Assembly: GCF_902788255.1 (NCBI RefSeq)
Contig: NZ_CADAJR010000003.1
Location: 1-64,000 of the forward strand
DNA from: an uncultured Methanobrevibacter sp.
Lineage (GTDB): Archaea > Methanobacteriota > Methanobacteria > Methanobacteriales > Methanobacteriaceae
DNA: 64,000 bases
Direction of reading: 5' to 3'
Shown here: one piece after another, positions 1 through 64,000 of the stretch
Layout: every line of letters begins with the position of its first letter
Position numbering within the stretch: the first letter of the stretch is position 1
Translations under genes and position numbers: made by a program
Notes under the pieces: generated by a model
The model's database searches: none
What the model saw: only the letters and a program-made list of their open reading frames with translations
Told to the model about the DNA's origin: nothing

Positions 1-323
1 ATTTTTTCACCAAATTGAGTTGAGCTACAAAGCAAGTTTTTTGCAATAGCCAGCCATATGGTATACAAATTTTATTTTATCAAAGATATAATATAAAGAT
101 TACCTATGAAATATTTTAGAAAAGTTTATAAAGTATAATAAAACATTTTTTATTTAAGAAAAATGCTGTCAAAAGTAATACTTTTTTATTAACCTAAAAA
201 TTTATTAAAATAGATATAATTTAATTAAATCATTTTAAATCATATTTAATACCTAAAATTCTAATCTTTTTTTATATACTCAAAATTTAAGAATAATATT
301 TAAGATTAAAGGAAAAAATTAAA

Positions 324-351
324 TTATTACTTTTGAGGTTCCAAGTAATAA
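324..351. promoter_or_regulatory. Inverted repeat upstream of mmp10 promoter
   Basis: TTATTACTT at 324-332 and AAGTAATAA at 343-351 are exact reverse complements separated by ten bases. The repeat lies about 50 bases upstream of the TATA-like element and shares its AAGTAAT core with the boxes at 171 and 360. This spacing fits a dimeric regulator site; the regulator is unknown. Confidence 0.45.
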
Positions 352-398
352 ATAATACTAAAAGTAATACAAAAAAATTCTAAAAAAAATATGCTGAA

Positions 399-407
399 TT
401 ATAAATA
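399..407 (+). promoter_or_regulatory. TATA-like box of mmp10
   Basis: TTATAAATA sits about 25-33 bases before the ATG at 432, the usual archaeal TATA to transcription-start distance. The mRNA would therefore be leaderless or nearly so, and no Shine-Dalgarno site is visible before the ATG. Confidence 0.5.
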
Positions 408-431
408 AAATGAAATAAAATATTAAATATT

Positions 432-1676
432 ATGCAAGTTGTAGCAGATGTTGGAGGAATACCTGGAAGAGATTGTAACGGTTTTTGCAAATACTGTTAC
501 TTTAGAAAGGTAAAGGAAGTTAAGACCTTTGGCTGTGCACACTGTTTACCAAACAAAATTGGTTGTGAAAGATGCAGTAAAGGAGTTGCTGAATCACAAG
601 GTGCCTTTAAAGCCCCATTTGAAGTGATAAACGAAGTGCAAACCGCTTTAATGATGGGAATGCCACAAGGTGAAGTGAGTGCATATATCAGTGGTGGAGG
701 AGATATCAGCTGTTATCCACACCTGGAAACACTAACTGCCAACTTAAATCAGTTTTCAATCTCATCAGTACTGGGATACACATGCGGCAAAGGTATAAAC
801 GATTCAAACATGGCTACAAGATTGATAAATAACGGAGTTAAGGAGGTCTCATTTACTGTTTTTTCAACCGACCCTCAACTTCGAAGGGAATGGGTAAAAG
901 ATCCGAACCCTGACGAGGGCCTGAAGGCATGCCAGATATTTTGTGAAAATATTGATTTGACCGGAGCATCAGTAATCATCCCAGGAGTCAATGACGGAGA
1001 TGTTTTAAGGCAAACCTGTAATTCCCTAGAGGAATGGGGTGCAAAGGGAATGCTTTTGATGAGATTTGCAAACACATTCAATGAAGGGTTGATTTTAGGC
1101 AATGAACCGATTATAAAAGGAATTGAATCACAGCCCGTAGAGGATTTTGCAGAACTTGTCAGACAGATTAACTCCGAGTATAAATTCAGAGTCAGCGGAA
1201 CACCATTGTGCGATCCTGAAACCGGCGGCCCATTTGCAATAGCAAAAGATGAAAATGAAGTCTTCCTGCAATTCATCAAACCTGTTACCGGAGAGGCTAC
1301 AATCATAACCTCAAAAATAGCCGAGCCATTCATTTCCAAAATATTCAAAAAAATTGAAGCTGACAGCGTCAATGTTGTTGCATGCGAAAAGGAAATAGCA
1401 TGTCTGATAACAAAAGAAGATTTGGAAAAACTGGACTTATCCGAAATCAAGGATGCAGTGATATTGCCAGGCAGGTCATTTGTCCATCAGCTGGATGCGG
1501 AAAGAATTTTGAGTGCAGATGGTGTTGATAGAATCATAGGCCGTGGCCCGGATACATTAAGTGTTGATGGGGAACTAAGCATTGACATGACCGATGAGAA
1601 TGTCATAGAAAGAGAACTTGAAGAGTTCAACGATTTGGTGGATGCAATCAACTTCTTTGGTATGAGAAGAATTTAA
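432..1676 (+). CDS. mmp10: Mmp10, radical SAM methyltransferase of McrA arginine
   Basis: A 414-residue match to methanogenesis marker protein 10, the B12-dependent radical SAM enzyme that methylates a conserved arginine in the McrA subunit of methyl-coenzyme M reductase. The radical SAM cluster motif CNGFCKYCYF is at residues 15-24 (C15, C19, C22), followed by a cysteine-rich stretch (C35, C38, C45, C48) typical of this family. The N-terminus starts right at the conserved VVADVGGIPG segment, which supports the ATG at 432. It converges on mmp7, another MCR-maturation gene, with a 13-base gap. The family is found in methanogens and relatives. Confidence 0.93.
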   Translation: MQVVADVGGIPGRDCNGFCKYCYFRKVKEVKTFGCAHCLPNKIGCERCSKGVAESQGAFKAPFEVINEVQTALMMGMPQGEVSAYISGGGDISCYPHLETLTANLNQFSISSVLGYTCGKGINDSNMATRLINNGVKEVSFTVFSTDPQLRREWVKDPNPDEGLKACQIFCENIDLTGASVIIPGVNDGDVLRQTCNSLEEWGAKGMLLMRFANTFNEGLILGNEPIIKGIESQPVEDFAELVRQINSEYKFRVSGTPLCDPETGGPFAIAKDENEVFLQFIKPVTGEATIITSKIAEPFISKIFKKIEADSVNVVACEKEIACLITKEDLEKLDLSEIKDAVILPGRSFVHQLDAERILSADGVDRIIGRGPDTLSVDGELSIDMTDENVIERELEEFNDLVDAINFFGMRRI

Positions 1677-1689
1677 AAAAAAGAAAAGA

Positions 1690-2613
1690 TTAGTTTGAAT
1701 CCTCGACAAGAGAACTCTCACTATTAATTTTAACCAATATATAATCATACATTTTTGATTTTTTAATCTCGGAAATCTCAGATAATTTTTTACCGTCAAT
1801 CACCACATTACCTATATCTTCTGCATAGGTATCATAATTCAGTTTTACACGAACACCATCCAATTGTGAAGTTACCGGAGTTGGAGAGATAACATCCTTA
1901 ATTTCTCTAATTTGATTTTCAATTGCATTTTTAACAACAATGGATGGAACCAGTGGTGAATCTAGAGCCATTTCACGTTTTCTATCACTTAAAATTTGTT
2001 CAATGGTTTCAACTAACTTATCCAATGCACGTATATCCGGACCCCTTCTGAGTCTTCTTGGAATTCTACCAAGGCCCCCTACATATGCATCTGCTCCTGG
2101 AAGTTCGTTAACATCTATTTCAGGTGCACCTGTGACAATTACAGGTATATCAATATTATCATAAAGGAATGATTTTTCTTTAATACAATTTTCAAAACTG
2201 CCCAATACAAAAATAGCAATGTCATGCTCTTCAATCAAGTCTTTTTCTTCCTCGGTAATTCCGGAGGTTCCTTTACCGTCTCCACGAGCAAGACCTATCA
2301 TGTTATCCTTTGCACCGAATTCACGCAAGTATTCAGAAATGTCACATGCAGCATGAGGCAAGTGATGTCTTGCAAGAGTAGGAGAGACGATTGCAATTTC
2401 AGAACCGGCCATTGGAGCAACGGATAGTTTTGCCAGCAATTCTTTAGATTTTTCTTCGATTTTGTCAACATCTTCCATTGGAACGGCCATATTCAATACC
2501 AATTCCATCTGTTGAACACTATCTTGAAGAATGAATCCTCCCAAATCTTCAATCAATTCTCTTATCTCTTCACTTTTGTGAACTCCACCAGTAAATAATA
2601 ATGTTTCATACAT
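1690..2613 (-). CDS. mmp7: Methanogenesis marker protein 7 (MCR activation component)
   Basis: A 307-residue protein recognised as methanogenesis marker protein 7, found in essentially all methanogens and reported as a component of the MCR activation complex. Visible features include the N-terminal segment [16 protein letters not shown], a central [20 protein letters not shown] segment and an arginine-rich [17 protein letters not shown] stretch near residue 185. No classical catalytic motif is evident. It is divergent from the unknown gene and comB to its right and convergent with mmp10 on its left, so two MCR-maturation genes sit back to back. Confidence 0.88.
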
Positions 2614-2668
2614 TTTAACAACTCTCTAAAAATGCAATTATATAATATAATAATTTTTAATTCATATC

Positions 2669-3187
2669 TTATATTAAATTTTCTAAAATCGAATATCTCA
2701 GTTCTGCCTTTTTAAATGGATTTTTTGAAACTTCATTGTGTGATGGAATCTCAACCAGATTATCGGTTTCTGTAACCTTATCTTTTAAATAATCTGGATA
2801 AATCACATATTGGAAGTTTTCAACCACTATATCAAATCCCATATCCAAAACTATGTCCTTCAGGAATTCGGAATAAACCTTTACATTAATTCCCCTTTTA
2901 AAATCGGAATTCAGGTATTTTTTACAAATTTCAAAATCATCGAAATATGAAATTATATCCCCATCATCCAATTCATGGGATGTCAGCTTGGAAACCTGCT
3001 TTATGCTTTTAAAAATTTGTGAAGGAGTGTTGATTTTTACCCTAAGTGCAGGCATGTCCACCTTGCTTTCAGATAAAAGTATGGCCAAATCCCCATCTTC
3101 TGTTTGTGGAAACTTGTTTATCACATAATCGGTTATGCCCGCACATTTTACGATCTCTTCACACATTGGTGTTGTGACGATTTTCAT
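2669..3187 (-). CDS. Conserved methanogen protein of unknown function
   Basis: This gene encodes about 172 residues from the ATG at 3187, which gives MKIVTTPMCEEIVKCAG. An in-frame ATG seven codons upstream (3208) lies inside the AT-rich promoter-like TATATAATATTATAT sequence and is less likely. The protein is soluble, with no signal peptide or membrane segment, and has cysteines at about residues 9 and 16. I do not recognise the family with certainty. It lies 55 bases upstream of mmp7 on the same strand and is divergent from comB with a gap of about 38 bases, so a methanogenesis-related role is a reasonable guess. Confidence 0.65.
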   Translation of the reverse strand: MKIVTTPMCEEIVKCAGITDYVINKFPQTEDGDLAILLSESKVDMPALRVKINTPSQIFKSIKQVSKLTSHELDDGDIISYFDDFEICKKYLNSDFKRGINVKVYSEFLKDIVLDMGFDIVVENFQYVIYPDYLKDKVTETDNLVEIPSHNEVSKNPFKKAELRYSILENLI

Positions 3188-3225
3188 AATAATATTATAT
3201 AGTATCATTCAATATAAATTACTTC

Positions 3226-3912
3226 ATGAAAGTTACATTGAGTTTTGAAGATACTGCAAGCAGTGACGTTTCCATTATGGTTGATGCCCTAAGGGCCAGT
3301 TCCACAATAACATTGGCCTTAAATAAATTCAAAAGGATAATTCCATGCTTTACCCCTGAAGAAGCCTTCGATTTAAAAGAAAAAACAGGAGGAGTTTTAG
3401 CAGGCGAACGTGGCGGAAAGCAAATTGAAGGATTTGACATTGGAAACAGCCCTTGCGGAATTAAGGATTATGAAAGTTCACATGACACGCTCATACTAAC
3501 AACAAACAATGGAACAAGAATACTCGAAAACATGGACTCAAAAGTATTGGTGGGTTCCATGGTCAATGCAAAGGCGGTTGGCCTAAAAAGCATTCAATTG
3601 GCTGAAAGCCATATTGATGTGGTTATGGCCGGAGTAAACGGAAAGTTTGCAATCGAGGACTTTCTGGCTTCAGGCGAAATACTATACTGGATTTGTCAAA
3701 ATCTGGATGAATATGAACTGAGCGAATACGCAAAGTCCGCAATTTTGGCAAGCAGAGACTATGAACTGGTAAAAGATGCTTTTTTAACATCCAGAACTGC
3801 CAAAAGGCTAATTGAACTTGACTACGAGGAGGACGTCAGACTTTGCATGATGAAAAACATAAGTGAAAATGTAGCCAGATATGATAAAAATGAATTAACT
3901 TTATATATCTAG
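3226..3912 (+). CDS. comB: 2-phosphosulfolactate phosphatase ComB
   Basis: A 228-residue ComB. It hydrolyses 2-phosphosulfolactate to sulfolactate, the second step of coenzyme M synthesis from phosphoenolpyruvate and sulfite. Family signatures are VDALRASSTITLAL (about residues 18-31), GERGGKQIEGFDIGNSP (about 56-72) and TTNNGTRIL (about 88-96). Length fits the family. ComC, the next enzyme, is encoded about 15 kb away at 19334. The order comB-traB-DUF1922 appears conserved in Methanothermobacter (from memory). Confidence 0.93.
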   Translation: MKVTLSFEDTASSDVSIMVDALRASSTITLALNKFKRIIPCFTPEEAFDLKEKTGGVLAGERGGKQIEGFDIGNSPCGIKDYESSHDTLILTTNNGTRILENMDSKVLVGSMVNAKAVGLKSIQLAESHIDVVMAGVNGKFAIEDFLASGEILYWICQNLDEYELSEYAKSAILASRDYELVKDAFLTSRTAKRLIELDYEEDVRLCMMKNISENVARYDKNELTLYI

Positions 3913-3954
3913 ATTTCATTAATATTATTAGAACAATTTTAAAGATGTGTTTTT

Positions 3955-5124
3955 TTGAAAAGGGAATGTTTAAAAATAATAGGTACTGCTCACGTTTCAC
4001 AGGAAAGTGTGGACGAAGTAAAGGATGCCATATACGAATATCAACCGGATGTTGTTGCAATCGAGCTTGACAGAGGCCGATACACAAGACTGAAAGAGCA
4101 GATGATGGGCATTGAAAGAGATGACCCCATATCCGTAACCAACATCATCAAGGAAAATAAGGTTGGATTATTCTTCACAAGCACATTACTTAGTTACTTT
4201 CAATCAAAAATTGGAGCGGACCTTGATGTTGCGCCGGGTTCTGAAATGATTGGTGCAATTGAAGCCAGCGAAGATTTGGGAATACCAATTGCACTCATTG
4301 ACAGAGATGTGAACATAACCCTGCAAAGAGCCTTGAACAAAATGGGATTTGTTGAAAAGGCAAAATTCATATTTGGTTTAATAGCTTCCGTTTTCGGATT
4401 GGATGATGAGGAAGATATTGACGTTGAAGAGCTGAAAAATCCGGAAAACCTTGATGACTTGATGGACATGTTCAAGGATGAGGCTCCAAGTGTTCATGAA
4501 GTTTTGGTTCATGAAAGGGATGCATATCTCGCAGGAAGCATTTTAAGAATCCCACAGGATCATGTGATTGCGGTCGTAGGTGCGGGCCACAAGCCAGGTA
4601 TCGAAAATTATCTTGACAATCCGGAGACATTGCCTAATCTAAGAGATTTGGAAATAATCAATGATAAGAAAGGTATTCCATGGGCAAAAATATTATTGGG
4701 TCTGATTCCATTACTGTTTGTTGTGATATTTTTTCTGGCATATTTTAGCGGGATAAACATTACAGGAAACATCTTTGAATTCATTATAATCAGTATGATT
4801 ATGGGATTTATCGGATCAATCCTTTCCGGTTCCAAACTCATATCTGCAATCGTTGGAGGAATAGTTGCGCCCCTGACCATCATTCACCCCCTGCTTGCTG
4901 CAGGATGGTTTTCAGGACTGTGTGAAGCAAAATTCAGAAAAGTCAGACCAAGTGACATTAAAAATCTGACAAAAATAGAAAGTTTTAGGGACTTATGGCA
5001 AAACAACATATTCAGAATACTCCTTGTGGTAATTGGAACCAATTTAGGAGTCAGCATTGCAACTTTAGTTATCTTACCTTCCCAAGTATTCATACCATTA
5101 TTCATGAGAATATTCGGAGGATAG
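3955..5124 (+). CDS. TraB/PrgY family membrane protein
   Basis: A 389-residue TraB-domain protein. The N-terminal half holds the TraB core: IGTAHVSQESVDEV near the start, AIELDRGRYTRLK near residues 37-50, and VVGAGHKPGIENYL near residue 215. The C-terminal third has four or so hydrophobic segments (about 240-265, 270-300, 305-325, 355-385). TraB and PrgY are linked to pheromone shutdown in enterococci, and the domain resembles the EreA/ChaN fold; the archaeal function is unknown. The in-frame start is TTG at 3955 without a clear Shine-Dalgarno site. The ATGs at 3945 and 3966 are out of frame. Confidence 0.82.
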   Translation: MKRECLKIIGTAHVSQESVDEVKDAIYEYQPDVVAIELDRGRYTRLKEQMMGIERDDPISVTNIIKENKVGLFFTSTLLSYFQSKIGADLDVAPGSEMIGAIEASEDLGIPIALIDRDVNITLQRALNKMGFVEKAKFIFGLIASVFGLDDEEDIDVEELKNPENLDDLMDMFKDEAPSVHEVLVHERDAYLAGSILRIPQDHVIAVVGAGHKPGIENYLDNPETLPNLRDLEIINDKKGIPWAKILLGLIPLLFVVIFFLAYFSGINITGNIFEFIIISMIMGFIGSILSGSKLISAIVGGIVAPLTIIHPLLAAGWFSGLCEAKFRKVRPSDIKNLTKIESFRDLWQNNIFRILLVVIGTNLGVSIATLVILPSQVFIPLFMRIFGG

Positions 5125-5190
5125 AATACTTTTATATAATCATATTTATAATATTTATAATTACTATTAATTTTAAATGGAAAAATTATC

Positions 5191-5403
5191 ATGTATCTTA
5201 TATTTCGTTGTGACTGTGGAAGGGCATTATACGCCAAGGAAGGCGTTGCTACACGCAAATGTGTTTGTGGAAAGACATTGAAAGTTAAATCAAGACGTAT
5301 TTTTCAAAAAGTAGCAACCAGAGAGGAAGCCTCTCTTGCAGTACAGCAAATGCAGGATAAAATATACAAAAACACAGGCTTTATGAGAGCCAGTGATTTG
5401 TAA
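5191..5403 (+). CDS. DUF1922 zinc-ribbon protein (MTH1184-like)
   Basis: A 70-residue protein with two zinc-binding knuckles, FRCDCGRALY (residues 5-14) and RKCVCGKTL (22-30), followed by a basic helical tail. It closely resembles MTH1184 of Methanothermobacter, whose structure defined DUF1922. Function is unknown; a nucleic-acid or ribosome-associated role would suit the size and charge. It follows the TraB gene by 66 bases and precedes the CBS membrane protein by 14, so it may be part of that operon. Confidence 0.85.
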   Translation: MYLIFRCDCGRALYAKEGVATRKCVCGKTLKVKSRRIFQKVATREEASLAVQQMQDKIYKNTGFMRASDL

Positions 5404-5417
5404 TTAGTTTTAATGGT

Positions 5418-6749
5418 TTGTCAAAAATGATTGGAACGATACTCAAAATAATTATTATATTAATTTTAATATTTATCAACGGATACTTATCTATGGCGGA
5501 ACTTGCCGTTGTTTCCGTTAGAAAATCGAAAATGCAAAAATATCTTGATGAAGGAAATAAAAAAGCTGAAATCGTAATGAAATTAGGTGAAGACCCTAAC
5601 GAATTTTTATCAACTGTACAAATTGGAATTTCTCTTACCGCAGTTTTAACTGGTGCATTTGGTGGGGCCACACTGGCCGAACCTCTTGCAAAGCTAATTT
5701 CATTTATCCCTTATAGTGAACCTATTAGCTTAATTGTGGTTGTTATAATAAGTACATACCTAACACTGGTTATCGGCGAAATCGTGCCAAAGGTCATTGC
5801 ATTAAATGACCCTGAAAGAATATCCCTTCAAGTTGCAAAATATATGGAAATTCTCTCAATAATTTCAAGACCTATAAGTTTCATTCTTGCAAAATCAAGC
5901 AGTTTCCTTTTATGGTTAATGAGAATTGATCGCAGAACAGATGATGCTGTTACTGAAGAGGAAATCGAACTTATGATTAAGGAAGGAAGAGAAGATGGAA
6001 CTATCGAACAAGAGGAAGAAGACATCATCAAAAGGGTTTTCAAGCTCGATGACCAAAAAGTCGAAAGCATCATGACCCCCCGTAATGAAATCATTTGGAT
6101 TGACCTTGAAGATGAAAGGGACATCAACAAGATTAAAATCATTGAAAGTAAAAGGTCAATATTTCCAATTGCCAGTGGTGAATTAGATGATTTCATAGGT
6201 GTTGTTCAGGCCAAGGATATTCTTGCAGCACTATTTAACGATGATGAATTTGACATTCATAAAATTGTCAAAGAACCATTGGTAGTTTCAGAACACCTTG
6301 AAACTTTGGAACTGCTTAAGGAATTTAAGGAAAACCAGGAATATGTACACATGTCACTTGTTGTTGACGAATTCGGTAGCGTCGAAGGGTTAATCACTTT
6401 AAACGATTTACTTGAAGGTATTGTTGGAGACATTCCTGGAATTGATGAGGAAGATGAACCTAAAGCAACTCAAAGATTAGATGGAAGCTGGTTAATAGAT
6501 GGAAGATATCCAATTGATAAATTCAAAGAACTATTTGAATTCAAAGATAAATTACCTGATGAAGAAGAAGACAATTACACCACACTTGCAGGATTTATCT
6601 TAAGCCTAAGCGGTACAATACCTGATGAAGAAGACAAATACGAATGTGGAAGATTTATCTTTGAAATAATCGATATTGACGGACACCAAATCGACAAAGT
6701 TCTCGTGACCGATTTGGGTCCAGAAGAACCAGTGATAATAGAGGAATAA
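5418..6749 (+). CDS. CNNM/HlyC-type membrane protein with CBS pair
   Basis: A 443-residue protein with the layout of the CNNM, CorC and hemolysin C family. It has an N-terminal DUF21 membrane domain (about residues 1-190, with GYLSMAELAVVSVRKSK and the FLSTVQIGISL motif), an acidic linker, a CBS pair (about 205-330, with SIMTPRNEI and MSLVVDEFGSVEGLI) and a C-terminal transporter-associated domain (about 345-435). Relatives move Mg2+, Na+ or Co2+. Translation may begin at the TTG at 5418 or at the ATG three codons later (5427). It is four bases from the next gene, an ion exchanger, suggesting a joint role in cation balance. Confidence 0.88.
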   Translation: MSKMIGTILKIIIILILIFINGYLSMAELAVVSVRKSKMQKYLDEGNKKAEIVMKLGEDPNEFLSTVQIGISLTAVLTGAFGGATLAEPLAKLISFIPYSEPISLIVVVIISTYLTLVIGEIVPKVIALNDPERISLQVAKYMEILSIISRPISFILAKSSSFLLWLMRIDRRTDDAVTEEEIELMIKEGREDGTIEQEEEDIIKRVFKLDDQKVESIMTPRNEIIWIDLEDERDINKIKIIESKRSIFPIASGELDDFIGVVQAKDILAALFNDDEFDIHKIVKEPLVVSEHLETLELLKEFKENQEYVHMSLVVDEFGSVEGLITLNDLLEGIVGDIPGIDEEDEPKATQRLDGSWLIDGRYPIDKFKELFEFKDKLPDEEEDNYTTLAGFILSLSGTIPDEEDKYECGRFIFEIIDIDGHQIDKVLVTDLGPEEPVIIEE

Positions 6750-6752
6750 AAA

Positions 6753-7697
6753 ATGGACGCAGGAATAATAATTCAAATTGTATTACTGCTTGTGGGATTC
6801 GTATTTTTAATAAAAGGATCCGACTTTTTTGTTGATGGAGCAAGTAGCATTGCGGCAATTCTTAAGATACCTACAATCATTGTTGGTTTGACAATTGTTG
6901 CATTCGGAACAAGTGCTCCCGAAGCTGCAGTATCAATTACTTCATCAATAGTGGGCAACAATGCAATGGCTGTCAGTAACGTTGTTGGAAGTAACCTCTT
7001 CAATATGCTGATGGTAATCGGTATAGCTGCATTGATGAGTAATTTATTAATGGAAAAAAGTGTTTTAAATAAGGACTTGCCTTTCCTTGTTGGAATTACC
7101 GTATTATGGGCAATATTTCTTGTAATAGGATGGGACATCTCAGCCATTGAAGGAATCATCTTACTCGCACTCTTAGTGATTTATGTAGTCTACCTTATTA
7201 AAGATGCTAAAAAGTCCAGTGATGCAAATTATGTTGAAAAGCCAAAATTGACAACACCTAAAAGTATAATCTTCATTCTTGTGGGACTTGCAGGAATCAT
7301 AATAGGTGGGGATTTGGTAGTTGACAGTGCCTCAGCAATAGCAATCGCCCTTGGAATGAGTGAAACCCTTGTTGGTTTGACCATTGTTGCAATCGGTACA
7401 TCATTACCTGAACTTGTTACCTCAATTACCGCTTTAAGAAAAGGTGAAAATCAATTGGTTATAGGTAATGTAGTTGGTTCCAACATATTCAACATATTAT
7501 TCGTACTTGGGGCAAGTAGTGCAATAAGTCGAATACCTCTCGACTCAAGCATGTTAATAGATGTACTATTTATGGTAGCAGTAACAGTATTATGCTTCAT
7601 ATTTGGTAAAACCCAAGAAAAATATGATAAAAAAGAAGGTATTATATTAATAATACTATTCATTGCGTATATGGCATTCGCAATCCTTAGAAATTAA
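6753..7697 (+). CDS. Calcium/sodium antiporter (YrbG family)
   Basis: A 314-residue CaCA-superfamily exchanger with about ten membrane helices arranged as two inverted repeats. Each half holds the alpha motif that forms the ion site: GLTIVAFGTSAPE (about 44-58) with a following NVVGSNLFN segment, and GLTIVAIGTSLPEL (about 208-221) with NVVGSNIFN. The basic linker (about 145-165) lies between the halves. It starts three bases after the CBS membrane gene stops. Its last 42 bases overlap the end of the tRNA thiolase gene on the opposite strand. Confidence 0.9.
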   Translation: MDAGIIIQIVLLLVGFVFLIKGSDFFVDGASSIAAILKIPTIIVGLTIVAFGTSAPEAAVSITSSIVGNNAMAVSNVVGSNLFNMLMVIGIAALMSNLLMEKSVLNKDLPFLVGITVLWAIFLVIGWDISAIEGIILLALLVIYVVYLIKDAKKSSDANYVEKPKLTTPKSIIFILVGLAGIIIGGDLVVDSASAIAIALGMSETLVGLTIVAIGTSLPELVTSITALRKGENQLVIGNVVGSNIFNILFVLGASSAISRIPLDSSMLIDVLFMVAVTVLCFIFGKTQEKYDKKEGIILIILFIAYMAFAILRN

Positions 7698-8531
7698 ATC
7701 TTTTAACTCACAAGCCTTACAGATATTAGATGAAGTCGGCTCACCACAGACTTCACATTCGTTAAGGTTTGTGTTTATATCATTTTCAAAATTCAAAATC
7801 TGTTTGAATGACTCCATCACATTAACCTTGACACCGGGATGCTGATCTTCACTGACATTTAAAAACTCCTTGATTTTTGCCCTAAGTGACAAATGGGAAT
7901 AAGGACACTCATCTAGATGTATGTCAATATCATTAATTACAGCCCACATGCCGACTTCCTTTTCGGGAGTGTTCCACAACGGCTTTATTCTTGGAACGAG
8001 TTTCGGATGAATAACATCAAGTTCAGGCCCAAATTTGGAGAATTTGATAGTATCTCCACGTGCAAAGCTCATTAAGAATGACTGAATCTCATCATCCAAA
8101 TTATGTCCGGTTGCAATCTTAACCGCACCAAGTTCATAGGCAGTTTTATTTAAAATGTTACGCCTAAACACCCCACATGGGATGCATGCGCTTTTAAAAT
8201 TAGAATAGATATCATCCAATGCAAAACCCTCTTCGGACTTGAATGATTTTTGAACAAGCTCAATATCCAAGTCCTTTGCATTTTTAATGGCAGAATCAAT
8301 ACCGTGTTGCCTGTAGCCTTCAATACCCTCATCAACACTGATGGCAACCAAATCAAAATCAAGGTATTTTTGATAATTTTTCAGTGCATGCAATGTCAGT
8401 ACACTGTCCTTACCACCGGACAATGCAACGGCTATCAATTCACCTTCCTTAATTAATTGATAATCATCAATCAGATTATTGATTCTTGTAAAAATCTTTT
8501 CATTGAATTCATCTTTGTTTAATTTCACCAT
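7656..8531 (-). CDS. TtuA/Ncs6-family tRNA 2-thiolation enzyme
   Basis: A 291-residue ATP-PPase of the TIGR00269/TtuA/Ncs6 group, which adds sulfur to C2 of uridine in tRNA. The P-loop ALSGGKDS is at residues 36-43. Cysteines C116 and C119 (CIPC) and C209 match the three that hold the iron-sulfur cluster in TtuA, and TGHNLDDEIQSF lies at about 141-152. A C-terminal zinc knuckle pair (CEVCGE and CKACE) is present. The N-terminal zinc ribbon of longer family members is missing. The neighbouring gene on the left converges and overlaps it by 42 coding bases. It could instead thiolate another base such as cytidine 32. Confidence 0.82.
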   Translation of the reverse strand: MVKLNKDEFNEKIFTRINNLIDDYQLIKEGELIAVALSGGKDSVLTLHALKNYQKYLDFDLVAISVDEGIEGYRQHGIDSAIKNAKDLDIELVQKSFKSEEGFALDDIYSNFKSACIPCGVFRRNILNKTAYELGAVKIATGHNLDDEIQSFLMSFARGDTIKFSKFGPELDVIHPKLVPRIKPLWNTPEKEVGMWAVINDIDIHLDECPYSHLSLRAKIKEFLNVSEDQHPGVKVNVMESFKQILNFENDINTNLNECEVCGEPTSSNICKACELKDLISKDCECHIRNE

Positions 8532-8574
8532 TACTAAATTAATTTATACAATAATAAATAAATAATTTTCTTAG

Positions 8575-8889
8575 GTGAAAATTATGATTACTTGTGATTT
8601 TGCAATATTGCCAGTAGGTACAGAAACTACAGAATGTAAAGACTATGTAACCGCAGCCGTACAGTCAATAAAGGATTCCGGTCTGAGTTACCAGTTGACA
8701 GGTATGGGAACACAGATTGAAGCAGAAAATCTAACAGAATTGTATGCTGCCATAGCCAAAGCCCAGGAGGCAGTGTTTGACGTTGGTGTTGGCAGGGTCT
8801 ATACAGTTATAAAAGTAGATGACAGAAGAGATCTGGAAAACAGAACTTTGGATGCGAAAGTGGATACGGTTGAAAAAATGTTAGAATGA
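8575..8889 (+). CDS. DUF77/MTH1187 family thiamine-binding protein
   Basis: A protein of about 104 residues similar to MTH1187/YkoF. It has the ferredoxin-like fold segments CDFAILPVGTETTECKDYV near the start and YQLTGMGTQIEA around residue 43. Members bind thiamine or related pyrimidines. The GTG at 8575 and the ATG at 8584 are both possible starts; the second gives MITCDFAILPVG. It is divergent from the tRNA thiolase gene and ends eight bases before the end of the convergent aminotransferase. Confidence 0.85.
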   Translation: MKIMITCDFAILPVGTETTECKDYVTAAVQSIKDSGLSYQLTGMGTQIEAENLTELYAAIAKAQEAVFDVGVGRVYTVIKVDDRRDLENRTLDAKVDTVEKMLE

Positions 8890-8897
8890 GTTAGAAT

Positions 8898-10016
8898 TTA
8901 ATCTAACTCGTTAGAAGCAGTTTTTACAGCTTCAATAACTAAATCCAAATCTTCTTTTGTTAAATTAGGATGAACAGGTAGGGAAATCACATTGTCTGCT
9001 GCAAGTTCTGCATTTGGACAATCCCCTTCAAATCCGAGAATTTTATAGATTGGCTGATTATATAACGGAATAGGATAATGAATTCCTGTTCCAACACCGC
9101 ACTCATTGATTATGTCAACCCAATCATCACGGTCTCCTTTTTCAACACGGATTGTGTATTGGTGATATACATGTTTTGAACCGTCAGCACAGTAAGGAGT
9201 AATGACTCCGTCAACATCCTTCAATCCTTCGTTCAAGTAAGCCGCATTTTCTATTCTTTTGTCATTGAATCCGTCTATTTTATCCATTTGTGCAAGACCT
9301 ATCGCTGCTGCGATATCAGTCATTCTAAAGTTGTATCCTATTGCATCATGATGATATCTGACGCTTGCCCCATGTGCACGGAATATTTTTGCTTGTTCGG
9401 CCAAATCCTCATCATCGGTGGTTATTATTCCACCTTCGGAAGTTGTCATGTTTTTGGTTGGATAAAAACTGAAGCATGCCATGTCACCCATACTTCCAAC
9501 CTTTTGACCTTTGTAGGTTGCACCATGAGCCTGTGCGGCATCTTCGATAACGATCAAACCGTATTTTTCAGCAATTTCATTAATTCTGTCCATGTCAGCT
9601 GATTGGCCGTATAGCTGAACAGGTAAAATAGCCTTGGTATTTTCAGTTATCAAATCTTCAATTGAGTCAGGGTTTAAAGTGTAAGTTTTTAAATCAATAT
9701 CTGCAAATACCGGTTTTGCACCAGTATAAACGATAGAATTCCCACTTGCAATGAAAGTGAATGGAGTTGTGATTACCTCATCGCCTTCACCGATACCGCA
9801 TGCAAGAAGTGCTGTATGCAATGCAGCAGTACCTGAGTTTACGGCAATACCGTATTTTGCTCCAACCCATTCAGCAAATTTTTGTTCAAACTCTTCAACT
9901 TTAGGTCCTTGAGCAATCATACCGGATTTTAAAACTTCAACTACATTTTCTATTTCTTCATCACCAATTAATGGTTTTGCAATAGGAACTTTAATATCTG
10001 ACACATTTATCACCAA
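8898..10016 (-). CDS. DegT/DnrJ/EryC1/StrS PLP aminotransferase
   Basis: A 372-residue sugar-aminotransferase family enzyme, close in style to perosamine and UDP-4-amino-sugar synthases. The PLP-binding lysine is K188 in [12 protein letters not shown], with [16 protein letters not shown] (about 59-74) and EDAAQAHGA (about 158-166) forming the cofactor pocket. The product is probably an amino sugar for a glycan, perhaps the surface N-glycan or pseudomurein, but no other sugar genes lie nearby. It is divergent from trm1 across 79 bases. Confidence 0.87.
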
Positions 10017-10095
10017 ATAGATTATTATACTATAATATTTAAATCTAATAATATTTAAAATATTAGTTATTAAGAAAAACTACGAGTGAGAAGTA

Positions 10096-11259
10096 ATGGA
10101 AGAATATAAAATAAAAACTATAGAAGAAGGATTGACAAAAATTGAATTTCCGGAATTTGAAAAGGTTTCATCCGCCGCACCGGTTTTTTATAATCCCCAT
10201 ATGGAAATGAATAGGGACCTGTCTATTCTTGCAATCCAGGTTTTCCAAAAACAAGAGGACCGTGAAATCAATATCTGCGACTTGTTCGGAGGAAGCGGAA
10301 TTCGTGGAGTAAGATATAAAAACGAAATCGATGGTGTCGGCGAAGTTGCCATAAATGACATTAGTGAAACCGCCAATCATTATGAACGCCACAACATTGA
10401 ATTGAATGGTTTGAGTGATGTTGAAGTGTATCAGCATGACGCAAGCATGTTCTTAAGGATGAAACGTGGTGAATTTGACGTGATTGATATTGATTCTTTT
10501 GGAACCCCTTCTCCATTTTTAGATTCAGCAGGATATTGCGCTCGTAGAAATTCACTTTTATGCGTTACTGCAACCGACACCTCAGCATTGTGCGGAACCT
10601 ATGAGGAGCCATGCATTCGCAAATACAATTCCAAACCTTACAAAAGTGAATACTGCCATGAAAACGGTATCAGAATTTTGGCAGGTTTTGTTGCACTTAC
10701 ACTTTCAAAGTATGCAAAGTACATTGAAGTGAAAATGTCACACAGTACTGAACATTATATGAGATTATACCTAGAAATTAAAAAGGGTTCAAAAAGAACA
10801 GATGAATCTTTAAAAAATTTAGGATATATAAGTCACTGCAAACACTGCCTGCACAGACAGACAAGCCATGGTTTGGCCAGTCCAATTGATGAAATATGTC
10901 CTGTTTGCGGTGAAAATTTAACCCATGCCGGACCTCTGTGGCTCGGAAGTATTCAGGATGGCGAATTTATTCAAAAAATGATTGATGAAGCTGAAAATAA
11001 AAAGATAAATACTGAAAAGGAAGCTTTAAAGTTATTGAACAAATGTCTTGTTGAAGCTGATGCCCCTGTAAGCTTTTATGATGTTCACAGCATATGCAAA
11101 TCTTTAAAAGTCAGTGCACCAAAATTTGACTTAATTTTAAATGAACTTGAAAATAATGGATTTAAAGCTATAAGAACCCATTTCAATCCAATTGGCATTA
11201 AAAGTGATGCAGGCATCGAGGATATTAAAAAAATTTTGGAAAAATTAAATGAAAATTAA
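10096..11259 (+). CDS. trm1: tRNA (guanine26-N2) dimethyltransferase Trm1
   Basis: A 387-residue Trm1, which methylates guanine 26 of tRNA twice with SAM. Seen are the NPHMEMNRDLSI segment (about 34-45), the SAM motif DLFGGSGIRGVRY (about 63-75), the catalytic-type motif VIDIDSFGTPSPFLDSA (about 126-142), and a zinc site near residues 250-275 made by CKHC and CPVC. Length is normal for an archaeal Trm1. GAGTGAGAAG just ahead of the ATG is a weak ribosome site. Confidence 0.93.
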   Translation: MEEYKIKTIEEGLTKIEFPEFEKVSSAAPVFYNPHMEMNRDLSILAIQVFQKQEDREINICDLFGGSGIRGVRYKNEIDGVGEVAINDISETANHYERHNIELNGLSDVEVYQHDASMFLRMKRGEFDVIDIDSFGTPSPFLDSAGYCARRNSLLCVTATDTSALCGTYEEPCIRKYNSKPYKSEYCHENGIRILAGFVALTLSKYAKYIEVKMSHSTEHYMRLYLEIKKGSKRTDESLKNLGYISHCKHCLHRQTSHGLASPIDEICPVCGENLTHAGPLWLGSIQDGEFIQKMIDEAENKKINTEKEALKLLNKCLVEADAPVSFYDVHSICKSLKVSAPKFDLILNELENNGFKAIRTHFNPIGIKSDAGIEDIKKILEKLNEN

Positions 11260-11416
11260 AAGTATTACACTGTTATAACAAAAATTTATAAAAAAACATA
11301 AAAAATAAGTTGCATTGGCAATATTTAATCAAATTTTTTAAAAATTATGGCAAGTAAAAATTACAATTAGTACAATATGCAAAAAATTTTAAAAAAAAAT
11401 ATCAAAAATACAACAA

Positions 11417-11428
11417 CTTTTATATAAT
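11417..11428 (+). promoter_or_regulatory. TATA box of the Lrp-type regulator gene
   Basis: CTTTTATATAAT is a strong archaeal BRE/TATA match. The expected transcription start is about 11443-11450, inside the operator described next. An AAGGAG Shine-Dalgarno site at 11494-11499 precedes the ATG by seven bases. Confidence 0.65.
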
Positions 11429-11439
11429 ATGAAAACCTT

Positions 11440-11474
11440 ACTATATAGCATATAGTTAATAATATCAATTAACT
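11440..11474. promoter_or_regulatory. Double inverted-repeat operator of the Lrp-type gene
   Basis: Two perfect inverted repeats overlap here. ACTATAT and ATATAGT (11440-11446 and 11450-11456) are three bases apart. AGTTAAT and ATTAACT (11454-11460 and 11468-11474) are seven bases apart and share AGT with the first. They lie over the expected transcription start, just after the TATA box, where a bound protein would block transcription. Lrp/AsnC proteins commonly repress their own gene. Confidence 0.6.
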
Positions 11475-11506
11475 AAAATTTAAAAATATAATTAAGGAGT
11501 TTTCAA

Positions 11507-11983
11507 ATGGTAAAGACTAAAGATAATGTCGTCAAACTTGATGATACTGATATTAACATCCTTAAAATTATCAATGAAGATGTAAGAACATCTTACAGAC
11601 AAATTTCACGCAGTTTGGATGTGTCTGTAGGAACCGTTCACAATCGTATTGATAAGATGGTAAAATCTGGAGTAATCAAAAAATTCTCTCCAGTAATTGA
11701 CCATGAAAAATTAGGTTTTGTTTTAACTACAATCATCGGAGTTAGAGTAAAAGGCGGAAAACTAAAAAATTGGGAAGAAAAAACTTTCTTCAATAAAAAT
11801 GTTGTTGGAATTTATGATGTGACTGGAGAATATGATGCATTTTTAATTGCAAAATTCAGAAACACCAATGAATTAAACGCATTCATTAAAGAATTATTAA
11901 AAGACCCAATTATAGAAAGGACATATACTCAAACTGTTCTTGATGTTATTAAAGAAGACATGGGATCTTCCAACATATTATAA
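11507..11983 (+). CDS. Lrp/AsnC family transcriptional regulator
   Basis: A 158-residue regulator. The N-terminal winged helix-turn-helix spans about residues 10-60 (LDDTDINILKIINEDVRTSY, then SYRQISRSLDVSVGTVHNRI), and a RAM/AsnC ligand-sensing domain follows (about 75-150, with the GIYDVTGEYDAFLIAKF strand). It is transcribed alone, with its own promoter, operator and terminator. The ligand and targets cannot be read from the sequence; amino acids are usual for the family. Confidence 0.9.
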   Translation: MVKTKDNVVKLDDTDINILKIINEDVRTSYRQISRSLDVSVGTVHNRIDKMVKSGVIKKFSPVIDHEKLGFVLTTIIGVRVKGGKLKNWEEKTFFNKNVVGIYDVTGEYDAFLIAKFRNTNELNAFIKELLKDPIIERTYTQTVLDVIKEDMGSSNIL

Positions 11984-11993
11984 CTTTTTTTTC

Positions 11994-12018
11994 AAAAGTA
12001 GTTCAAACTACTTTTTTA
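11994..12018 (+). terminator. Terminator after the Lrp-type gene
   Basis: AAAAGTAGTT (11994-12003) is the reverse complement of AACTACTTTT (12006-12015), and a run of Ts continues to 12017. A hairpin followed by a T-tract directly after the stop codon fits a transcription terminator. The two-base loop means the top pairs must open. Confidence 0.6.
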
Positions 12019-12111
12019 TTTCTTATTTTTTATCAAAGTGTATATTTTATACTTAAATATATAATAAATATTACAATGTTATATTGACCTTACAAAACTG
12101 TCAAATAATCA

Positions 12112-12176
12112 TTTAAGTATATAAATGAAAAAATACAATATTAATAATATTTAATTATTAAAACGAGGTTATTAAA
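12112..12176 (+). promoter_or_regulatory. mptA promoter and ribosome-binding site
   Basis: TTTAAGTATATAAATG around 12112-12127 is the best TATA-like element. GAGGTT at about 12164-12169 lies seven bases before the TTG at 12177 and decides that start, since no ATG is available in frame before the conserved N-terminus. Confidence 0.5.
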
Positions 12177-13115
12177 TTGGCAGTTTGCTTACCCGATACT
12201 CAAGACGACACTCCAAGTGTGCCCATAAAATTAACCAGAGTGGGTGTCACCGGAGTAAAAAAATTATTACAACTAGAAAGAAAAAATAAAAGACCTATAA
12301 TTTTACTACCTTCTTTTGATGCATTTGTAGATTTACCAAGTGATCAAAAAGGAGTTCATATGTCTAGAAACCCGGAAGCCATTAGTGAAGTCCTCGAAAC
12401 TGTAGCTAAAGACTCTACCGTAGATGTTGAATCATTATGTGCAAAAATCGTTGACAAAATGATGACCAAGCACGAATATGCAAGACGTGTTGAAATCTCA
12501 ATGACAACCGATTTTATGTTCATGAAAGAATCACCAGTTACCAAAAATAAAACTCAGGAAATGGCCCAATTGAAAGCAAAAGCAATTGGACTTAGAGATG
12601 ATGACGGTAACGTGACTATCAGAAAAAGCATAGGTGCGGAACTTATTGGAATGACCGTTTGTCCATGTGCACAGGAATCCGTAAGGGAATCCGATAAATT
12701 AAAATTATTAGAATTCCTTGATGAAGAAACTACACAAAAAGTTTTAGATACCGTGACATTTGCTTCTCACAATCAAAGAGGAATAGGAACACTCTTAATC
12801 GAAGTTCCAGAAGACAAAAGCGTTAAAGCTGAAGACTTGATTGAAATCATTGAAACTTCAATGAGTTCACCTGTATGTGAATTACTTAAAAGACCTGATG
12901 AAAATGCAACCGTAATGAATGCACACAGAAAACCTGTATTCGTTGAAGACTGCGTCAGGAACATGATGGAAAAAATTGTAAAAAAATATTCCGACTTCCC
13001 AGACGATACATTAATTACAGCACGCCAAGAAAATCAAGAAAGTATCCACAGACACAACGCATATGCTGAAAAGGTCACTACACTTGGTGAGTTAAAAGAA
13101 GAATTAAATATCTAG
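12177..13115 (+). CDS. mptA: GTP cyclohydrolase MptA (methanopterin pathway)
   Basis: A 312-residue archaeal GTP cyclohydrolase of the FolE2-like MptA type. It converts GTP to 7,8-dihydro-D-neopterin 2',3'-cyclic phosphate, the first pterin step towards methanopterin. Typical segments are LPDTQDDTPSVPIKLTRVGV near the N-terminus, the metal-site region GMTVCPCAQESVRE (about 159-172) and SHNQRGIGTLLIEVP (about 198-212). Translation begins at TTG (12177) with a GAGGTT ribosome site. The next gene starts three bases after the stop and cofG follows, so the three are probably one operon for methanogenic coenzymes. Confidence 0.92.
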   Translation: MAVCLPDTQDDTPSVPIKLTRVGVTGVKKLLQLERKNKRPIILLPSFDAFVDLPSDQKGVHMSRNPEAISEVLETVAKDSTVDVESLCAKIVDKMMTKHEYARRVEISMTTDFMFMKESPVTKNKTQEMAQLKAKAIGLRDDDGNVTIRKSIGAELIGMTVCPCAQESVRESDKLKLLEFLDEETTQKVLDTVTFASHNQRGIGTLLIEVPEDKSVKAEDLIEIIETSMSSPVCELLKRPDENATVMNAHRKPVFVEDCVRNMMEKIVKKYSDFPDDTLITARQENQESIHRHNAYAEKVTTLGELKEELNI

Positions 13116-13117
13116 GG

Positions 13118-13567
13118 ATGACTTTAATGAAAAAAACTTATGAAATTGCAGGAGAAGTAATGGGATTTTTTAATTCATTTAAAGGATCAAGACCTGCAAT
13201 AGATAATGAAAGAATACTTATTGTCAGAGGAAGATCCAGAAAAGTTCTGCCATTAGATGAATTTGAATCCAAACTATTGGAAATCGGAGAAATCCTAGGC
13301 GGAAAGGAACTGGATGCAACTTCCGAAAAAATTTCAAAAATCCTGGAAATCGGTGATAAAAACATTAAACGAAGTGAAGTGTCAACCAACAGTGTGGACA
13401 GCAAAGGATTCATTAGGATGAAAGAGGAACTGGAATCAATGGGCCTTGTTGTTGCATATAAAGTGTTTGAAGTTCCTAAATTCGATGTTATTATTGCAAT
13501 CTGGGAAGACAAAAACGAGATACCTCCATTATATGTGGAAGTTACCGTTTCAGAACATGACGATTAA
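13118..13567 (+). CDS. Uncharacterised protein between mptA and cofG
   Basis: A 149-residue soluble protein that I do not recognise. It contains the segment NERILIVRGRSRKVLPLDEF (about 30-49), a helical middle and a beta-rich end (about 105-145) that may form a small alpha/beta fold. There are no cysteines or clear catalytic motif. A second Met at codon 4 is an alternative start. It is three bases from mptA and three bases from cofG, so it must be co-expressed with both and may serve coenzyme synthesis, but this is inference from position only. Confidence 0.75.
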   Translation: MTLMKKTYEIAGEVMGFFNSFKGSRPAIDNERILIVRGRSRKVLPLDEFESKLLEIGEILGGKELDATSEKISKILEIGDKNIKRSEVSTNSVDSKGFIRMKEELESMGLVVAYKVFEVPKFDVIIAIWEDKNEIPPLYVEVTVSEHDD

Positions 13568-13569
13568 GC

Positions 13570-14670
13570 ATGACATCAAAATTAACCAAAGAAGATATTC
13601 TCAAGGTATTGACTGCCCAAGATAGCGAGATTATAAGCTATATGGCAGAAACCGTCAAATACCGAGAGAATCATCTTATTACTTATTCTAAAAATATTTT
13701 TATACCATTGACTGAAATCTGCAGAAACGATTGCGGATACTGCAATTTTAAAAAGAATCCTGATGACCCCGAAGCCATTATCCTTAAAAATAAGGACGAA
13801 ATACTGGAAAGTCTAAAAGAGGCTGAAAGGTTCGGGTGCAAGGAAGCCCTTTTCACTTTTGGAGAAGATGCAGATGAAGAAATGGCCGTTCAGCTAAAAC
13901 TTAAGGAATACGGCTATGAAAAAATGATTGACTATGTTGTTGACATCTGTCAGATGACACTGGATGAAACATCCCTGCTGCCACATACAAATGGTGGAAA
14001 CTATTCATTTGATGACCTGAAAAGATTAAAGGAAGTCAATGCCTCAATGGGATTGATGCTTGAAAACTCATCATCAAGACTGATGGAACTGCCGGCACAC
14101 AACAAGAGTCCCGGAAAAAATCCGATTTTAAGACTTAAAACAATAGAAAATGCAGGAAAGCTTAAGATTCCATACACCACCGGAATTCTGATTGGAATTG
14201 GTGAGACAAAAGAGGAAATTGCAGAATCACTTCTTGCCATCCGTGACCTGTATGATTCATATGGGCACATTCAGGAAGTCATCATTCAAAATTTCACACC
14301 AATACCTGGCATTGAAATGCAGGACTGGCCAGAACCTAGTTTTCTGGATATGATAAGGACAGTGATTGCAGGAACCCTGCTCTTTAAGGATACTGATGTA
14401 AGCATTCAGGTCCCTCCAAACCTAAACAACGATACCGCCCAAATATTTCTTCTCTGTGGTGCCGACGATTGGGGCGGAGTATCACCAGTCAGTCCAGATT
14501 ATGTAAACATCACATCCCCTTGGCCGGGAATTAATGAGCTTCAGAAATTAACTGAAGATGCAGGTTTCAAGCTGATTGAAAGATTATGCGTTTATGACAA
14601 ATACATCAACAGCGAATGGCTTAATGATAACCTTATAGAACATATATCTAATATATCCGGGCATCAATAA
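13570..14670 (+). CDS. cofG: FO synthase subunit CofG
   Basis: A 366-residue radical SAM enzyme, one half of the 7,8-didemethyl-8-hydroxy-5-deazariboflavin synthase that makes the F420 chromophore. The cluster motif CRNDCGYCNF is at residues 51-60 (C51, C55, C58). Other family segments are EALFTFGEDADEE (about 96-108), TTGILIGIGETKEE (about 200-213) and NFTPIPGIEMQDWPEP (about 242-257). The partner CofH is not in the window. The last 23 bases overlap the end of the methyltransferase on the other strand. Confidence 0.94.
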   Translation: MTSKLTKEDILKVLTAQDSEIISYMAETVKYRENHLITYSKNIFIPLTEICRNDCGYCNFKKNPDDPEAIILKNKDEILESLKEAERFGCKEALFTFGEDADEEMAVQLKLKEYGYEKMIDYVVDICQMTLDETSLLPHTNGGNYSFDDLKRLKEVNASMGLMLENSSSRLMELPAHNKSPGKNPILRLKTIENAGKLKIPYTTGILIGIGETKEEIAESLLAIRDLYDSYGHIQEVIIQNFTPIPGIEMQDWPEPSFLDMIRTVIAGTLLFKDTDVSIQVPPNLNNDTAQIFLLCGADDWGGVSPVSPDYVNITSPWPGINELQKLTEDAGFKLIERLCVYDKYINSEWLNDNLIEHISNISGHQ

Positions 14671-15376
14671 CCACATGCCAAACGCCCGGAGAGTATTTTT
14701 TAATTCTATTTATTTTTAAAAGTTCAACATCACGATTTTGTGCAACGGACTTGATTCTCTCGAGGGGTCTTGTGTCGATTAGTTTTTCGGGAACGGTTTC
14801 ATGATAATGCAGAATTCCACCCTCGTTGAGACTGTCTATGGCGACCTTGAGATAATGGTGAGTGGTTTTGACATAACCCATCAGTATACGGTCTGCACGA
14901 TACTTGGGAGTTTCAATCATGCAGTCCCCTAAAACCGGAGTTATATTATCCAACTTGTTTAACCTGATATTTTCACAAAGGTAATGGTAGGAATTAGGAT
15001 TAATCTCGATTGAGATAACCTCTGAGGCATTGGCATGAACACCTATAGGTATGGAAAAATAGCCGATGCCTGCAAACATGTCAATTACCCTTTCACCATC
15101 CCGAACAAGTTTTGCTATTCTTAAGCGTTCATTGTTGTTGCCCTTTGACCACATTACCTTGGCCAAATCAAGTTTGAAAAGGCATCCGTTTTCCTTGTTT
15201 ACAGTTTCGGTTTCCTCACCATATAGAATTTTATAAACAGGTTCCCTTTTGGTTCCCTGAATATGGTCAATCTTCATTATGGTTTTAACATTATGCTTTC
15301 TTGACATGCCTTCAAAATCCGTATCCTGACAATTATTATCAATTATTAGAATATCCCCAATTTTTTTATATTTCAT
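14648..15376 (-). CDS. Trm5/Taw2-family tRNA G37 modification enzyme
   Basis: About 242 residues from the ATG at 15376. This start has AGGTGTG six bases upstream, whereas the longer start at 15409 lies in the promoter. The SAM-binding motif DMFAGIGYFSIPIG follows an N-terminal domain, then SIEINPNSYHYLCENI. The later motifs DRILMGYVKTTHH and LHYHETV, in place of the catalytic NLP motif of Trm5 methyltransferases, favour Taw2, which adds the aminocarboxypropyl group to 4-demethylwyosine in tRNA-Phe. It is divergent from psmB and convergent with cofG, overlapping it by 23 bases. Confidence 0.78.
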   Translation of the reverse strand: MKYKKIGDILIIDNNCQDTDFEGMSRKHNVKTIMKIDHIQGTKREPVYKILYGEETETVNKENGCLFKLDLAKVMWSKGNNNERLRIAKLVRDGERVIDMFAGIGYFSIPIGVHANASEVISIEINPNSYHYLCENIRLNKLDNITPVLGDCMIETPKYRADRILMGYVKTTHHYLKVAIDSLNEGGILHYHETVPEKLIDTRPLERIKSVAQNRDVELLKINRIKKYSPGVWHVVIDARIY

Positions 15377-15385
15377 AACACACCT

Positions 15386-15402
15386 ATAAGAAAAGTTTAT
15401 AT
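15386..15402 (-). promoter_or_regulatory. Promoter of the Taw2-like gene
   Basis: Reading on the minus strand, GCATATATAAACTTTTC is a good TATA match located about 10-26 bases before the ATG at 15376. This supports the shorter start, because the alternative start at 15409 lies upstream of the TATA element. Confidence 0.5.
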
Positions 15403-15467
15403 ATGCCAATATCTAATATTACTATTGTTAGTTAATACTAATTATTGATTCTGATTTTAAATAAAAT

Positions 15468-15482
15468 TAATCTACTAGATTA
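15468..15482. promoter_or_regulatory. Perfect palindrome between taw2-like gene and psmB
   Basis: TAATCTA and TAGATTA flank a single central C, a perfect 15-base palindrome in the 180-base divergent region. A nearby shorter repeat, TTAGT and ACTAA around 15428-15441, may be a second site. TATA-like sequences follow at about 15484 and 15527, so the palindrome could be an operator for psmB. Confidence 0.4.
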
Positions 15483-15556
15483 GTTTATATTTTGTTAAAT
15501 TAACCTATGAGTAGTTGAAATAAGATATTTTAAATACTTATATGAGGTGTATTTAA

Positions 15557-16171
15557 ATGGATGATAAAATACTAGAAGGTACAACCACCGTCGGAATTAC
15601 TTGTGAAGATGGAGTTGTATTTGCAAGCGAAAGAAGAGCTAGTATGGGAAACCTTGTAGCTCATAAAGTTGCAGAAAAAATATTTAAAATTAATGATCAT
15701 ATTGTAACAACCATAGCTGGTTCTGTTGGAGATGCTCAAAGTTTAATGAAAGTTATCGAAGCGGAAGTTTCCTTATACGAAATGAGAAACAACGATAAAA
15801 TCAGCGTCAAAGCGGCTGCTTCATTAACTGCAAACATCCTACGTTCCGGACCAATGTATGTTCAAACATTACTTGGTGGAATGGACGGAGACAAACCATC
15901 TCTATACTCACTCGACCCAGCAGGTGGTATGATTGAAGATACTTACATCTCAACCGGATCAGGTTCCATCGTTGCATACGGTGTTCTTGAAGACAGATTT
16001 AGAGATGACTTAACAACTGACGAAGGACTTGAAATAGCCATAAGAGCTATTAGAGCCGCAGCTGAACGTGACACTTACTCCGGTAACGGATATTTAGTCG
16101 CAAAGGTTACTAAAGACGGCTTTGAAATGTTAGATAATGAAAAAATTAATGAGATTCTTGGAAAAATATAA
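15557..16171 (+). CDS. psmB: Proteasome beta subunit
   Basis: A 204-residue 20S proteasome beta subunit. The propeptide MDDKILEG would be removed so that T9 of TTTVGITCEDGVV becomes the N-terminal nucleophile. The ERRASMGN segment and the conserved lysine in HKVAEKIFKI follow, then a GSVGDAQSLMK loop. AGGTG before the ATG serves as ribosome site. The alpha subunit and regulatory ATPase are not in the window. The gene product degrades proteins in the cytoplasm. Confidence 0.95.
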   Translation: MDDKILEGTTTVGITCEDGVVFASERRASMGNLVAHKVAEKIFKINDHIVTTIAGSVGDAQSLMKVIEAEVSLYEMRNNDKISVKAAASLTANILRSGPMYVQTLLGGMDGDKPSLYSLDPAGGMIEDTYISTGSGSIVAYGVLEDRFRDDLTTDEGLEIAIRAIRAAAERDTYSGNGYLVAKVTKDGFEMLDNEKINEILGKI

Positions 16172-16212
16172 GTAAGCTAATTTTTCATAACTAACTATTT
16201 TTTTATATAACC

Positions 16213-16281
16213 GTGTAGATAGTTTATGAAGATTAACTAATTTACAAGCTTAAACAGCTTTCATAAACTATATTCCTACAC
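16213..16281. repeat. Long inverted repeat ahead of aCPSF1 gene
   Basis: ATAGTTTATGAA (16219-16230) pairs perfectly with TTCATAAACTAT (16260-16271). Outside them GTGTAG (16213-16218) pairs with CTACAC (16276-16281) across a four-base bulge, giving 18 pairs in all. A related TTCATAACTAACTAT lies just upstream (about 16184-16198). A TATA-like TTTTTATATAACC ends near 16212, so the left arm may span the transcription start. It could be a DNA operator or an RNA leader hairpin. Confidence 0.55.
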
Positions 16282-16303
16282 AAACTTTTTTTGAAGGGAT
16301 TAT

Positions 16304-18217
16304 ATGACTTCAGATATTTTAGAGGATGTTAAAAAAGAGATTTTAGGCAAGCTACCAGATGAAATTCAGGTTTCAAAAGTAGAATTTGAAGGGCCTGAAG
16401 TGGTGGTTTACACAAAAAATCCGGAAATTATTACTGAAAACGGTGATTTAATAAGATCACTTGCAAAAGAACTTAGAAAAAGAATAATTATCAGATCTGA
16501 CAAAAGTGCTTTACTTGAACCAGAACCAACAATTAATAAAATTCACGAAATTGTTCCGGAAGGAGCTGAAATTACTGATATTTACTTTGATACCGTAACT
16601 GGTGAGGTTGTCATAACCGCCAAAAAGCCAGGACTCGTTATTGGAAAATACGGTGTTACCTCAAGAAATATCGTCAAAAATACTGGTTGGGCACCAAAAA
16701 TCTTAAGAACTCCACCTATCAGTTCAGACATTATTGGAAAAATTAGAACTATTCAAAAGAATAGCAGCAAAGATAGGAAAAAATTATTACAACGTCTCGG
16801 ACGTCAAATCCACCAGGGAAGCAAATACCCTAATGACTGGGCAAGAGTTACTTCAATGGGAGGATTCAAGGAAGTAGGACGTTCATCAATGTTGTTGCAA
16901 ACCCCTAACAGTCGTGTATTATTAGACTGTGGTGTTAACGTTGCTGCATCAGACAATAAAAATGCATTCCCTTATTTGAATGCTCCAGAATTTTCAATCG
17001 AAGAATTGGATGCAGTCATTATTTCTCACGCTCACTTAGATCATTGCGGATTTGTACCTTACCTTTTCCATTACGGATATGATGGACCGGTTTACTGTAC
17101 AACTCCAACCAGGGATTTAACAACCCTATTGCAGTTTGACCACTTGGATATTGCTCATCGTGAAGGAAATCCTTTACCATTTACATCCAAACACGTTAAA
17201 CAGGCAATCAAAAATACCATCACACTTGATTACGGTGAAGTAACAGACATCTCACCGGACATCAGATTAACCTTACACAATGCAGGACACATCCTAGGTT
17301 CAGCAATCTCCCACATGCACATTGGAGACGGAGCCCACAATTTAGTATATACCGGAGACTTCAAATATGAACCGTCAAGATTACTTGAACCTGCAACAAT
17401 TCGTTTCCCACGTGCAGAAACCGTGATTATGGAAAGTACCTACGGTGGAAAGGAAGATGTTCAACCTTCAAGAAACAATGCCGAAAAAGAAATGATGAAA
17501 ACCATCTACAAAACACTTAAACGTGGAGGAAAAGTCCTTGTTCCTGTATTTGCTGTGGGAAGGGCACAGGAACTGATGGTAGTGCTTGAAGAATATATGA
17601 GACACGGCATGATTGAAGAGGTACCAATCTACATAGACGGAATGATTTGGGAAGCTACCGCAATCCACACTGCAAGGCCTGAATACTTAAGCAAAGACTT
17701 AAGAGACCAAATATTCCATATGGGAAGAAACCCATTCATCTCAGAAATGTTTGAAAAGGTACAAAACCACGACCAAAGAAAGGACATCGTTGAATCAAAA
17801 CAGCCTGCAATCATACTGTCAACCTCAGGTATGCTGACCGGCGGAAACTCTGTCGAATACTTCAAATGGTTATGTGAAGATGAAAGAAACACCATCATAT
17901 TTGTAGGATACCAATCCGAAGGATCCATGGGAAGAAGGGTTCAAAAAGGATGGAAGGAAATTCCTCTTGAAGATGATGACGGAAGAACCAAACAGTTCCA
18001 CGTCAAAATGCAGGTTAAAACAATTAATGGATTCAGTGGTCACTCCAACAGAAGACAATTAATGGAATATGTTAAAAGACTCAATCCAAGACCTGAAAAG
18101 GTCATCACATGTCATGGAGACCCATATAAGGCAGTCGACTTGGCTTCATCAATCCATAGAAGTTATAAGATTGAGACCAAAACTCCAATTAATTTAGATT
18201 GTGTAAGAATACATTAA
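16304..18217 (+). CDS. fttA: aCPSF1/FttA beta-CASP RNase, transcription termination factor
   Basis: A 637-residue archaeal CPSF-type ribonuclease, the general transcription termination factor FttA. Two KH-like domains fill the first 180 residues ([14 protein letters not shown] near 107-120). The metallo-beta-lactamase core follows, with the zinc motif SHAHLDHCG near residue 240, GHILGSA and [11 protein letters not shown] near 350. The beta-CASP insert precedes the final motifs STSGMLTGG near 507 and [19 protein letters not shown]. Length and order match the family. AAGGGAT precedes the ATG. It is transcribed after a conspicuous inverted repeat and ends in its own hairpin. Confidence 0.95.
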
Positions 18218-18250
18218 TATATTAATTAATACAAAAATCATTATGTATGA

Positions 18251-18287
18251 AATGTTGTGTAATACCGCAACATTAATTTATTTTTAA
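18251..18287 (+). terminator. Terminator after aCPSF1
   Basis: AATGTTG (18251-18257) pairs with CAACATT (18268-18274) across a ten-base loop, and a T-rich stretch follows to about 18285. It lies between the aCPSF1 stop and purM and fits a terminator, although a purM leader hairpin cannot be excluded. Confidence 0.5.
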
Positions 18288-18300
18288 AAACGGTGTAATT

Positions 18301-19320
18301 ATGGCAACTTATTCAGAATCCGGTGTTGACATTGATTTAGAAGCAGTCACTGTTTCTGCACTAGCTGATAAACTCAAATCAACATTAGAATGTAGAGATA
18401 TTATTACCGACAGTGGTCACTATGCAGCTTTAGTGCGTTTAGGCGACAAAGCCATTGCAATGAGTACTGATGGTGTTGGAAGTAAGATTTTAATTGCTGA
18501 AATGATGAACAAATACGATACTGTAGGTATTGACTGTATTGCAATGGTTGTAAACGACATATTATGTGTCGGAGCCGAACCTATAGCACTGGTTGATTAC
18601 CTTGCTGTTGAAAAACCAGACCCTGAAAGAGCAGCTGAAATAGCTGAAGGATTGGTTAAAGGAGCAAACGAATCAAAAATTGCAATCATCGGTGGAGAAA
18701 CCGCATCATTACCTGGAATTATCAAGGACTTTGACCTTGCAGGAACAGGTATCGGATTTGTAGATGTTGATAAAATCATTACCGGCGAAAATATCGAACC
18801 TGGAAATGTTTTAATAGGTATCAACAGTAACGGAATTCATTCCAACGGATACAGTCTGGCCAGAAAGGCAATATTTGAAGATGCAGGACTTACTGTTGAC
18901 GATAAGATGCCAAACGGTGAAACCACAATCGGTGAGGAGTTAATTCGTCCTACCGAATTATACGTTAAACCTATAGTTGCACTATTTGAAAAAGAATATA
19001 ATATCAATGGACTTGCCCACATTACAGGAGGAGGTTTCACAAACCTCAGACGTCTTAAAAAAGGCGTAGGGTACGAAATCAATAACCTTCCGGAAGTCCC
19101 TGAAATTTTCAAACTTATTTATGAACAAAATGTTGACATCAAGGAAATGTATAAGGTTTTCAATATGGGTGTCGGTTTTGTTGTTATCTGTGAGGAATCA
19201 GAAGCAGATAAAATCATGAGCACTTTAAAAGATTATTGTGAATGTCAAATCATTGGTAAAGTAACAGATGATGAAAAAATCACCGTTACCGCTTTTGAAG
19301 GATCTCAAATTGAATACTAA
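18301..19320 (+). CDS. purM: Phosphoribosylformylglycinamidine cyclo-ligase
   Basis: A 339-residue PurM (AIR synthetase), which closes the imidazole ring in purine synthesis using ATP. Typical segments are [20 protein letters not shown] (about 53-72), [20 protein letters not shown] (about 81-100), [10 protein letters not shown] and [13 protein letters not shown] (about 241-253). GGTGTAATT lies before the ATG. It is 14 bases upstream of comC and probably shares its transcript. No other purine genes are in the window. Confidence 0.95.
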
Positions 19321-19333
19321 TAGAGGTGTGTAA

Positions 19334-20362
19334 ATGAAGATAATGAAAGATAAAGAGTTAGCTCTTGTAAAGGAAATTTTAGCAAAGTTAGGAGCTAGTG
19401 AAGAGGACCAAGAATTAGTTGCAGAAGCAACATTAGATGCAGATTTAAAAGGATTTACATCACATGGACTTGGAAGATTCCCACAATACCTAATTAGTAT
19501 CAAAGCAGGAACCATCAACTTGGAAGATAACATAACTATCGAAAAGGAAACCCCTGCAATCGCATTGATTAACGGTAACAGTGGATTCGGCCAGGCAGTA
19601 TCCTATAAGGCAATGCAAATAGCAATCAAAAAAGCTAAAGAAGTAGGTATTGCATGTGTAGGAGTTCACAATACCAATCACTTTGGAGTAACCGGATTTT
19701 ATTCCGATTTAGCATTAAGGGAAAATTGTATCGGACTTGTTCTGGCAAATACCGACCCTGCAATTGCACCATTAGGAGGTAAAGAAGCATTAATTGGAAC
19801 AAACCCTGTTGCATTAGGAATTCCATCCGACACATACATTACTGTCGACATGGCAACATCCGTAACCGCACGTGGTAAAATCATCGAATCAAAAAGAAAA
19901 GGACTTGATTTACCAGACGGATGGGCATTAGATAAAGATGGAAAACCAACAAACGACCCTGAAGCAGCACTTGAAGGATCCATCTTACCATTTGGTGGAT
20001 TTAAAGGATATGCATTATCCCTACTTATTGAAATCCTAACCGGACCGCTAGTACAGGCAGGCTACGGTCATGGAGTAACCGGAACCGCTTCACCTACCAA
20101 AGACTGTACCAAAGGAGATTTGTATGTTGTAATCGACCCATCCAAATTCGGAGACTTTGAAGATTTCAAGGCACATACCGAAGACTTTGTATCACAGGTA
20201 AGGGCTACCGGTGAAACCGTTGCTATTCCAGGAGACCTTGAGGTTAAAAGGATTGCTGAAGCTGAAGAAAACGGTGTTGCAATCGATGAAAAATTATATG
20301 AACAATTAAAAGGAATCTGTGACGATTTGGATATTGACATAGATTCATATGTTGAAAACTAG
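19334..20362 (+). CDS. comC: L-sulfolactate dehydrogenase ComC
   Basis: A 342-residue member of the type 2 malate/L-lactate dehydrogenase family. In methanogens of this group it oxidises sulfolactate to sulfopyruvate for coenzyme M, and can also act on malate. Family marks are FTSHGLGRFPQYL near residues 39-51, the catalytic-histidine segment GVHNTNHFGVTGFY near 111-124, and GTNPVALGIPS near 156-166. A second Met (codon 4) is possible. comB, which acts one step earlier, is at 3226. The gene ends in a clear terminator. Confidence 0.87.
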   Translation: MKIMKDKELALVKEILAKLGASEEDQELVAEATLDADLKGFTSHGLGRFPQYLISIKAGTINLEDNITIEKETPAIALINGNSGFGQAVSYKAMQIAIKKAKEVGIACVGVHNTNHFGVTGFYSDLALRENCIGLVLANTDPAIAPLGGKEALIGTNPVALGIPSDTYITVDMATSVTARGKIIESKRKGLDLPDGWALDKDGKPTNDPEAALEGSILPFGGFKGYALSLLIEILTGPLVQAGYGHGVTGTASPTKDCTKGDLYVVIDPSKFGDFEDFKAHTEDFVSQVRATGETVAIPGDLEVKRIAEAEENGVAIDEKLYEQLKGICDDLDIDIDSYVEN

Positions 20363-20364
20363 TT

Positions 20365-20398
20365 GAGTTATTTTCATAACTCACAATTTCTATTTTTT
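20365..20398 (+). terminator. Terminator after comC
   Basis: GAGTTAT (20365-20371) and ATAACTC (20376-20382) form a perfect seven-pair stem with a four-base TTTC loop, followed by a T-rich tail. It starts immediately after the comC stop codon. Confidence 0.7.
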
Positions 20399-20455
20399 CA
20401 CCCAAACCACCCATTAATTTAATTGATTTTAGACATCATATTTTTTATTACTCAC

Positions 20456-20484
20456 AGTAACCTACTTATTTAATCAAGGTTACT
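20456..20484. promoter_or_regulatory. Inverted repeat upstream of the 1144-residue adhesin
   Basis: AGTAACC (20456-20462) and GGTTACT (20478-20484) are perfect complements 15 bases apart, with a further AGTAAC direct copy near 20499. The set lies about 270 bases before the adhesin ATG. A regulatory site is possible; a chance repeat in AT-rich DNA is the alternative. Confidence 0.3.
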
Positions 20485-20751
20485 TTAATATTTATGAAAG
20501 TAACAATCCAACCACACTGTTTTTAAACATGACATGTATATGAAAATTTGATTATGATTAATTTTTTCAATTTCAATAATGATTTTTTGTACAGTTTTAC
20601 AAGTTTAAAGCAATATTAATACTGAAATAAGTAAAAAAAATATGAAAATAACAAACCTTTAAATGTAAAAAAATTCAATATTTTAATACTGAAAATCATT
20701 TATCAGATTTTTTATAAAAATATGGTTTTCAAAAAAGGAGGACAATAAACT

Positions 20752-23700
20752 ATGAAATTAAAAAATTCTTACATATTGATAGGAATAGCCATATTTCTAT
20801 TAATAAGCATCGGATCCGTCTGTGCTAGTGAGAATGTCACCGATAACGTTGATGTTCAAACGGCTGATGACGGAAAAGACGTTGTCCTCAGTGATACTGA
20901 TGAGAACGTACCCGATGAGACAGCTCAAGAAAAAATAAATACAACTGTTGAAACTAATGACGAATATAAGTTTAAACAGGATTCAAACAAAACTTTGGAA
21001 GTAAAAGTTAAAGATAACTCTTCAAATCCAATTAGTGTAAATAAAGATAATTTATCCGTAATGAATGGAAACAAAAGTATTGCATTTGACTATACAGGAA
21101 CCATCATGAAAATTACAGAAGCATTGCCTTATGGAATTTACAATCTTACAATCAATTACTTAGGCAGTGAAAATTACATTAATTCAAGCAAAGTTATCGC
21201 TGTAAAAATATATGGAAACAACACTATCGAAACCGAAACCAGTGTTGTTTGCGATGGAAAGAATATTGAAATTCCAGTTAAAGTATTCGATCAGGCCGAA
21301 TACATTGACTTGGTCAAAGATAATTTCAATCTAACATTAGTATATACCGATGAAAACGGAAATGTAACCAATCAAACTATAGGTCGTGACCAATTTGATA
21401 TTATAAACAATAAAACAATCAAATTCACTGCACCAGTTACATTAAGAGACGCAAGATTAATTATAAACTATACTAATGCAACCGAACCTAAAACTGTTGA
21501 CATCAAAGTTAGTACTGAAGTCAAATATAAGCAAACCAAAGAAAAATACACATCCGAAGAGATTAAAAGCATCAGTATCACAATCCTCTACGGTCAAAAT
21601 AATAACTTAACAATAACTAAAAATGATTTAAAAGTCTTTGATAATGGAAAAGAAACTACTAGCTTTACATATAATAGTGCCAATAAAAACCTTACTCTCA
21701 ACTTAGCTGTGGGAGTGCACAACATAGTAATCTTATATAAAGGTAATTCAACTTATGCTGCATCCAACGCAACCCTAACTATGAAAGTAAGCGGCAATAA
21801 GACAATGAAACCTCAGGAAACTGCAAGCGTTGGTTCTGATAATTATACTGAGATTACCATAAATCTTAGTGACGGTGCAGATCCAGTTAATGTAAACTTA
21901 ACTAATTTAACTGTTACATTATTCTATAAATTTGAAAACAAAACATCAAACATAACTGTTCCTGTTAGTAATATTATCCTTGAAAGTGACAAACAAACAA
22001 TTAAGTTTAAAGTAGATAAAAAATTCGATACAGCATATGTTGATATCAAATACAGTGCTGAAAATAATTTAACCGGTAAAACCATTCTTAAAGTGGGCAG
22101 TGAAACTATCGTAATTCCAGATACCATTAATGTGGGAACCGGTGAAGTAATTAACTTTACAGTAAACGTAACAGCGGCTAACGGTACTGAAATAACTGTT
22201 AGTGATAAAAACATTAAAATCCTGAACAACGGCAAAGAGGTTAAATTCACATGCAACGGTTCAGTTGTTACATTAACCGACAAATATAATTTCGGAGTTT
22301 ACAACTTAACCGTTCAATATATCGGAACCGAAAGCATTGCAACTTCTGAAAAAATCATTGCATTGACCGTTTATGGAATTAATGCAACTAAAACTACTAC
22401 CATTAACTCCACTAAAAAAGGAGAAATCAAAATAAACATTATTAATGGTACTGTGCCTATTGACATTACCAAAAATGATTTGAACTTAACTGTTACATAC
22501 AAAGATGGAAATGTTACTAAAAACATTACCATTACTAAATTCGAATATACAAACGGAACATTAACATTCACTCTTGAAAACGGTAACTTCACTACCGCAA
22601 CATTAACTATCAGATATAATCAAACTGAAGTTAATGTTACCCTAAACAGAATCTACAATATAGAGATTGTTCCAGTCACTGTAACCAATGACTATCAGGA
22701 TGGTAACTTCACATTTAAGTTAGTTGATATTGATGATGAAGCTTTAGTATTATCCAAAAAAACAGTCAGCATATCAATGACCAAAAATGGAACACAAATC
22801 TATTTCATCACCCGTACATCAAGTGGAGGATACAATATAGGTACCACAACCTCATTAACCAGTGATGAAAATGGTATTGTAACTTTAGCAAACCAAAACT
22901 TCTATCCTGGATTAGTTATAAGTTCTAGCATTTTCCCACCTGTTGGAACCTATGTTGCTACAGTAACCGGATCAGGTGCTCTTAATGGTTCAAACAAAAC
23001 CACCCTTACAATCAACATGGTTGACGTAAAACTTGAACTTGAAGCATTTAACGAATACTACGGAACTGATAAAAAAGTTACAATTAAAGTAACCAATGCA
23101 AAAACTGGTAAAGCACTTGCAGGAGTAACCATATTCCTTAATATTACTGGCGCTACTTTATCCAATCCTAATCAGATGACTAATGAAAACGGTACAATCC
23201 AACTTGGTGTAAGCGGATTGCCAACCGGAACTTACCAAATGAACTTTAAAACAAATGACACTAACCTAAAAAAAGCAAGTGGTTCAGGAAAATTCACACT
23301 CAAAAAGATTCCTGTAGTCATCAATGCTAAAAACGTTAGTGTTTATTTCAATACTGGAACCACCTCAACTATTACAGTTAAGGATAAGAACGGTAAAGCT
23401 GTAAATGGAATGTACTTGCTTGTAAGACTTTACACTACCTCTACAAAATACAATGATTACCTGTTCCAGACCAACAAAAAAGGTCAAGTTTCATTTAGTG
23501 CATCATTAGCTGTAGGTAAACATAAAATTGTTATTAACTCAGCAGATACCAGATATCAAGCAAGTCAAGTTACCAAAACTATTACAGTTAAAAAGGCTAG
23601 TGCAAAAATCACTGCTAAAAAAGTTACCGCATACTACAAAGACGACAAATACTTAACTGTCAAATTGACTAACACTAAAAACAATAAAGCAATCTATGAT

Positions 23701-24186
23701 GCTAAACTTAACATCAAGATTTTTGTTTCCAAAAACAGATACTACAACTACAAAGGTAACACCGGTATGAACGGTCAAATCAAATTATTACTTGACACAT
23801 TAAAACCAGGTAGCTACAAAGTTGTAGTTAGCGGTGCAGACTCCAAAAACTTCAATGCTAAACAAGTTACAAGCAAAATTGTAATCAAAAAAGCTCCAGC
23901 AAAATTAGTTCCTAAAAAATTAACTGCTAAAAAAGGTGCTAAAAAGTACTTCCAAGTAACAGTTAAAAATAAAAAGACTAAAAAAGTTATTACAGGAGTC
24001 AAAATTAAAGTTAAAGTTTACACCGGTAAAAAGGCTAAAACTTACACTTTAAAAACAAACACAAAAGGTATCGCCAAACTTAATGTCAATAAGTTAAAAG
24101 TTGGTACACATAAAGTTGTCGTAACATCCGCTAACAAGTATGTTACAGCTAAACAAGCAAAATCAACTATTAAAATTAAACGATAA
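20752..24186 (+). CDS. Secreted adhesin-like protein with Ig-like repeats
   Basis: A 1144-residue exported protein. A signal peptide occupies about residues 1-24 (KLKNSYILIGIAIFLLIS, then a cleavage site near VCA-SE). An acidic spacer follows, then tandem Ig-like/invasin-like domains of about 90-110 residues rich in Asn-Thr glycosylation sites. The last three repeats are very rich in lysine and tyrosine (PVVINAKNVSVYF, KITAKKVTAYYKDDKY and LVPKKLTAKKGAKKY mark their starts). No membrane anchor or sortase motif is seen, so the basic tail may hold the protein to the pseudomurein wall by charge. A strong AGGAGG ribosome site fixes the ATG. It sits between comC and polB1, which are close neighbours in related genomes. 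Confidence 0.88.
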   Translation: MKLKNSYILIGIAIFLLISIGSVCASENVTDNVDVQTADDGKDVVLSDTDENVPDETAQEKINTTVETNDEYKFKQDSNKTLEVKVKDNSSNPISVNKDNLSVMNGNKSIAFDYTGTIMKITEALPYGIYNLTINYLGSENYINSSKVIAVKIYGNNTIETETSVVCDGKNIEIPVKVFDQAEYIDLVKDNFNLTLVYTDENGNVTNQTIGRDQFDIINNKTIKFTAPVTLRDARLIINYTNATEPKTVDIKVSTEVKYKQTKEKYTSEEIKSISITILYGQNNNLTITKNDLKVFDNGKETTSFTYNSANKNLTLNLAVGVHNIVILYKGNSTYAASNATLTMKVSGNKTMKPQETASVGSDNYTEITINLSDGADPVNVNLTNLTVTLFYKFENKTSNITVPVSNIILESDKQTIKFKVDKKFDTAYVDIKYSAENNLTGKTILKVGSETIVIPDTINVGTGEVINFTVNVTAANGTEITVSDKNIKILNNGKEVKFTCNGSVVTLTDKYNFGVYNLTVQYIGTESIATSEKIIALTVYGINATKTTTINSTKKGEIKINIINGTVPIDITKNDLNLTVTYKDGNVTKNITITKFEYTNGTLTFTLENGNFTTATLTIRYNQTEVNVTLNRIYNIEIVPVTVTNDYQDGNFTFKLVDIDDEALVLSKKTVSISMTKNGTQIYFITRTSSGGYNIGTTTSLTSDENGIVTLANQNFYPGLVISSSIFPPVGTYVATVTGSGALNGSNKTTLTINMVDVKLELEAFNEYYGTDKKVTIKVTNAKTGKALAGVTIFLNITGATLSNPNQMTNENGTIQLGVSGLPTGTYQMNFKTNDTNLKKASGSGKFTLKKIPVVINAKNVSVYFNTGTTSTITVKDKNGKAVNGMYLLVRLYTTSTKYNDYLFQTNKKGQVSFSASLAVGKHKIVINSADTRYQASQVTKTITVKKASAKITAKKVTAYYKDDKYLTVKLTNTKNNKAIYDAKLNIKIFVSKNRYYNYKGNTGMNGQIKLLLDTLKPGSYKVVVSGADSKNFNAKQVTSKIVIKKAPAKLVPKKLTAKKGAKKYFQVTVKNKKTKKVITGVKIKVKVYTGKKAKTYTLKTNTKGIAKLNVNKLKVGTHKVVVTSANKYVTAKQAKSTIKIKR

Positions 24187-24225
24187 GAGAAATTAACTTT
24201 CTCTTACACTTTTTCTTTTTTAAAA
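24184..24225 (+). terminator. Terminator of the 1144-residue adhesin
   Basis: TAAGAGAAA (24184-24192, including the stop codon) pairs perfectly with TTTCTCTTA (24198-24206) around a five-base loop. Two T-tracts follow up to about 24221. Confidence 0.7.
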
Positions 24226-24251
24226 AAACAAATTTTAACTAAAAATAGAAA

Positions 24252-26048
24252 TTATTTTCCATCATTCTTTTTGTATTTCGCATAAAAACCATCGGTATCC
24301 GCATATATAGTATAAAACCCATATTCTTCAGCTTTTTTTATTGATGATTTAATGTACTGTCTTCCCCATGATGTAATGGCCTTTGCACATTCAAATGAAT
24401 ACCATCTGAAACGCGGAAATCCATAGATACCATACATAGTATTTGCAAGTCTTTTAATGGCCTGCTGCTGTACATCCAAGGCAATTCTCTGCTGAGGATC
24501 GGTTGATGCCTTCATTTCACGTTTAATCCTGAACCTTTCCTGAAGGATCTTATCAATAACTGATGGAATAAAGCCTTGAGGTGATTTTTTAAATTTAATG
24601 CCATGTTCGGGAGATATGTTATATTCATCTTCATTGTCAATTTCACCCAGTGTCATTACATCCGGAGAAATGTTTTTTGAAATGATAATACTCGGATACA
24701 GACTTCTGAAATCGAACTGAACCAGATTTTCATGCAGACCCTTTTCGGGTTCACGCACATATCCACCCTCATTGTCTTCGGCTGATGCACGGTCCGCAAA
24801 GTTTGATCCCTGCTTGTTGGGAACAACCTCCTCGTCAAAATAAGCCTGCTTTACTAAAAACCATTCTGCCTGCTGACCTGTTGCCATACGGGAGACGTCA
24901 AACAAAGGCTGACCGATTATACGAGTAAGTTCCAGATTAAGTGGCAATGTCTGTTCTGCAATCTTTAAAGTTGATATTACATCATCCAGAGAGTAATCAA
25001 ACAGGTTGTCCAGTTCCTCACCGCCATTGTCCCAGAACTCCCAGATTCTCTCTCCCGGAACATCTATTTTTTCCTCACCAAAGAGCTCATAATATACCCT
25101 TTCCAATGTATACCTGTCCAGTGTCATGTATCTTCTCATTACAAGATATATGTCAACATGAATCAGGCCCTTGAATGATGCGGCATTGGCATAGCCTCTA
25201 CGGATGAATTTGACATCTGTCTCATCCATTCCAATGTCAAGGTCCACTTCAAGAATCTTTGCCCTTTCCTTGAGATATGGGAAATCAAAATTATCGGAGT
25301 TGTATCCCACTATAATGTCAACATTGTTCTCCTTGATGATTTTTACAAACTCTTCAATCATTTCCTTTTCTGAGCCCACCTGATTTACAAAGTCATCACG
25401 GTCCTCAGAGTTTGTCTTTGTAGATATGACCTGATTAACACCGAAATTGCTTGCAACGCCTATCATGATTATCTCATCGACTGATGAGTCCGGCATCCCA
25501 CGGGGATTTCTGACCTCCAAATCGAAACTTAAAATTCTGAAGTCCTGAGGATACTCTTCCAAACGTGTCGGAGGTTCGGTCAACTTGATGATTTCAATGT
25601 CCTGGGTTTCACAGTCAAGGTCTAGGAATTTCTTCAGGCTGTCCCCTTTGGCCACAACTTCAGTCATTGGGATGATGTCCCTGTCCATCAGGTATCTTCT
25701 GTAAAACGGTATGTCAAATTCCCTGATTTGGATTACGGTTTCCAAATCCCTTAATGCATCCCTGCTTTTTGCAAGCTCCTGAGGATGATTGAATGTCACT
25801 TTGATGAACTCGGATTCAATCTGGAAATCCTTTTTGACAACCTTTTCAACATTCACGACATCAATATTTTCTTTGATTTCTGAAATGCAGTCTTCAATAT
25901 CATCAGACACCACGTACAAATAAGGCTGGAATGTATCGTCAATTAGAATAACGTTTTTGTCCCCATCCTTAGAAAACAGTCTTATTACAGGCTTTCCGTC
26001 ATAAGTAACATAATCAATGTCCAAAATTACCACATTTCTCTGCATCAT
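24252..26048 (-). CDS. polB1: Family B DNA polymerase, large split subunit (PolB1)
   Basis: A 598-residue protein holding the first part of a family B replicative polymerase. Exonuclease motifs are present: ExoI FDLEVRNP (near 171), ExoII VGYNSDNFDFPYL and ExoIII FDYSLDDVIST. So are polymerase motif A DFRSLYPSII (near 449), motif B KRLANTMYG and motif C YADTDG (near 584). The protein stops about ten residues after motif C, so the rest of the palm and the thumb are missing. Methanothermobacter has exactly such a split polymerase, with a separate small PolB2 subunit encoded elsewhere, so this is the natural form rather than a truncation. Its ATG overlaps the end of the permease gene by four bases. 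Confidence 0.9.
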   Translation of the reverse strand: MMQRNVVILDIDYVTYDGKPVIRLFSKDGDKNVILIDDTFQPYLYVVSDDIEDCISEIKENIDVVNVEKVVKKDFQIESEFIKVTFNHPQELAKSRDALRDLETVIQIREFDIPFYRRYLMDRDIIPMTEVVAKGDSLKKFLDLDCETQDIEIIKLTEPPTRLEEYPQDFRILSFDLEVRNPRGMPDSSVDEIIMIGVASNFGVNQVISTKTNSEDRDDFVNQVGSEKEMIEEFVKIIKENNVDIIVGYNSDNFDFPYLKERAKILEVDLDIGMDETDVKFIRRGYANAASFKGLIHVDIYLVMRRYMTLDRYTLERVYYELFGEEKIDVPGERIWEFWDNGGEELDNLFDYSLDDVISTLKIAEQTLPLNLELTRIIGQPLFDVSRMATGQQAEWFLVKQAYFDEEVVPNKQGSNFADRASAEDNEGGYVREPEKGLHENLVQFDFRSLYPSIIISKNISPDVMTLGEIDNEDEYNISPEHGIKFKKSPQGFIPSVIDKILQERFRIKREMKASTDPQQRIALDVQQQAIKRLANTMYGIYGFPRFRWYSFECAKAITSWGRQYIKSSIKKAEEYGFYTIYADTDGFYAKYKKNDGK

Positions 26049-27067
26049 GAATCCTCCATAAGATATTCCTTTCTGAAATTATCCAAAACGGCATAGGTGA
26101 TTCCCAAAATCAACGGCCCTACAATGAATCCGACGATTCCATAAACCAGCGGCCCGGATAAGAATCCCACCAGCAATATAAGAGGGTGTATGTCGGCATA
26201 GTGACTTGACAGTGCAGGACGAATATACATATCCACGGTACTTAGGAAAAATCCAAACAGCAACACAACTACAGCCCTCGGATAGTTTCCGGAAATGACA
26301 TCAATGAAAAACAGTGCCCAATATATCGGCCATGGGCCAAATACCGGAATCAACTGCAGAATTCCTGTAATCACGCCCAAAAATATTCCATATGGATATC
26401 CCAAAAGGGAATAGCCGATTGCAGCGAATATTCCGATGATTACTGAAGTCAGGAAGTGTCCATAGAATATGCTTCTCAAGACATTTTTAACTGACTCAAC
26501 GGTCTGGTTAAAAAAGCCCATGGAATCCTCAGGCACGAATGACTTGATGAATTCAAGACAGTTGTCACCGTCACGGGTGAAATAGAATACTGAACAGACC
26601 AGAATGAACAAGTCAAGAGTAACGTTCATCAGACTGCTTAAAAACTTGACCAGATAATTTAAAACATAACTTCCAACCTGCTGAAGGGATGAATTCATGG
26701 ATGCTGAAATGGAATTTATATCAAATTTCCATGGAAGATATGTTGAAACCATTGTCAGGGAATTGTTGATGTCCCTATATGAATTTGAAGCTAAAAATCC
26801 TGAAATCATACCTGAAAGCTCAACTACAATATAGATGACCAGCAGTATGAGGGGCACCAATATTACCACCATTGCCAAAAGAATGGAAACGGACTCGAAC
26901 TTTAATTTGGACTGGATTTTACGGGCAACCGGACGAACTCCATAAGCCAGTATCGCACCTAAAATGATCATGTTCAAAACCGGAAACACAAACATTAAAG
27001 AAACGATTAATAAAAACAATACCAACAGTATCGGAGGAGTCAAGTGTTGCCTAATCTCAATTCCCAT
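26045..27067 (-). CDS. AI-2E family permease
   Basis: A 340-residue membrane protein of the AI-2E/PerM/TqsA family. It has a double hydrophobic start (about residues 12-60), a long soluble loop (about 85-140) and a C-terminal membrane block with the family signature GYPYGIFLGVITGILQLIPV followed by GPWPIYW (near 230-255) and PLILGITYAVLDNFRKE at the end. Members include quorum-signal exporters and Na+/H+ antiporters; substrate unknown here. It lies ten bases after pyrK and overlaps polB1 by four bases (ATGA), so one operon is likely. Confidence 0.85.
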   Translation of the reverse strand: MGIEIRQHLTPPILLVLFLLIVSLMFVFPVLNMIILGAILAYGVRPVARKIQSKLKFESVSILLAMVVILVPLILLVIYIVVELSGMISGFLASNSYRDINNSLTMVSTYLPWKFDINSISASMNSSLQQVGSYVLNYLVKFLSSLMNVTLDLFILVCSVFYFTRDGDNCLEFIKSFVPEDSMGFFNQTVESVKNVLRSIFYGHFLTSVIIGIFAAIGYSLLGYPYGIFLGVITGILQLIPVFGPWPIYWALFFIDVISGNYPRAVVVLLFGFFLSTVDMYIRPALSSHYADIHPLILLVGFLSGPLVYGIVGFIVGPLILGITYAVLDNFRKEYLMEDS

Positions 27068-27077
27068 CTTTTCACCA

Positions 27078-27875
27078 TTAATACTTTACACCGGAAGCGT
27101 CCCTTCTGTATTTTGCAAATTCTGTTATCTGTGATATCTTGTCGTTTTCAAAAACAGGTCCCTCTACACAGATTCTCCATCCCTCGCTGTCAACGCAGCA
27201 CTGACCGCATACACCAAGTGCACATTTCATGTATCTTTCAAGTGAATACTGTGCAGGGATGTCGGATGCCTCAAGGATTTCAAATATTCCCTTCATCATT
27301 ATTTCAGGTCCGCATACAAACCCATAATCATAGGAGTTGTCTTTAAGCAAATCCTCCAGACAATTTGTTGCAAAACCCTTAAATCCAAAGCTTCCATCAT
27401 CAGTACACGGATAAACCTTAACGCCCTTATCTTCTAGTGAATCAATAAACAAAACTTCCTCTTTGGTTTGAGCTGCACTGATAACACTTACGTCATTGTT
27501 TTTTGCCAAATCATTTGCAATTGAATTCATTGGTGCCATACCAACTCCGCCACCGATTGCAATGACTTTTTTGCCCTCAAAGGAATTGTCAAATCCGTTA
27601 CCGTAGCTTCCTCTGACACCAATCACATCGCCAACTTCAAGCTCATGCAACTGGGAGGTGAACTCTCCAATGTTTTTAACGGTAATTGTAAGTTCATCAT
27701 CATTGATTTGTGATATGGACATTGGTTTTTCATTGTTGAAGTTCCAAATCATCAGAAACTCACCGGGATTAGGCTTTCCAAGTGTTTCAAAATCCCAATC
27801 GAACTTGAATGTCTTGATTGTAGGAGTCTCATCGATAATCTCTTTAATCTCTACGATTTTTGGTTCGTTAATCAT
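27078..27875 (-). CDS. pyrK: Dihydroorotate dehydrogenase electron-transfer subunit PyrK
   Basis: About 265 residues from the ATG at 27875, chosen because GGTGGGG lies seven bases upstream and the longer start at 27899 would only add residues read from pyrD sequence. It carries electrons from PyrD to NAD through FAD and a [2Fe-2S] cluster. Seen are an FAD-binding barrel (GEFLMIWNF), the nucleotide loop AIGGGVGMAPMNSIA, and the cluster cysteines CALGVCGQCC plus a later cysteine in WRICVEGPVF. The start overlaps the pyrD stop by eight bases. Confidence 0.92.
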   Translation of the reverse strand: MINEPKIVEIKEIIDETPTIKTFKFDWDFETLGKPNPGEFLMIWNFNNEKPMSISQINDDELTITVKNIGEFTSQLHELEVGDVIGVRGSYGNGFDNSFEGKKVIAIGGGVGMAPMNSIANDLAKNNDVSVISAAQTKEEVLFIDSLEDKGVKVYPCTDDGSFGFKGFATNCLEDLLKDNSYDYGFVCGPEIMMKGIFEILEASDIPAQYSLERYMKCALGVCGQCCVDSEGWRICVEGPVFENDKISQITEFAKYRRDASGVKY

Positions 27876-28773
27876 GCGCAATCCCCACCATTTCATCAAT
27901 TGAAGAATAACCTTTTTCGGCCATGAACTTTTCCAAATCCTGATTGATCTTGGCGAATACCTCTACACCTTCATCCATGATTGCGGTACCTATCTGCACT
28001 GCACGTGCTCCGGCAAATATGAACTCCACAACATCGGCAAATGTGTAAACGCCTCCAACACCAATCAACGGAATGTCAACCGCCTCATAAACTGAATATA
28101 CATTACGTATTGCAATAGGCTTTATTGCCTTACCGCTCATTCCGCCAAACTTGTTTGAGAGAACCGGCTTTGCAACATCTATATTGATTTTCATGCCCGG
28201 ACCCAATGTATTGATCAAGGACAGACAGTCCGCTCCCGCATCCTCGCAGGTTTTTGCAATTTCTGTAATGTCTGTGACATTAGGTGTAAGCTTTGCTATG
28301 ATCGGAACGTCGCTTGCATCCTTTGATGCTGAAACGATTGTATGTGACAAATCACAGCTCTGACCGATTGATGCGCCGTAACCGTCCATTGCGTGAGGAC
28401 ATGAAATGTTCAGCTCAATCATGTCAACAAGGCCCTGAACCTCACTGACAAGTTCTGAAAACTCATCAGGTGTTGCACCGTAAATTGATGCTATTACGAC
28501 ATTGTTGTCCCTTTCGATTTTAGCCAATTCCTCTTTGAAGTTTTTAACACCAGGATTTGACAAACCGATTGCATTTATAATTCCTCCATCAACCGCAACT
28601 GTTGTAGGGTTTACATAACCTGGATGAGGATTCAGTGAAAATGATTTAGATACAACTCCTCCGGCACCGGATTTTAAAATCCAATTCATTGATGATGCAT
28701 TGCTGCCCATAATCCCTGCAGCCAACATCAAAGGATTTCGAAATTCCACACCGCAAATATTTGTTTTTAACAT
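27868..28773 (-). CDS. pyrD: Dihydroorotate dehydrogenase PyrD, class 1B
   Basis: A 301-residue FMN enzyme that oxidises dihydroorotate to orotate in pyrimidine synthesis. NISCPHAMDGYG (near 123-134) holds the catalytic cysteine, as expected for class 1. AKLTPNVTDI and GVGGVYTFADVVEFIFAGA near 240-258 form the FMN and phosphate sites. Pairing with pyrK marks it as class 1B. It is the first gene of a pyrD-pyrK-permease-polB1 operon. Confidence 0.93.
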   Translation of the reverse strand: MLKTNICGVEFRNPLMLAAGIMGSNASSMNWILKSGAGGVVSKSFSLNPHPGYVNPTTVAVDGGIINAIGLSNPGVKNFKEELAKIERDNNVVIASIYGATPDEFSELVSEVQGLVDMIELNISCPHAMDGYGASIGQSCDLSHTIVSASKDASDVPIIAKLTPNVTDITEIAKTCEDAGADCLSLINTLGPGMKINIDVAKPVLSNKFGGMSGKAIKPIAIRNVYSVYEAVDIPLIGVGGVYTFADVVEFIFAGARAVQIGTAIMDEGVEVFAKINQDLEKFMAEKGYSSIDEMVGIAHD

Positions 28774-28793
28774 AATATCAACTTTGTAATTAA

Positions 28794-29336
28794 TTATTTA
28801 TTAGTCTTTGTAAATTTATCAATTATTTCTTGATATTTTTCATTCTGCAATTTTAAACTTATAACATTGGTCTTGTTTGATTTGACAATTTCCTCATTGG
28901 CCTTTGACAAGTCATCTATTATCTGGTCCTGTTTTTCAATGATCAAATCCTTTTGTGCCAATAGCTCCTCATATGTTTTAGAGATTTTTCGAAGCTGAAT
29001 TTCAAGCTCCTCTGAGTTTGATTTGATTTGAGTTTTATAATCGTCAATCAATGACCTGAGATAGCGGACCTGGTCCTGCTTGTCCTCTATGATTTTATCC
29101 TTTTCCACAAGTTTTTCGGACAAATCATCCAGTTCCTTGATTCTTGCCTTGTCATAGTCGATTTTTGTATCGAGCTTATCCTCCAGATTCTTCTTTTCAT
29201 ACTTTAATCTGGTGGAATATAACTTTAACTTGTTAATCTCCTCATTTTTTGCATCGAGTTCCATCGACAGCTCATCAATTTCGGCATTTTTAAGTTCAAT
29301 TTCGTTTTTCAAATCTCTAAAACTCTGTTTTGACAT
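28794..29336 (-). CDS. Coiled-coil protein of unknown function
   Basis: A 180-residue protein predicted by eye to be almost wholly coiled coil. Heptads of I, L, K and E run from residue 5 to 175, with no cysteine, signal or membrane segment. Sequence search is uninformative for such proteins. It is divergent from nop5 across 63 bases and lies 20 bases upstream of pyrD on the same strand, so it may open that transcript. Confidence 0.7.
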   Translation of the reverse strand: MSKQSFRDLKNEIELKNAEIDELSMELDAKNEEINKLKLYSTRLKYEKKNLEDKLDTKIDYDKARIKELDDLSEKLVEKDKIIEDKQDQVRYLRSLIDDYKTQIKSNSEELEIQLRKISKTYEELLAQKDLIIEKQDQIIDDLSKANEEIVKSNKTNVISLKLQNEKYQEIIDKFTKTNK

Positions 29337-29399
29337 GTTATTAATTTTTAAATTTCATCATAAAAATACTTATTAAAAATAAAATGAATAAATTATCTC

Positions 29400-30551
29400 A
29401 TGGAATGCTATATAACTTATTGCGTTAAAGGTTTTTATGCTTTTGATAATGAAAATGAATTAATCTGTACGAAATTATTCCCAGAAGACGAAATAATCAA
29501 TAGATTATCCGAAATTGACTCAAAACAAATTGTCACAGAGGAACTTGATATCATCAATGAAGTTTCTGCTGACTATGATGAGATTATCATCGAATCAAAC
29601 AAAAGGCTGTCAGATTATGACAATGACAAAATCACAATCAAAACTCCAAATCGTGGCGGAGAATATTTGAGAGCCAACTTTGAAAAGTTTGATTTGGACA
29701 ATGATGAATTAAGCAGAATTTATCAGAATTTTGCAATATATAAAATCAAAAAGGAATCTGCAAGCGAGGACAAACACCTGATTCAGGCCATCAATTCCAT
29801 AGATGAGATTGATGAAAGCATTTCAAAATTGATTGAAAGAATACGGGAATGGTATGCACTGTACTTTCCGGAAATGGACACAATCAAAAACAACGAAACC
29901 TACATCAGGCTAATCTCACAAAACAAAAGCAAAGAGGAAATCATAAAGGCAAAACCGGACGCATTCCCCGGTGACATCATAGATTTAGATGAGGACATAA
30001 ATCCAATAGATTTGGAGATAATGAACAATTATGCCAAATCCATCCATGAAATGCAAAAGACAAGAAGGGATATCGAAGATTACATCGATGCAAAAATGGA
30101 ATCACTTGCCCCCAACTTAAGGCTGTTGGTCGGATCCAGTTTGGGCGCAAAACTGATATCACATGCAGGAGGAATAAAAAGACTAGCAATGTATCCTTCA
30201 AGCACAATTCAGATTATGGGCGCTGAAAAGGCATTGTTCAGACATTTGAAAAGTGGAGACCGTCCTCCAAAATACGGTTTAATCTACCAGCACCCACAGG
30301 TTAGAGGTGCAAAATGGTGGAACAGAGGTAAAATCGCAAGAATGCTTGCCGGAAAAATATCCCTGGCGGTTAGACGTGACGTGTTTACAAAGACATTTGA
30401 TGAAAATGTATCCAATGAATTTATCGAAAAAGTTGAAGAGATAGAAAAAAACAATCCTTTTCCAACAAAAACAAGCAAAAAAAGAAAAGAAGAAAAGTCA
30501 AAATCCAAATCAAGGAAGAGAAAAGGTAAAAAGAAAAGGAAAAGGAGGTAG
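29400..30551 (+). CDS. nop5: Nop5/Nop56-like C/D-box RNP core protein
   Basis: A 383-residue Nop5, the scaffold of archaeal C/D-box ribonucleoproteins that guide 2'-O-methylation of rRNA and tRNA. The coiled coil lies around residues 130-240, and the Nop signature LRLLVGSSLGAKLISHAGG (near 240-258) is followed by SSTIQIMGAEKALFRHLK. The C-terminus is an extremely basic tail of Lys, Arg and Ser residues (last 28). An AGGAGGT ribosome site for flpA lies within its last codons. Gene order nop5-flpA is standard in archaea. Confidence 0.94.
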   Translation: MECYITYCVKGFYAFDNENELICTKLFPEDEIINRLSEIDSKQIVTEELDIINEVSADYDEIIIESNKRLSDYDNDKITIKTPNRGGEYLRANFEKFDLDNDELSRIYQNFAIYKIKKESASEDKHLIQAINSIDEIDESISKLIERIREWYALYFPEMDTIKNNETYIRLISQNKSKEEIIKAKPDAFPGDIIDLDEDINPIDLEIMNNYAKSIHEMQKTRRDIEDYIDAKMESLAPNLRLLVGSSLGAKLISHAGGIKRLAMYPSSTIQIMGAEKALFRHLKSGDRPPKYGLIYQHPQVRGAKWWNRGKIARMLAGKISLAVRRDVFTKTFDENVSNEFIEKVEEIEKNNPFPTKTSKKRKEEKSKSKSRKRKGKKKRKRR

Positions 30552-30554
30552 AGC

Positions 30555-31196
30555 ATGAAAGTTTATTTTAAGGATGGAAACGTTGCAACCCGCAATCTAT
30601 GTCCAGGAACATCTGTTTATGGAGAGGAACTGATAAGTGAAGGTGAGGAATATAGAATATGGAATCCTAGACGTTCAAAATTGGCTGCAGCCCTCCTGAA
30701 CGGACTGGAAAATCTGGAGCTTGATGAGGCTTCAAAAGTGCTGTACCTAGGTGCCTCAACCGGAACAACAGTTTCACACATTTCAGACATTGTAATTGAC
30801 GGGAAAATTTATGCTGTTGAATTTTCACCGACAACAGCCAAAAAATTGGTTCAGCTTTCACGTCAAAGACTTAATATCGCTCCAATCCTAGGTGACGCCA
30901 CCAAACCCAAAGGATATTTGAACCTTGTTGAAAAGACTGACTTAGTATATTGTGATGTTGCCCAGCCAACACAGACCGAACTGTTTATGAGAAATATGAA
31001 CCTGTTTGCAAAGGATGATGGTGTCGGTCTTTTAATGATTAAAGCTAGAAGTATTGATGTAGTACAAAAGCCCAAAAAGATTTTCAAACTACAAGAGCAA
31101 AAATTGAAAGAAAAAGGTTTTAAGATTATTGAAAAAGTCAAACTGGAACCTTACGAAAAAGACCATATTGCATTTCTTGTAGAAAAAAATTTTTAA
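30555..31196 (+). CDS. flpA: Fibrillarin-like rRNA/tRNA 2'-O-methyltransferase
   Basis: A 213-residue fibrillarin, the SAM-dependent methyltransferase of C/D-box particles and partner of Nop5. The segment YRIWNPRRSKLAAALLNGL (near 36-54), the SAM loop LYLGASTGTTVSHISDI (near 63-79), VEFSPTTAKKL and the catalytic-region motif LMIKARSID (near 154-162) are all present. It starts three bases after the nop5 stop with an AGGAGGT site overlapping that gene. A CCTCAATTGAGG palindrome follows at 31207-31218. Confidence 0.95.
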   Translation: MKVYFKDGNVATRNLCPGTSVYGEELISEGEEYRIWNPRRSKLAAALLNGLENLELDEASKVLYLGASTGTTVSHISDIVIDGKIYAVEFSPTTAKKLVQLSRQRLNIAPILGDATKPKGYLNLVEKTDLVYCDVAQPTQTELFMRNMNLFAKDDGVGLLMIKARSIDVVQKPKKIFKLQEQKLKEKGFKIIEKVKLEPYEKDHIAFLVEKNF

Positions 31197-31275
31197 ACAA
31201 AACGACCCTCAATTGAGGTAAATTTTAGGTAAAAAATAGTTGTAATTAATTTAAAAAATTACTACAAAAAATGCT

Positions 31276-31312
31276 AAAAAGTATTACTTAGATAGCTTTT
31301 TATACTATAAAA
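31276..31312 (+). promoter_or_regulatory. Box plus TATA element before RNA candidate
   Basis: AAAAAGTATTACTTA (31276-31290) is followed by CTTTTTATACTATAAAA (31296-31312). A TATA element here predicts transcription from about 31325-31335, shortly before the hairpin at 31347. A second copy of the box at 31488-31500 also precedes a TATA-like sequence. Confidence 0.4.
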
Positions 31313-31346
31313 TTAAATATTATTATTGCTAATGCAAATAAAATAA

Positions 31347-31429
31347 TAGTTCATTGAAACTGCCTTTAGGCTTATTCACTCTATTAGTCACTCCATTTAA
31401 CTGAATCCTAAAGGCATGAACTACTTTTT
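31347..31429 (+). ncRNA. Candidate structured small RNA
   Basis: A long hairpin can be drawn by eye. TAGTTCAT (31347-31354) pairs with ATGAACTA (31416-31423), GCCTTTAGG (31362-31370) with CCTAAAGGC (31407-31415), and ATTCA (31374-31378) with TGAAT (31402-31406). This makes 22 pairs with a seven-base bulge TGAAACT and a three-base bulge, closed by a loop of about 23 bases. A T5 tract follows at 31425-31429 and a promoter-like element precedes it. No classic C box is seen, so it is not an obvious C/D guide despite lying next to nop5-flpA. A miniature inverted-repeat element is the alternative. Confidence 0.5.
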
Positions 31430-31530
31430 AAATTTAACTGATTTTTAAGAGACTTTTTTTCAAAGATTGTTTTAATGTTTTTAAACTAAAAAGTATTACT
31501 AAATTAAGCTTATAATCTCATATAGAATAA

Positions 31531-31740
31531 CTGATTTTACCTAAAATTAAAACCATCAAAAGAAAAACACCAAGACAAATTTTAGATTTTTTTGAAATTT
31601 ACAAACGGAAAACAAAATTGATATGAAAATATAATCCAGATTTAAACCACAGATATGACATTTCAGTTTTGAAAAAATATTTCAGCAAGATCGCCATGAC
31701 ACTCAGGAAAAAAGTTCCATTATATGAAAAATATGATTAA
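31531..31740 (+). pseudogene. Remnant of a small gene with an in-frame stop
   Basis: One frame reads protein-like from 31531 to the TAA at 31738, broken by a single TGA at 31624. Before the stop it gives KRKTPRQILDFFEIYKRKTK; after it come YNPDLNHRYDISVLKKY and SKIAMTLRKKVPLYEKYD. The composition is unlike random AT-rich DNA. No start codon or family is recognised and TAA codons bound it upstream. It looks like the decayed end of a gene of about 70 or more codons. Confidence 0.45.
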
Positions 31741-31848
31741 TTAAATTAATAGATTCAAATAAATTATGACAAATAATATATTGCCAATTAAAAATAAATA
31801 GAATTATAAAATAAAATAAATGATTATAAGTAAGACATATAGATGAAC

Positions 31849-32472
31849 TTATAACTTTTTATAAATTACATCAAAAATGCTTTTGGAAATCTCTCTTTTT
31901 GAAGCCAAAGGCACAGTTAAAACCTCATCATCAACAATCAGGACCTCGTTGTTGTCAGATCCGAAATGACAATCATTTCTGGATATGTCATTGGCAATGA
32001 CCAAATCGGTGCCCGCATTTTCAATCTGTCGCCTTGCACACTCAATGATTTCATCCTTTGAAATATTGAATTCGGCCTTAAATCCTACCAGAAATATGTC
32101 CGGGTTGATTTTTTTAATCTGACGGATAATTTTGGTTGTAGGTTTCAGGTTTAAGTTCAGAGAACTTGAAGAATCAATTTTCTTATCAGATTTTTGTCTG
32201 AATTCAAAATCAGAAACTGCAGCTGCAGATATGAAAATATCACAAGATGGAATCAATTTTAAGATCGCATCATTCATCTCGGCACTGGTTTCAACACGAA
32301 CAACATCAAAAACAGATGGAATTTCAACACTGACGTTAGCGACAACCAGTTTTAAATCGGCCCCTCGAATGTATGCTTCACGGGCAAGTGCCAAACCCAT
32401 TTTACCGGAGGATTTGTTGGTGATTCCCCTGACGGAATCGATGGGTTCATAAGTACCCCCAAGACTTATCAA
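31849..32472 (-). CDS. coaB: Phosphopantothenoylcysteine synthetase part (CoaB) of split coaBC
   Basis: A 207-residue CoaB domain, which joins cysteine to phosphopantothenate using a nucleotide. Seen are SLGGTYEPIDSVRGITNKSS at the start, the AAAVSDFEF segment, KPTTKIIRQIKK and the VANDIS motif near 167. In most archaea CoaB is the C-terminal half of a single CoaBC protein. Here the first possible start is TTG at 32472. The sequence continues sensibly upstream in this frame (YIKRTDTIKGKKIL), joining CoaC if one base is removed near 32502-32513. It may be a broken fusion, or a separately translated protein with AAAGG as ribosome site. Confidence 0.85.
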   Translation of the reverse strand: MISLGGTYEPIDSVRGITNKSSGKMGLALAREAYIRGADLKLVVANVSVEIPSVFDVVRVETSAEMNDAILKLIPSCDIFISAAAVSDFEFRQKSDKKIDSSSSLNLNLKPTTKIIRQIKKINPDIFLVGFKAEFNISKDEIIECARRQIENAGTDLVIANDISRNDCHFGSDNNEVLIVDDEVLTVPLASKREISKSIFDVIYKKL

Positions 32473-32494
32473 AATCTTTTTACCTTTAATAGTA

Positions 32495-33010
32495 TCAGTC
32501 CTTTTTATGTAAATTAATAGTTCTTAAAGATTCGAGAACAATATCATCTTTAGAAGGGAATTTGGCTTTGCCTTCATCCATTCTAGGTTTTATAAAGGTT
32601 GCTGATCCTTCCTGCTTTATCTTATCAATATTTTCCTTGACCGCACGATACATTGAATCATGCATTGAAGGAACAAAAATAATAGGGGTGTCGTGACCTT
32701 GAGCAGTAATTAAAAGAGTTGAGATGGGATTGTCGGCTATCTTATGTGCAAATTTGGAAATCGTATTTGCAGTAGCCGGCGCAACCAGTATCAAATCTTC
32801 CTGAGAATATTTCACATGTTCAATTTTACCGGTGAGCCTGGTTACAACTTCATTACCTGTTGCAAATTCCATAGCATTCGGATGAATGATTTCACATGCT
32901 GACTCACTCATGAAGCATTTGACTTCAGCACCATTTCTCCTAAGTTCACGAGCCAATTTAATTGATTCGGTAGCCGCAATACTACCTGTAACACACAATA
33001 TAATCATCAA
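32495..33010 (-). CDS. coaC: Phosphopantothenoylcysteine decarboxylase part (CoaC) of split coaBC
   Basis: A 171-residue flavoprotein domain that decarboxylates phosphopantothenoylcysteine to 4'-phosphopantetheine for coenzyme A. The FMN loop CVTGSIAATESIKLAREL, the EHVKYSQEDLILVAPATANT segment with the family histidine, and the VPSMHDSMY motif are present. The frame ends at a TGA only a few codons after the place where the CoaB frame becomes readable. Together the two parts give about 388 residues, the normal CoaBC length, which supports a frameshift rather than two unrelated genes. Confidence 0.88.
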   Translation of the reverse strand: MMIILCVTGSIAATESIKLARELRRNGAEVKCFMSESACEIIHPNAMEFATGNEVVTRLTGKIEHVKYSQEDLILVAPATANTISKFAHKIADNPISTLLITAQGHDTPIIFVPSMHDSMYRAVKENIDKIKQEGSATFIKPRMDEGKAKFPSKDDIVLESLRTINLHKKD

Positions 33011-33015
33011 AGCAC

Positions 33016-33567
33016 CTATGTGATTTTAATGTCGGATATAATATAATCGAATACATAGAGGTTTGATTCGAATTTGTCCAGTGGTGCACTATACAATAAA
33101 ACATATGCCTGACCACCCTTTTCAAACCAAACTGCCTTGTGTTCACGTTCAACACCATTCTCGTTGGAAGTGTATATGTACTCCAATGATTCCCTATCCC
33201 CAATGACAGAGGCACCTGAGGAAACCAAATTGAATTTGGAATCGGAAGCCATTGACTTATAAGTTGAATTCACAAAGGTATTGAAATCTCCTTCAATAGG
33301 CTTTTTCTCAAAGTTAATGTTAACCTGACCTATTCCTGCGACATCAATTGAATCCAATTTAGAAATTGACATTATTGAATAATTTGAGGTTGCCTGTGAA
33401 TAACCCCAATTAGAAGGATAATGAATTGTTAAACCTCCTTTTGACAACTCCAGAACCTCATTTCCATTATTTGTACTGCTGGAATTATTTGCGGCGCTTA
33501 CACATGAAACCAAAAATATTATAAGAATAATAACTACTATACTACCTTTTAAAATTTTATTTTTCAT
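33016..33567 (-). CDS. Exported PsbP-like protein
   Basis: A 183-residue protein with a signal sequence (KNKILKGSIVVIILIIFLVS, then CVSA). It could be a lipoprotein because LVSC resembles a lipobox, or be cut after VSA. After a Ser/Asn linker comes a domain like PsbP/Mog1 (ELSKGGLTIHYPSNWGYS, and WFEKGGQAYVLLYSAP near 150), common in Methanobrevibacter surface proteins. Function is unknown. It lies five bases before coaC and 20 after the gene for the Ser/Thr-rich membrane protein, likely in one transcript. Confidence 0.75.
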   Translation of the reverse strand: MKNKILKGSIVVIILIIFLVSCVSAANNSSSTNNGNEVLELSKGGLTIHYPSNWGYSQATSNYSIMSISKLDSIDVAGIGQVNINFEKKPIEGDFNTFVNSTYKSMASDSKFNLVSSGASVIGDRESLEYIYTSNENGVEREHKAVWFEKGGQAYVLLYSAPLDKFESNLYVFDYIISDIKIT

Positions 33568-33587
33568 AATATCACCTATACAGAGGA

Positions 33588-34337
33588 TTATCCTCCATTT
33601 TCACCTTCGCTACCGCCAGAACCGTCACTGCTTCCTCCTCCGTCTCCGCCACTGTCATCACCTGACGGTGTCGGTGAAGGACTAGGAGTAGGCGTTACAT
33701 CACTACTTGATGAGTCTGAACTTGAATCCGAACTGGAACTTGATGAGGAATCAGTTGATGTGTCCGTTGTAGTCTCAGTAGTGGTTTCTACATTATCATT
33801 AGTATTGGCTGCAGTCTGATTGTTATTTGTATTACTAGTGTAATTTGCAACAGTATTATTAACAACAGCGACAATTTCAGGGAATGCTGTATCTTGAACA
33901 GTGGCAACTGCTTCTCCACTGGCAACTGATCCGGTATCCAAATTAAAGATACCATAGGCAACACCTGCGGTAAATGCTACAATAAGTACTAGAATAGCAA
34001 TAAATTTAAATGCTCCTCCGCCCACTGATGATTTTTTCTGCTTATTATACCTCACATCATCCTTTTTAGGATTTATGATATATTTCTGAACCAAATCCTG
34101 TTCCTGTTTTTTCCTATAATTGGCAGGTTTTTTACTTCTATTCTTATTCTTAGGAGCAGTTGATTTACCCTGCATAGATCTTATACGCCTGGTAGCTTCC
34201 ATTGCATCAATTGAATTTAACTTATCTTCATATTTGGAACGGAAATATCTATACTTTTCTGAAGAAATCTTTCCAGAATTGTAATCTGATTCCAAACTGC
34301 TCATTACTTGAAGAAGTTTATCTCTTTCATCTGACAT
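33588..34337 (-). CDS. Single-span membrane protein with Ser/Thr/Gly-rich tail
   Basis: A 249-residue protein with three parts. The N-terminal 55 residues are helical and charged (KLLQVMSSLESDYNSGKISS). A basic linker follows, then one membrane helix (FKFIAILVLIVAFTAGVAYG, about 109-128). The outer part is low-complexity: Asn/Thr-rich, then Ser/Asp-rich, Pro-rich and finally an acidic Gly/Ser tail. The tail would suit O-glycosylation and a wall-spanning stalk. I do not recognise a family. It precedes the PsbP-like gene by 20 bases. Confidence 0.72.
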   Translation of the reverse strand: MSDERDKLLQVMSSLESDYNSGKISSEKYRYFRSKYEDKLNSIDAMEATRRIRSMQGKSTAPKNKNRSKKPANYRKKQEQDLVQKYIINPKKDDVRYNKQKKSSVGGGAFKFIAILVLIVAFTAGVAYGIFNLDTGSVASGEAVATVQDTAFPEIVAVVNNTVANYTSNTNNNQTAANTNDNVETTTETTTDTSTDSSSSSSSDSSSDSSSSDVTPTPSPSPTPSGDDSGGDGGGSSDGSGGSEGENGG

Positions 34338-34398
34338 GCCTACCCTCCCTGAAACTATTATGAAGTAATTTATATTAAAACAATAATTTAAATGTTAC

Positions 34399-35202
34399 CT
34401 AAAATTTAGGATATGAACCTAGAACTTTTAAAAAATAGGTATTTTCCCCAATTTCTTCAATAATATCCTTAACCAAATCATCATCATTATGGCCTTCAAA
34501 GTCAACAAAGAACAGATATTTGCCCAAACCTTTTTTTGATGGCCTAGACTCGATTTTGGTCAGGTTAATGTCATTTTTTTGAAAGATTCCCAGAATATTG
34601 TATAACCCACCAGGACGATCCTCATAAATCGAAAATATAATTGAAGTCTTGTCACTGCCTGTGATTTTGTGACTTTCATTTGACAATACTACAAAACGGG
34701 TAGCGTTATTGTCAGTATCCTGGATATTCGGCTCGAGAATTTCAAGACCATATAATTCCGCCGCCTTGGTATTTCCAATGGCAGCTTTTGACCTGTCCCC
34801 TATTATGCTTTTTGCAGCGTTTGCAGTACTTATCGCATAATGAGGCTGAAGCCTATGTTCCTGAATAAATTCCCTGCATTGGGATATCGCCTGCTCATGA
34901 GAATAGACATCCTCAATATCTTCCATGACACATCCCGGATTTACAATGAAATTCTGATTTATCGGAATGATGATTTCATTAAATATTTTCAAATCATACT
35001 TGTGAGCCAATGAATCAAGTGTTATTCCAACAGGCCCCTCTATAGAGTTTTCAATGGGAACCACACCGAAATCACATTCATTATTCTGGACACTTTCCAT
35101 TACAGCAGGAATTGTACAATAAGAAATCAGCTCGTCGCCCAACATACTGGCGGCTTCATGAGTAAATGTTCCGTTAGGACCTAGAAATGATATTAAAGTA
35201 AT
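34399..35202 (-). CDS. pheA: Prephenate dehydratase, apparent ATT start
   Basis: About 268 residues if started at ATT (35202). PheA converts prephenate to phenylpyruvate for phenylalanine synthesis. The conserved N-terminus FLGPNGTFTHEAAS is encoded upstream of the first ATG (35145), so that ATG cannot be the start. No ATG, GTG or TTG is in frame further up. GGGGGTC at 35214-35208 ends seven bases before the ATT. The rest is standard: VVPIENSIEGPVG, the NATRFVVLS motif, and a C-terminal ACT domain with the phenylalanine-sensing ESRP motif. Confidence 0.85.
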   Translation of the reverse strand: MTLISFLGPNGTFTHEAASMLGDELISYCTIPAVMESVQNNECDFGVVPIENSIEGPVGITLDSLAHKYDLKIFNEIIIPINQNFIVNPGCVMEDIEDVYSHEQAISQCREFIQEHRLQPHYAISTANAAKSIIGDRSKAAIGNTKAAELYGLEILEPNIQDTDNNATRFVVLSNESHKITGSDKTSIIFSIYEDRPGGLYNILGIFQKNDINLTKIESRPSKKGLGKYLFFVDFEGHNDDDLVKDIIEEIGENTYFLKVLGSYPKF

Positions 35203-35250
35203 ACTTAGACCCCCTATTAAAAAAAAATAAAAAAAAGAGATATTTAAGAT
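35200..35250 (-). promoter_or_regulatory. pheA promoter, Shine-Dalgarno and ATT start
   Basis: On the minus strand CTTAAATATC (about 35248-35239) is TATA-like and overlaps the stop of the upstream CBS gene. A T-rich run (about 35235-35217) follows, then AGGGGGTCT and ATT at 35202-35200. The T-run may also stop transcription from the CBS gene. Confidence 0.45.
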
Positions 35251-36047
35251 TCTAATTTTTGAATTAGTCTTAAAATATCGGTTTGTGTTATAATACCAAC
35301 TACATTACCATCTTCAACAACAGGCAAACCGTTGTATCCGGTTTCAATCATTATTTTGGCAACTTCAGATATTGTAGCGTCTTTTGAGGTAACCTTCGGA
35401 TTGACGGACATTATGTCTTCAACCAGAAGTTCCTTGATTTGAGATTTTTGGTATTTTTCAGGTACTTTTTTTCTAAAGTCAATGAAAGCTCTCATTAAAT
35501 CTTTAGATGTAATCATACCAACCAAATCCTCATCGTCAACTACAGGCACTCTGCCCACATGAGAGTCAATCATTTGTCGCCTTGCATGAACGATTCTTTC
35601 AGTTGGTGATACTGTTATTAAATCTTTGGACATGATTTCCTTAACAGCAATCTTATCAAAAGCAATTCCTACAGCAAGAGTTACAAAATCAGCCTTGGAT
35701 ACGATTCCTACCATCTGGTCATCTTCATCCATTACCGGAACGGAACCTATACCATTATCCAACATTAATTTTGCCACTTCATCCAATTGCATTGTCTGAG
35801 GAACTGTAAATACATCTTTAACCATTACAGATGAAATATGAAGTCTTGATGCAGGCATGCTTTCATATTTTGAAGAACCAAGCTTAGCTGCAATGTCCCT
35901 TTCGGAAACAATTCCAACTAACTCTTTGTTATTGGTTACTGGCAAACGTGAAACATTATGTTTACGTAATAATTTCAAAGCATCAGAAAGATTTTGATCT
36001 TTGTCTATGGTAATAATATCCTCAGACATCAAATTCTTAATTTGCAT
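35244..36047 (-). CDS. Four-CBS-domain protein
   Basis: A 267-residue protein made only of four CBS domains (two Bateman modules). Each repeat opens with an M(S/V)xD(I/V) pattern: NLMSEDIITI at the start, VMVKDVFTVP near 75, IMSKDLITVSP near 138 and IMSVNPKVTSKD near 213. Such modules bind ATP, AMP, SAM or other adenosyl ligands and act as sensors. There is no effector domain. It is 22 bases after the second CBS gene and probably shares its mRNA. Confidence 0.88.
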   Translation of the reverse strand: MQIKNLMSEDIITIDKDQNLSDALKLLRKHNVSRLPVTNNKELVGIVSERDIAAKLGSSKYESMPASRLHISSVMVKDVFTVPQTMQLDEVAKLMLDNGIGSVPVMDEDDQMVGIVSKADFVTLAVGIAFDKIAVKEIMSKDLITVSPTERIVHARRQMIDSHVGRVPVVDDEDLVGMITSKDLMRAFIDFRKKVPEKYQKSQIKELLVEDIMSVNPKVTSKDATISEVAKIMIETGYNGLPVVEDGNVVGIITQTDILRLIQKLES

Positions 36048-36069
36048 ATTATCATCTCCTTTTATGTGT

Positions 36070-37008
36070 TTAATATCTTTTAACTGCGTTTAATATGTCT
36101 CTTTCAGTAATGATTCCAATTACTTCATCATCTTTGACAACTGGAACTCCACCAATGTTTTTCTCTGAAAAGAGTTCGCATAAATCTCCAATACTCATTG
36201 TAGGTTCAACGGTAACTGGTTCTTTAGCCATGATATCTGAAATTTTGGTTTGTTCCAATACTTCACTTGCTAAATTGGAATTTAAATTGTCGAACAATTC
36301 TTTAGCATTTAGGAATCTGATAACATCGGTAGAAGTTAAGATACCTAACAATTTTTTAGCAGCTTTGGATATATCTGCTTCACCACCGATAATTGGAATT
36401 CTTCTTAAACCGTTTCTAACCATAATTTTACATGCACCTTCTAATGGTGTTCCAGGAGTTGTGGTGAAAACTTTTGGACTCATGAAGTCTTGAACGATGT
36501 CTTTACCTGCTACACCAGCTAATGATAAAGCAATGTCCCTTTCAGTTACGATACCTGCAAGTTTACCGTCAGCATCAACGAGAGGTAAAGCACCTAACTG
36601 ATTAGCTAACATTGCTTCAATTGTTTCAGCAATAGAAGCCTTGTTTGACAAAGTGATTAAATCACGAGTCATAATTTCTTTTACTGGTTCGTTAATAGCT
36701 GCTAGGAAATTGTCCTCGTATTTTTTCTCAATGATATTGAATTTTTTTCCTCCACCAAAGAAATCCAATATATCCATTACGGTTACAATACCTAATAATT
36801 TACCAGAACCAGGATCAGTGATTGGTAATCTTCTAAATTCATGTTCCATCATTACTTTTGCAGTGTCTTTAATACTTTTTGAAGGAGGAATTGAAACAAC
36901 ATCTCTGGTTGCAATAGCCATGATGTCTCCTTCTTTGTCATGAACTTTGGTTTGACGTTCAACTGCGCCTGTGTTTGATTTTCTATTAACAGATGTTTTA
37001 TCTTTCAT
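36070..37008 (-). CDS. Four-CBS-domain protein with basic N-terminus
   Basis: A 312-residue paralogue of the neighbouring gene, again with four CBS repeats (IMAIATRDVVSIPPSK near 29, IMTRDLITLSNKAS near 112, FMSPKVFTTTPG near 178 and IMAKEPVTVEP near 257), preceded by a short charged N-terminus (KDKTSVNRKSNTGAVERQTK). AGAGGTG precedes the ATG. Pairs of such stand-alone CBS genes are common in Methanobacteriales; the ligand and partner are unknown. Confidence 0.87.
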   Translation of the reverse strand: MKDKTSVNRKSNTGAVERQTKVHDKEGDIMAIATRDVVSIPPSKSIKDTAKVMMEHEFRRLPITDPGSGKLLGIVTVMDILDFFGGGKKFNIIEKKYEDNFLAAINEPVKEIMTRDLITLSNKASIAETIEAMLANQLGALPLVDADGKLAGIVTERDIALSLAGVAGKDIVQDFMSPKVFTTTPGTPLEGACKIMVRNGLRRIPIIGGEADISKAAKKLLGILTSTDVIRFLNAKELFDNLNSNLASEVLEQTKISDIMAKEPVTVEPTMSIGDLCELFSEKNIGGVPVVKDDEVIGIITERDILNAVKRY

Positions 37009-37071
37009 TTTGACACCTCTTTATACATTGCAATCAAAAAATAAAATCAATAAACATTTTAAAAACAAAAT

Positions 37072-37770
37072 TCACTCAATATCCAAAATCTTATGGATTT
37101 GAGGAATGGTGGAAACTTCAAAATATTGCCCAACAACTTCGGAAAACTCAAATAATTTAAAATTAAGGTCTTTCCATTCTCCTAATGGACTAGAAGGTTG
37201 GATAATTATTTTAAGGTTGCTTTTGTTTGAAATATTTTGTGATAATTTTTCAACTACCTCTTTAAATGACTTTATTTTTGTTGACGGCAATATAACTACT
37301 TTACAATATACATTTATAGCATTTGTTATTAATAAATTTAGTGATTTAATTTCATTTAAAAAAATTGAATTATCAAATTCACCATCAAAATGCTCCGGCA
37401 ACTTAATATCCAGAGAAACAATGTCCAATCTCTCAATGGAAGCAATTTTCTCAGGCAATGTGCCGTTGGTTTCAAGCATTATTTTTAAATCAAAATTTTT
37501 ACTCACTTCAGATATGAAGTCAGGATATAAACTTGGCTCACCTCCAGTAAATGAAATGGTTTTACAATCTGGAGTCAATAATTTGTTTATTTCCTCCACA
37601 ACCTCATCAGGAGTCATCATACTACCTGATGAAACGGATTTACTATCATCGGTGTCGCAATAGTTGCAGTTCAGATTGCATCCGGCAAACCTTACAAAAA
37701 TCTGCCTTTCACCTATTAAAAGGCCTTCACCCTGAAATGAAGAGAATATTTCAATAATTGGAGCTTTCAT
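37072..37770 (-). CDS. queE: 7-carboxy-7-deazaguanine synthase QueE
   Basis: A 232-residue radical SAM enzyme that contracts 6-carboxytetrahydropterin to 7-carboxy-7-deazaguanine for archaeosine in t[23 protein letters not shown] is the substrate-binding start; the cluster motif [10 protein letters not shown] is at residues 31-40, and [11 protein letters not shown] near 93-103. It overlaps queD by four bases (ATGA), and queD overlaps the DUF366 gene the same way. Confidence 0.92.
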
Positions 37771-38285
37771 TCTAACTCTTTCCTGTATTCAGCACCCTGA
37801 CCTATTCCCTCATTCACACATACTGAAATATATTTCAGATTGTCATAGCTTTCCGCCAACTTTTTAGCCAAACTTTCAGCGAAAAACTTGGAAAGCTCTT
37901 CAGCAGAAGTGTATGGAAGAGGCAGCAACACACAATCCACAGAAGGAATTGTATATCCCTTATCCTCAATTTTAAAGAAAACAGATTTTTGCTTTTTCAA
38001 ATCAAAAATTGAATCTTTTTTCTTGTCAAAATCCTTAAATTCGATTAAATCATTGTAAACAGGAATCAATAATCTGTGATCAAGTTCGTCACAAATCGCC
38101 TTTGTATAACTTTTAACATCTTTAAAGTCAACCACAAAACTGAATTCTCCAGCCCTTTCGCCTTCAATCTCAACATCAACAAAATAGGAATGGCCATGTA
38201 TAAATCCGCAGGATTCATGTCCAGGAATTACATGTGCTGAAGAGAATCGTAAATTTGATTGTATACCATTAACTAAAATTTTCAT
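37767..38285 (-). CDS. queD: 6-carboxytetrahydropterin synthase QueD family
   Basis: A 172-residue enzyme of the 6-pyruvoyl-tetrahydropterin synthase fold. [20 protein letters not shown] contains the zinc-binding histidines and the catalytic cysteine region, and [11 protein letters not shown] lies near 88-98. In archaea this protein makes the QueE substrate for archaeosine. The long middle insert (about 105-125) is somewhat larger than in bacterial QueD. Translation is coupled to both neighbours through overlapping ATGA codons. Confidence 0.88.
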
Positions 38286-38875
38286 CCTAACACCTTGGTT
38301 TTACTAATATCCTTTTCAATTGTTTCCAACTCATCAATAAACCTATCAACTGTTTTATTGATTAATTCCAACAAATTATTTTCATCAAAAACTTGTTTAT
38401 TATTTATTTTTATATCATATAAACCTATTGTTTTGACATCACTTGGAGTCCCCTTATCTTCAAGATTCAGGGCAAAATGGATTTTTGCTGAACTTAATGA
38501 CACACTGGCGATTGAGATTGACAGTTTTCTGCCATCCACAAAAATATCATCACCCTCACGAGTGGTTTTTACTCCATATTCAGTGAGAATTTCTCTAAAA
38601 ATCATTACCAGCAATCTTTGTCTTAAATAAGCAATCCTCATATTTGTTGGCTGCTGGTCAAAGAACTCACAAATGAAATTCACCATATAATTTGATTTGA
38701 TCTCCAAACCGACATCAGCAAAGTCCTTTAAGTTATCAGGAGTGATGTTTACCGGACCAATCCATGTCACGATTGATGATCCGTAAATTCCAAATTCCTG
38801 AAATGCCCATGAAGGGTTGATTTGACTTCCGTCATATTCAAAAATTTCATCAACATGTTTATGAGTAATTGTCAT
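38282..38875 (-). CDS. DUF366 family protein
   Basis: About 197 residues from the ATG at 38875, which has TAGGTT as ribosome site; the TTG at 38899 is a weaker alternative. It matches DUF366 in my judgement: [20 protein letters not shown] near the start, then SYMVNF-like helices and [20 protein letters not shown]. The family is archaeal and of unknown role. First position in an operon with queD and queE, with four-base overlaps, suggests a link to deazaguanine or tRNA metabolism. Confidence 0.82.
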
Positions 38876-39101
38876 GATAAAACCTACATTAATTTTCAAG
38901 GTTAATATTTGTATCCGGCAAGTATTAAATTATCTATTTTACAAAATTGTTGAATTTGAAGTGATAAATGTAGATGATTAAGATTGGATATTGGAAACTC
39001 AATTAGAAGTATTGAAATAATTGAAATTATACTCAATATAATAAAAGTTTAATTGGAAAGTTGTAAGATAAAAATAGCTTGGTTTAATTAAAATGTGATG
39101 T

Positions 39102-39143
39102 AAAAAAATAAGAAAAATAAAATAAGAGATTATTTTTAATCCC
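39102..39143 (-). terminator. Terminator of the giant adhesin gene
   Basis: On the minus strand GGGATTA (39143-39137) pairs with TAATCTC (39132-39126) around AAAA, with one G-U pair, followed by a long T-rich tail (39125-39102). It begins five bases after the stop codon. Confidence 0.65.
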
Positions 39144-39147
39144 CTAT

Positions 39148-42100
39148 TTATCTAACTTTAACTTTTCCCTTAAGATTGTTTGTTATGTATTTTGCAGAAT
39201 ATGCGTACTTTTTACCTTTCTTAAGTTTTTTAGTAACTTTAGGTTTGATAGTAACTTTAGCAATACCTTTGGAATTGGTTTTAGCCTTATAGGTTTTGTC
39301 TTTAAATTTGAATTTAATGACTTTACCTTTAATAGGCTTACCGTTGGACCATTTGAGTTTAGCTTGAAGGACTAATTTCTTACCTTTCTTAACTGAAACG
39401 ATCTTTTTGACCAATTTAAAGGTTTGTTTAACTTTAAGTTTATTGATAACTTTGTATTTTTTATATTCTGCAGATATCTTGTAGGATTTAGGATTCAAGT
39501 TGATAGCTAATTTTGCATAACCGTTCTTATCTGTTTTTGCAACATAATGAATAGTGTTTACATAGATATCAATGATTTCCCCTTCACCTACAGGTTTACC
39601 GTCATCACCAATTACCAATACATCCCAGTGAGAACCGTCCTTGAAGTCCATGGTTAAATCCTTGTTTTGGATAATTCTTTTAACGATGCTTAGTTTTTTG
39701 GTGACCTTTTCACCAGTAACAGGGTTGACTGAAGTGACTGTGTATTCGCCGATAGGCAATGTTTCAGACAGTTTTGCAATACCGTGAGTTTCGGTTTTTA
39801 CAGAGTATGTTTTACCGTTTACAATAAATTGAACGGTTGTATTGACTAACACTTCACCGAATTCATTGGTAAATACAGCCTCATAATCGAATTGACTGTT
39901 CCAACCTCTTACAAGGTGATCAACAACATTTACGGTAGGCAAGTTGATAGGCATGTTTACATGAGTCCTGTTGGATTTTGATACATACTTGTCGTCACCG
40001 TTGTAGGTTACATCAATGTCGTGTGAACCTACAGGAATATTATTAACAGTAACAATCGCAGTTCCGTTCTCATCAAGTGTTACAGGTATTACTTGGTCAC
40101 CAACCTTAATGGTTGCATTACCTGTAGCATCTTTTGGAGCTTGAACTTTAATTGTAGCTGTTCCGTTAGCCTTATCAACATTTGTAACTTCAATATCAAG
40201 TGGATATTCACTTACTTTAGGAATATCAACACTGACGTTTTGTTCAATAGGATCCTTACCTTCAGGAGTGTAGATTACAGTAGCGTTTTTGGAACCAGGA
40301 TTATTTCCGTCAACATATACTGTTGCGGTTCCGTTTTCAACTTTAGCATCGTATGGAACACCGTCAATGATAACAGTTACATTACCTGTAGCGTTCTTAT
40401 CGCCAACATCCACAGTAATCGGTGTTTTGTCACCGTCATTTTCACCAGGAGTCAATGTAATTTCCGGCTGTACAATGAATGTTTTTGAGGAAACATTTCC
40501 TTCGTATTTAGCGTCACCCATGTATGTTACTTTAGCTTCATAATTACCAGCAGATAAACCGGAGATTGTGAAGTTAGCCTTACTGTCTTTAAGTTCTGCA
40601 TAGTAACAGGTACCGCTGATGTTAATCAGTACAACACCGGTAGTTCCAGGAGTTACTGTAACATTGATGTATTCGGTGCTTCCTACATTGATATTTTCAA
40701 CTTCCAAATCAACTTTAGATGCAAGTTTGGATACGGTGAATGTATCCTTGTTTGAACTGCCTGAATAGACAACGTCTCCATGATAGATTGCTGTCACTTC
40801 ATAATTACGTGCAGTTAAATCCTTGATTTCAAATGTTACTTCACCTGTAGCATTGTCGACTGCTTTGGTGTATTCATGACCTGCAATGACAATTGTTACA
40901 TTACCTGTTGCTCCCTTGGTTATGTTGACTTTGACTGTAGCGTTTTCGCCTACAGTAATGCTTTCAACATTTACTGTTACCTCAGATGACTTTTTAGCAT
41001 ATACCTCGAAGTCAGTATGGTTTTCTGCTTCATCATATTGAGTGTTACCTGGGAATTTGACTGTAGCTGTGTATGTGTCAGCCACTAAGTCATAAACAAC
41101 TAAACTACCTGTACCGTTTTGAACGAATGTGTGATATGTCTTGTCACCAATGGTTACAGTTACAACCTCAGTGAAGTTTGCTGAAGTCTTGATTGTGAAT
41201 TCCACAGGCTGACCAACATAGACATTATTTGTTTCAATGGTTATTGAAGTTGTGAGCTTGGACACTTCAAATGAACTGTTGGTAGCGTTAGGGTTATAGT
41301 TGTTGTCACCGACATATGTTACGGTAACATTGTGTTTACCTACACTTAAACCGGTAATGTTTACACTTGCAACTCCGTTTTCCAGTTCTGCATATACATG
41401 AATGCTTCCAATACTGATTAAAACATTTCCTGTAGCATTTGAATCGACAGTCACGTTAATGATTTCAGTGTCACCAACATTGATGTCTGATACGTTCATG
41501 CTGATTGGAGTGTTTTTCTTGTGTACTGTGAAGTTGGATGTTGTATTGCACAATTCAAATTCATCGTTACCCATGAAGAATGCGGATACAACATAATCAC
41601 GTGCAGCAAGACCTGATACATTGAAGCTGACTCTACCATTTACAAGATCATAGGTGTATGCAACACCACCAATGGTTACATATACAGGACCATTGATGCC
41701 TTCAGTCGCATTCACATAAACTGTAATGTTTTCTCCGACAGTAATGTCTGCTACAGTTACATTGATTGCAGTAGGTGTTTTGGCACGTACTGTGAATGTA
41801 GTCTTATTGTTGACAGCACCATACTTAGTGTTACCTGGGAAGTATACATAAGCAGTGTAAGGACCTACAGCTAAGCCGGATTTGGAGAAGTTTCCTTTAC
41901 CATCTTTAATGAATGCAGTGTAGTTTACACCATCAATTTCAATGTAGACAACTTCTGTCAAGTTAGCTGAAGTGGTAATTGTGAACACTTCAGTCTGACC
42001 TACAATAATGTTTGTTGATTTAATCTCAATTGTAGTGTTGAGTTTAGTTACATCAAATCTGTCGGTTGTTGAGTTTTCGTAATACTTATCATCACCGATG

Positions 42101-45100
42101 AATACTGCGGTTACGTCATATGAACCTATAGCAAAGTCAGTGATATTGACGCTAGCAACACCATCTTTGATTTCAGCATAGAACTGAGTACCGTTGATGT
42201 CAATTAAGACATAACCTTTAGCATCGCTTTCAAGAGTTACATTCAAGTATTGGGTTTCACCAACTTTGATATCTTTAACTTCAAGTTTTATTGTGATATT
42301 ATTTTTGAAAACATCAAATTCTGCTTCATCACTTGATGAATAGTATTTGTCATCACCGGAATACATTGCCTGAACAACGTAGTGACCAGCGGACAAACCG
42401 GCAAGTTTTAATGTAAGGTCGGTTACATTCAAGGTATGTTTTTCACCGTTTACGTAAACATCCACAGTTCCTGTAGCATCACTTGGGAACAATGTAAGTT
42501 CAATTGTGTTGTTCTCACCCACTTTAATGTTTGATATTGGGGAAATTACCACAGCTGAATCGTTCTTGGATACGATGAATGTTGAAGATCCGGAATGAGT
42601 GATAATCTTTTCACCCTCTTGTGCTGTGAAAGCAGCATCAACCTGATGGATACCTGAACTCAATCTGCCAGTGTAGTTATATGTAAGTGAACTGGAGTTT
42701 CCAGTTGCATTATATACTAAAGCTGCAGTCAATTTGATTGTTCCATCGATTGTAATGTTTACGATTTGACCATCATAATCACCAGCGACTGTAATGATAA
42801 TTGTCTCATTTTCACCTACAAGGATGTTGTGTGTGTTTACATCCAAACTGCTACCGTTTGCATATACTTCAAATTCGTCATAGTTTGAGTAATTTGAGAG
42901 GTATTTATAGTTTTCCTGATAGACTGCAGAAACAGTGTAGTGTGCAACGTTAGGTTTTGAGATAGTCAATAAGCCTTCACCGTTGTTGATGTATACGGTG
43001 TAGGTTTTGCTGCCTGTGTCGCCTCTTACAATTACAGTAGCAACACCGGTTACATCTTTAGGACCGGTTACCTTGATTTGGACATCACTTCCTTGTGCAA
43101 CCTTTTCAGGACCCATTACTTCAACAGTTATTTCAGAGTTGAACTTGGAAACTTTGAACTTGGTTGAATTTGAGGATGCAAGATAGTTAGCATCACCATT
43201 GTAAGAAACGTTTACTGTGTAGTTTCCAACAGCAAGGTTATTTACAACAAGTTTTGCAACACCGTTTGTAATGTTTGCAAAGTAATCAGTGCCGTTAATG
43301 TCAATCAATACAACACCAGTTGTTCCGTTGGTTATTTCAATGCTGATTGTAGTCTTATTGTCAACAGTAGTGTCGGTTGCAGTCACATTAATTTGTGATG
43401 CTTTCTTGTTTACAACAAAGTCCGCTGTACCATTGCTTGATAAGTAGTAATCATCACCCAGGTAGATAGCGGATACATGATAGTTACGTGCTGTCAGATT
43501 CTCAAGTGTGATACTTGCTCTGCTGTTGTTTAACAATACGGAATATACGTTACCTGCAATTGAGATAGCAACAGTTCCGGTTGTACCTTCAGTGACATTC
43601 ACATAAATTGTTGCTTTGTCACCAACAGTGATGCTGGTAACATTTACAGTAACCTGGGAAGGTTTTTTAGCAGATACTGTTATATCAGTTGAGTTTTGCA
43701 CTTTACCATATTTGTCGTTACCTGGGAAGTATACATATACTGTGTAGTTTCCTTCAGCCAAAGCAGTAGGGACAGTGAATGTACCTTTACCGTTTTCAAT
43801 GAATGAAGTGTAGTTTGTACCGTTGATTTCAACAAAGACAACAGAGGTAATGTTAGCTGAAGTTGTAATGTTGAATGTTTCGGTTTGTACAACAGTAATG
43901 TTAGATCCTTTGATTATGATTGATGTGTCAAGTTTTGTTACTTTAAATGAAGCATTAGTTGTGCTGTTAAAGTAGTTGCCATCACCCATGTAAGTTGCAG
44001 TAACGTTATATTCTCCGATACCTAAATCATCGAATAAAACTTCCACATAACTGTTGTTGAGTATTGCATATACCTGTATACCGGCAATGTCAATCAGGAC
44101 AATACCAGTTGCACCTGAGGTTACATTAATCTTAATAGTTTCATTTTGACCTACATTAATGTCAGTTACATTAATCTTAATTGTTGAATCTTTTCTAAAT
44201 ACTGTAAAGTCTGTGCTTGTTGAATTTGACAGATAATCATTGTTTTCAAGATATGTTGCAGTTACGTGATAATCACGAGCGACTAAATCAGTTACAGTGA
44301 AGTTAACCTTACCGTCAACAACATCCTTGGTTTGAGGTCTACCCGCAATGATTAAGGCAACCTTACCGGTATTGATTAAATTACCATCCAAATCAGTAAC
44401 ATTCACATAAATAACAGCATCCTCACCAAGAGTGATATTAGCAACACTAACATTCAAACTGGTAGGAGATTTAGATGAAACTCTAAATGTAGTGTTATTA
44501 GTTTTTGCATCATATTGAGAATTACCATTAAATATGACTTTTGCAGTGTAGTTTCCAGAAGCTAAACCGTAAACAGTGTAAGTACCTTTACCATTTTCAA
44601 CGAATGTATTATTGCTGAGTATTTCAGCTCCAGTAACTTGATCAATAATTTTAACAGTTACCACTTCAGTAATATTGACTGATGTTTCAATTGTAAATAC
44701 TACTGGATGACCAATGACAATAACAGGTTTGTTTGAAGTAATGTTTATTGTTAAATCACGTTTAGTGGTTGTAATATTAACTTCAGTTGTGTTTGAAAGA
44801 TAGTTATCATCACCTCTGAATGTAATAAACGCAGTGTGATTACCAATAGCTAAACCAGTTACATTGAATTTAGCCACACCATCTTTAACAGGTGAGTAAT
44901 AATTGGATCCGTTTACAGAAAGCAAAATGTTACCAGTAGCGTTTTCAGGCAAGTAAACATTAATGTATTCAACATCCCCTACAGTAGCGTTGGTTACAGT
45001 AGCACTGATTGGAGCAAGTTTTTTGAATACAGTAAAGTCTCCAGTAGTGTTGCTTGATTTATAGTATGTATTTTCATTATATGATACAGTAAAGTGATAA

Positions 45101-48100
45101 TCACGTGCTGCTAAATTGGAGTATGTGAAATTAGCGGTTCCGTTTACAACGTTTGCAGTAATCGGATTACCCAACATGTAGATAGTCACAGTACCGTTTT
45201 GTGCACCAGTAACATTTACATAAATTGTCACCTTGTCTCCAACAGTAATGTTGGTCACATTAGCTACAATGGAAGTTGGAAGCTTGTCATGTACAGTGAC
45301 ATTTATTGTATCATTTGCAGGCAAGTAATTGTTATCACCGGCATAGAATACAGTAACATTGTGTACACCAAGATTTTGTCCAAGAACTATTAAGTTACCT
45401 ACACCATTATAGACAACAGCAGTGTAATTCCTATTGTCGATTCTTACAGTCACTAGATCGGTTATTGGTCTTGAAGTTGTAATAGTGAAGTTAGCTTCCT
45501 GACCTATGACTATGTTGTTAGCAGTGATTGTAATGTTGACAGGGATTTTTGAAACTGTGAAACTTGCATTGGTTGTGTTTGAATAGAAGTAATCATCACC
45601 AATGTAGGTTGCAGTTACATTATATACTTTATCATCCAAATTGGATCTGGTCAATATAGCAGTTCCATTTTCTACTTTTACTCTGAATGTTACATTATTT
45701 ACAAAGATTTCAACATAACCTGTAGCATTCTTGTTTACAGTTACATTGATAATTTCAGTTAAATCCTTAGTTATGTTAGTAACATTAATGCTGATTGTTG
45801 TGTTCAACTTAATAACAGTAAACTCAGTAGTGTTTTCTTTTAATTCATAGTAAACACTTGAGAAACTTGCACCAATTGTGTAATTGCCACTAGGCAATCT
45901 GTCCAGTACCAGTGTTGCTTTTCCGGTTGTGGAATTTATAACTGCAGTTTCTTCATATAATTCACCGTTAATATAGATATTTACTTCACCTTCGATTCCT
46001 TTTGTAATGGTTACAATTACAGTATTATTATCTAAAACGGTTATTACATCAGTTGCGTCAACAGTTAATGAATAATCACTTATTCTGTAAGTTTGGATAG
46101 TGGAGAAATCATATTTATATGTATGATTTTCATCACCAGAATATTCAATGAATACTACGTGTTCACCCGGAATAGCTGGAACGGTTAAATTTATTATGTT
46201 TGAAGTAATGTCCTTGAATACAACTGGAGTTCCATCAATATTGATTGTTAAATTACCACCATATACACTTTCAGTTAAGTTCACATTTACTGTTATGCTG
46301 GTTGAATTACCAGTGATTACCTTATTAATAACAGTTTCAATCTTGTTAACTTGGAATTTAGATGAGTTTGTTTTATATACATATTCATCATCGGCATAGC
46401 TCACTACAACAGTGTAATTGCCCACAGCCAATTTAGTTGCGTTATATGTAGCAACACCGTTAATAATTTGAACTTCAATTACGCTTCCGCCATTGATTGT
46501 TAAATTCATTTTACCGGTAGCATTATAAGGAGCCTCAATAGTTATTGTAGCATTTTCGCCAACTGTAATGTCCTTAACGGTAATAGGTAAAATGTAATCT
46601 TTAATTTTTGGAATTGTAATTGTAATGCTTGTACTGTTTTGTAAGTATCTTGCACCACCTAAGAAAGTAGCACTAACATTGTAAGTGCCCGGACGAATAC
46701 CGCTTATATTTAATGATCCCACACCATTAGTAATGTTGATTTGAGTTTTGATTAAACCATTACCAACAGTTATGTTTGCAAGACCATTAGCAAGCTCAGG
46801 CAATCTAACAACAATAGTGTCATTGTTCACAAATTCGATTGCTATAGGAGGAACAACCTTATCTACTCTAAATATTTTAGTTATGTTCTTATCCTCATAT
46901 TTTTGATATCCTTGGTATCTTATATTAATGAAGTAAGTTCCAGCAGGTAAATCTTTAATTATGAATGTTGCATTTCCATTGTTGAGTTTTACAGAATATA
47001 TGTTGTTTGAGAAGTTTCCAGATACCAGCACGTCCTCAGTTGCATCACTTGGAATAGAAATATTAACCAATTCCACATCATCAACAGTGATATTGGAAAC
47101 ATTCACAGTAATATTATAATCACTAACTTTATGAGCAGTAATCTTGATAGTATCTGAGTAAAGATTATATTTATCATCACCAGTGTAGGATATATGTGGA
47201 GAATATGCAGAAGCCACAGGATACCCCTCAATAGTCACATTAGCAGAACCATTAACCAATTTAGCAGTGTATGTTACACCACGGCTGGTTACAGATACAT
47301 TTCCAGTTGCGTCCTTATCAAGAACGAAAGTGATTGTGACATTATCATCAACATTTACACTAGCATTATATACCAAGTTCATATTAGGATTTGTTTTGAC
47401 AACAAATGCATATCCTGAATGTGATTTGTAAACGTATTTTCCTTCTTCTACAAAGCTGATTGTGAATGGGTAATTACCTTGTGCAGTAGTAGGCACTTTG
47501 ATTGTAGCAACACCGTTTTTAACTTCACCAGTGTAGTTTTGACCAAAGATGGATACGGTTGCGTTACCTGTTGCATCTTCAGGTAAATTCAATACGAAAA
47601 TGATATTGTCCCTAACAATTGTTGTGTTTACATCTTGCAATTTGAATAAGTAATCCTCAATAGGTGAAACAGTGAAATATCTAGTTACAGAGTAATCAAT
47701 ATATTTTGCACTACCCTTGATACTTGCGGTTACATTATATCTTCCAACTTTTAATCCTGTTGCATTGAATGTGGCAGTACCATTGGTTAATTGAATAACT
47801 TTATTAATATAAGTAGTACCAGGTATAGTGATTGTTACATTTACGTCAATGTCTGAAGGCAATCTAATGGTAATTGTTTCATTATCCCCAACTTTAATGT
47901 TAATAGTTCCAAGGTCAAATAGGAAGTCACGGACTTTTAAAATTGTCACTGGGAATTTTTGGGTACGATTATTATATTTCTCATTACCACTATAGAATAA
48001 ACTGGCCTCATATGTATCAGCAGCCAATCCCGGAACATTAACATAAGCAGTTCCGTTAACCACGGTAGCATTATAAACCTTACCATCAATTGTAATATTC

Positions 48101-51100
48101 ACAGTACCATTTGAATCACTAGGCAAAGTAACCTGAATAGTAAGATTTTGACCCACGTAAGTGGTATTAAAGTTGATGCCCGGAGAAGTGTTGATTTTAG
48201 AAACCACAAGTGTACCTGACCTAGTACTTGATTCATACATGTCATTACCATTATATGTTACATAACAAGTGTATGATCCAGCCGCCAAGTTATAGACTGG
48301 GAGATCATAGGTTCCATTAACAAATGTCTCATTAACATTTATAGTATATGAATCCCTTCCAGGAACCCTGATTGTTATTGTTCCATTGGTAATGTTTGGC
48401 AGGTAAACATTAATATATGCGGTTTGACCAACAACAATATCCTTAGCAGCAGCTGTGAAATTATAATCCAATGTTTTATTACTGTTTAATGTTCTACTTG
48501 CACTACCTGCGGTGTATTTATCATCACCTGCAAAGTGTGCATCAACCACATACTGATGACCGGAGACTAATCCATCAACAGTGACATTCGCTTTACCGTT
48601 AACATAAGTGACTGGGAAAACCCTATTGTCAATTGTAATATTACCTATACCATTTGCATCACTCGGCAATATGACAGTAATATTAGCACTAGTTGAATTT
48701 GTAGTAGCAGTTATGTTAATCGGATAGTTTGTAATCCTGTGAACTGAGAATCTAGTATAATCCCTTTCACATCCGAGATACTTATCATTACCCAAGAATG
48801 ATGCGTGAACTGGAACTGGAAGGCCCCATTTTAGATCGGAGATGTTGATTTGTCCAGAACCATTTATAATGTCAACAACATGTGTAATGCCCTGTACAGT
48901 CAAATTGATCTTTGCGGTTAAATCACTTGGCATTGTAATGTTAAATGTTGCAATTTCACCTACAAAAATATCATCAACACGAATATATGAATAAGGGTTA
49001 GGGTCTACTTTTCTAACAATTAACACTTCATCCTCTACATCTGCTAAATATTTTCTGTCACCTGCGTAATTTGCAACAACGGTATAATTACCATGAGGCA
49101 AACCTGATACATTAAATTCGGCACTTCCACTTACAAGAGCCTTAGTATAATTATTATTGTTAATGGTTATTGTCACATTACCTGTTGCATCACTTGGGAG
49201 ACGCACTGTAATTGTAGCATTATCGCCAACGTAGATGTGTTCTGAGTCAATGTGAAGTGTAGGTTTGACTTTATTTAAAACTATTCTATCAGTTTTATTT
49301 ACTGCAAGATATTTGGTATCATTTGCGAAGTAGATTTTAACAGGATATTCTCCACCTTCTAAACCATTAATTGGTACACTGAATTTACCTTTTACAATAT
49401 CTGAAGTGTAGTTTTTACCATCAACCTCAATTATAATGTCACCGTTTGCATCACTTGGAACAGTCACATTTGCAATAACATTCAAGTCATCATCTACTGA
49501 ATAAGTAAATGTTGGATCGATTTCCACATAGTCAACTTTGAAAGATGCGTTAGTAGTGGCAGTGTAATATATATCATCTTCCAAATATGTGGCAGTTACG
49601 TTATATTTTCCATATGGAAGATTACTTATAATGAAAGTAGCTTTGGTCTTGTTTGCATTAACATAATAATTCATATTATTAACTGTTAAAAGTACCATAC
49701 CTGTTGCATTGGTAGCGCCTTTAAGGTCGACTGTAATAGTTGCATTTTCACCTACCTTAATATTAGGAGCTGTAATAGCAGGAGTAATTTGTATCTTACG
49801 TACTTCGAATACTGTACTATTACTATTAGGTAAGTACTTATCATTACCATCATACAATACTCTTACAGTATGGTTACCAGTAGTAAGATTAGCAATTGTA
49901 ACAGTTATTGGTTGTTTTGTAAATGTATATGGAGTACTATCTACATAAACTACTGTTGTACCATTTGCATCACTTGGTAAGTGAACCTGTATAACAGCAG
50001 TTTGACCAAAGTCAACATCAGTAGCATTAATAGTTACAGTGGAATTAAACTTTTTAACAGTAAATGTAGTAGTATTATAATTACCATTAAAGTTTACATC
50101 ACCATTATATACTGCAAATACATTATACTCCCCACCAGTAAGACCAACAAGATTAAGTTGACCAACACTGTTAGTTAGTTTTACAGTATACATCTTATTG
50201 TCAACAAATACAAATACTGTACCAGCTGCACCTTTAGTTACATTAATGTTTATAGTAACTATTCCACCATAGGTAATATTATTAGCAGTTACATTAATTG
50301 TACTATTACGTAATTGAACATCAATAGTAATATTAGTTAGTAATGTCTGATTGTATTCCAAATATGTTGCAGTAACAACATACTCATTAGGTGCCATATT
50401 ATATAATGTCAATACAGCAACACCATTAACCAGAGGAACATCATAATGAATTTCATTAATATCCAAACCAATGGTACCATTTAATGTGGTATTGACTAAA
50501 GTTGTTGTAAATACAACCTTTTCACCATAATTGGTTTGATTTACTGTAAGATTCATGACCAAGTATAAAATTGCACCATTTTTAAGAGCCATATTATTGA
50601 AATTAGCACTATTATATCCACTAGCAGTGAAATTATGCAATCCAATAGCTAAATTACTGACTGAAGATATATAATCAGTGTGATTGAATGTTGTGCTTAA
50701 CTGATTATTTGAATCATAGAATATGGTCATGTTTTCTTTAATTTTAATTGGGTTACCGTTATCGTCCTCAATACGTGTGAAAACAGGCAATGAATTGACA
50801 TTGGTTACAAGGGTATTGTTGTTTAATGTGACAACATAAGTTTGTGATTGAATAACCCCATAATTATATATAGCATTCATGAAATTGTTTGAATCAAATG
50901 AAGCGGTACCTTCAAGATAGACTGAAGATCCGTCATAGGAATTTGAAAACTGGGTGTTGGATGTCAAAGCAACTCCAGTAGCATGTTTGCTAATATAAAC
51001 TGGATTAATTCCTTCGAAAGTAGAACCACTTATTGCACCATTAGCCCCATACCAGTAAACTGAACCCGCAGAGGTAGGTGTGTCCTTAAACTTAGAGTTG

Positions 51101-52773
51101 ATCACATTACCATTATCATATGCCCAATAAATAGAAGAACCGTTTAATCCTAAATTTGATTCAAAAGTTGAACCTTGAACCTTACCATTATTTCCATTCC
51201 AATATATAGCACCAGCGATAGGAGCTGTATTAAGTCTAAATTGAGAATCAACTACTTCATTTGAAGGAGTGTTCAAGTATAAGGCCCCTCCTTGAATATT
51301 TGCGGTGTTGGATTTGAATTCTGAAGACTGGATAATTACTCTACCATTAGGTTTTGAAGCATCATCATTACTTGACCATACTGCTCCACCATAATTAGCT
51401 GAGTTACTTTCAAAAGTGGAAGTTGATATAGTCGCAAGATTTACCACTGAAGTGTAAAGTGCCCCACCTTTTAAAGTCGCCTGATTGTTATTGAAAGTAG
51501 ACCCTGAAATAGTTATTCCTGGAGCTCTTTCTTCCATACAGATTGCTCCACCTTCCTGAGCAATATTATTTGTAAAATTACAATCAACAATCACACTTGC
51601 AATACCCTCTCTAGAACACATTACTCCACCACGTCCGGTGTTACTTTTACCACTGGCAGAAAGGGAAGTGTTAACCTTATTATTGTTAAATGTACATGTT
51701 TCAAACCTGTAACCATAACCCATAACTACACCACCCCATCTTCTAGCATAATTATCTTCAAATTTGGAATTGGTCACAGTAAGGGTACCTACAGTATTAC
51801 CCATAAATATACATCCACCATCGTCTCCAGCTTCATTTGAATAGAATTCACAATTATCAATATCCACCACTCCAGAGGACCTCATTACACCACCAGATCC
51901 CACAGCAGAGTTACCTGTGAATATTGAAGATTTAATGTACAAGTCTACACAATTGTAAGTATGGAATACTCCTCCACTAATAGCACCTTCATTATTAGTA
52001 GTTACGGAGTTATTGGTGAAAGTACAATTGGTTACATAAATATAAGTATATTTATTATTAGCATTACGAGCATAAACAACTCCACCACCCCTTTCAGCAC
52101 TATTTCCAATAAACTTACTGTTAATAAGGTTTATTTCACCATACAATCCACGATTATTATTAAAATTAGCTCTGATTGCACCACCGTACATGGGAGCATA
52201 ATTATCAATAAAAGTACAGTTTTCAAATGTAAAATTTGAATACAGATCATTAGCTAGATGGGCAAAATAAATTGCTGAATTTCCAGCATTTTTAAATACA
52301 ATATTTTTAAAGGTTATATTAATACAAGTATTATCTATATTAAAAATTCTGCATAATCCGTTTCCATCAATTATATGGTTTTTACCATCTATAACAAAAT
52401 CATTTTTACCAGATATGCTAACAGTATATGTCAGTGAATAGTCATCATCCAATTCCAGATATGAATATTCATAAGCTATCAAATCAGATAACTGTCCTGA
52501 TGTGCCTGTCAATTTTTCCTCATCAGAACTGGCCGAAAGCAGTCCGTTTCCTTCATCAGAACTGGCCGAAAGCATTTCACTTTCAGTACTTTGTTCTTTA
52601 TTCGAATTATCATCATTTAAATTATCACTAACGGAATCTACCGTGTCCGATTGAACCGTCAGATTTCCACCATTTGTGTTTGTAATCGTATCATCAACAT
52701 CGCTAGCTACAGCCGTTGATAGCGTAACTAGGGCCAATAATAGCATACAAACCACTAATATTTTTGATTTAAT
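39148..52773 (-). CDS. Giant adhesin-like protein, beta-helix plus Ig repeats
   Basis: About 4541 residues (13.6 kb), the largest gene here. The start is best placed at ATT 52773, eight bases after GGGAGG, giving the signal sequence KSKILVVCMLLLALVTLSTA; TTG at 52794 gives seven more residues. After a Ser/Asp/Asn spacer, residues about 90-640 form right-handed beta-helix repeats (CTFIDNYAPMYGGAIR, NSKFIGNSAERGGGV, SGSTFNNNQATLKGGALY). About forty Ig-like domains of roughly 88 residues follow, rich in Asn-Xaa-Thr sites. The end (about 180 residues) is lysine-rich, as in the smaller adhesin. No membrane anchor is seen. Predicted role: surface adhesion. Confidence 0.88.
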   Translation of the reverse strand: MKSKILVVCMLLLALVTLSTAVASDVDDTITNTNGGNLTVQSDTVDSVSDNLNDDNSNKEQSTESEMLSASSDEGNGLLSASSDEEKLTGTSGQLSDLIAYEYSYLELDDDYSLTYTVSISGKNDFVIDGKNHIIDGNGLCRIFNIDNTCINITFKNIVFKNAGNSAIYFAHLANDLYSNFTFENCTFIDNYAPMYGGAIRANFNNNRGLYGEINLINSKFIGNSAERGGGVVYARNANNKYTYIYVTNCTFTNNSVTTNNEGAISGGVFHTYNCVDLYIKSSIFTGNSAVGSGGVMRSSGVVDIDNCEFYSNEAGDDGGCIFMGNTVGTLTVTNSKFEDNYARRWGGVVMGYGYRFETCTFNNNKVNTSLSASGKSNTGRGGVMCSREGIASVIVDCNFTNNIAQEGGAICMEERAPGITISGSTFNNNQATLKGGALYTSVVNLATISTSTFESNSANYGGAVWSSNDDASKPNGRVIIQSSEFKSNTANIQGGALYLNTPSNEVVDSQFRLNTAPIAGAIYWNGNNGKVQGSTFESNLGLNGSSIYWAYDNGNVINSKFKDTPTSAGSVYWYGANGAISGSTFEGINPVYISKHATGVALTSNTQFSNSYDGSSVYLEGTASFDSNNFMNAIYNYGVIQSQTYVVTLNNNTLVTNVNSLPVFTRIEDDNGNPIKIKENMTIFYDSNNQLSTTFNHTDYISSVSNLAIGLHNFTASGYNSANFNNMALKNGAILYLVMNLTVNQTNYGEKVVFTTTLVNTTLNGTIGLDINEIHYDVPLVNGVAVLTLYNMAPNEYVVTATYLEYNQTLLTNITIDVQLRNSTINVTANNITYGGIVTININVTKGAAGTVFVFVDNKMYTVKLTNSVGQLNLVGLTGGEYNVFAVYNGDVNFNGNYNTTTFTVKKFNSTVTINATDVDFGQTAVIQVHLPSDANGTTVVYVDSTPYTFTKQPITVTIANLTTGNHTVRVLYDGNDKYLPNSNSTVFEVRKIQITPAITAPNIKVGENATITVDLKGATNATGMVLLTVNNMNYYVNANKTKATFIISNLPYGKYNVTATYLEDDIYYTATTNASFKVDYVEIDPTFTYSVDDDLNVIANVTVPSDANGDIIIEVDGKNYTSDIVKGKFSVPINGLEGGEYPVKIYFANDTKYLAVNKTDRIVLNKVKPTLHIDSEHIYVGDNATITVRLPSDATGNVTITINNNNYTKALVSGSAEFNVSGLPHGNYTVVANYAGDRKYLADVEDEVLIVRKVDPNPYSYIRVDDIFVGEIATFNITMPSDLTAKINLTVQGITHVVDIINGSGQINISDLKWGLPVPVHASFLGNDKYLGCERDYTRFSVHRITNYPINITATTNSTSANITVILPSDANGIGNITIDNRVFPVTYVNGKANVTVDGLVSGHQYVVDAHFAGDDKYTAGSASRTLNSNKTLDYNFTAAAKDIVVGQTAYINVYLPNITNGTITIRVPGRDSYTINVNETFVNGTYDLPVYNLAAGSYTCYVTYNGNDMYESSTRSGTLVVSKINTSPGINFNTTYVGQNLTIQVTLPSDSNGTVNITIDGKVYNATVVNGTAYVNVPGLAADTYEASLFYSGNEKYNNRTQKFPVTILKVRDFLFDLGTINIKVGDNETITIRLPSDIDVNVTITIPGTTYINKVIQLTNGTATFNATGLKVGRYNVTASIKGSAKYIDYSVTRYFTVSPIEDYLFKLQDVNTTIVRDNIIFVLNLPEDATGNATVSIFGQNYTGEVKNGVATIKVPTTAQGNYPFTISFVEEGKYVYKSHSGYAFVVKTNPNMNLVYNASVNVDDNVTITFVLDKDATGNVSVTSRGVTYTAKLVNGSANVTIEGYPVASAYSPHISYTGDDKYNLYSDTIKITAHKVSDYNITVNVSNITVDDVELVNISIPSDATEDVLVSGNFSNNIYSVKLNNGNATFIIKDLPAGTYFINIRYQGYQKYEDKNITKIFRVDKVVPPIAIEFVNNDTIVVRLPELANGLANITVGNGLIKTQINITNGVGSLNISGIRPGTYNVSATFLGGARYLQNSTSITITIPKIKDYILPITVKDITVGENATITIEAPYNATGKMNLTINGGSVIEVQIINGVATYNATKLAVGNYTVVVSYADDEYVYKTNSSKFQVNKIETVINKVITGNSTSITVNVNLTESVYGGNLTINIDGTPVVFKDITSNIINLTVPAIPGEHVVFIEYSGDENHTYKYDFSTIQTYRISDYSLTVDATDVITVLDNNTVIVTITKGIEGEVNIYINGELYEETAVINSTTGKATLVLDRLPSGNYTIGASFSSVYYELKENTTEFTVIKLNTTISINVTNITKDLTEIINVTVNKNATGYVEIFVNNVTFRVKVENGTAILTRSNLDDKVYNVTATYIGDDYFYSNTTNASFTVSKIPVNITITANNIVIGQEANFTITTSRPITDLVTVRIDNRNYTAVVYNGVGNLIVLGQNLGVHNVTVFYAGDNNYLPANDTINVTVHDKLPTSIVANVTNITVGDKVTIYVNVTGAQNGTVTIYMLGNPITANVVNGTANFTYSNLAARDYHFTVSYNENTYYKSSNTTGDFTVFKKLAPISATVTNATVGDVEYINVYLPENATGNILLSVNGSNYYSPVKDGVAKFNVTGLAIGNHTAFITFRGDDNYLSNTTEVNITTTKRDLTINITSNKPVIVIGHPVVFTIETSVNITEVVTVKIIDQVTGAEILSNNTFVENGKGTYTVYGLASGNYTAKVIFNGNSQYDAKTNNTTFRVSSKSPTSLNVSVANITLGEDAVIYVNVTDLDGNLINTGKVALIIAGRPQTKDVVDGKVNFTVTDLVARDYHVTATYLENNDYLSNSTSTDFTVFRKDSTIKINVTDINVGQNETIKINVTSGATGIVLIDIAGIQVYAILNNSYVEVLFDDLGIGEYNVTATYMGDGNYFNSTTNASFKVTKLDTSIIIKGSNITVVQTETFNITTSANITSVVFVEINGTNYTSFIENGKGTFTVPTALAEGNYTVYVYFPGNDKYGKVQNSTDITVSAKKPSQVTVNVTSITVGDKATIYVNVTEGTTGTVAISIAGNVYSVLLNNSRASITLENLTARNYHVSAIYLGDDYYLSSNGTADFVVNKKASQINVTATDTTVDNKTTISIEITNGTTGVVLIDINGTDYFANITNGVAKLVVNNLAVGNYTVNVSYNGDANYLASSNSTKFKVSKFNSEITVEVMGPEKVAQGSDVQIKVTGPKDVTGVATVIVRGDTGSKTYTVYINNGEGLLTISKPNVAHYTVSAVYQENYKYLSNYSNYDEFEVYANGSSLDVNTHNILVGENETIIITVAGDYDGQIVNITIDGTIKLTAALVYNATGNSSSLTYNYTGRLSSGIHQVDAAFTAQEGEKIITHSGSSTFIVSKNDSAVVISPISNIKVGENNTIELTLFPSDATGTVDVYVNGEKHTLNVTDLTLKLAGLSAGHYVVQAMYSGDDKYYSSSDEAEFDVFKNNITIKLEVKDIKVGETQYLNVTLESDAKGYVLIDINGTQFYAEIKDGVASVNITDFAIGSYDVTAVFIGDDKYYENSTTDRFDVTKLNTTIEIKSTNIIVGQTEVFTITTSANLTEVVYIEIDGVNYTAFIKDGKGNFSKSGLAVGPYTAYVYFPGNTKYGAVNNKTTFTVRAKTPTAINVTVADITVGENITVYVNATEGINGPVYVTIGGVAYTYDLVNGRVSFNVSGLAARDYVVSAFFMGNDEFELCNTTSNFTVHKKNTPISMNVSDINVGDTEIINVTVDSNATGNVLISIGSIHVYAELENGVASVNITGLSVGKHNVTVTYVGDNNYNPNATNSSFEVSKLTTSITIETNNVYVGQPVEFTIKTSANFTEVVTVTIGDKTYHTFVQNGTGSLVVYDLVADTYTATVKFPGNTQYDEAENHTDFEVYAKKSSEVTVNVESITVGENATVKVNITKGATGNVTIVIAGHEYTKAVDNATGEVTFEIKDLTARNYEVTAIYHGDVVYSGSSNKDTFTVSKLASKVDLEVENINVGSTEYINVTVTPGTTGVVLINISGTCYYAELKDSKANFTISGLSAGNYEAKVTYMGDAKYEGNVSSKTFIVQPEITLTPGENDGDKTPITVDVGDKNATGNVTVIIDGVPYDAKVENGTATVYVDGNNPGSKNATVIYTPEGKDPIEQNVSVDIPKVSEYPLDIEVTNVDKANGTATIKVQAPKDATGNATIKVGDQVIPVTLDENGTAIVTVNNIPVGSHDIDVTYNGDDKYVSKSNRTHVNMPINLPTVNVVDHLVRGWNSQFDYEAVFTNEFGEVLVNTTVQFIVNGKTYSVKTETHGIAKLSETLPIGEYTVTSVNPVTGEKVTKKLSIVKRIIQNKDLTMDFKDGSHWDVLVIGDDGKPVGEGEIIDIYVNTIHYVAKTDKNGYAKLAINLNPKSYKISAEYKKYKVINKLKVKQTFKLVKKIVSVKKGKKLVLQAKLKWSNGKPIKGKVIKFKFKDKTYKAKTNSKGIAKVTIKPKVTKKLKKGKKYAYSAKYITNNLKGKVKVR
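40470..42040 (-). repeat. Two three-module super-repeats in the giant adhesin
   Basis: Two copies of a block of about 785 bases (boundaries approximate: 42040-41256 and 41255-40470) each encode three Ig-like modules in fixed order. Module 1 carries FTI-TSAN-TEVV, module 2 carries ITVGEN and a TARNY or AARDY stretch, and module 3 carries DINVG or NINVG with a G-VLI-I segment. Three more copies lie at 43140-45545. Confidence 0.6.
43140..45545 (-). repeat. Three three-module super-repeats in the giant adhesin
   Basis: Three adjacent blocks (approximate boundaries 45545-44763, 44760-43936 and 43935-43140) repeat the same order of Ig-like modules as the pair at 40470-42040. About 1.1 kb of more divergent modules separates the two groups. 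The blocks differ at many positions, so they are old duplications rather than recent copies. Confidence 0.6.
50870..52500 (-). repeat. Beta-helix repeat region of the giant adhesin
   Basis: This part encodes some 20 short repeats of 20-30 residues with the pattern S-F-x-N-N-x-A-x-x-GGA, of the polymorphic-membrane-protein type (for example TFESNSANYGGAVWSSN). They would stack as a right-handed beta-helix rod next to the signal peptide. Tryptophan, tyrosine and cysteine appear here more than in the later Ig part. Confidence 0.65.
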
Positions 52774-52790
52774 AAATTTAACCTCCCAGT

Positions 52791-52815
52791 CCAAATGCCT
52801 AAAGTTAGCATTTGG
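52791..52815 (-). promoter_or_regulatory. 5' leader hairpin of the giant adhesin mRNA
   Basis: CCAAATGC and GCATTTGG are perfect eight-base arms around a nine-base loop. From the TATA position, transcription should begin at about 52820-52825, so the hairpin would form at the very 5' end of the mRNA, just before the GGGAGG site (52787-52782). The TTG at 52794 lies inside the 3' arm and would be hidden. Confidence 0.55.
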
Positions 52816-52840
52816 TGATCATATTTATTTTAGTTTTCGA

Positions 52841-52852
52841 TAATATATAAAC
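52841..52852 (-). promoter_or_regulatory. TATA box of the giant adhesin
   Basis: On the minus strand GTTTATATATTA is a strong TATA match with a purine-rich BRE-like AAGGGTAA upstream. It is the clearest promoter element of the divergent region. Confidence 0.6.
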
Positions 52853-52864
52853 TTACCCTTGTTG

Positions 52865-52898
52865 TACAATTTATATACTTAAATTATATTAAATTGTA
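52865..52898. promoter_or_regulatory. Inverted repeat upstream of adhesin TATA box
   Basis: TACAATTT (52865-52872) and AAATTGTA (52891-52898) are perfect eight-base arms 18 bases apart. They lie immediately upstream of the BRE/TATA element, where an activator or repressor would bind. AT-rich composition raises the chance of coincidence. Confidence 0.4.
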
Positions 52899-53082
52899 TA
52901 ATAAGTTTTGCAATAAATATAACAAATCTACAATTATCCCCAGTTAACCTATCAAGACAGTGTGATAACGTGATGAAAAATATACATTAGACCAAATGGC
53001 ACTGTCATATTACGCCAATTTAAGCAAATAGCAATAAATAAAAAATCCAATATATAATATAATAATATAAGGAGCAGATATT

Positions 53083-54156
53083 ATGCAACAAATTAGAACA
53101 AGAGATTTCATTTATACAAGCGATGATTTATACTTCGCTTCAACAAATTACATTCACCCTAAAGACCGGGTGATTTCCTTTTTAAGATACATTCCAGATG
53201 AAAACGGTGATCGTGAAAAGGACGGTAAAAGATACAGAAAGGTAGGATCCGAAGAGGCATACACATACCTGAGGCAAAATCACCCCGAATATTTATACTT
53301 CAGCGACGTTACCAATGTTGAAATGATGGGAGTGCCAACAGACAAGGTTGAAAGAATCATAAAGCCGGAACAGAGATTGCTTGGCCTTAAGGAAACCTTT
53401 GAAAATGGAGGAGAGGTGAAAAATCCTGAACTCATTGCAAAGCTGATGGATGTTGCCGACTTTTTCCATTTCATGGCTGATATCCCATATGACCATCTGG
53501 GAATTTCAGGATCAATTCTTCCGGGCCTTCAAAAAAGTGACGTGTCCGACCTTGACTTTGTAGTGTACGGACTTGACAACCACAGAAGAGCCATTGAAGC
53601 CTTTAAACAGTATAGGGGAAAGGAAGTATATATTGAACAGGTTGACAAACACATTACAGTCGAGGGAATCACAAACGATTACTGGGATTTTGTATATGAC
53701 AAAAGAATGTTTGATTCAAGCCTTAGCAAAGAAGAATTCAGATGGTATGAGAACAGAAAGGCAAACCGTGGAACAATTAACGGAACATTATTCGACATAC
53801 TTGCCACAAAGGGTTATGATGAAATCGAAGGAGAATGGGGAGATACAGTATACGAACCTCAGGGAATTGAACAAATCGAAGCCGACATCATAAGTGCCCT
53901 TGGAGCCTTTGACAATCCATCATTATACACAATTGAAAATGTCAAACATCTTGACGGCGTGGATTTCCCATTGACTGAAATCGTCTCATTTACACACACC
54001 TACGCAGGCGAAGTGGTTGACGGTGAACATGTCATAGCGAAAGGTAAAGTCGAAAAGGTTATCGTCAACGGCGAGTTTTCACACTACCGTCTGGTTGTCG
54101 GAACCACCCGTGAAGCGATTGACGAGTACGTAAAATTAAAAGAAAGTCCCGCTTAA
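53083..54156 (+). CDS. Nucleotidyltransferase-domain protein
   Basis: A 357-residue protein with a polymerase-beta-type nucleotidyltransferase core: GISGSILPGLQKSDVSDLDF (near 142-161), where GS and the D-x-D pair match the metal-binding motif. An N-terminal region of about 100 residues (DFIYTSDDLYFASTNYI) and a C-terminal beta-rich region (FTHTYAGEVVDGEHVIAKGK) are not recognised. It is common in Methanobrevibacter under names like DNA polymerase subunit beta, but its substrate is unknown. AAGGAG precedes the ATG and a strong terminator follows. Confidence 0.78.
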   Translation: MQQIRTRDFIYTSDDLYFASTNYIHPKDRVISFLRYIPDENGDREKDGKRYRKVGSEEAYTYLRQNHPEYLYFSDVTNVEMMGVPTDKVERIIKPEQRLLGLKETFENGGEVKNPELIAKLMDVADFFHFMADIPYDHLGISGSILPGLQKSDVSDLDFVVYGLDNHRRAIEAFKQYRGKEVYIEQVDKHITVEGITNDYWDFVYDKRMFDSSLSKEEFRWYENRKANRGTINGTLFDILATKGYDEIEGEWGDTVYEPQGIEQIEADIISALGAFDNPSLYTIENVKHLDGVDFPLTEIVSFTHTYAGEVVDGEHVIAKGKVEKVIVNGEFSHYRLVVGTTREAIDEYVKLKESPA

Positions 54157-54160
54157 TTTA

Positions 54161-54195
54161 TGTGAAATCAATATTTCACAATATTCTTTTTTTAT
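54161..54195 (+). terminator. Terminator after the nucleotidyltransferase gene
   Basis: TGTGAAAT (54161-54168) and ATTTCACA (54173-54180) make a perfect eight-pair stem with a four-base loop, followed by a T7 tract and more Ts to about 54198. Confidence 0.75.
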
Positions 54196-54359
54196 TTTTA
54201 AACATTGTTTATTTTATCATAATATATTTAAAAATTTTAACATTTAATTCTGATTATATTCAAAATATCTATTTTTAATAAAAATTTGTTAATCGAAATC
54301 AATAGAATACTATATAAACTTCACTGACAAATATATTAAGCATAGACTTAAGTGATAAA

Positions 54360-55844
54360 ATGACAGAGACAAAAAAACAAGAGTGGAATAGTAATCTTGC
54401 ATTTATGATGGCAATGATAGGTTCTGCAGTAGGTCTTGGAAACATTTGGCGTTTCCCAAATGTTTTATATTCAAATGGTGGAGGGTCATTCATGATCCCC
54501 TACATCGTTTCACTGTTTTTACTTGGAATATCATTCGTCCTTGTAGAATATGCTGTAGGATTTAAATTTAAAAAATCAATTGCAAGAATATTATACTCAA
54601 TAAAGGACAAATTGGAACCCGTGGCATGGTTCATATTATTAATCGTATTTTTAATTACAACATATTATGTATGTGTAGTCGCATGGGACTTTATTTATAT
54701 AATATTAAGTTTTACAAAAGCATGGGGAGCAAATCCCGACCTGTATTTTGCAAACAATGTTTTGCATGCAACAGAGTCAGTATCAGGAATATTTACAATC
54801 GTTCCAAATGTATTGATATCAGTATTCATCATCTGGTTAATTGCATGGCTGATTATTAAAAGGGATTTAAATGATGGAATAGGTAAAGTCAGCCAAATAT
54901 TATTACCATTACTTTGTTTAATTGTTGTGGGAATCGTAATATTCTCATTGACACTTCCAGGTGCTTCACTTGGATATACACAAATTTTCAATCCTGATTG
55001 GAGTGCCCTGACCAATCTTGATGTATGGCTGGCAGCATTTGGACAAATCGTATTCTCCCTCAGTTTGGGAATGGCAATAGCAATGACCTATGCAAGTTAT
55101 CTGCCGGAAGGATCCAAATTAGTTGACAATGCAATAATCGTAGCATTTTCAAACTCAGGATTTGAGGTATTCAACTCAATAGGAATTTTTTCAATTCTCG
55201 GGTTTATGGCACTATCCTCCGGAGTTCCATTCAATGAACTTGTAACCGAAGGAACAGGACTTGCATTCGTAGTTTTCCCACAGGTATTCAATACAATGGG
55301 ACCTGTCGCATACATAATCGGACCGGCATTCTTCATATGCATATTGTTTGCCGGAATAACATCAGTTATTGCACTTCTTGAAGGAGTATGTTATTCAATT
55401 TCAGAAAAATTCCTTATTGAACGTAAAAAGACCGCAACAGCAGTATGCATAATAGGATTTTTAATATCCGCCATCTTTGCAACAGGTATCGGAAGTACAA
55501 TACTGGGAGTATTTGATGCATACCTGAATAATTTCGCATTATTATTTGCAATACTTCTTGAATGCATAATCTTCGGTTGGATTTACAAATTTGATGACTT
55601 AATTGATACCCTAAACAAAAATTCATCCATTACCGTCGGTAAAACCTGGAAAACAGTCATCAAATTCATATTGCCTATCTGTATATTGGGCCTTTGGATT
55701 CAGGGAATCATCTCAACCATAAGCACAGCTGACGGATTGAGCGTAACCATCATGGCAATATTAACAGTCATATTAATAGTGGTTCCAGCCATCTTTGCAA
55801 AATTACCGGCAGTCAATAAAAATTACTATAATGTGGAAAATTAA
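54360..55844 (+). CDS. Sodium-dependent NSS-family transporter
   Basis: A 494-residue membrane protein of the neurotransmitter:sodium symporter family with about 11-12 helices. The first helix carries the family signature AMIGSAVGLGNIWRFPNVLY (near 18-37) that binds sodium and substrate, followed by NGGGSFMIPY. AVGFKFKKS and the SLSLGMAIAMTYASYLPE segment in helix 6-7 are also typical. Prokaryotic members import amino acids such as tryptophan, tyrosine or leucine. It is a single-gene unit with its own terminator. Confidence 0.92.
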   Translation: MTETKKQEWNSNLAFMMAMIGSAVGLGNIWRFPNVLYSNGGGSFMIPYIVSLFLLGISFVLVEYAVGFKFKKSIARILYSIKDKLEPVAWFILLIVFLITTYYVCVVAWDFIYIILSFTKAWGANPDLYFANNVLHATESVSGIFTIVPNVLISVFIIWLIAWLIIKRDLNDGIGKVSQILLPLLCLIVVGIVIFSLTLPGASLGYTQIFNPDWSALTNLDVWLAAFGQIVFSLSLGMAIAMTYASYLPEGSKLVDNAIIVAFSNSGFEVFNSIGIFSILGFMALSSGVPFNELVTEGTGLAFVVFPQVFNTMGPVAYIIGPAFFICILFAGITSVIALLEGVCYSISEKFLIERKKTATAVCIIGFLISAIFATGIGSTILGVFDAYLNNFALLFAILLECIIFGWIYKFDDLIDTLNKNSSITVGKTWKTVIKFILPICILGLWIQGIISTISTADGLSVTIMAILTVILIVVPAIFAKLPAVNKNYYNVEN

Positions 55845-55848
55845 TTTC

Positions 55849-55880
55849 AAATAGCTAAATTATTAGCTATTTACTTTTTT
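55849..55880 (+). terminator. Terminator after the NSS transporter
   Basis: AAATAGCTAA (55849-55858) and TTAGCTATTT (55863-55872) form a perfect ten-pair stem with a four-base ATTA loop. A T7 tract follows at 55875-55881. Confidence 0.8.
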
Positions 55881-55973
55881 TATTTTATTTAAAAAAATTG
55901 TAGGCATTTAAAACTTCTTAATTTAAATATCAGTAGATATAATGTAATAATACTGAATTTAAGAGGTTTTAAA

Positions 55974-56768
55974 ATGATAAAAGTTTCTTCTATAAAACAA
56001 TACATGTACTGTCCAATGAAATTATATCACCAAATCCATATCGATTCGAGCGAGAACAATAATTATCAACTATCAAATGAGCTAAAGAAGTTAAAGATTG
56101 ACATTCAGGACCTAATCAAGAAAAATATGCGTAAAGTCAAAAAAGACATGACTTTAATAGAAATTGAAAGTGTCTTATCTCAAAATATCGACCCATACAT
56201 CAAAAACACCACCGACACCATCAAATCAATGAACATTGGACTTGAAAACAAACAGATCAACAATATTATTGACAATGCCTATTTCAACATCAAAATCACC
56301 TCATTAAAAATAAAGCAGACAATGACAATCCACGACAGGCATGCCTACGAAATAATGGATATGTTTTTCCCAAACTGCATGTACTCATTTCTCATAAAGG
56401 ACAAAAGCATGGACGTGATTGGAATATGTGATAAAATTGAGATAGTCGACGGAAAATATTATCCAATACTTTTAAAAAGTGGAAATCCTCCATTAAAAGG
56501 CGTTTGGGACCAGGATGCCATTGAACTTGCATCTCATGCAATACTTATTGAAGAGGAATTTGGAAATGACGTTTATGTGGGATTTGTTGACTATGAAAAA
56601 ATCAATGACAGACGTCCTGTGGTAATGGACGTTGAATTGCGAAAAAATTATTTTGACATCCTGCGTGAAGTAAAAGAAGTCATTGATAATAAAAAGATGC
56701 CAGATGTTAAAAAAAATCCAAAAAAATGTGAAAAATGCGATTATGCAGACATTTGCGTTTGCGATTAA
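55974..56768 (+). CDS. Stand-alone Cas4/Dna2-like protein, probably altered nuclease
   Basis: A 264-residue protein with the Cas4 layout. An N-terminal cysteine (C13 in QYMYCPMKLYHQ) and a C-terminal cluster KCEKCDYADICVC (C252, C255, C261; C263 extra) match the four [4Fe-4S] ligands. Between them lie GICDKIEIVDG with D153 and PILLKSG with K168, then Q180 before a helix (QDAIELASHAILIEEEF). In active Cas4 the pattern before the lysine is Glu-x-Lys; here L166 takes the glutamate place, so nuclease activity is doubtful. There is no CRISPR array or other cas gene in the window. It is a single gene between two terminators. Confidence 0.75.
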   Translation: MIKVSSIKQYMYCPMKLYHQIHIDSSENNNYQLSNELKKLKIDIQDLIKKNMRKVKKDMTLIEIESVLSQNIDPYIKNTTDTIKSMNIGLENKQINNIIDNAYFNIKITSLKIKQTMTIHDRHAYEIMDMFFPNCMYSFLIKDKSMDVIGICDKIEIVDGKYYPILLKSGNPPLKGVWDQDAIELASHAILIEEEFGNDVYVGFVDYEKINDRRPVVMDVELRKNYFDILREVKEVIDNKKMPDVKKNPKKCEKCDYADICVCD

Positions 56769-56774
56769 AAATAA

Positions 56775-56803
56775 TGAAAAAAGGAGTTATGAAAATAACT
56801 CCT
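56775..56803 (-). terminator. Terminator of the ehb operon
   Basis: AGGAGTTAT (56782-56790) and ATAACTCCT (56795-56803) make a perfect nine-pair stem with a four-base loop. On the minus strand six Ts follow directly, so it ends ehb transcription. It may also stop the Cas4-like transcript coming the other way, though no T-tract lies on that side. Confidence 0.75.
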
Positions 56804-56829
56804 AATTCCTATACGTCCATAAACATGAA

Positions 56830-57489
56830 TTAAAATTTGATATTGTCACCCAAACGTGCAATACTGAATACCGCAGTATCTGCTATTGACATTACTGCCA
56901 AAACACCTGCCTGAATCGGATCGGTTATGATTAAATCAGCATATTTGGTTACGCTTCCAGGCATATTAAGACAGATTACAGTGATGTTGCTTGAATCCTT
57001 AACTTTACGAACGGCTTCTGTAATCTCGCCACCCATAAGTGAACCAGCTAGCACCAATGCACTTACACGTGGAAGTCTGGAAGTTGCTTCAACAGCCTCA
57101 GCAATTGATTTTTCGCCAACGAGAGGTATTGTATCGACACTGATACGTTCCCCACGGATGTTATGCCTGTCGGCCTCTGTTATAGCACCCATTGCAACCT
57201 GGGACACCTGTGCTCCACCACCGACAATGATTATACGTTTTCCATAAATATCTAACTGAGAACCATGCAATTCCACAGAAAGGACTTCCTCAATATCATC
57301 CAAATCAGAAAGCAATTCGTCAATGTCTTCGACATGCTCCAGCTCCAAATTGATGGAGCCTACATTATTCTTCTCAACGAAAAGATGAACATAACTAATA
57401 TTAGCACCATGAGCAGTGATAACATCAGTGATATCATCAAGTACGCCCTTTTTCTCACTAGATTTAATTGTTAATGTATAATCACTCAT
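56830..57489 (-). CDS. ehbQ: ACT and DUF5612-type protein, EhbQ
   Basis: A 219-residue soluble protein with an N-terminal ACT domain ([20 protein letters not shown], residues 5-24, to about 75). A C-terminal domain of the type called DUF5612 follows, with [20 protein letters not shown] (near 83-102) and [18 protein letters not shown]. It occupies the last position of the ehb operon, where EhbQ is found in Methanothermobacter, and overlaps ehbP by eight bases. ACT domains usually bind amino acids, so a regulatory rather than redox role is likely. Confidence 0.75.
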
Positions 57490-57745
57490 TTTTTGGCCTT
57501 ACTTTATCAAGTTCCGCATGTGCCCTTTTCCACATGCTCAAATAATTGTCGTTTTCAGTAACCGGAATGACCTCAAGACCCAAATCCCTGTGTTCCTGAA
57601 TCCATTCCTCATGAAATACTGGTATTTCAACTTTAATTGGTTCAGAGGTTTTATTTACAATGATAAGATCCCTGTATGGGAAATCCCATTCAACAATATA
57701 TCCTCCAAGACTTACCATGTGATACGGTCTCATAACAAATTTCAT
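57482..57745 (-). CDS. ehbP: Energy-converting hydrogenase B subunit EhbP
   Basis: An 87-residue soluble protein. The segments [20 protein letters not shown] and [20 protein letters not shown] resemble EhbP. No cysteine and no membrane helix are present, so it is neither an electron carrier nor a membrane subunit. It lies 12 bases after ehbO and overlaps ehbQ by eight. Confidence 0.82.
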
Positions 57746-57757
57746 AAATAATCACCT

Positions 57758-58756
57758 CTACAATAATCCGATAACAATGGCTAAAATTCCAAGCAATGTA
57801 GTTCCCAAAATGGTTGGCAGCAATTGCCTATTTGTAAATACCGGAGCGAAAGCTGAAAATATTCCCATCATGAACACGAATATGACTGCAACAAGAATAT
57901 TGACAAGAATTCCCCATGAAAAGATTGTTGGCGGAACTCCAATGAACAATACTGAGAATACCGCACCGAGTACGAACATGAAAAATCCTCTGGTTACAAC
58001 TACTATTGCCCTATATTTGGCCGCATACTCCATGTATGGTCCTTCAATAACATCACTTTTTGCCTTAATGATTGAAAATGGATATTCATTCAAAATTATC
58101 ATGTAACCGATGAAAAATACTATTGCTGCGATTCCACCTGCTACAGTAAATAGGAATGGTCCGTGTGCCTGCTGGTATGCAACGATATCCTTCAGGAATA
58201 TGCTTCCCGCTGCAGTAACCGGTGCAAACAATGCCAGATACAGTGGGAATGAACCGTAGGTAATCATCCTGAGTGATCTTCTTGCACTTATATCCTCAAT
58301 GAATGAACGGTTAGCATTTTGATGAGCTGCTCCCTTGATTTGGTCAGGGAACGGCATGTTAACTGACATTACGGATTTGGACAATGCTCCCATCAATACA
58401 TAACAGATTTCCTCGACTTTTAAAAATCCGACAATAGCCACAAGACTTGCCAAAGCAGGAATCTTATATGCTTGAGGAGTCAATGCAATTAAAACGCACA
58501 ATACCACTAAAAAGCATAGAATCGGCAATAACTTATACAATCCCGGAACGGGAGATGAAATTTTAACGTTTTCCTTGAACATGAATTTGAGCGGAGCCAT
58601 AATTCCCGGAGATGTCACCGGAGGCCCAATCCTTTGCTGGATTCTTGCATGAATATATTTTCTCTCAATACCCGGAAGTAATGTTGAAATTACAAAACAA
58701 ACAAGCACAGTCAATATTACTGCAAGAACTGAATTGATTAAAGTACTTTCAAACAT
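57758..58756 (-). CDS. ehbO: Ehb membrane subunit EhbO (NuoH-like)
   Basis: A 332-residue polytopic protein of the complex I NuoH/HyfC type, about eight helices. The conserved charged loop IERKYIHARIQQRIGPPVTSPGI (split here: IERKYIHARIQQRIGPP near 30-46) and the EYPFSIIKAKSDVIEGPYME segment near 218-237 mark the site where the hydrogenase module meets the membrane and where ion translocation is coupled. It starts three bases before ehbN ends upstream. Membrane-bound. Confidence 0.9.
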   Translation of the reverse strand: MFESTLINSVLAVILTVLVCFVISTLLPGIERKYIHARIQQRIGPPVTSPGIMAPLKFMFKENVKISSPVPGLYKLLPILCFLVVLCVLIALTPQAYKIPALASLVAIVGFLKVEEICYVLMGALSKSVMSVNMPFPDQIKGAAHQNANRSFIEDISARRSLRMITYGSFPLYLALFAPVTAAGSIFLKDIVAYQQAHGPFLFTVAGGIAAIVFFIGYMIILNEYPFSIIKAKSDVIEGPYMEYAAKYRAIVVVTRGFFMFVLGAVFSVLFIGVPPTIFSWGILVNILVAVIFVFMMGIFSAFAPVFTNRQLLPTILGTTLLGILAIVIGLL

Positions 58757-58759
58757 TGT

Positions 58760-59887
58760 TTACCTCCTTATAATCTCTATTGCCCTATCTGTACAAGTGA
58801 AACATGGATCACATTGTACGATACATAATTGTGCATCAGTAATTTGGTCTCCAATACATGCATATTGCATTGCACCGATATTTGCCATTGAAGGGGTCCT
58901 GATAATTGAATGTCTTACCCTTCCGCTTTCCAGTGCGTATGAATGATATAAAGTTCCCCTTGGAACTTCAATGTAACTTTGAATAATGTCTGTGTCAAAC
59001 ATTTCCCAGTCACGGTTTATTACTTTACCTTCAGGAATGTTTGCAATAGCCTGCCTTATGAGTTTAATTGACTCAAATGACTCCAATGCCCTCATGACAA
59101 GATTTGATTTTACATCACCGTCAGGTTGGGTTATTACATTAAAATCAAAATCGTCATATTCAAACATTGTTGTTCTTAAATCCCTTGCAACGCCTGTTGC
59201 CCTTAAAGTCGGTCCGGTAACTGCCAGTTCGATAGCCTGCTTTTGAGGAAGTACTCCTATGCCTGTAACCCTTGACAATAGGATGGAATCAGCCATGAAT
59301 CTATCAACAAATCCGGTAAGTCCCTCTTCAATCGCATCCATATCATTTTTGAGTCTTAACAGCTTTGCTTCATTCAAATCACATCTTGGCCTTACTCCGC
59401 CTATTACAGAGCAACCGTACTGTACACGGTTTCCTCCAATCATTGCAAGCAGTTCCATTACTATTTCCCTCAGGTAGAATACCCTCATTGAAAATGTTTC
59501 ATGAGACAATACCTCACAACCGTGTGCTAGGTATAAGAAATGTGAGTGTAAACGTTCAAGTTCACTCATAATTACACGAATGTATTTGGCCCTTTCCGGA
59601 ATTTCGATATTCAAACCCATTTCGGCTGTTCTGCATGAATTCCATATATGTGCGTTTGAACAAATTCCACATATTTTTTCAGTCAATGCATTAGCCTTTT
59701 CAACCGGAAGTCCTTCCATGATCCTTTCTATTCCCCTATGATTAACACCAATAGTTATTTCGGCTTCCTGAACGATTTCATCCTCTACAAAAAACCTTAC
59801 CCTATATGGCTCCAATGCAGCAGGGTGAACTGTACCCATTGGAATTTCAGTTTCAATAATATTGCTTCTTGGTACTTTTTCATCCAT
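58760..59887 (-). CDS. ehbN: Ehb [NiFe]-hydrogenase large subunit EhbN
   Basis: A 375-residue large subunit. The two cysteine pairs that bind nickel are [11 protein letters not shown] (near 70-80) and DPCFTCTDR close to the C-terminus. The protein ends shortly after the second motif, so, as in other group 4 enzymes, little or no C-terminal peptide would be cleaved. Ehb uses the ion gradient to drive ferredoxin reduction with H2 for CO2 fixation. It partners EhbM, encoded 14 bases upstream. Confidence 0.93.
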
Positions 59888-59901
59888 TCAAATTCCCCCT
59901 C

Positions 59902-60348
59902 TTAATCCGCATCTAATAATGTAGGTAATAGTGATACAACTCCAGCCAAAACATCCTGAGGCCTTACGGCACAGCCCGGAACCTTAGCGTTAACCGGAAT
60001 AATGTTTTCAACTGGTCCTTCAATTTCTTCGGAAGGAATGTCACCAGAACAGTTCTTATAAACACCACCCATCAGTGCACAACTTCCAGCGGCTACAACC
60101 AATTTAGGATTAGGAATAGCCTCATAAATTGCCTCCAATGGTTTTCTATTAAAATGTGTAACAGGACCTGTGACAACCAATACGTCAGCTTCACGAGGAT
60201 TCCATGTTAAAAACACCTTATACTGTTCAGCATCGAAACGTGGTGATAATATTGAGTTTACAATTTCAATATCGCAACCGTTACATCCTCCTGTATAAAC
60301 AAGCATGACGTGAATTGCCCTTGCCCTTGAAAATGATTTAATTCCCAT
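59902..60348 (-). CDS. ehbM: Ehb [NiFe]-hydrogenase small subunit EhbM
   Basis: A 148-residue small subunit that holds the proximal [4Fe-4S] cluster. The ligand motifs are [13 protein letters not shown] (near 20-32), [12 protein letters not shown] and [14 protein letters not shown]. It is short and lacks the extra clusters of other hydrogenases, typical of group 4. It begins immediately after the ehbL stop codon. Confidence 0.93.
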
Positions 60349-60840
60349 CTAATCACCATCCTCTCTATTTTTCAATACTGTTTTATCTGACAGGTATTGT
60401 GCAATGAATTTAAGCTTATCATCAGAAATTTTAAATGGCTGTTCAAGTGCGCTTGCAATGTCCACTTCAATGTCCCCGACATTACTTGGATGTATTGTTC
60501 CTTTCTCACCATAAAGTGAAAATACAGGACAGAAATCATGACAGTAATAGCATACAACACATTTTTCAAGATTAATTTCAGGTACTTCACTTTTGGTCCA
60601 ATTATCTGTCAGTTTAACTGGATTAGCCAATTTTTTCATCTCTACCGCACCTGTCGGACAGACATTGGCACAACCTGCACATCCAATACAGGCCTTTTCG
60701 TCAACACGGTCATCCACTTCAACGGACAGTGTTGAGATTTGCTTTCTCAATTCCATGTCTGTAACTCTATCAGCTGCAAAAAAGATTCTTTTAAAGTTAG
60801 TAAATGCTCCTTCTAAAGCTATTCTTAGTATACTACTCAT
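60349..60840 (-). CDS. ehbL: Ehb ferredoxin-type subunit EhbL
   Basis: A 163-residue protein with two [4Fe-4S] binding motifs, CIGCAGCANVCPTGAV (near 56-71) and CVVCYYCHDFCPVFSL (near 96-111), like complex I NuoI. It passes electrons between the small subunit and ferredoxin. The gap to ehbK and to ehbM is zero bases, so all three are translated from one message. Confidence 0.9.
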   Translation of the reverse strand: MSSILRIALEGAFTNFKRIFFAADRVTDMELRKQISTLSVEVDDRVDEKACIGCAGCANVCPTGAVEMKKLANPVKLTDNWTKSEVPEINLEKCVVCYYCHDFCPVFSLYGEKGTIHPSNVGDIEVDIASALEQPFKISDDKLKFIAQYLSDKTVLKNREDGD

Positions 60841-62244
60841 TTAAATACCCTCTATTGAATCTTTGAAATTTCTCTCAAACAGGAACGCCTTTGCAGGACA
60901 TGCGTTTTTACATGCACCGCAATAGGTACAGTTTTCCTCTTTGACCACATAGTTACCGTCAATCTTTTCGATTGCATCATATGAACAAATTCCGTAACAT
61001 ACTCCACAATGCATACATAACTCCTGTTCAATGAAGTTAAATCCGTCTTTTATTTCATTCTTGTACATTGTAGATTTTGGAATTGCATCAACAGGACAAT
61101 GAACCGCACAGTTTTCACATAATATACATTTAGCCAAATCAACAGAAATCTTACCCCTGTGCAATGTGATTGCGTCTTCCTGACACATTTCCACACAGAT
61201 TCCACAAGAAATACAGTCGTCTGTGACCTTGCCGTCCCATGTCTGTGTCATTACCTGACGGGCTTTGGCATCATCACAAACCTGTACACATTTACCGCAG
61301 CTTACACAGAAACCGGACAATGTAGGAAGCTCTGCATCATCAATTTCATCATATATAAACATCTCATCGTCTTCACGAAGTGTGAGAACAGGACAATGTG
61401 AAATAGCCAAATCATGTGTGACATTTTCAGTATCCTGTGTCGGATCATACCTTAATTTACCATCATCATTTTTAAGTGATCCGTTTTCACACAGGTCCGC
61501 ACACAATCCGCAGTTCAAACAGGATATGATTTTACCTGCCGGCTTTTGATTTAACTTATTAATAACGATTTTAAAGTCATCCACTGAAATCGCATTGTGA
61601 GGACAAGCCTTCATACAGTTCAGACAAAGGGTACATGAATATGAATTTACCATCTGATGCTTGTTCATTGATTCATTAGGACAGACATCAGCACAGATTC
61701 TGCATTCACGACAGATTCCTTCATCCCTATCCACCTTGACATGTATTGCCCCGGTTGGACAGTATTCCTCACATCTGCCACAGAGTATACATTTTTCTGT
61801 ATCAGTCCCGAAGTATGTTCTTGAAACTTCAGTGACCAGATTTTCACTTTTATGTGGCACATTATCCAATGGAGGATTTAAAATGTTAAATGATTTGATT
61901 AATGTAATCTGTTTGTCTCTTTCAAATTCAAAACCGTCTACACGACAATCAGGGTACTTCTCTGCACATACACCACAGCGTGAACATATACCGTAGACAA
62001 TTCCGTCTTCAATTGTAATGTTGTTTGTCGGACAGTTGTACATACACATTCCACAGCCGTTACATTTGGCTCTGTCTACAACATATCCTCCATAGCTGTT
62101 TTTAAATATTGCATGATTCGGACAGTTTTTCTGACAAATTCCACATGTCAGACAACTGAACGGAACCCCATTAACCAGTCTAATGGATTTTGTAGGACAT
62201 GATTTAATGCATTCCTCATCACATACATTAGTTGACAAAAACAT
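60841..62244 (-). CDS. ehbK: Ehb polyferredoxin EhbK
   Basis: A 467-residue polyferredoxin. I count eleven complete C-x2-C-x2-C-x3-C motifs, for example CLTCGICQKNCPNHAI, CNGCGMCMYNCPTNNI, CILCGRCEEYCPTGAI and CTYCGACKNACPAKAF. There is also a variant first motif (CDEECIKSCP) and a fourth one in which the last cysteine is displaced (CSRCGVCAEKYPDC). It would be an electron wire within the Ehb complex. It is 11 bases downstream of ehbJ. Confidence 0.92.
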   Translation of the reverse strand: MFLSTNVCDEECIKSCPTKSIRLVNGVPFSCLTCGICQKNCPNHAIFKNSYGGYVVDRAKCNGCGMCMYNCPTNNITIEDGIVYGICSRCGVCAEKYPDCRVDGFEFERDKQITLIKSFNILNPPLDNVPHKSENLVTEVSRTYFGTDTEKCILCGRCEEYCPTGAIHVKVDRDEGICRECRICADVCPNESMNKHQMVNSYSCTLCLNCMKACPHNAISVDDFKIVINKLNQKPAGKIISCLNCGLCADLCENGSLKNDDGKLRYDPTQDTENVTHDLAISHCPVLTLREDDEMFIYDEIDDAELPTLSGFCVSCGKCVQVCDDAKARQVMTQTWDGKVTDDCISCGICVEMCQEDAITLHRGKISVDLAKCILCENCAVHCPVDAIPKSTMYKNEIKDGFNFIEQELCMHCGVCYGICSYDAIEKIDGNYVVKEENCTYCGACKNACPAKAFLFERNFKDSIEGI

Positions 62245-62255
62245 GATAAAACCCC

Positions 62256-62504
62256 TTATTTACTCCTTGCAAATATTAGTTTGCCTACAAAAATTCCTAT
62301 TAATGCAGATAAAAATGCGGTGGAAATCGGCAAGTCTGTATAAAACGGATAGTTGCCGGATTGCCATGCGACAATAATTCCTGCAATAAGTACTATAATA
62401 AACGCTCCGAGAGTGAAATGAGTATCGTTAACATTGAGCTTTATCTGTGATCCGATAACCAAGCCCAATATCAGTCCGAATATTATTGGTCCAAGAGATA
62501 ACAT
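62256..62504 (-). CDS. ehbJ: Ehb membrane subunit EhbJ
   Basis: An 82-residue protein with three hydrophobic segments (about 5-18, 27-46 and 57-77), with no cofactor motif. Position between ehbI and ehbK identifies it. Start and stop codons of ehbI and ehbJ share one base region (62504), showing coupled translation. Confidence 0.82.
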   Translation of the reverse strand: MLSLGPIIFGLILGLVIGSQIKLNVNDTHFTLGAFIIVLIAGIIVAWQSGNYPFYTDLPISTAFLSALIGIFVGKLIFARSK

Positions 62505-62980
62505 TATTCACCCTCCTCAACAATCTTTTTGAAACCCGCAAATGCAATAACAATTGAAGACAGTCCCACAAATACCTTTAAACCTACGAATATGTTAAGG
62601 TATGGAATAATACCTGCATTTGTAACATCCGGATAGTGTAGGATAGTCTGAATGGATGAAGGAACGATATTGAATAAATCTGTACCTACATTGTAGAGGA
62701 AAAATCCTCCGACAAACAAACCGATCAGTCCAAAGACTACAAAACCCAATGCACCAACGGATTCCAATACTTCAATATATAAGTGTGACAATTCTAATGG
62801 GGAATTACCTATTCCATAGACAAGTATAGACAATATAATTCCACTTGCAATCATTGCACCACCCTGGAAACCTCCACCAGGAGTGATGTGACCTCCAAGA
62901 ATGGTCATTATACCAAGACAAATCAATATGATTGAAATTGGCAAAGATATAAGTTTTAAAATCATACTACCTTGACTCAT
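62504..62980 (-). CDS. ehbI: Ehb membrane subunit EhbI (MnhB-like)
   Basis: A 158-residue membrane protein with a MnhB/MrpB-type domain; ITPGGGFQGGAMIASG (near 32-47) is the family signature, and four helices are visible. It belongs to the Mrp-antiporter-like part of Ehb that moves Na+ or H+. ATG at 62980 overlaps the ehbH stop by four bases. Confidence 0.87.
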   Translation of the reverse strand: MSQGSMILKLISLPISIILICLGIMTILGGHITPGGGFQGGAMIASGIILSILVYGIGNSPLELSHLYIEVLESVGALGFVVFGLIGLFVGGFFLYNVGTDLFNIVPSSIQTILHYPDVTNAGIIPYLNIFVGLKVFVGLSSIVIAFAGFKKIVEEGE

Positions 62981-63255
62981 CTTTTATCCCCCAATAATCC
63001 TCTGCCGAATATTAACAAAACAACCAGTCCGGCAGTCAATAATATAATTGATTCTCCCAATGTATCGTATGCTCTGAAATCAAATATAACAACGGTAACT
63101 AGGTTTGGAGCAATTTGAGTTCCCAAAGCGTTGTAGATATAGCTTACACCAGGGTTAATCATGCTGCTTAAATGGAATACCGCATCAAGCAATGTGACGG
63201 AAAATATTCCTGTGAGAACCGCTGCAAGTAAATTACGAATAGTTGGATTAGACAA
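62977..63255 (-). CDS. ehbH: Ehb membrane subunit EhbH
   Basis: About 92 residues from the TTG at 63255, which has GGGGTGG six bases upstream. The longer reading from 63285 would extend far into ehbG and is unlikely. FDFRAYDTLGESIILLTAG near residues 55-73 is the motif of MbhE/MrpA-terminal subunits. Two or three helices. It overlaps ehbG by eight bases and ehbI by four. Confidence 0.82.
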   Translation of the reverse strand: MSNPTIRNLLAAVLTGIFSVTLLDAVFHLSSMINPGVSYIYNALGTQIAPNLVTVVIFDFRAYDTLGESIILLTAGLVVLLIFGRGLLGDKR

Positions 63256-63583
63256 GGTTACCACCCCAGTACATGAATGTGACAATCAATGCAAGTGTGA
63301 CCACCGCATAGAATAACATTTTTTCAAGAGAATCTTCCTGTTCAATTTTAAACTTAGGAATAAGTGGAATATTTGAAATAAGGACGATTGCCAGTATCAA
63401 TGCAACCAATCCTGCAAGTAAAACACTTACATGTCTCAATAATAATGCTGATAGAACCAATGATACAATCAGGAATATTTCCGCAGTGATACTACCGGAA
63501 ACATCCGCATTTGTAACAGGTCCTGGAGAGAACAATTTCTTGAATTGCTTTACAACATTGAATATCTGATCATAGAGTTTCAT
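63248..63583 (-). CDS. ehbG: Ehb membrane subunit EhbG
   Basis: A 111-residue protein. A short soluble N-terminus (about 30 residues) is followed by three hydrophobic segments (about 30-47, 50-72 and 88-108). It has no catalytic motif and is identified by its place between ehbF and ehbH. The ATG overlaps the ehbF stop codon by four bases. Confidence 0.8.
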   Translation of the reverse strand: MKLYDQIFNVVKQFKKLFSPGPVTNADVSGSITAEIFLIVSLVLSALLLRHVSVLLAGLVALILAIVLISNIPLIPKFKIEQEDSLEKMLFYAVVTLALIVTFMYWGGNLV

Positions 63584-64000
63584 AATATCCCTCCTACAAA
63601 GTTAGAAATGCCCTGTGTAACGACATCCGGGAAGATACCCAATACAATTATTATAATTAATAGAACTCCCATGGCAAAAATCATTGCCCTTGGAACCTCC
63701 AATCCTTCAAGTTCCAAATCGTTTGGTTTCGGTTTTAAGAATATGGTATAGAATGTTTTCATGAATACCACGAATGTTGCTATACTAACCATGATCGCCA
63801 AAATGGACAGTTCTGGGAATCCACAGCTTAATGATGCCTGAACAAGCATTAACTTGGATTGGAAACCGTTTAATGGAGGTACACCTGCCATCGCCATACC
63901 ACCAATCAAAAGCATGATACTTACTTTTGGATGGTATGCCAGAAGTCCACCAAGCTTTCTTGTATCAACCTCGTTTGTCGCCTCAACGATTGCACCGAAT
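63580..64000 (-). CDS. ehbF: Ehb proton/sodium-pump subunit EhbF, partial
   Basis: The C-terminal 139 residues of a NuoN/MrpD-type ion-pump subunit; the 5' part lies beyond the window. The frame is open to the edge. The segment EVDTRKLGGLLAYHPKVSIM followed by MAMAGVPPLNGFQSKLMLVQ is the conserved helix with lysine that lies on the ion path of this family. The internal ATG at 63915 is not the true start. Earlier ehb genes (A-E) should follow to the right. Confidence 0.88.
   Translation of the reverse strand, partial: FGAIVEATNEVDTRKLGGLLAYHPKVSIMLLIGGMAMAGVPPLNGFQSKLMLVQASLSCGFPELSILAIMVSIATFVVFMKTFYTIFLKPKPNDLELEGLEVPRAMIFAMGVLLIIIIVLGIFPDVVTQGISNFVGGIL

Follow-up and report, generated by a model that had tools for sequence, protein, structure and literature searches.

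The intergenic region between flpA and coaBC in a Methanobrevibacter genome carries what is best explained, as a whole, as a stand-alone gene for a non-coding RNA of about 100 nt that would be repressed by NikR, made at low nickel and perhaps paired with mRNAs; we assign this reading a rough probability of 0.62. The positions below are those of the window, the whole stretch of 64,000 nucleotides that was analysed, in which the locus is laid out as follows:

30555-31196, + strand: flpA, the upstream neighbour of the RNA gene.
31277-31289, + strand: box AAAAGTATTACTT, palindrome AAGTA-T-TACTT, a predicted NikR-type operator about 10 nt 5' of the TATA box and shared with nickel genes.
31299-31306, + strand: TATA element TTTATACT, seen in the sequence and conserved in alignments; 64 of 66 members have a TATA-like motif.
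31327-31346, + strand: conserved 5' leader TGCTAATGCAAATAAAATAA, almost invariant in alignments, beginning at the predicted transcription start (about 31328).
31328-31430, + strand: predicted small RNA, its start placed by the TATA distance and its end by the T-run.
31347-31353, + strand: outer helix, 5' arm, pairing with 31417-31423 (fold and covariation).
31363-31370, + strand: inner helix, 5' arm CCTTTAGG, pairing with 31407-31414 (covariation).
31371-31406, + strand: loop that is mostly open and contains ACUC repeats (UUCACUC...UCACUCC), conserved across 9 genera, the proposed contact site.
31407-31414, + strand: inner helix, 3' arm CCTAAAGG (covariation).
31417-31423, + strand: outer helix, 3' arm (fold and covariation).
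31425-31429, + strand: T5 run in the sequence, the probable 3' end of the RNA.
31489-31501, + strand: second copy of the box, AAAAGTATTACTA, downstream of the RNA and conserved in the genus.
31849-33010, - strand: coaBC, the downstream neighbour, convergent with flpA.

An earlier note on this DNA had described a 22-pair bulged hairpin with a T5 tail, lying in a gap of about 650 bases with a TATA-like element at the right distance upstream, and all four elements were recovered. The hairpin (31347-31429, + strand; 7+10+5 pairs, with bulges of 7 and 3 nt) folds at -20.4 kcal/mol (z -4.2), with none of 200 shuffles equally stable, and the 83-mer is present in a single copy in the source genome. 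The gap that holds it measures 652 bases from the flpA stop (31196) to the 3' end of coaBC (31849), the TATA-like element lies about 24 nt 5' of a conserved TGCTAATGC, and the T5 run is followed by a further T-run at 31454-31460. The five apical pairs (ATTCA/TGAAT) are a peculiarity of the source genome, most members keeping the loop open; the conserved, covarying part consists of the outer helix and CCTTTAGG/CCTAAAGG enclosing an open loop of about 36 nt. Transcription is predicted from the TATA box to start near 31328, at TGCTAATGC, and the RNA gene appears to have its own promoter, composed of the conserved box and the TATA element. The conserved RNA extends about 20 nt 5' of the hairpin as a leader containing TGCTAATGCAA, and the covariance model match in the source genome spans 31326-31433. 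Two other readings of the leader were rejected: (i), no locus has more than one copy of TGCTAATGCAA, which was not seen outside loci carrying the RNA gene among 319 fetched loci and is therefore not a general promoter motif, and (ii), the reading frame of the mini-ORF ATGCAAATAAAATAA (MQIK*) is broken in several members, so that it is no peptide gene.

Conservation of the locus extends well beyond the hairpin. A stretch of about 300 bases around it (31230-31520) has matches in almost every genome of the genus, with identities mostly of 69-87%, and the aligned relatives share the box AAAAAGTATTACTT, the TATA element, TGCTAATGCAAATAAAATAA, the helix AGTTCA/TGAACT, the helix CCTTTAGG/CCTAAAGG, the loop ATTCACTCTATTARTCACTYCATTTAA and T-rich tails. 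The 40 named contigs that carry the leader all belong to Methanobrevibacter, M. thaueri and M. millerae included. A first covariance model found the RNA in 94 of the 151 genomes of the order and a wider one in 99, distributed over 9 genera that all belong to one family. There is normally one copy per genome, the few extra matches being pieces at contig ends, and the flpA-RNA-coaBC neighbourhood is kept in most members of the other genera.

The covariance search that the earlier note had proposed as a check also bears out the structure itself. Among 47 distinct members, 11 of 16 pairs show double-sided, compensatory changes and standard pairs make up 93.6% of pair cells; the alignments, which were fitted to the covariance model and hence lean towards the structure, reach a covariation score of 0.319, compared with 0.194 +/- 0.009 for shuffles (0/500 as high). 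Pairing falls to 48-57% when the partners are slid by one base, and this control, together with the size of the effect, argues against an artefact of model fitting. Across the family, 7 of the 8 pairs of the inner helix have double changes, the variants including CCTTTAGG/CCTAAAGG, CCTCTAGG/CCTAGAGG and GTTCTAGG/CCTAGAAC. Loop spacing varies between members, and one member (G020) lacks the second ACUC motif. A truncated allele occurs at two loci, L087 (RUG648) and L178 (G113), where the hairpin has lost its 3' half and the loop is joined to downstream sequence. In several genomes, the 3' end of flpA and the stretch with the nickel box are duplicated a few kb away (L032 = G018:C3, L034 = G015:C15, L033, L035, L036, L039, L040 and L041), where they lead into another conserved stretch, TATCAAAATATATCAAGCTTTTGC, beyond which lie unrelated or adhesin-like genes; the interval between flpA and the RNA gene looks like a hotspot of duplication or insertion.

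The promoter box connects the RNA gene to a defined set of other genes. Among 66 distinct members, AAAGTA[A/T]TAC is present upstream of the RNA in 57, with a median distance of 49 nt to TGCTAATG, and AGTA[A/T]TAC within 300 nt downstream in 55. The source genome contains nine exact copies of AAAAGTATTACTT, at the RNA gene and at eight other sites, all eight intergenic; when up to one mismatch is allowed, the count rises to 49, compared with 21 for the reversed control. Next to the exact sites lie hmd/hmdC, mmp10 (with the box on its mcr-facing side), hypA, the gene of a nikA-like binding protein, cbiM/nikM with two boxes, the gene of an ATPase of the MinD kind of P-loop ATPases that is called CooC-like by resemblance only, and that of an unknown membrane protein; one site has no clear gene beside it. 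The sites with one mismatch include those at another cbiM and at a P1B-type metal ATPase. The membrane protein (L049, 1602-2801; about 390 aa, with no NCBIfam match and an exact box 95 nt upstream) is a candidate new gene of the nickel regulon. In all seven genomes compared, from three genera, the mcr operon carries a box about 200-260 nt before mcrB, and the methyl-CoM reductase operon may itself be under nickel control. The mcr leader (upstream of mcrB in L274-L280; window 171-185) is long and conserved across genera, has the nickel box upstream and could apparently fold into a hairpin, CTCAATTTGGTAA...TTACCATTGAG. The contig itself starts between mmp10 and mcr (G000:C3 start, window 1-430), and searches of the source genome found neither MCR beta nor, among the hydrogenases, MvhA, probably as a result of assembly gaps.

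The combination of hmd, hypA, the nikA-like gene and mmp10-mcr fits nickel best; the set of genes with the box resembles a nickel-limitation regulon, of which NikR is the likely regulator. The source genome has one NikR, and NikR is present in 16 of 16 genomes tested. Under nickel limitation, hmd and mtd transcription rises and frh transcription falls in Methanothermobacter (PMC3087415), in which Frh and Mvh nearly vanish at low nickel while a NikR homologue rises (PMC12350162). We thus consider it likely that the RNA is under nickel control of the NikR type, a reading in which both the binding and the nickel response are predicted from the box and the genes that share it. That the small RNA is real and conserved but its box answers to a different regulator or signal, such as cobalt, zinc or general hydrogenase control, is by comparison unlikely: NikR binding is a prediction, cbiM genes also belong to the box set and one NikR homologue of Methanothermobacter may sense zinc (PMC3087415), but the gene combination fits nickel best and hmd responds to nickel in the related genus. 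The box differs from the E. coli NikR operator, GTATGA-N16-TCATAC (PMC7055735). Three genomes (G032, L174; G098, L176; G108, L177) keep the RNA and NikR and lack the promoter box; their nickel box may differ, or the control may have been lost.

On the best reading, the RNA would act in trans during nickel limitation and be subject to control of the NikR type. At plentiful nickel, the single nickel-loaded NikR would bind the box and keep the RNA gene off, a step that we infer with some assurance. At low nickel, the RNA would be made together with proteins for nickel uptake (the nikA-like protein, cbiM/nikM), for nickel insertion (hypA) and with the nickel-free [Fe]-hydrogenase (hmd/hmdC). More speculatively, its open loop with the ACUC repeats and/or its 5' leader might pair with mRNAs near their start codons, the loop UUCACUC...ACUCC being complementary to start-site sequences of the GAGUG type, and such pairing might reduce the synthesis of dispensable nickel enzymes, following a sparing logic similar to that of RyhB. 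We give nickel-sparing regulation by base pairing even odds at best, and we advance only tentatively the fuller proposal that a NikR-repressed, trans-acting RNA lowers nickel enzymes post-transcriptionally throughout the family while Hmd and uptake are switched on. Since the box is also found at mcr, whose product is an indispensable nickel enzyme, the promoters that carry it may not all be controlled in the same direction.

Target prediction covered chosen stretches of the genomes. Duplex energies of the RNA with the frhA and mcrB leaders were no better than those of random windows. Start sites of eha and ehb looked enriched only against crude ORFs; with better-chosen genes their pairing was not significant against shuffled loops (12/100), and the effect was absent in two other genera. 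Some ehb start sites carry GAGTGA, at a frequency not significantly enriched over background. The ehb operon, for the energy-converting [NiFe]-hydrogenase b, occupies 57758-64000 of the window on the - strand (also L335) and runs past the window end. As a target, nikC was rejected: the pairing with AGAGTGAAT at the nikB/nikC junction (G000, G028 and G073) is not conserved, the loop of G073 differs, and among the sites fetched in G013 and G033 none lies at nikC. The pattern GGAGTN{3,14}ATG is far too common to serve as a target signature. These results bear on the possibility that the RNA is nickel-regulated and conserved and that its loop and leader bind and titrate a protein instead of pairing with mRNA: the ACUC-repeat loop is conserved across genera, yet no conserved mRNA target was found in the chosen stretches. 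On the other hand, no protein of such a kind is known, loop spacing is variable and G020 dispenses with the second motif, and we regard titration as improbable.

That the RNA is real, conserved and the founder of a new family is, in our view, almost certain. The earlier note had put it forward as a candidate new structured RNA that was neither a tRNA nor of a recognisable class, and this is strongly supported by family-wide conservation, by covariation, by a predicted promoter of its own and by searches with the Rfam 15 covariance models, which at the gathering thresholds matched no family in the whole window and returned nothing for 31200-31560 even at E<=1; the window holds no predicted tRNA either. 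The position between the convergent flpA and coaBC genes and the T-run at its end could suggest a 3' untranslated hairpin or a bidirectional terminator in place of an independent regulator; with a dedicated conserved box and a TATA promoter directly upstream, and with loop and leader more conserved than a terminator needs, this is very unlikely. The location beside nop5-flpA, which the earlier note had found suggestive, is all that speaks for a C/D or H/ACA guide RNA or for some other RNA that belongs with the C/D RNP genes next door, and that link is not supported: neither a C box (RUGAUGA), as the note had already remarked, nor a D box (CUGA) was found near the ends in the sequence or the alignment, there is no pseudouridylation pocket, the Rfam search was negative at E<=1, and the promoter box belongs to other genes, those of the nickel regulon. 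A guide RNA is thus highly improbable, and the location looks incidental, a matter of plain synteny. A miniature mobile element or other repeat, finally, can practically be dismissed: the inverted repeat and the flpA ends and promoter stretches duplicated nearby in some genomes would agree with it, but in place of the many dispersed copies that would mark such an element there is a single syntenic one, at the same place across genera, with covariation and with no match in viral contigs.

The switch of methanogens at low nickel, in which [NiFe]-hydrogenases go down and the nickel-free Hmd is used, is known physiology whose regulation is poorly explained. With the promoter box that it has in common with hmd, hypA, nik and mcr genes, the conserved RNA now provides a concrete, testable component of this response in major producers of rumen and gut methane, and it probably helps gut methanogens of the Methanobrevibacter family to cope with nickel shortage. 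Two further products of this work are an RNA family that Rfam lacks and a predicted operator for an archaeal nickel regulon, which is simple and can be searched for.

Like archaeal C/D box RNAs, the new RNA is a small archaeal RNA, and its gene lies beside nop5-flpA; it differs from them in having no C/D boxes and no Rfam match. Closer in kind are sRNA154 and sRNA162 of Methanosarcina mazei and sRNA132 of Haloferax volcanii, which are intergenic, trans-acting archaeal RNAs, sRNA154 being tied to nitrogen limitation and sRNA132 to phosphate limitation; they answer to other signals in other lineages and share no common sequence or shape with it. Among the open-access papers that we searched, we found no archaeal small RNA regulated by nickel or controlled by a metalloregulator, which is no proof of absence. 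In Helicobacter pylori, NikR represses the small RNAs Nrr1, Nrr2 and IsoB (PMC5385501). The likeness lies in a small RNA with a NikR site, predicted or shown, at its promoter and with predicted expression at low nickel; the H. pylori RNAs are bacterial and unrelated in sequence and shape, and experiments demonstrated their NikR binding and their response to nickel, whereas both are predictions for the archaeal RNA. RyhB-type RNAs are bacterial, Hfq-dependent and governed by iron and Fur. Set against this iron/Fur system, the sparing role of the archaeal RNA is a proposal, and the likeness that we propose is one of logic: in both, a metal repressor would silence an RNA that spares the scarce metal.
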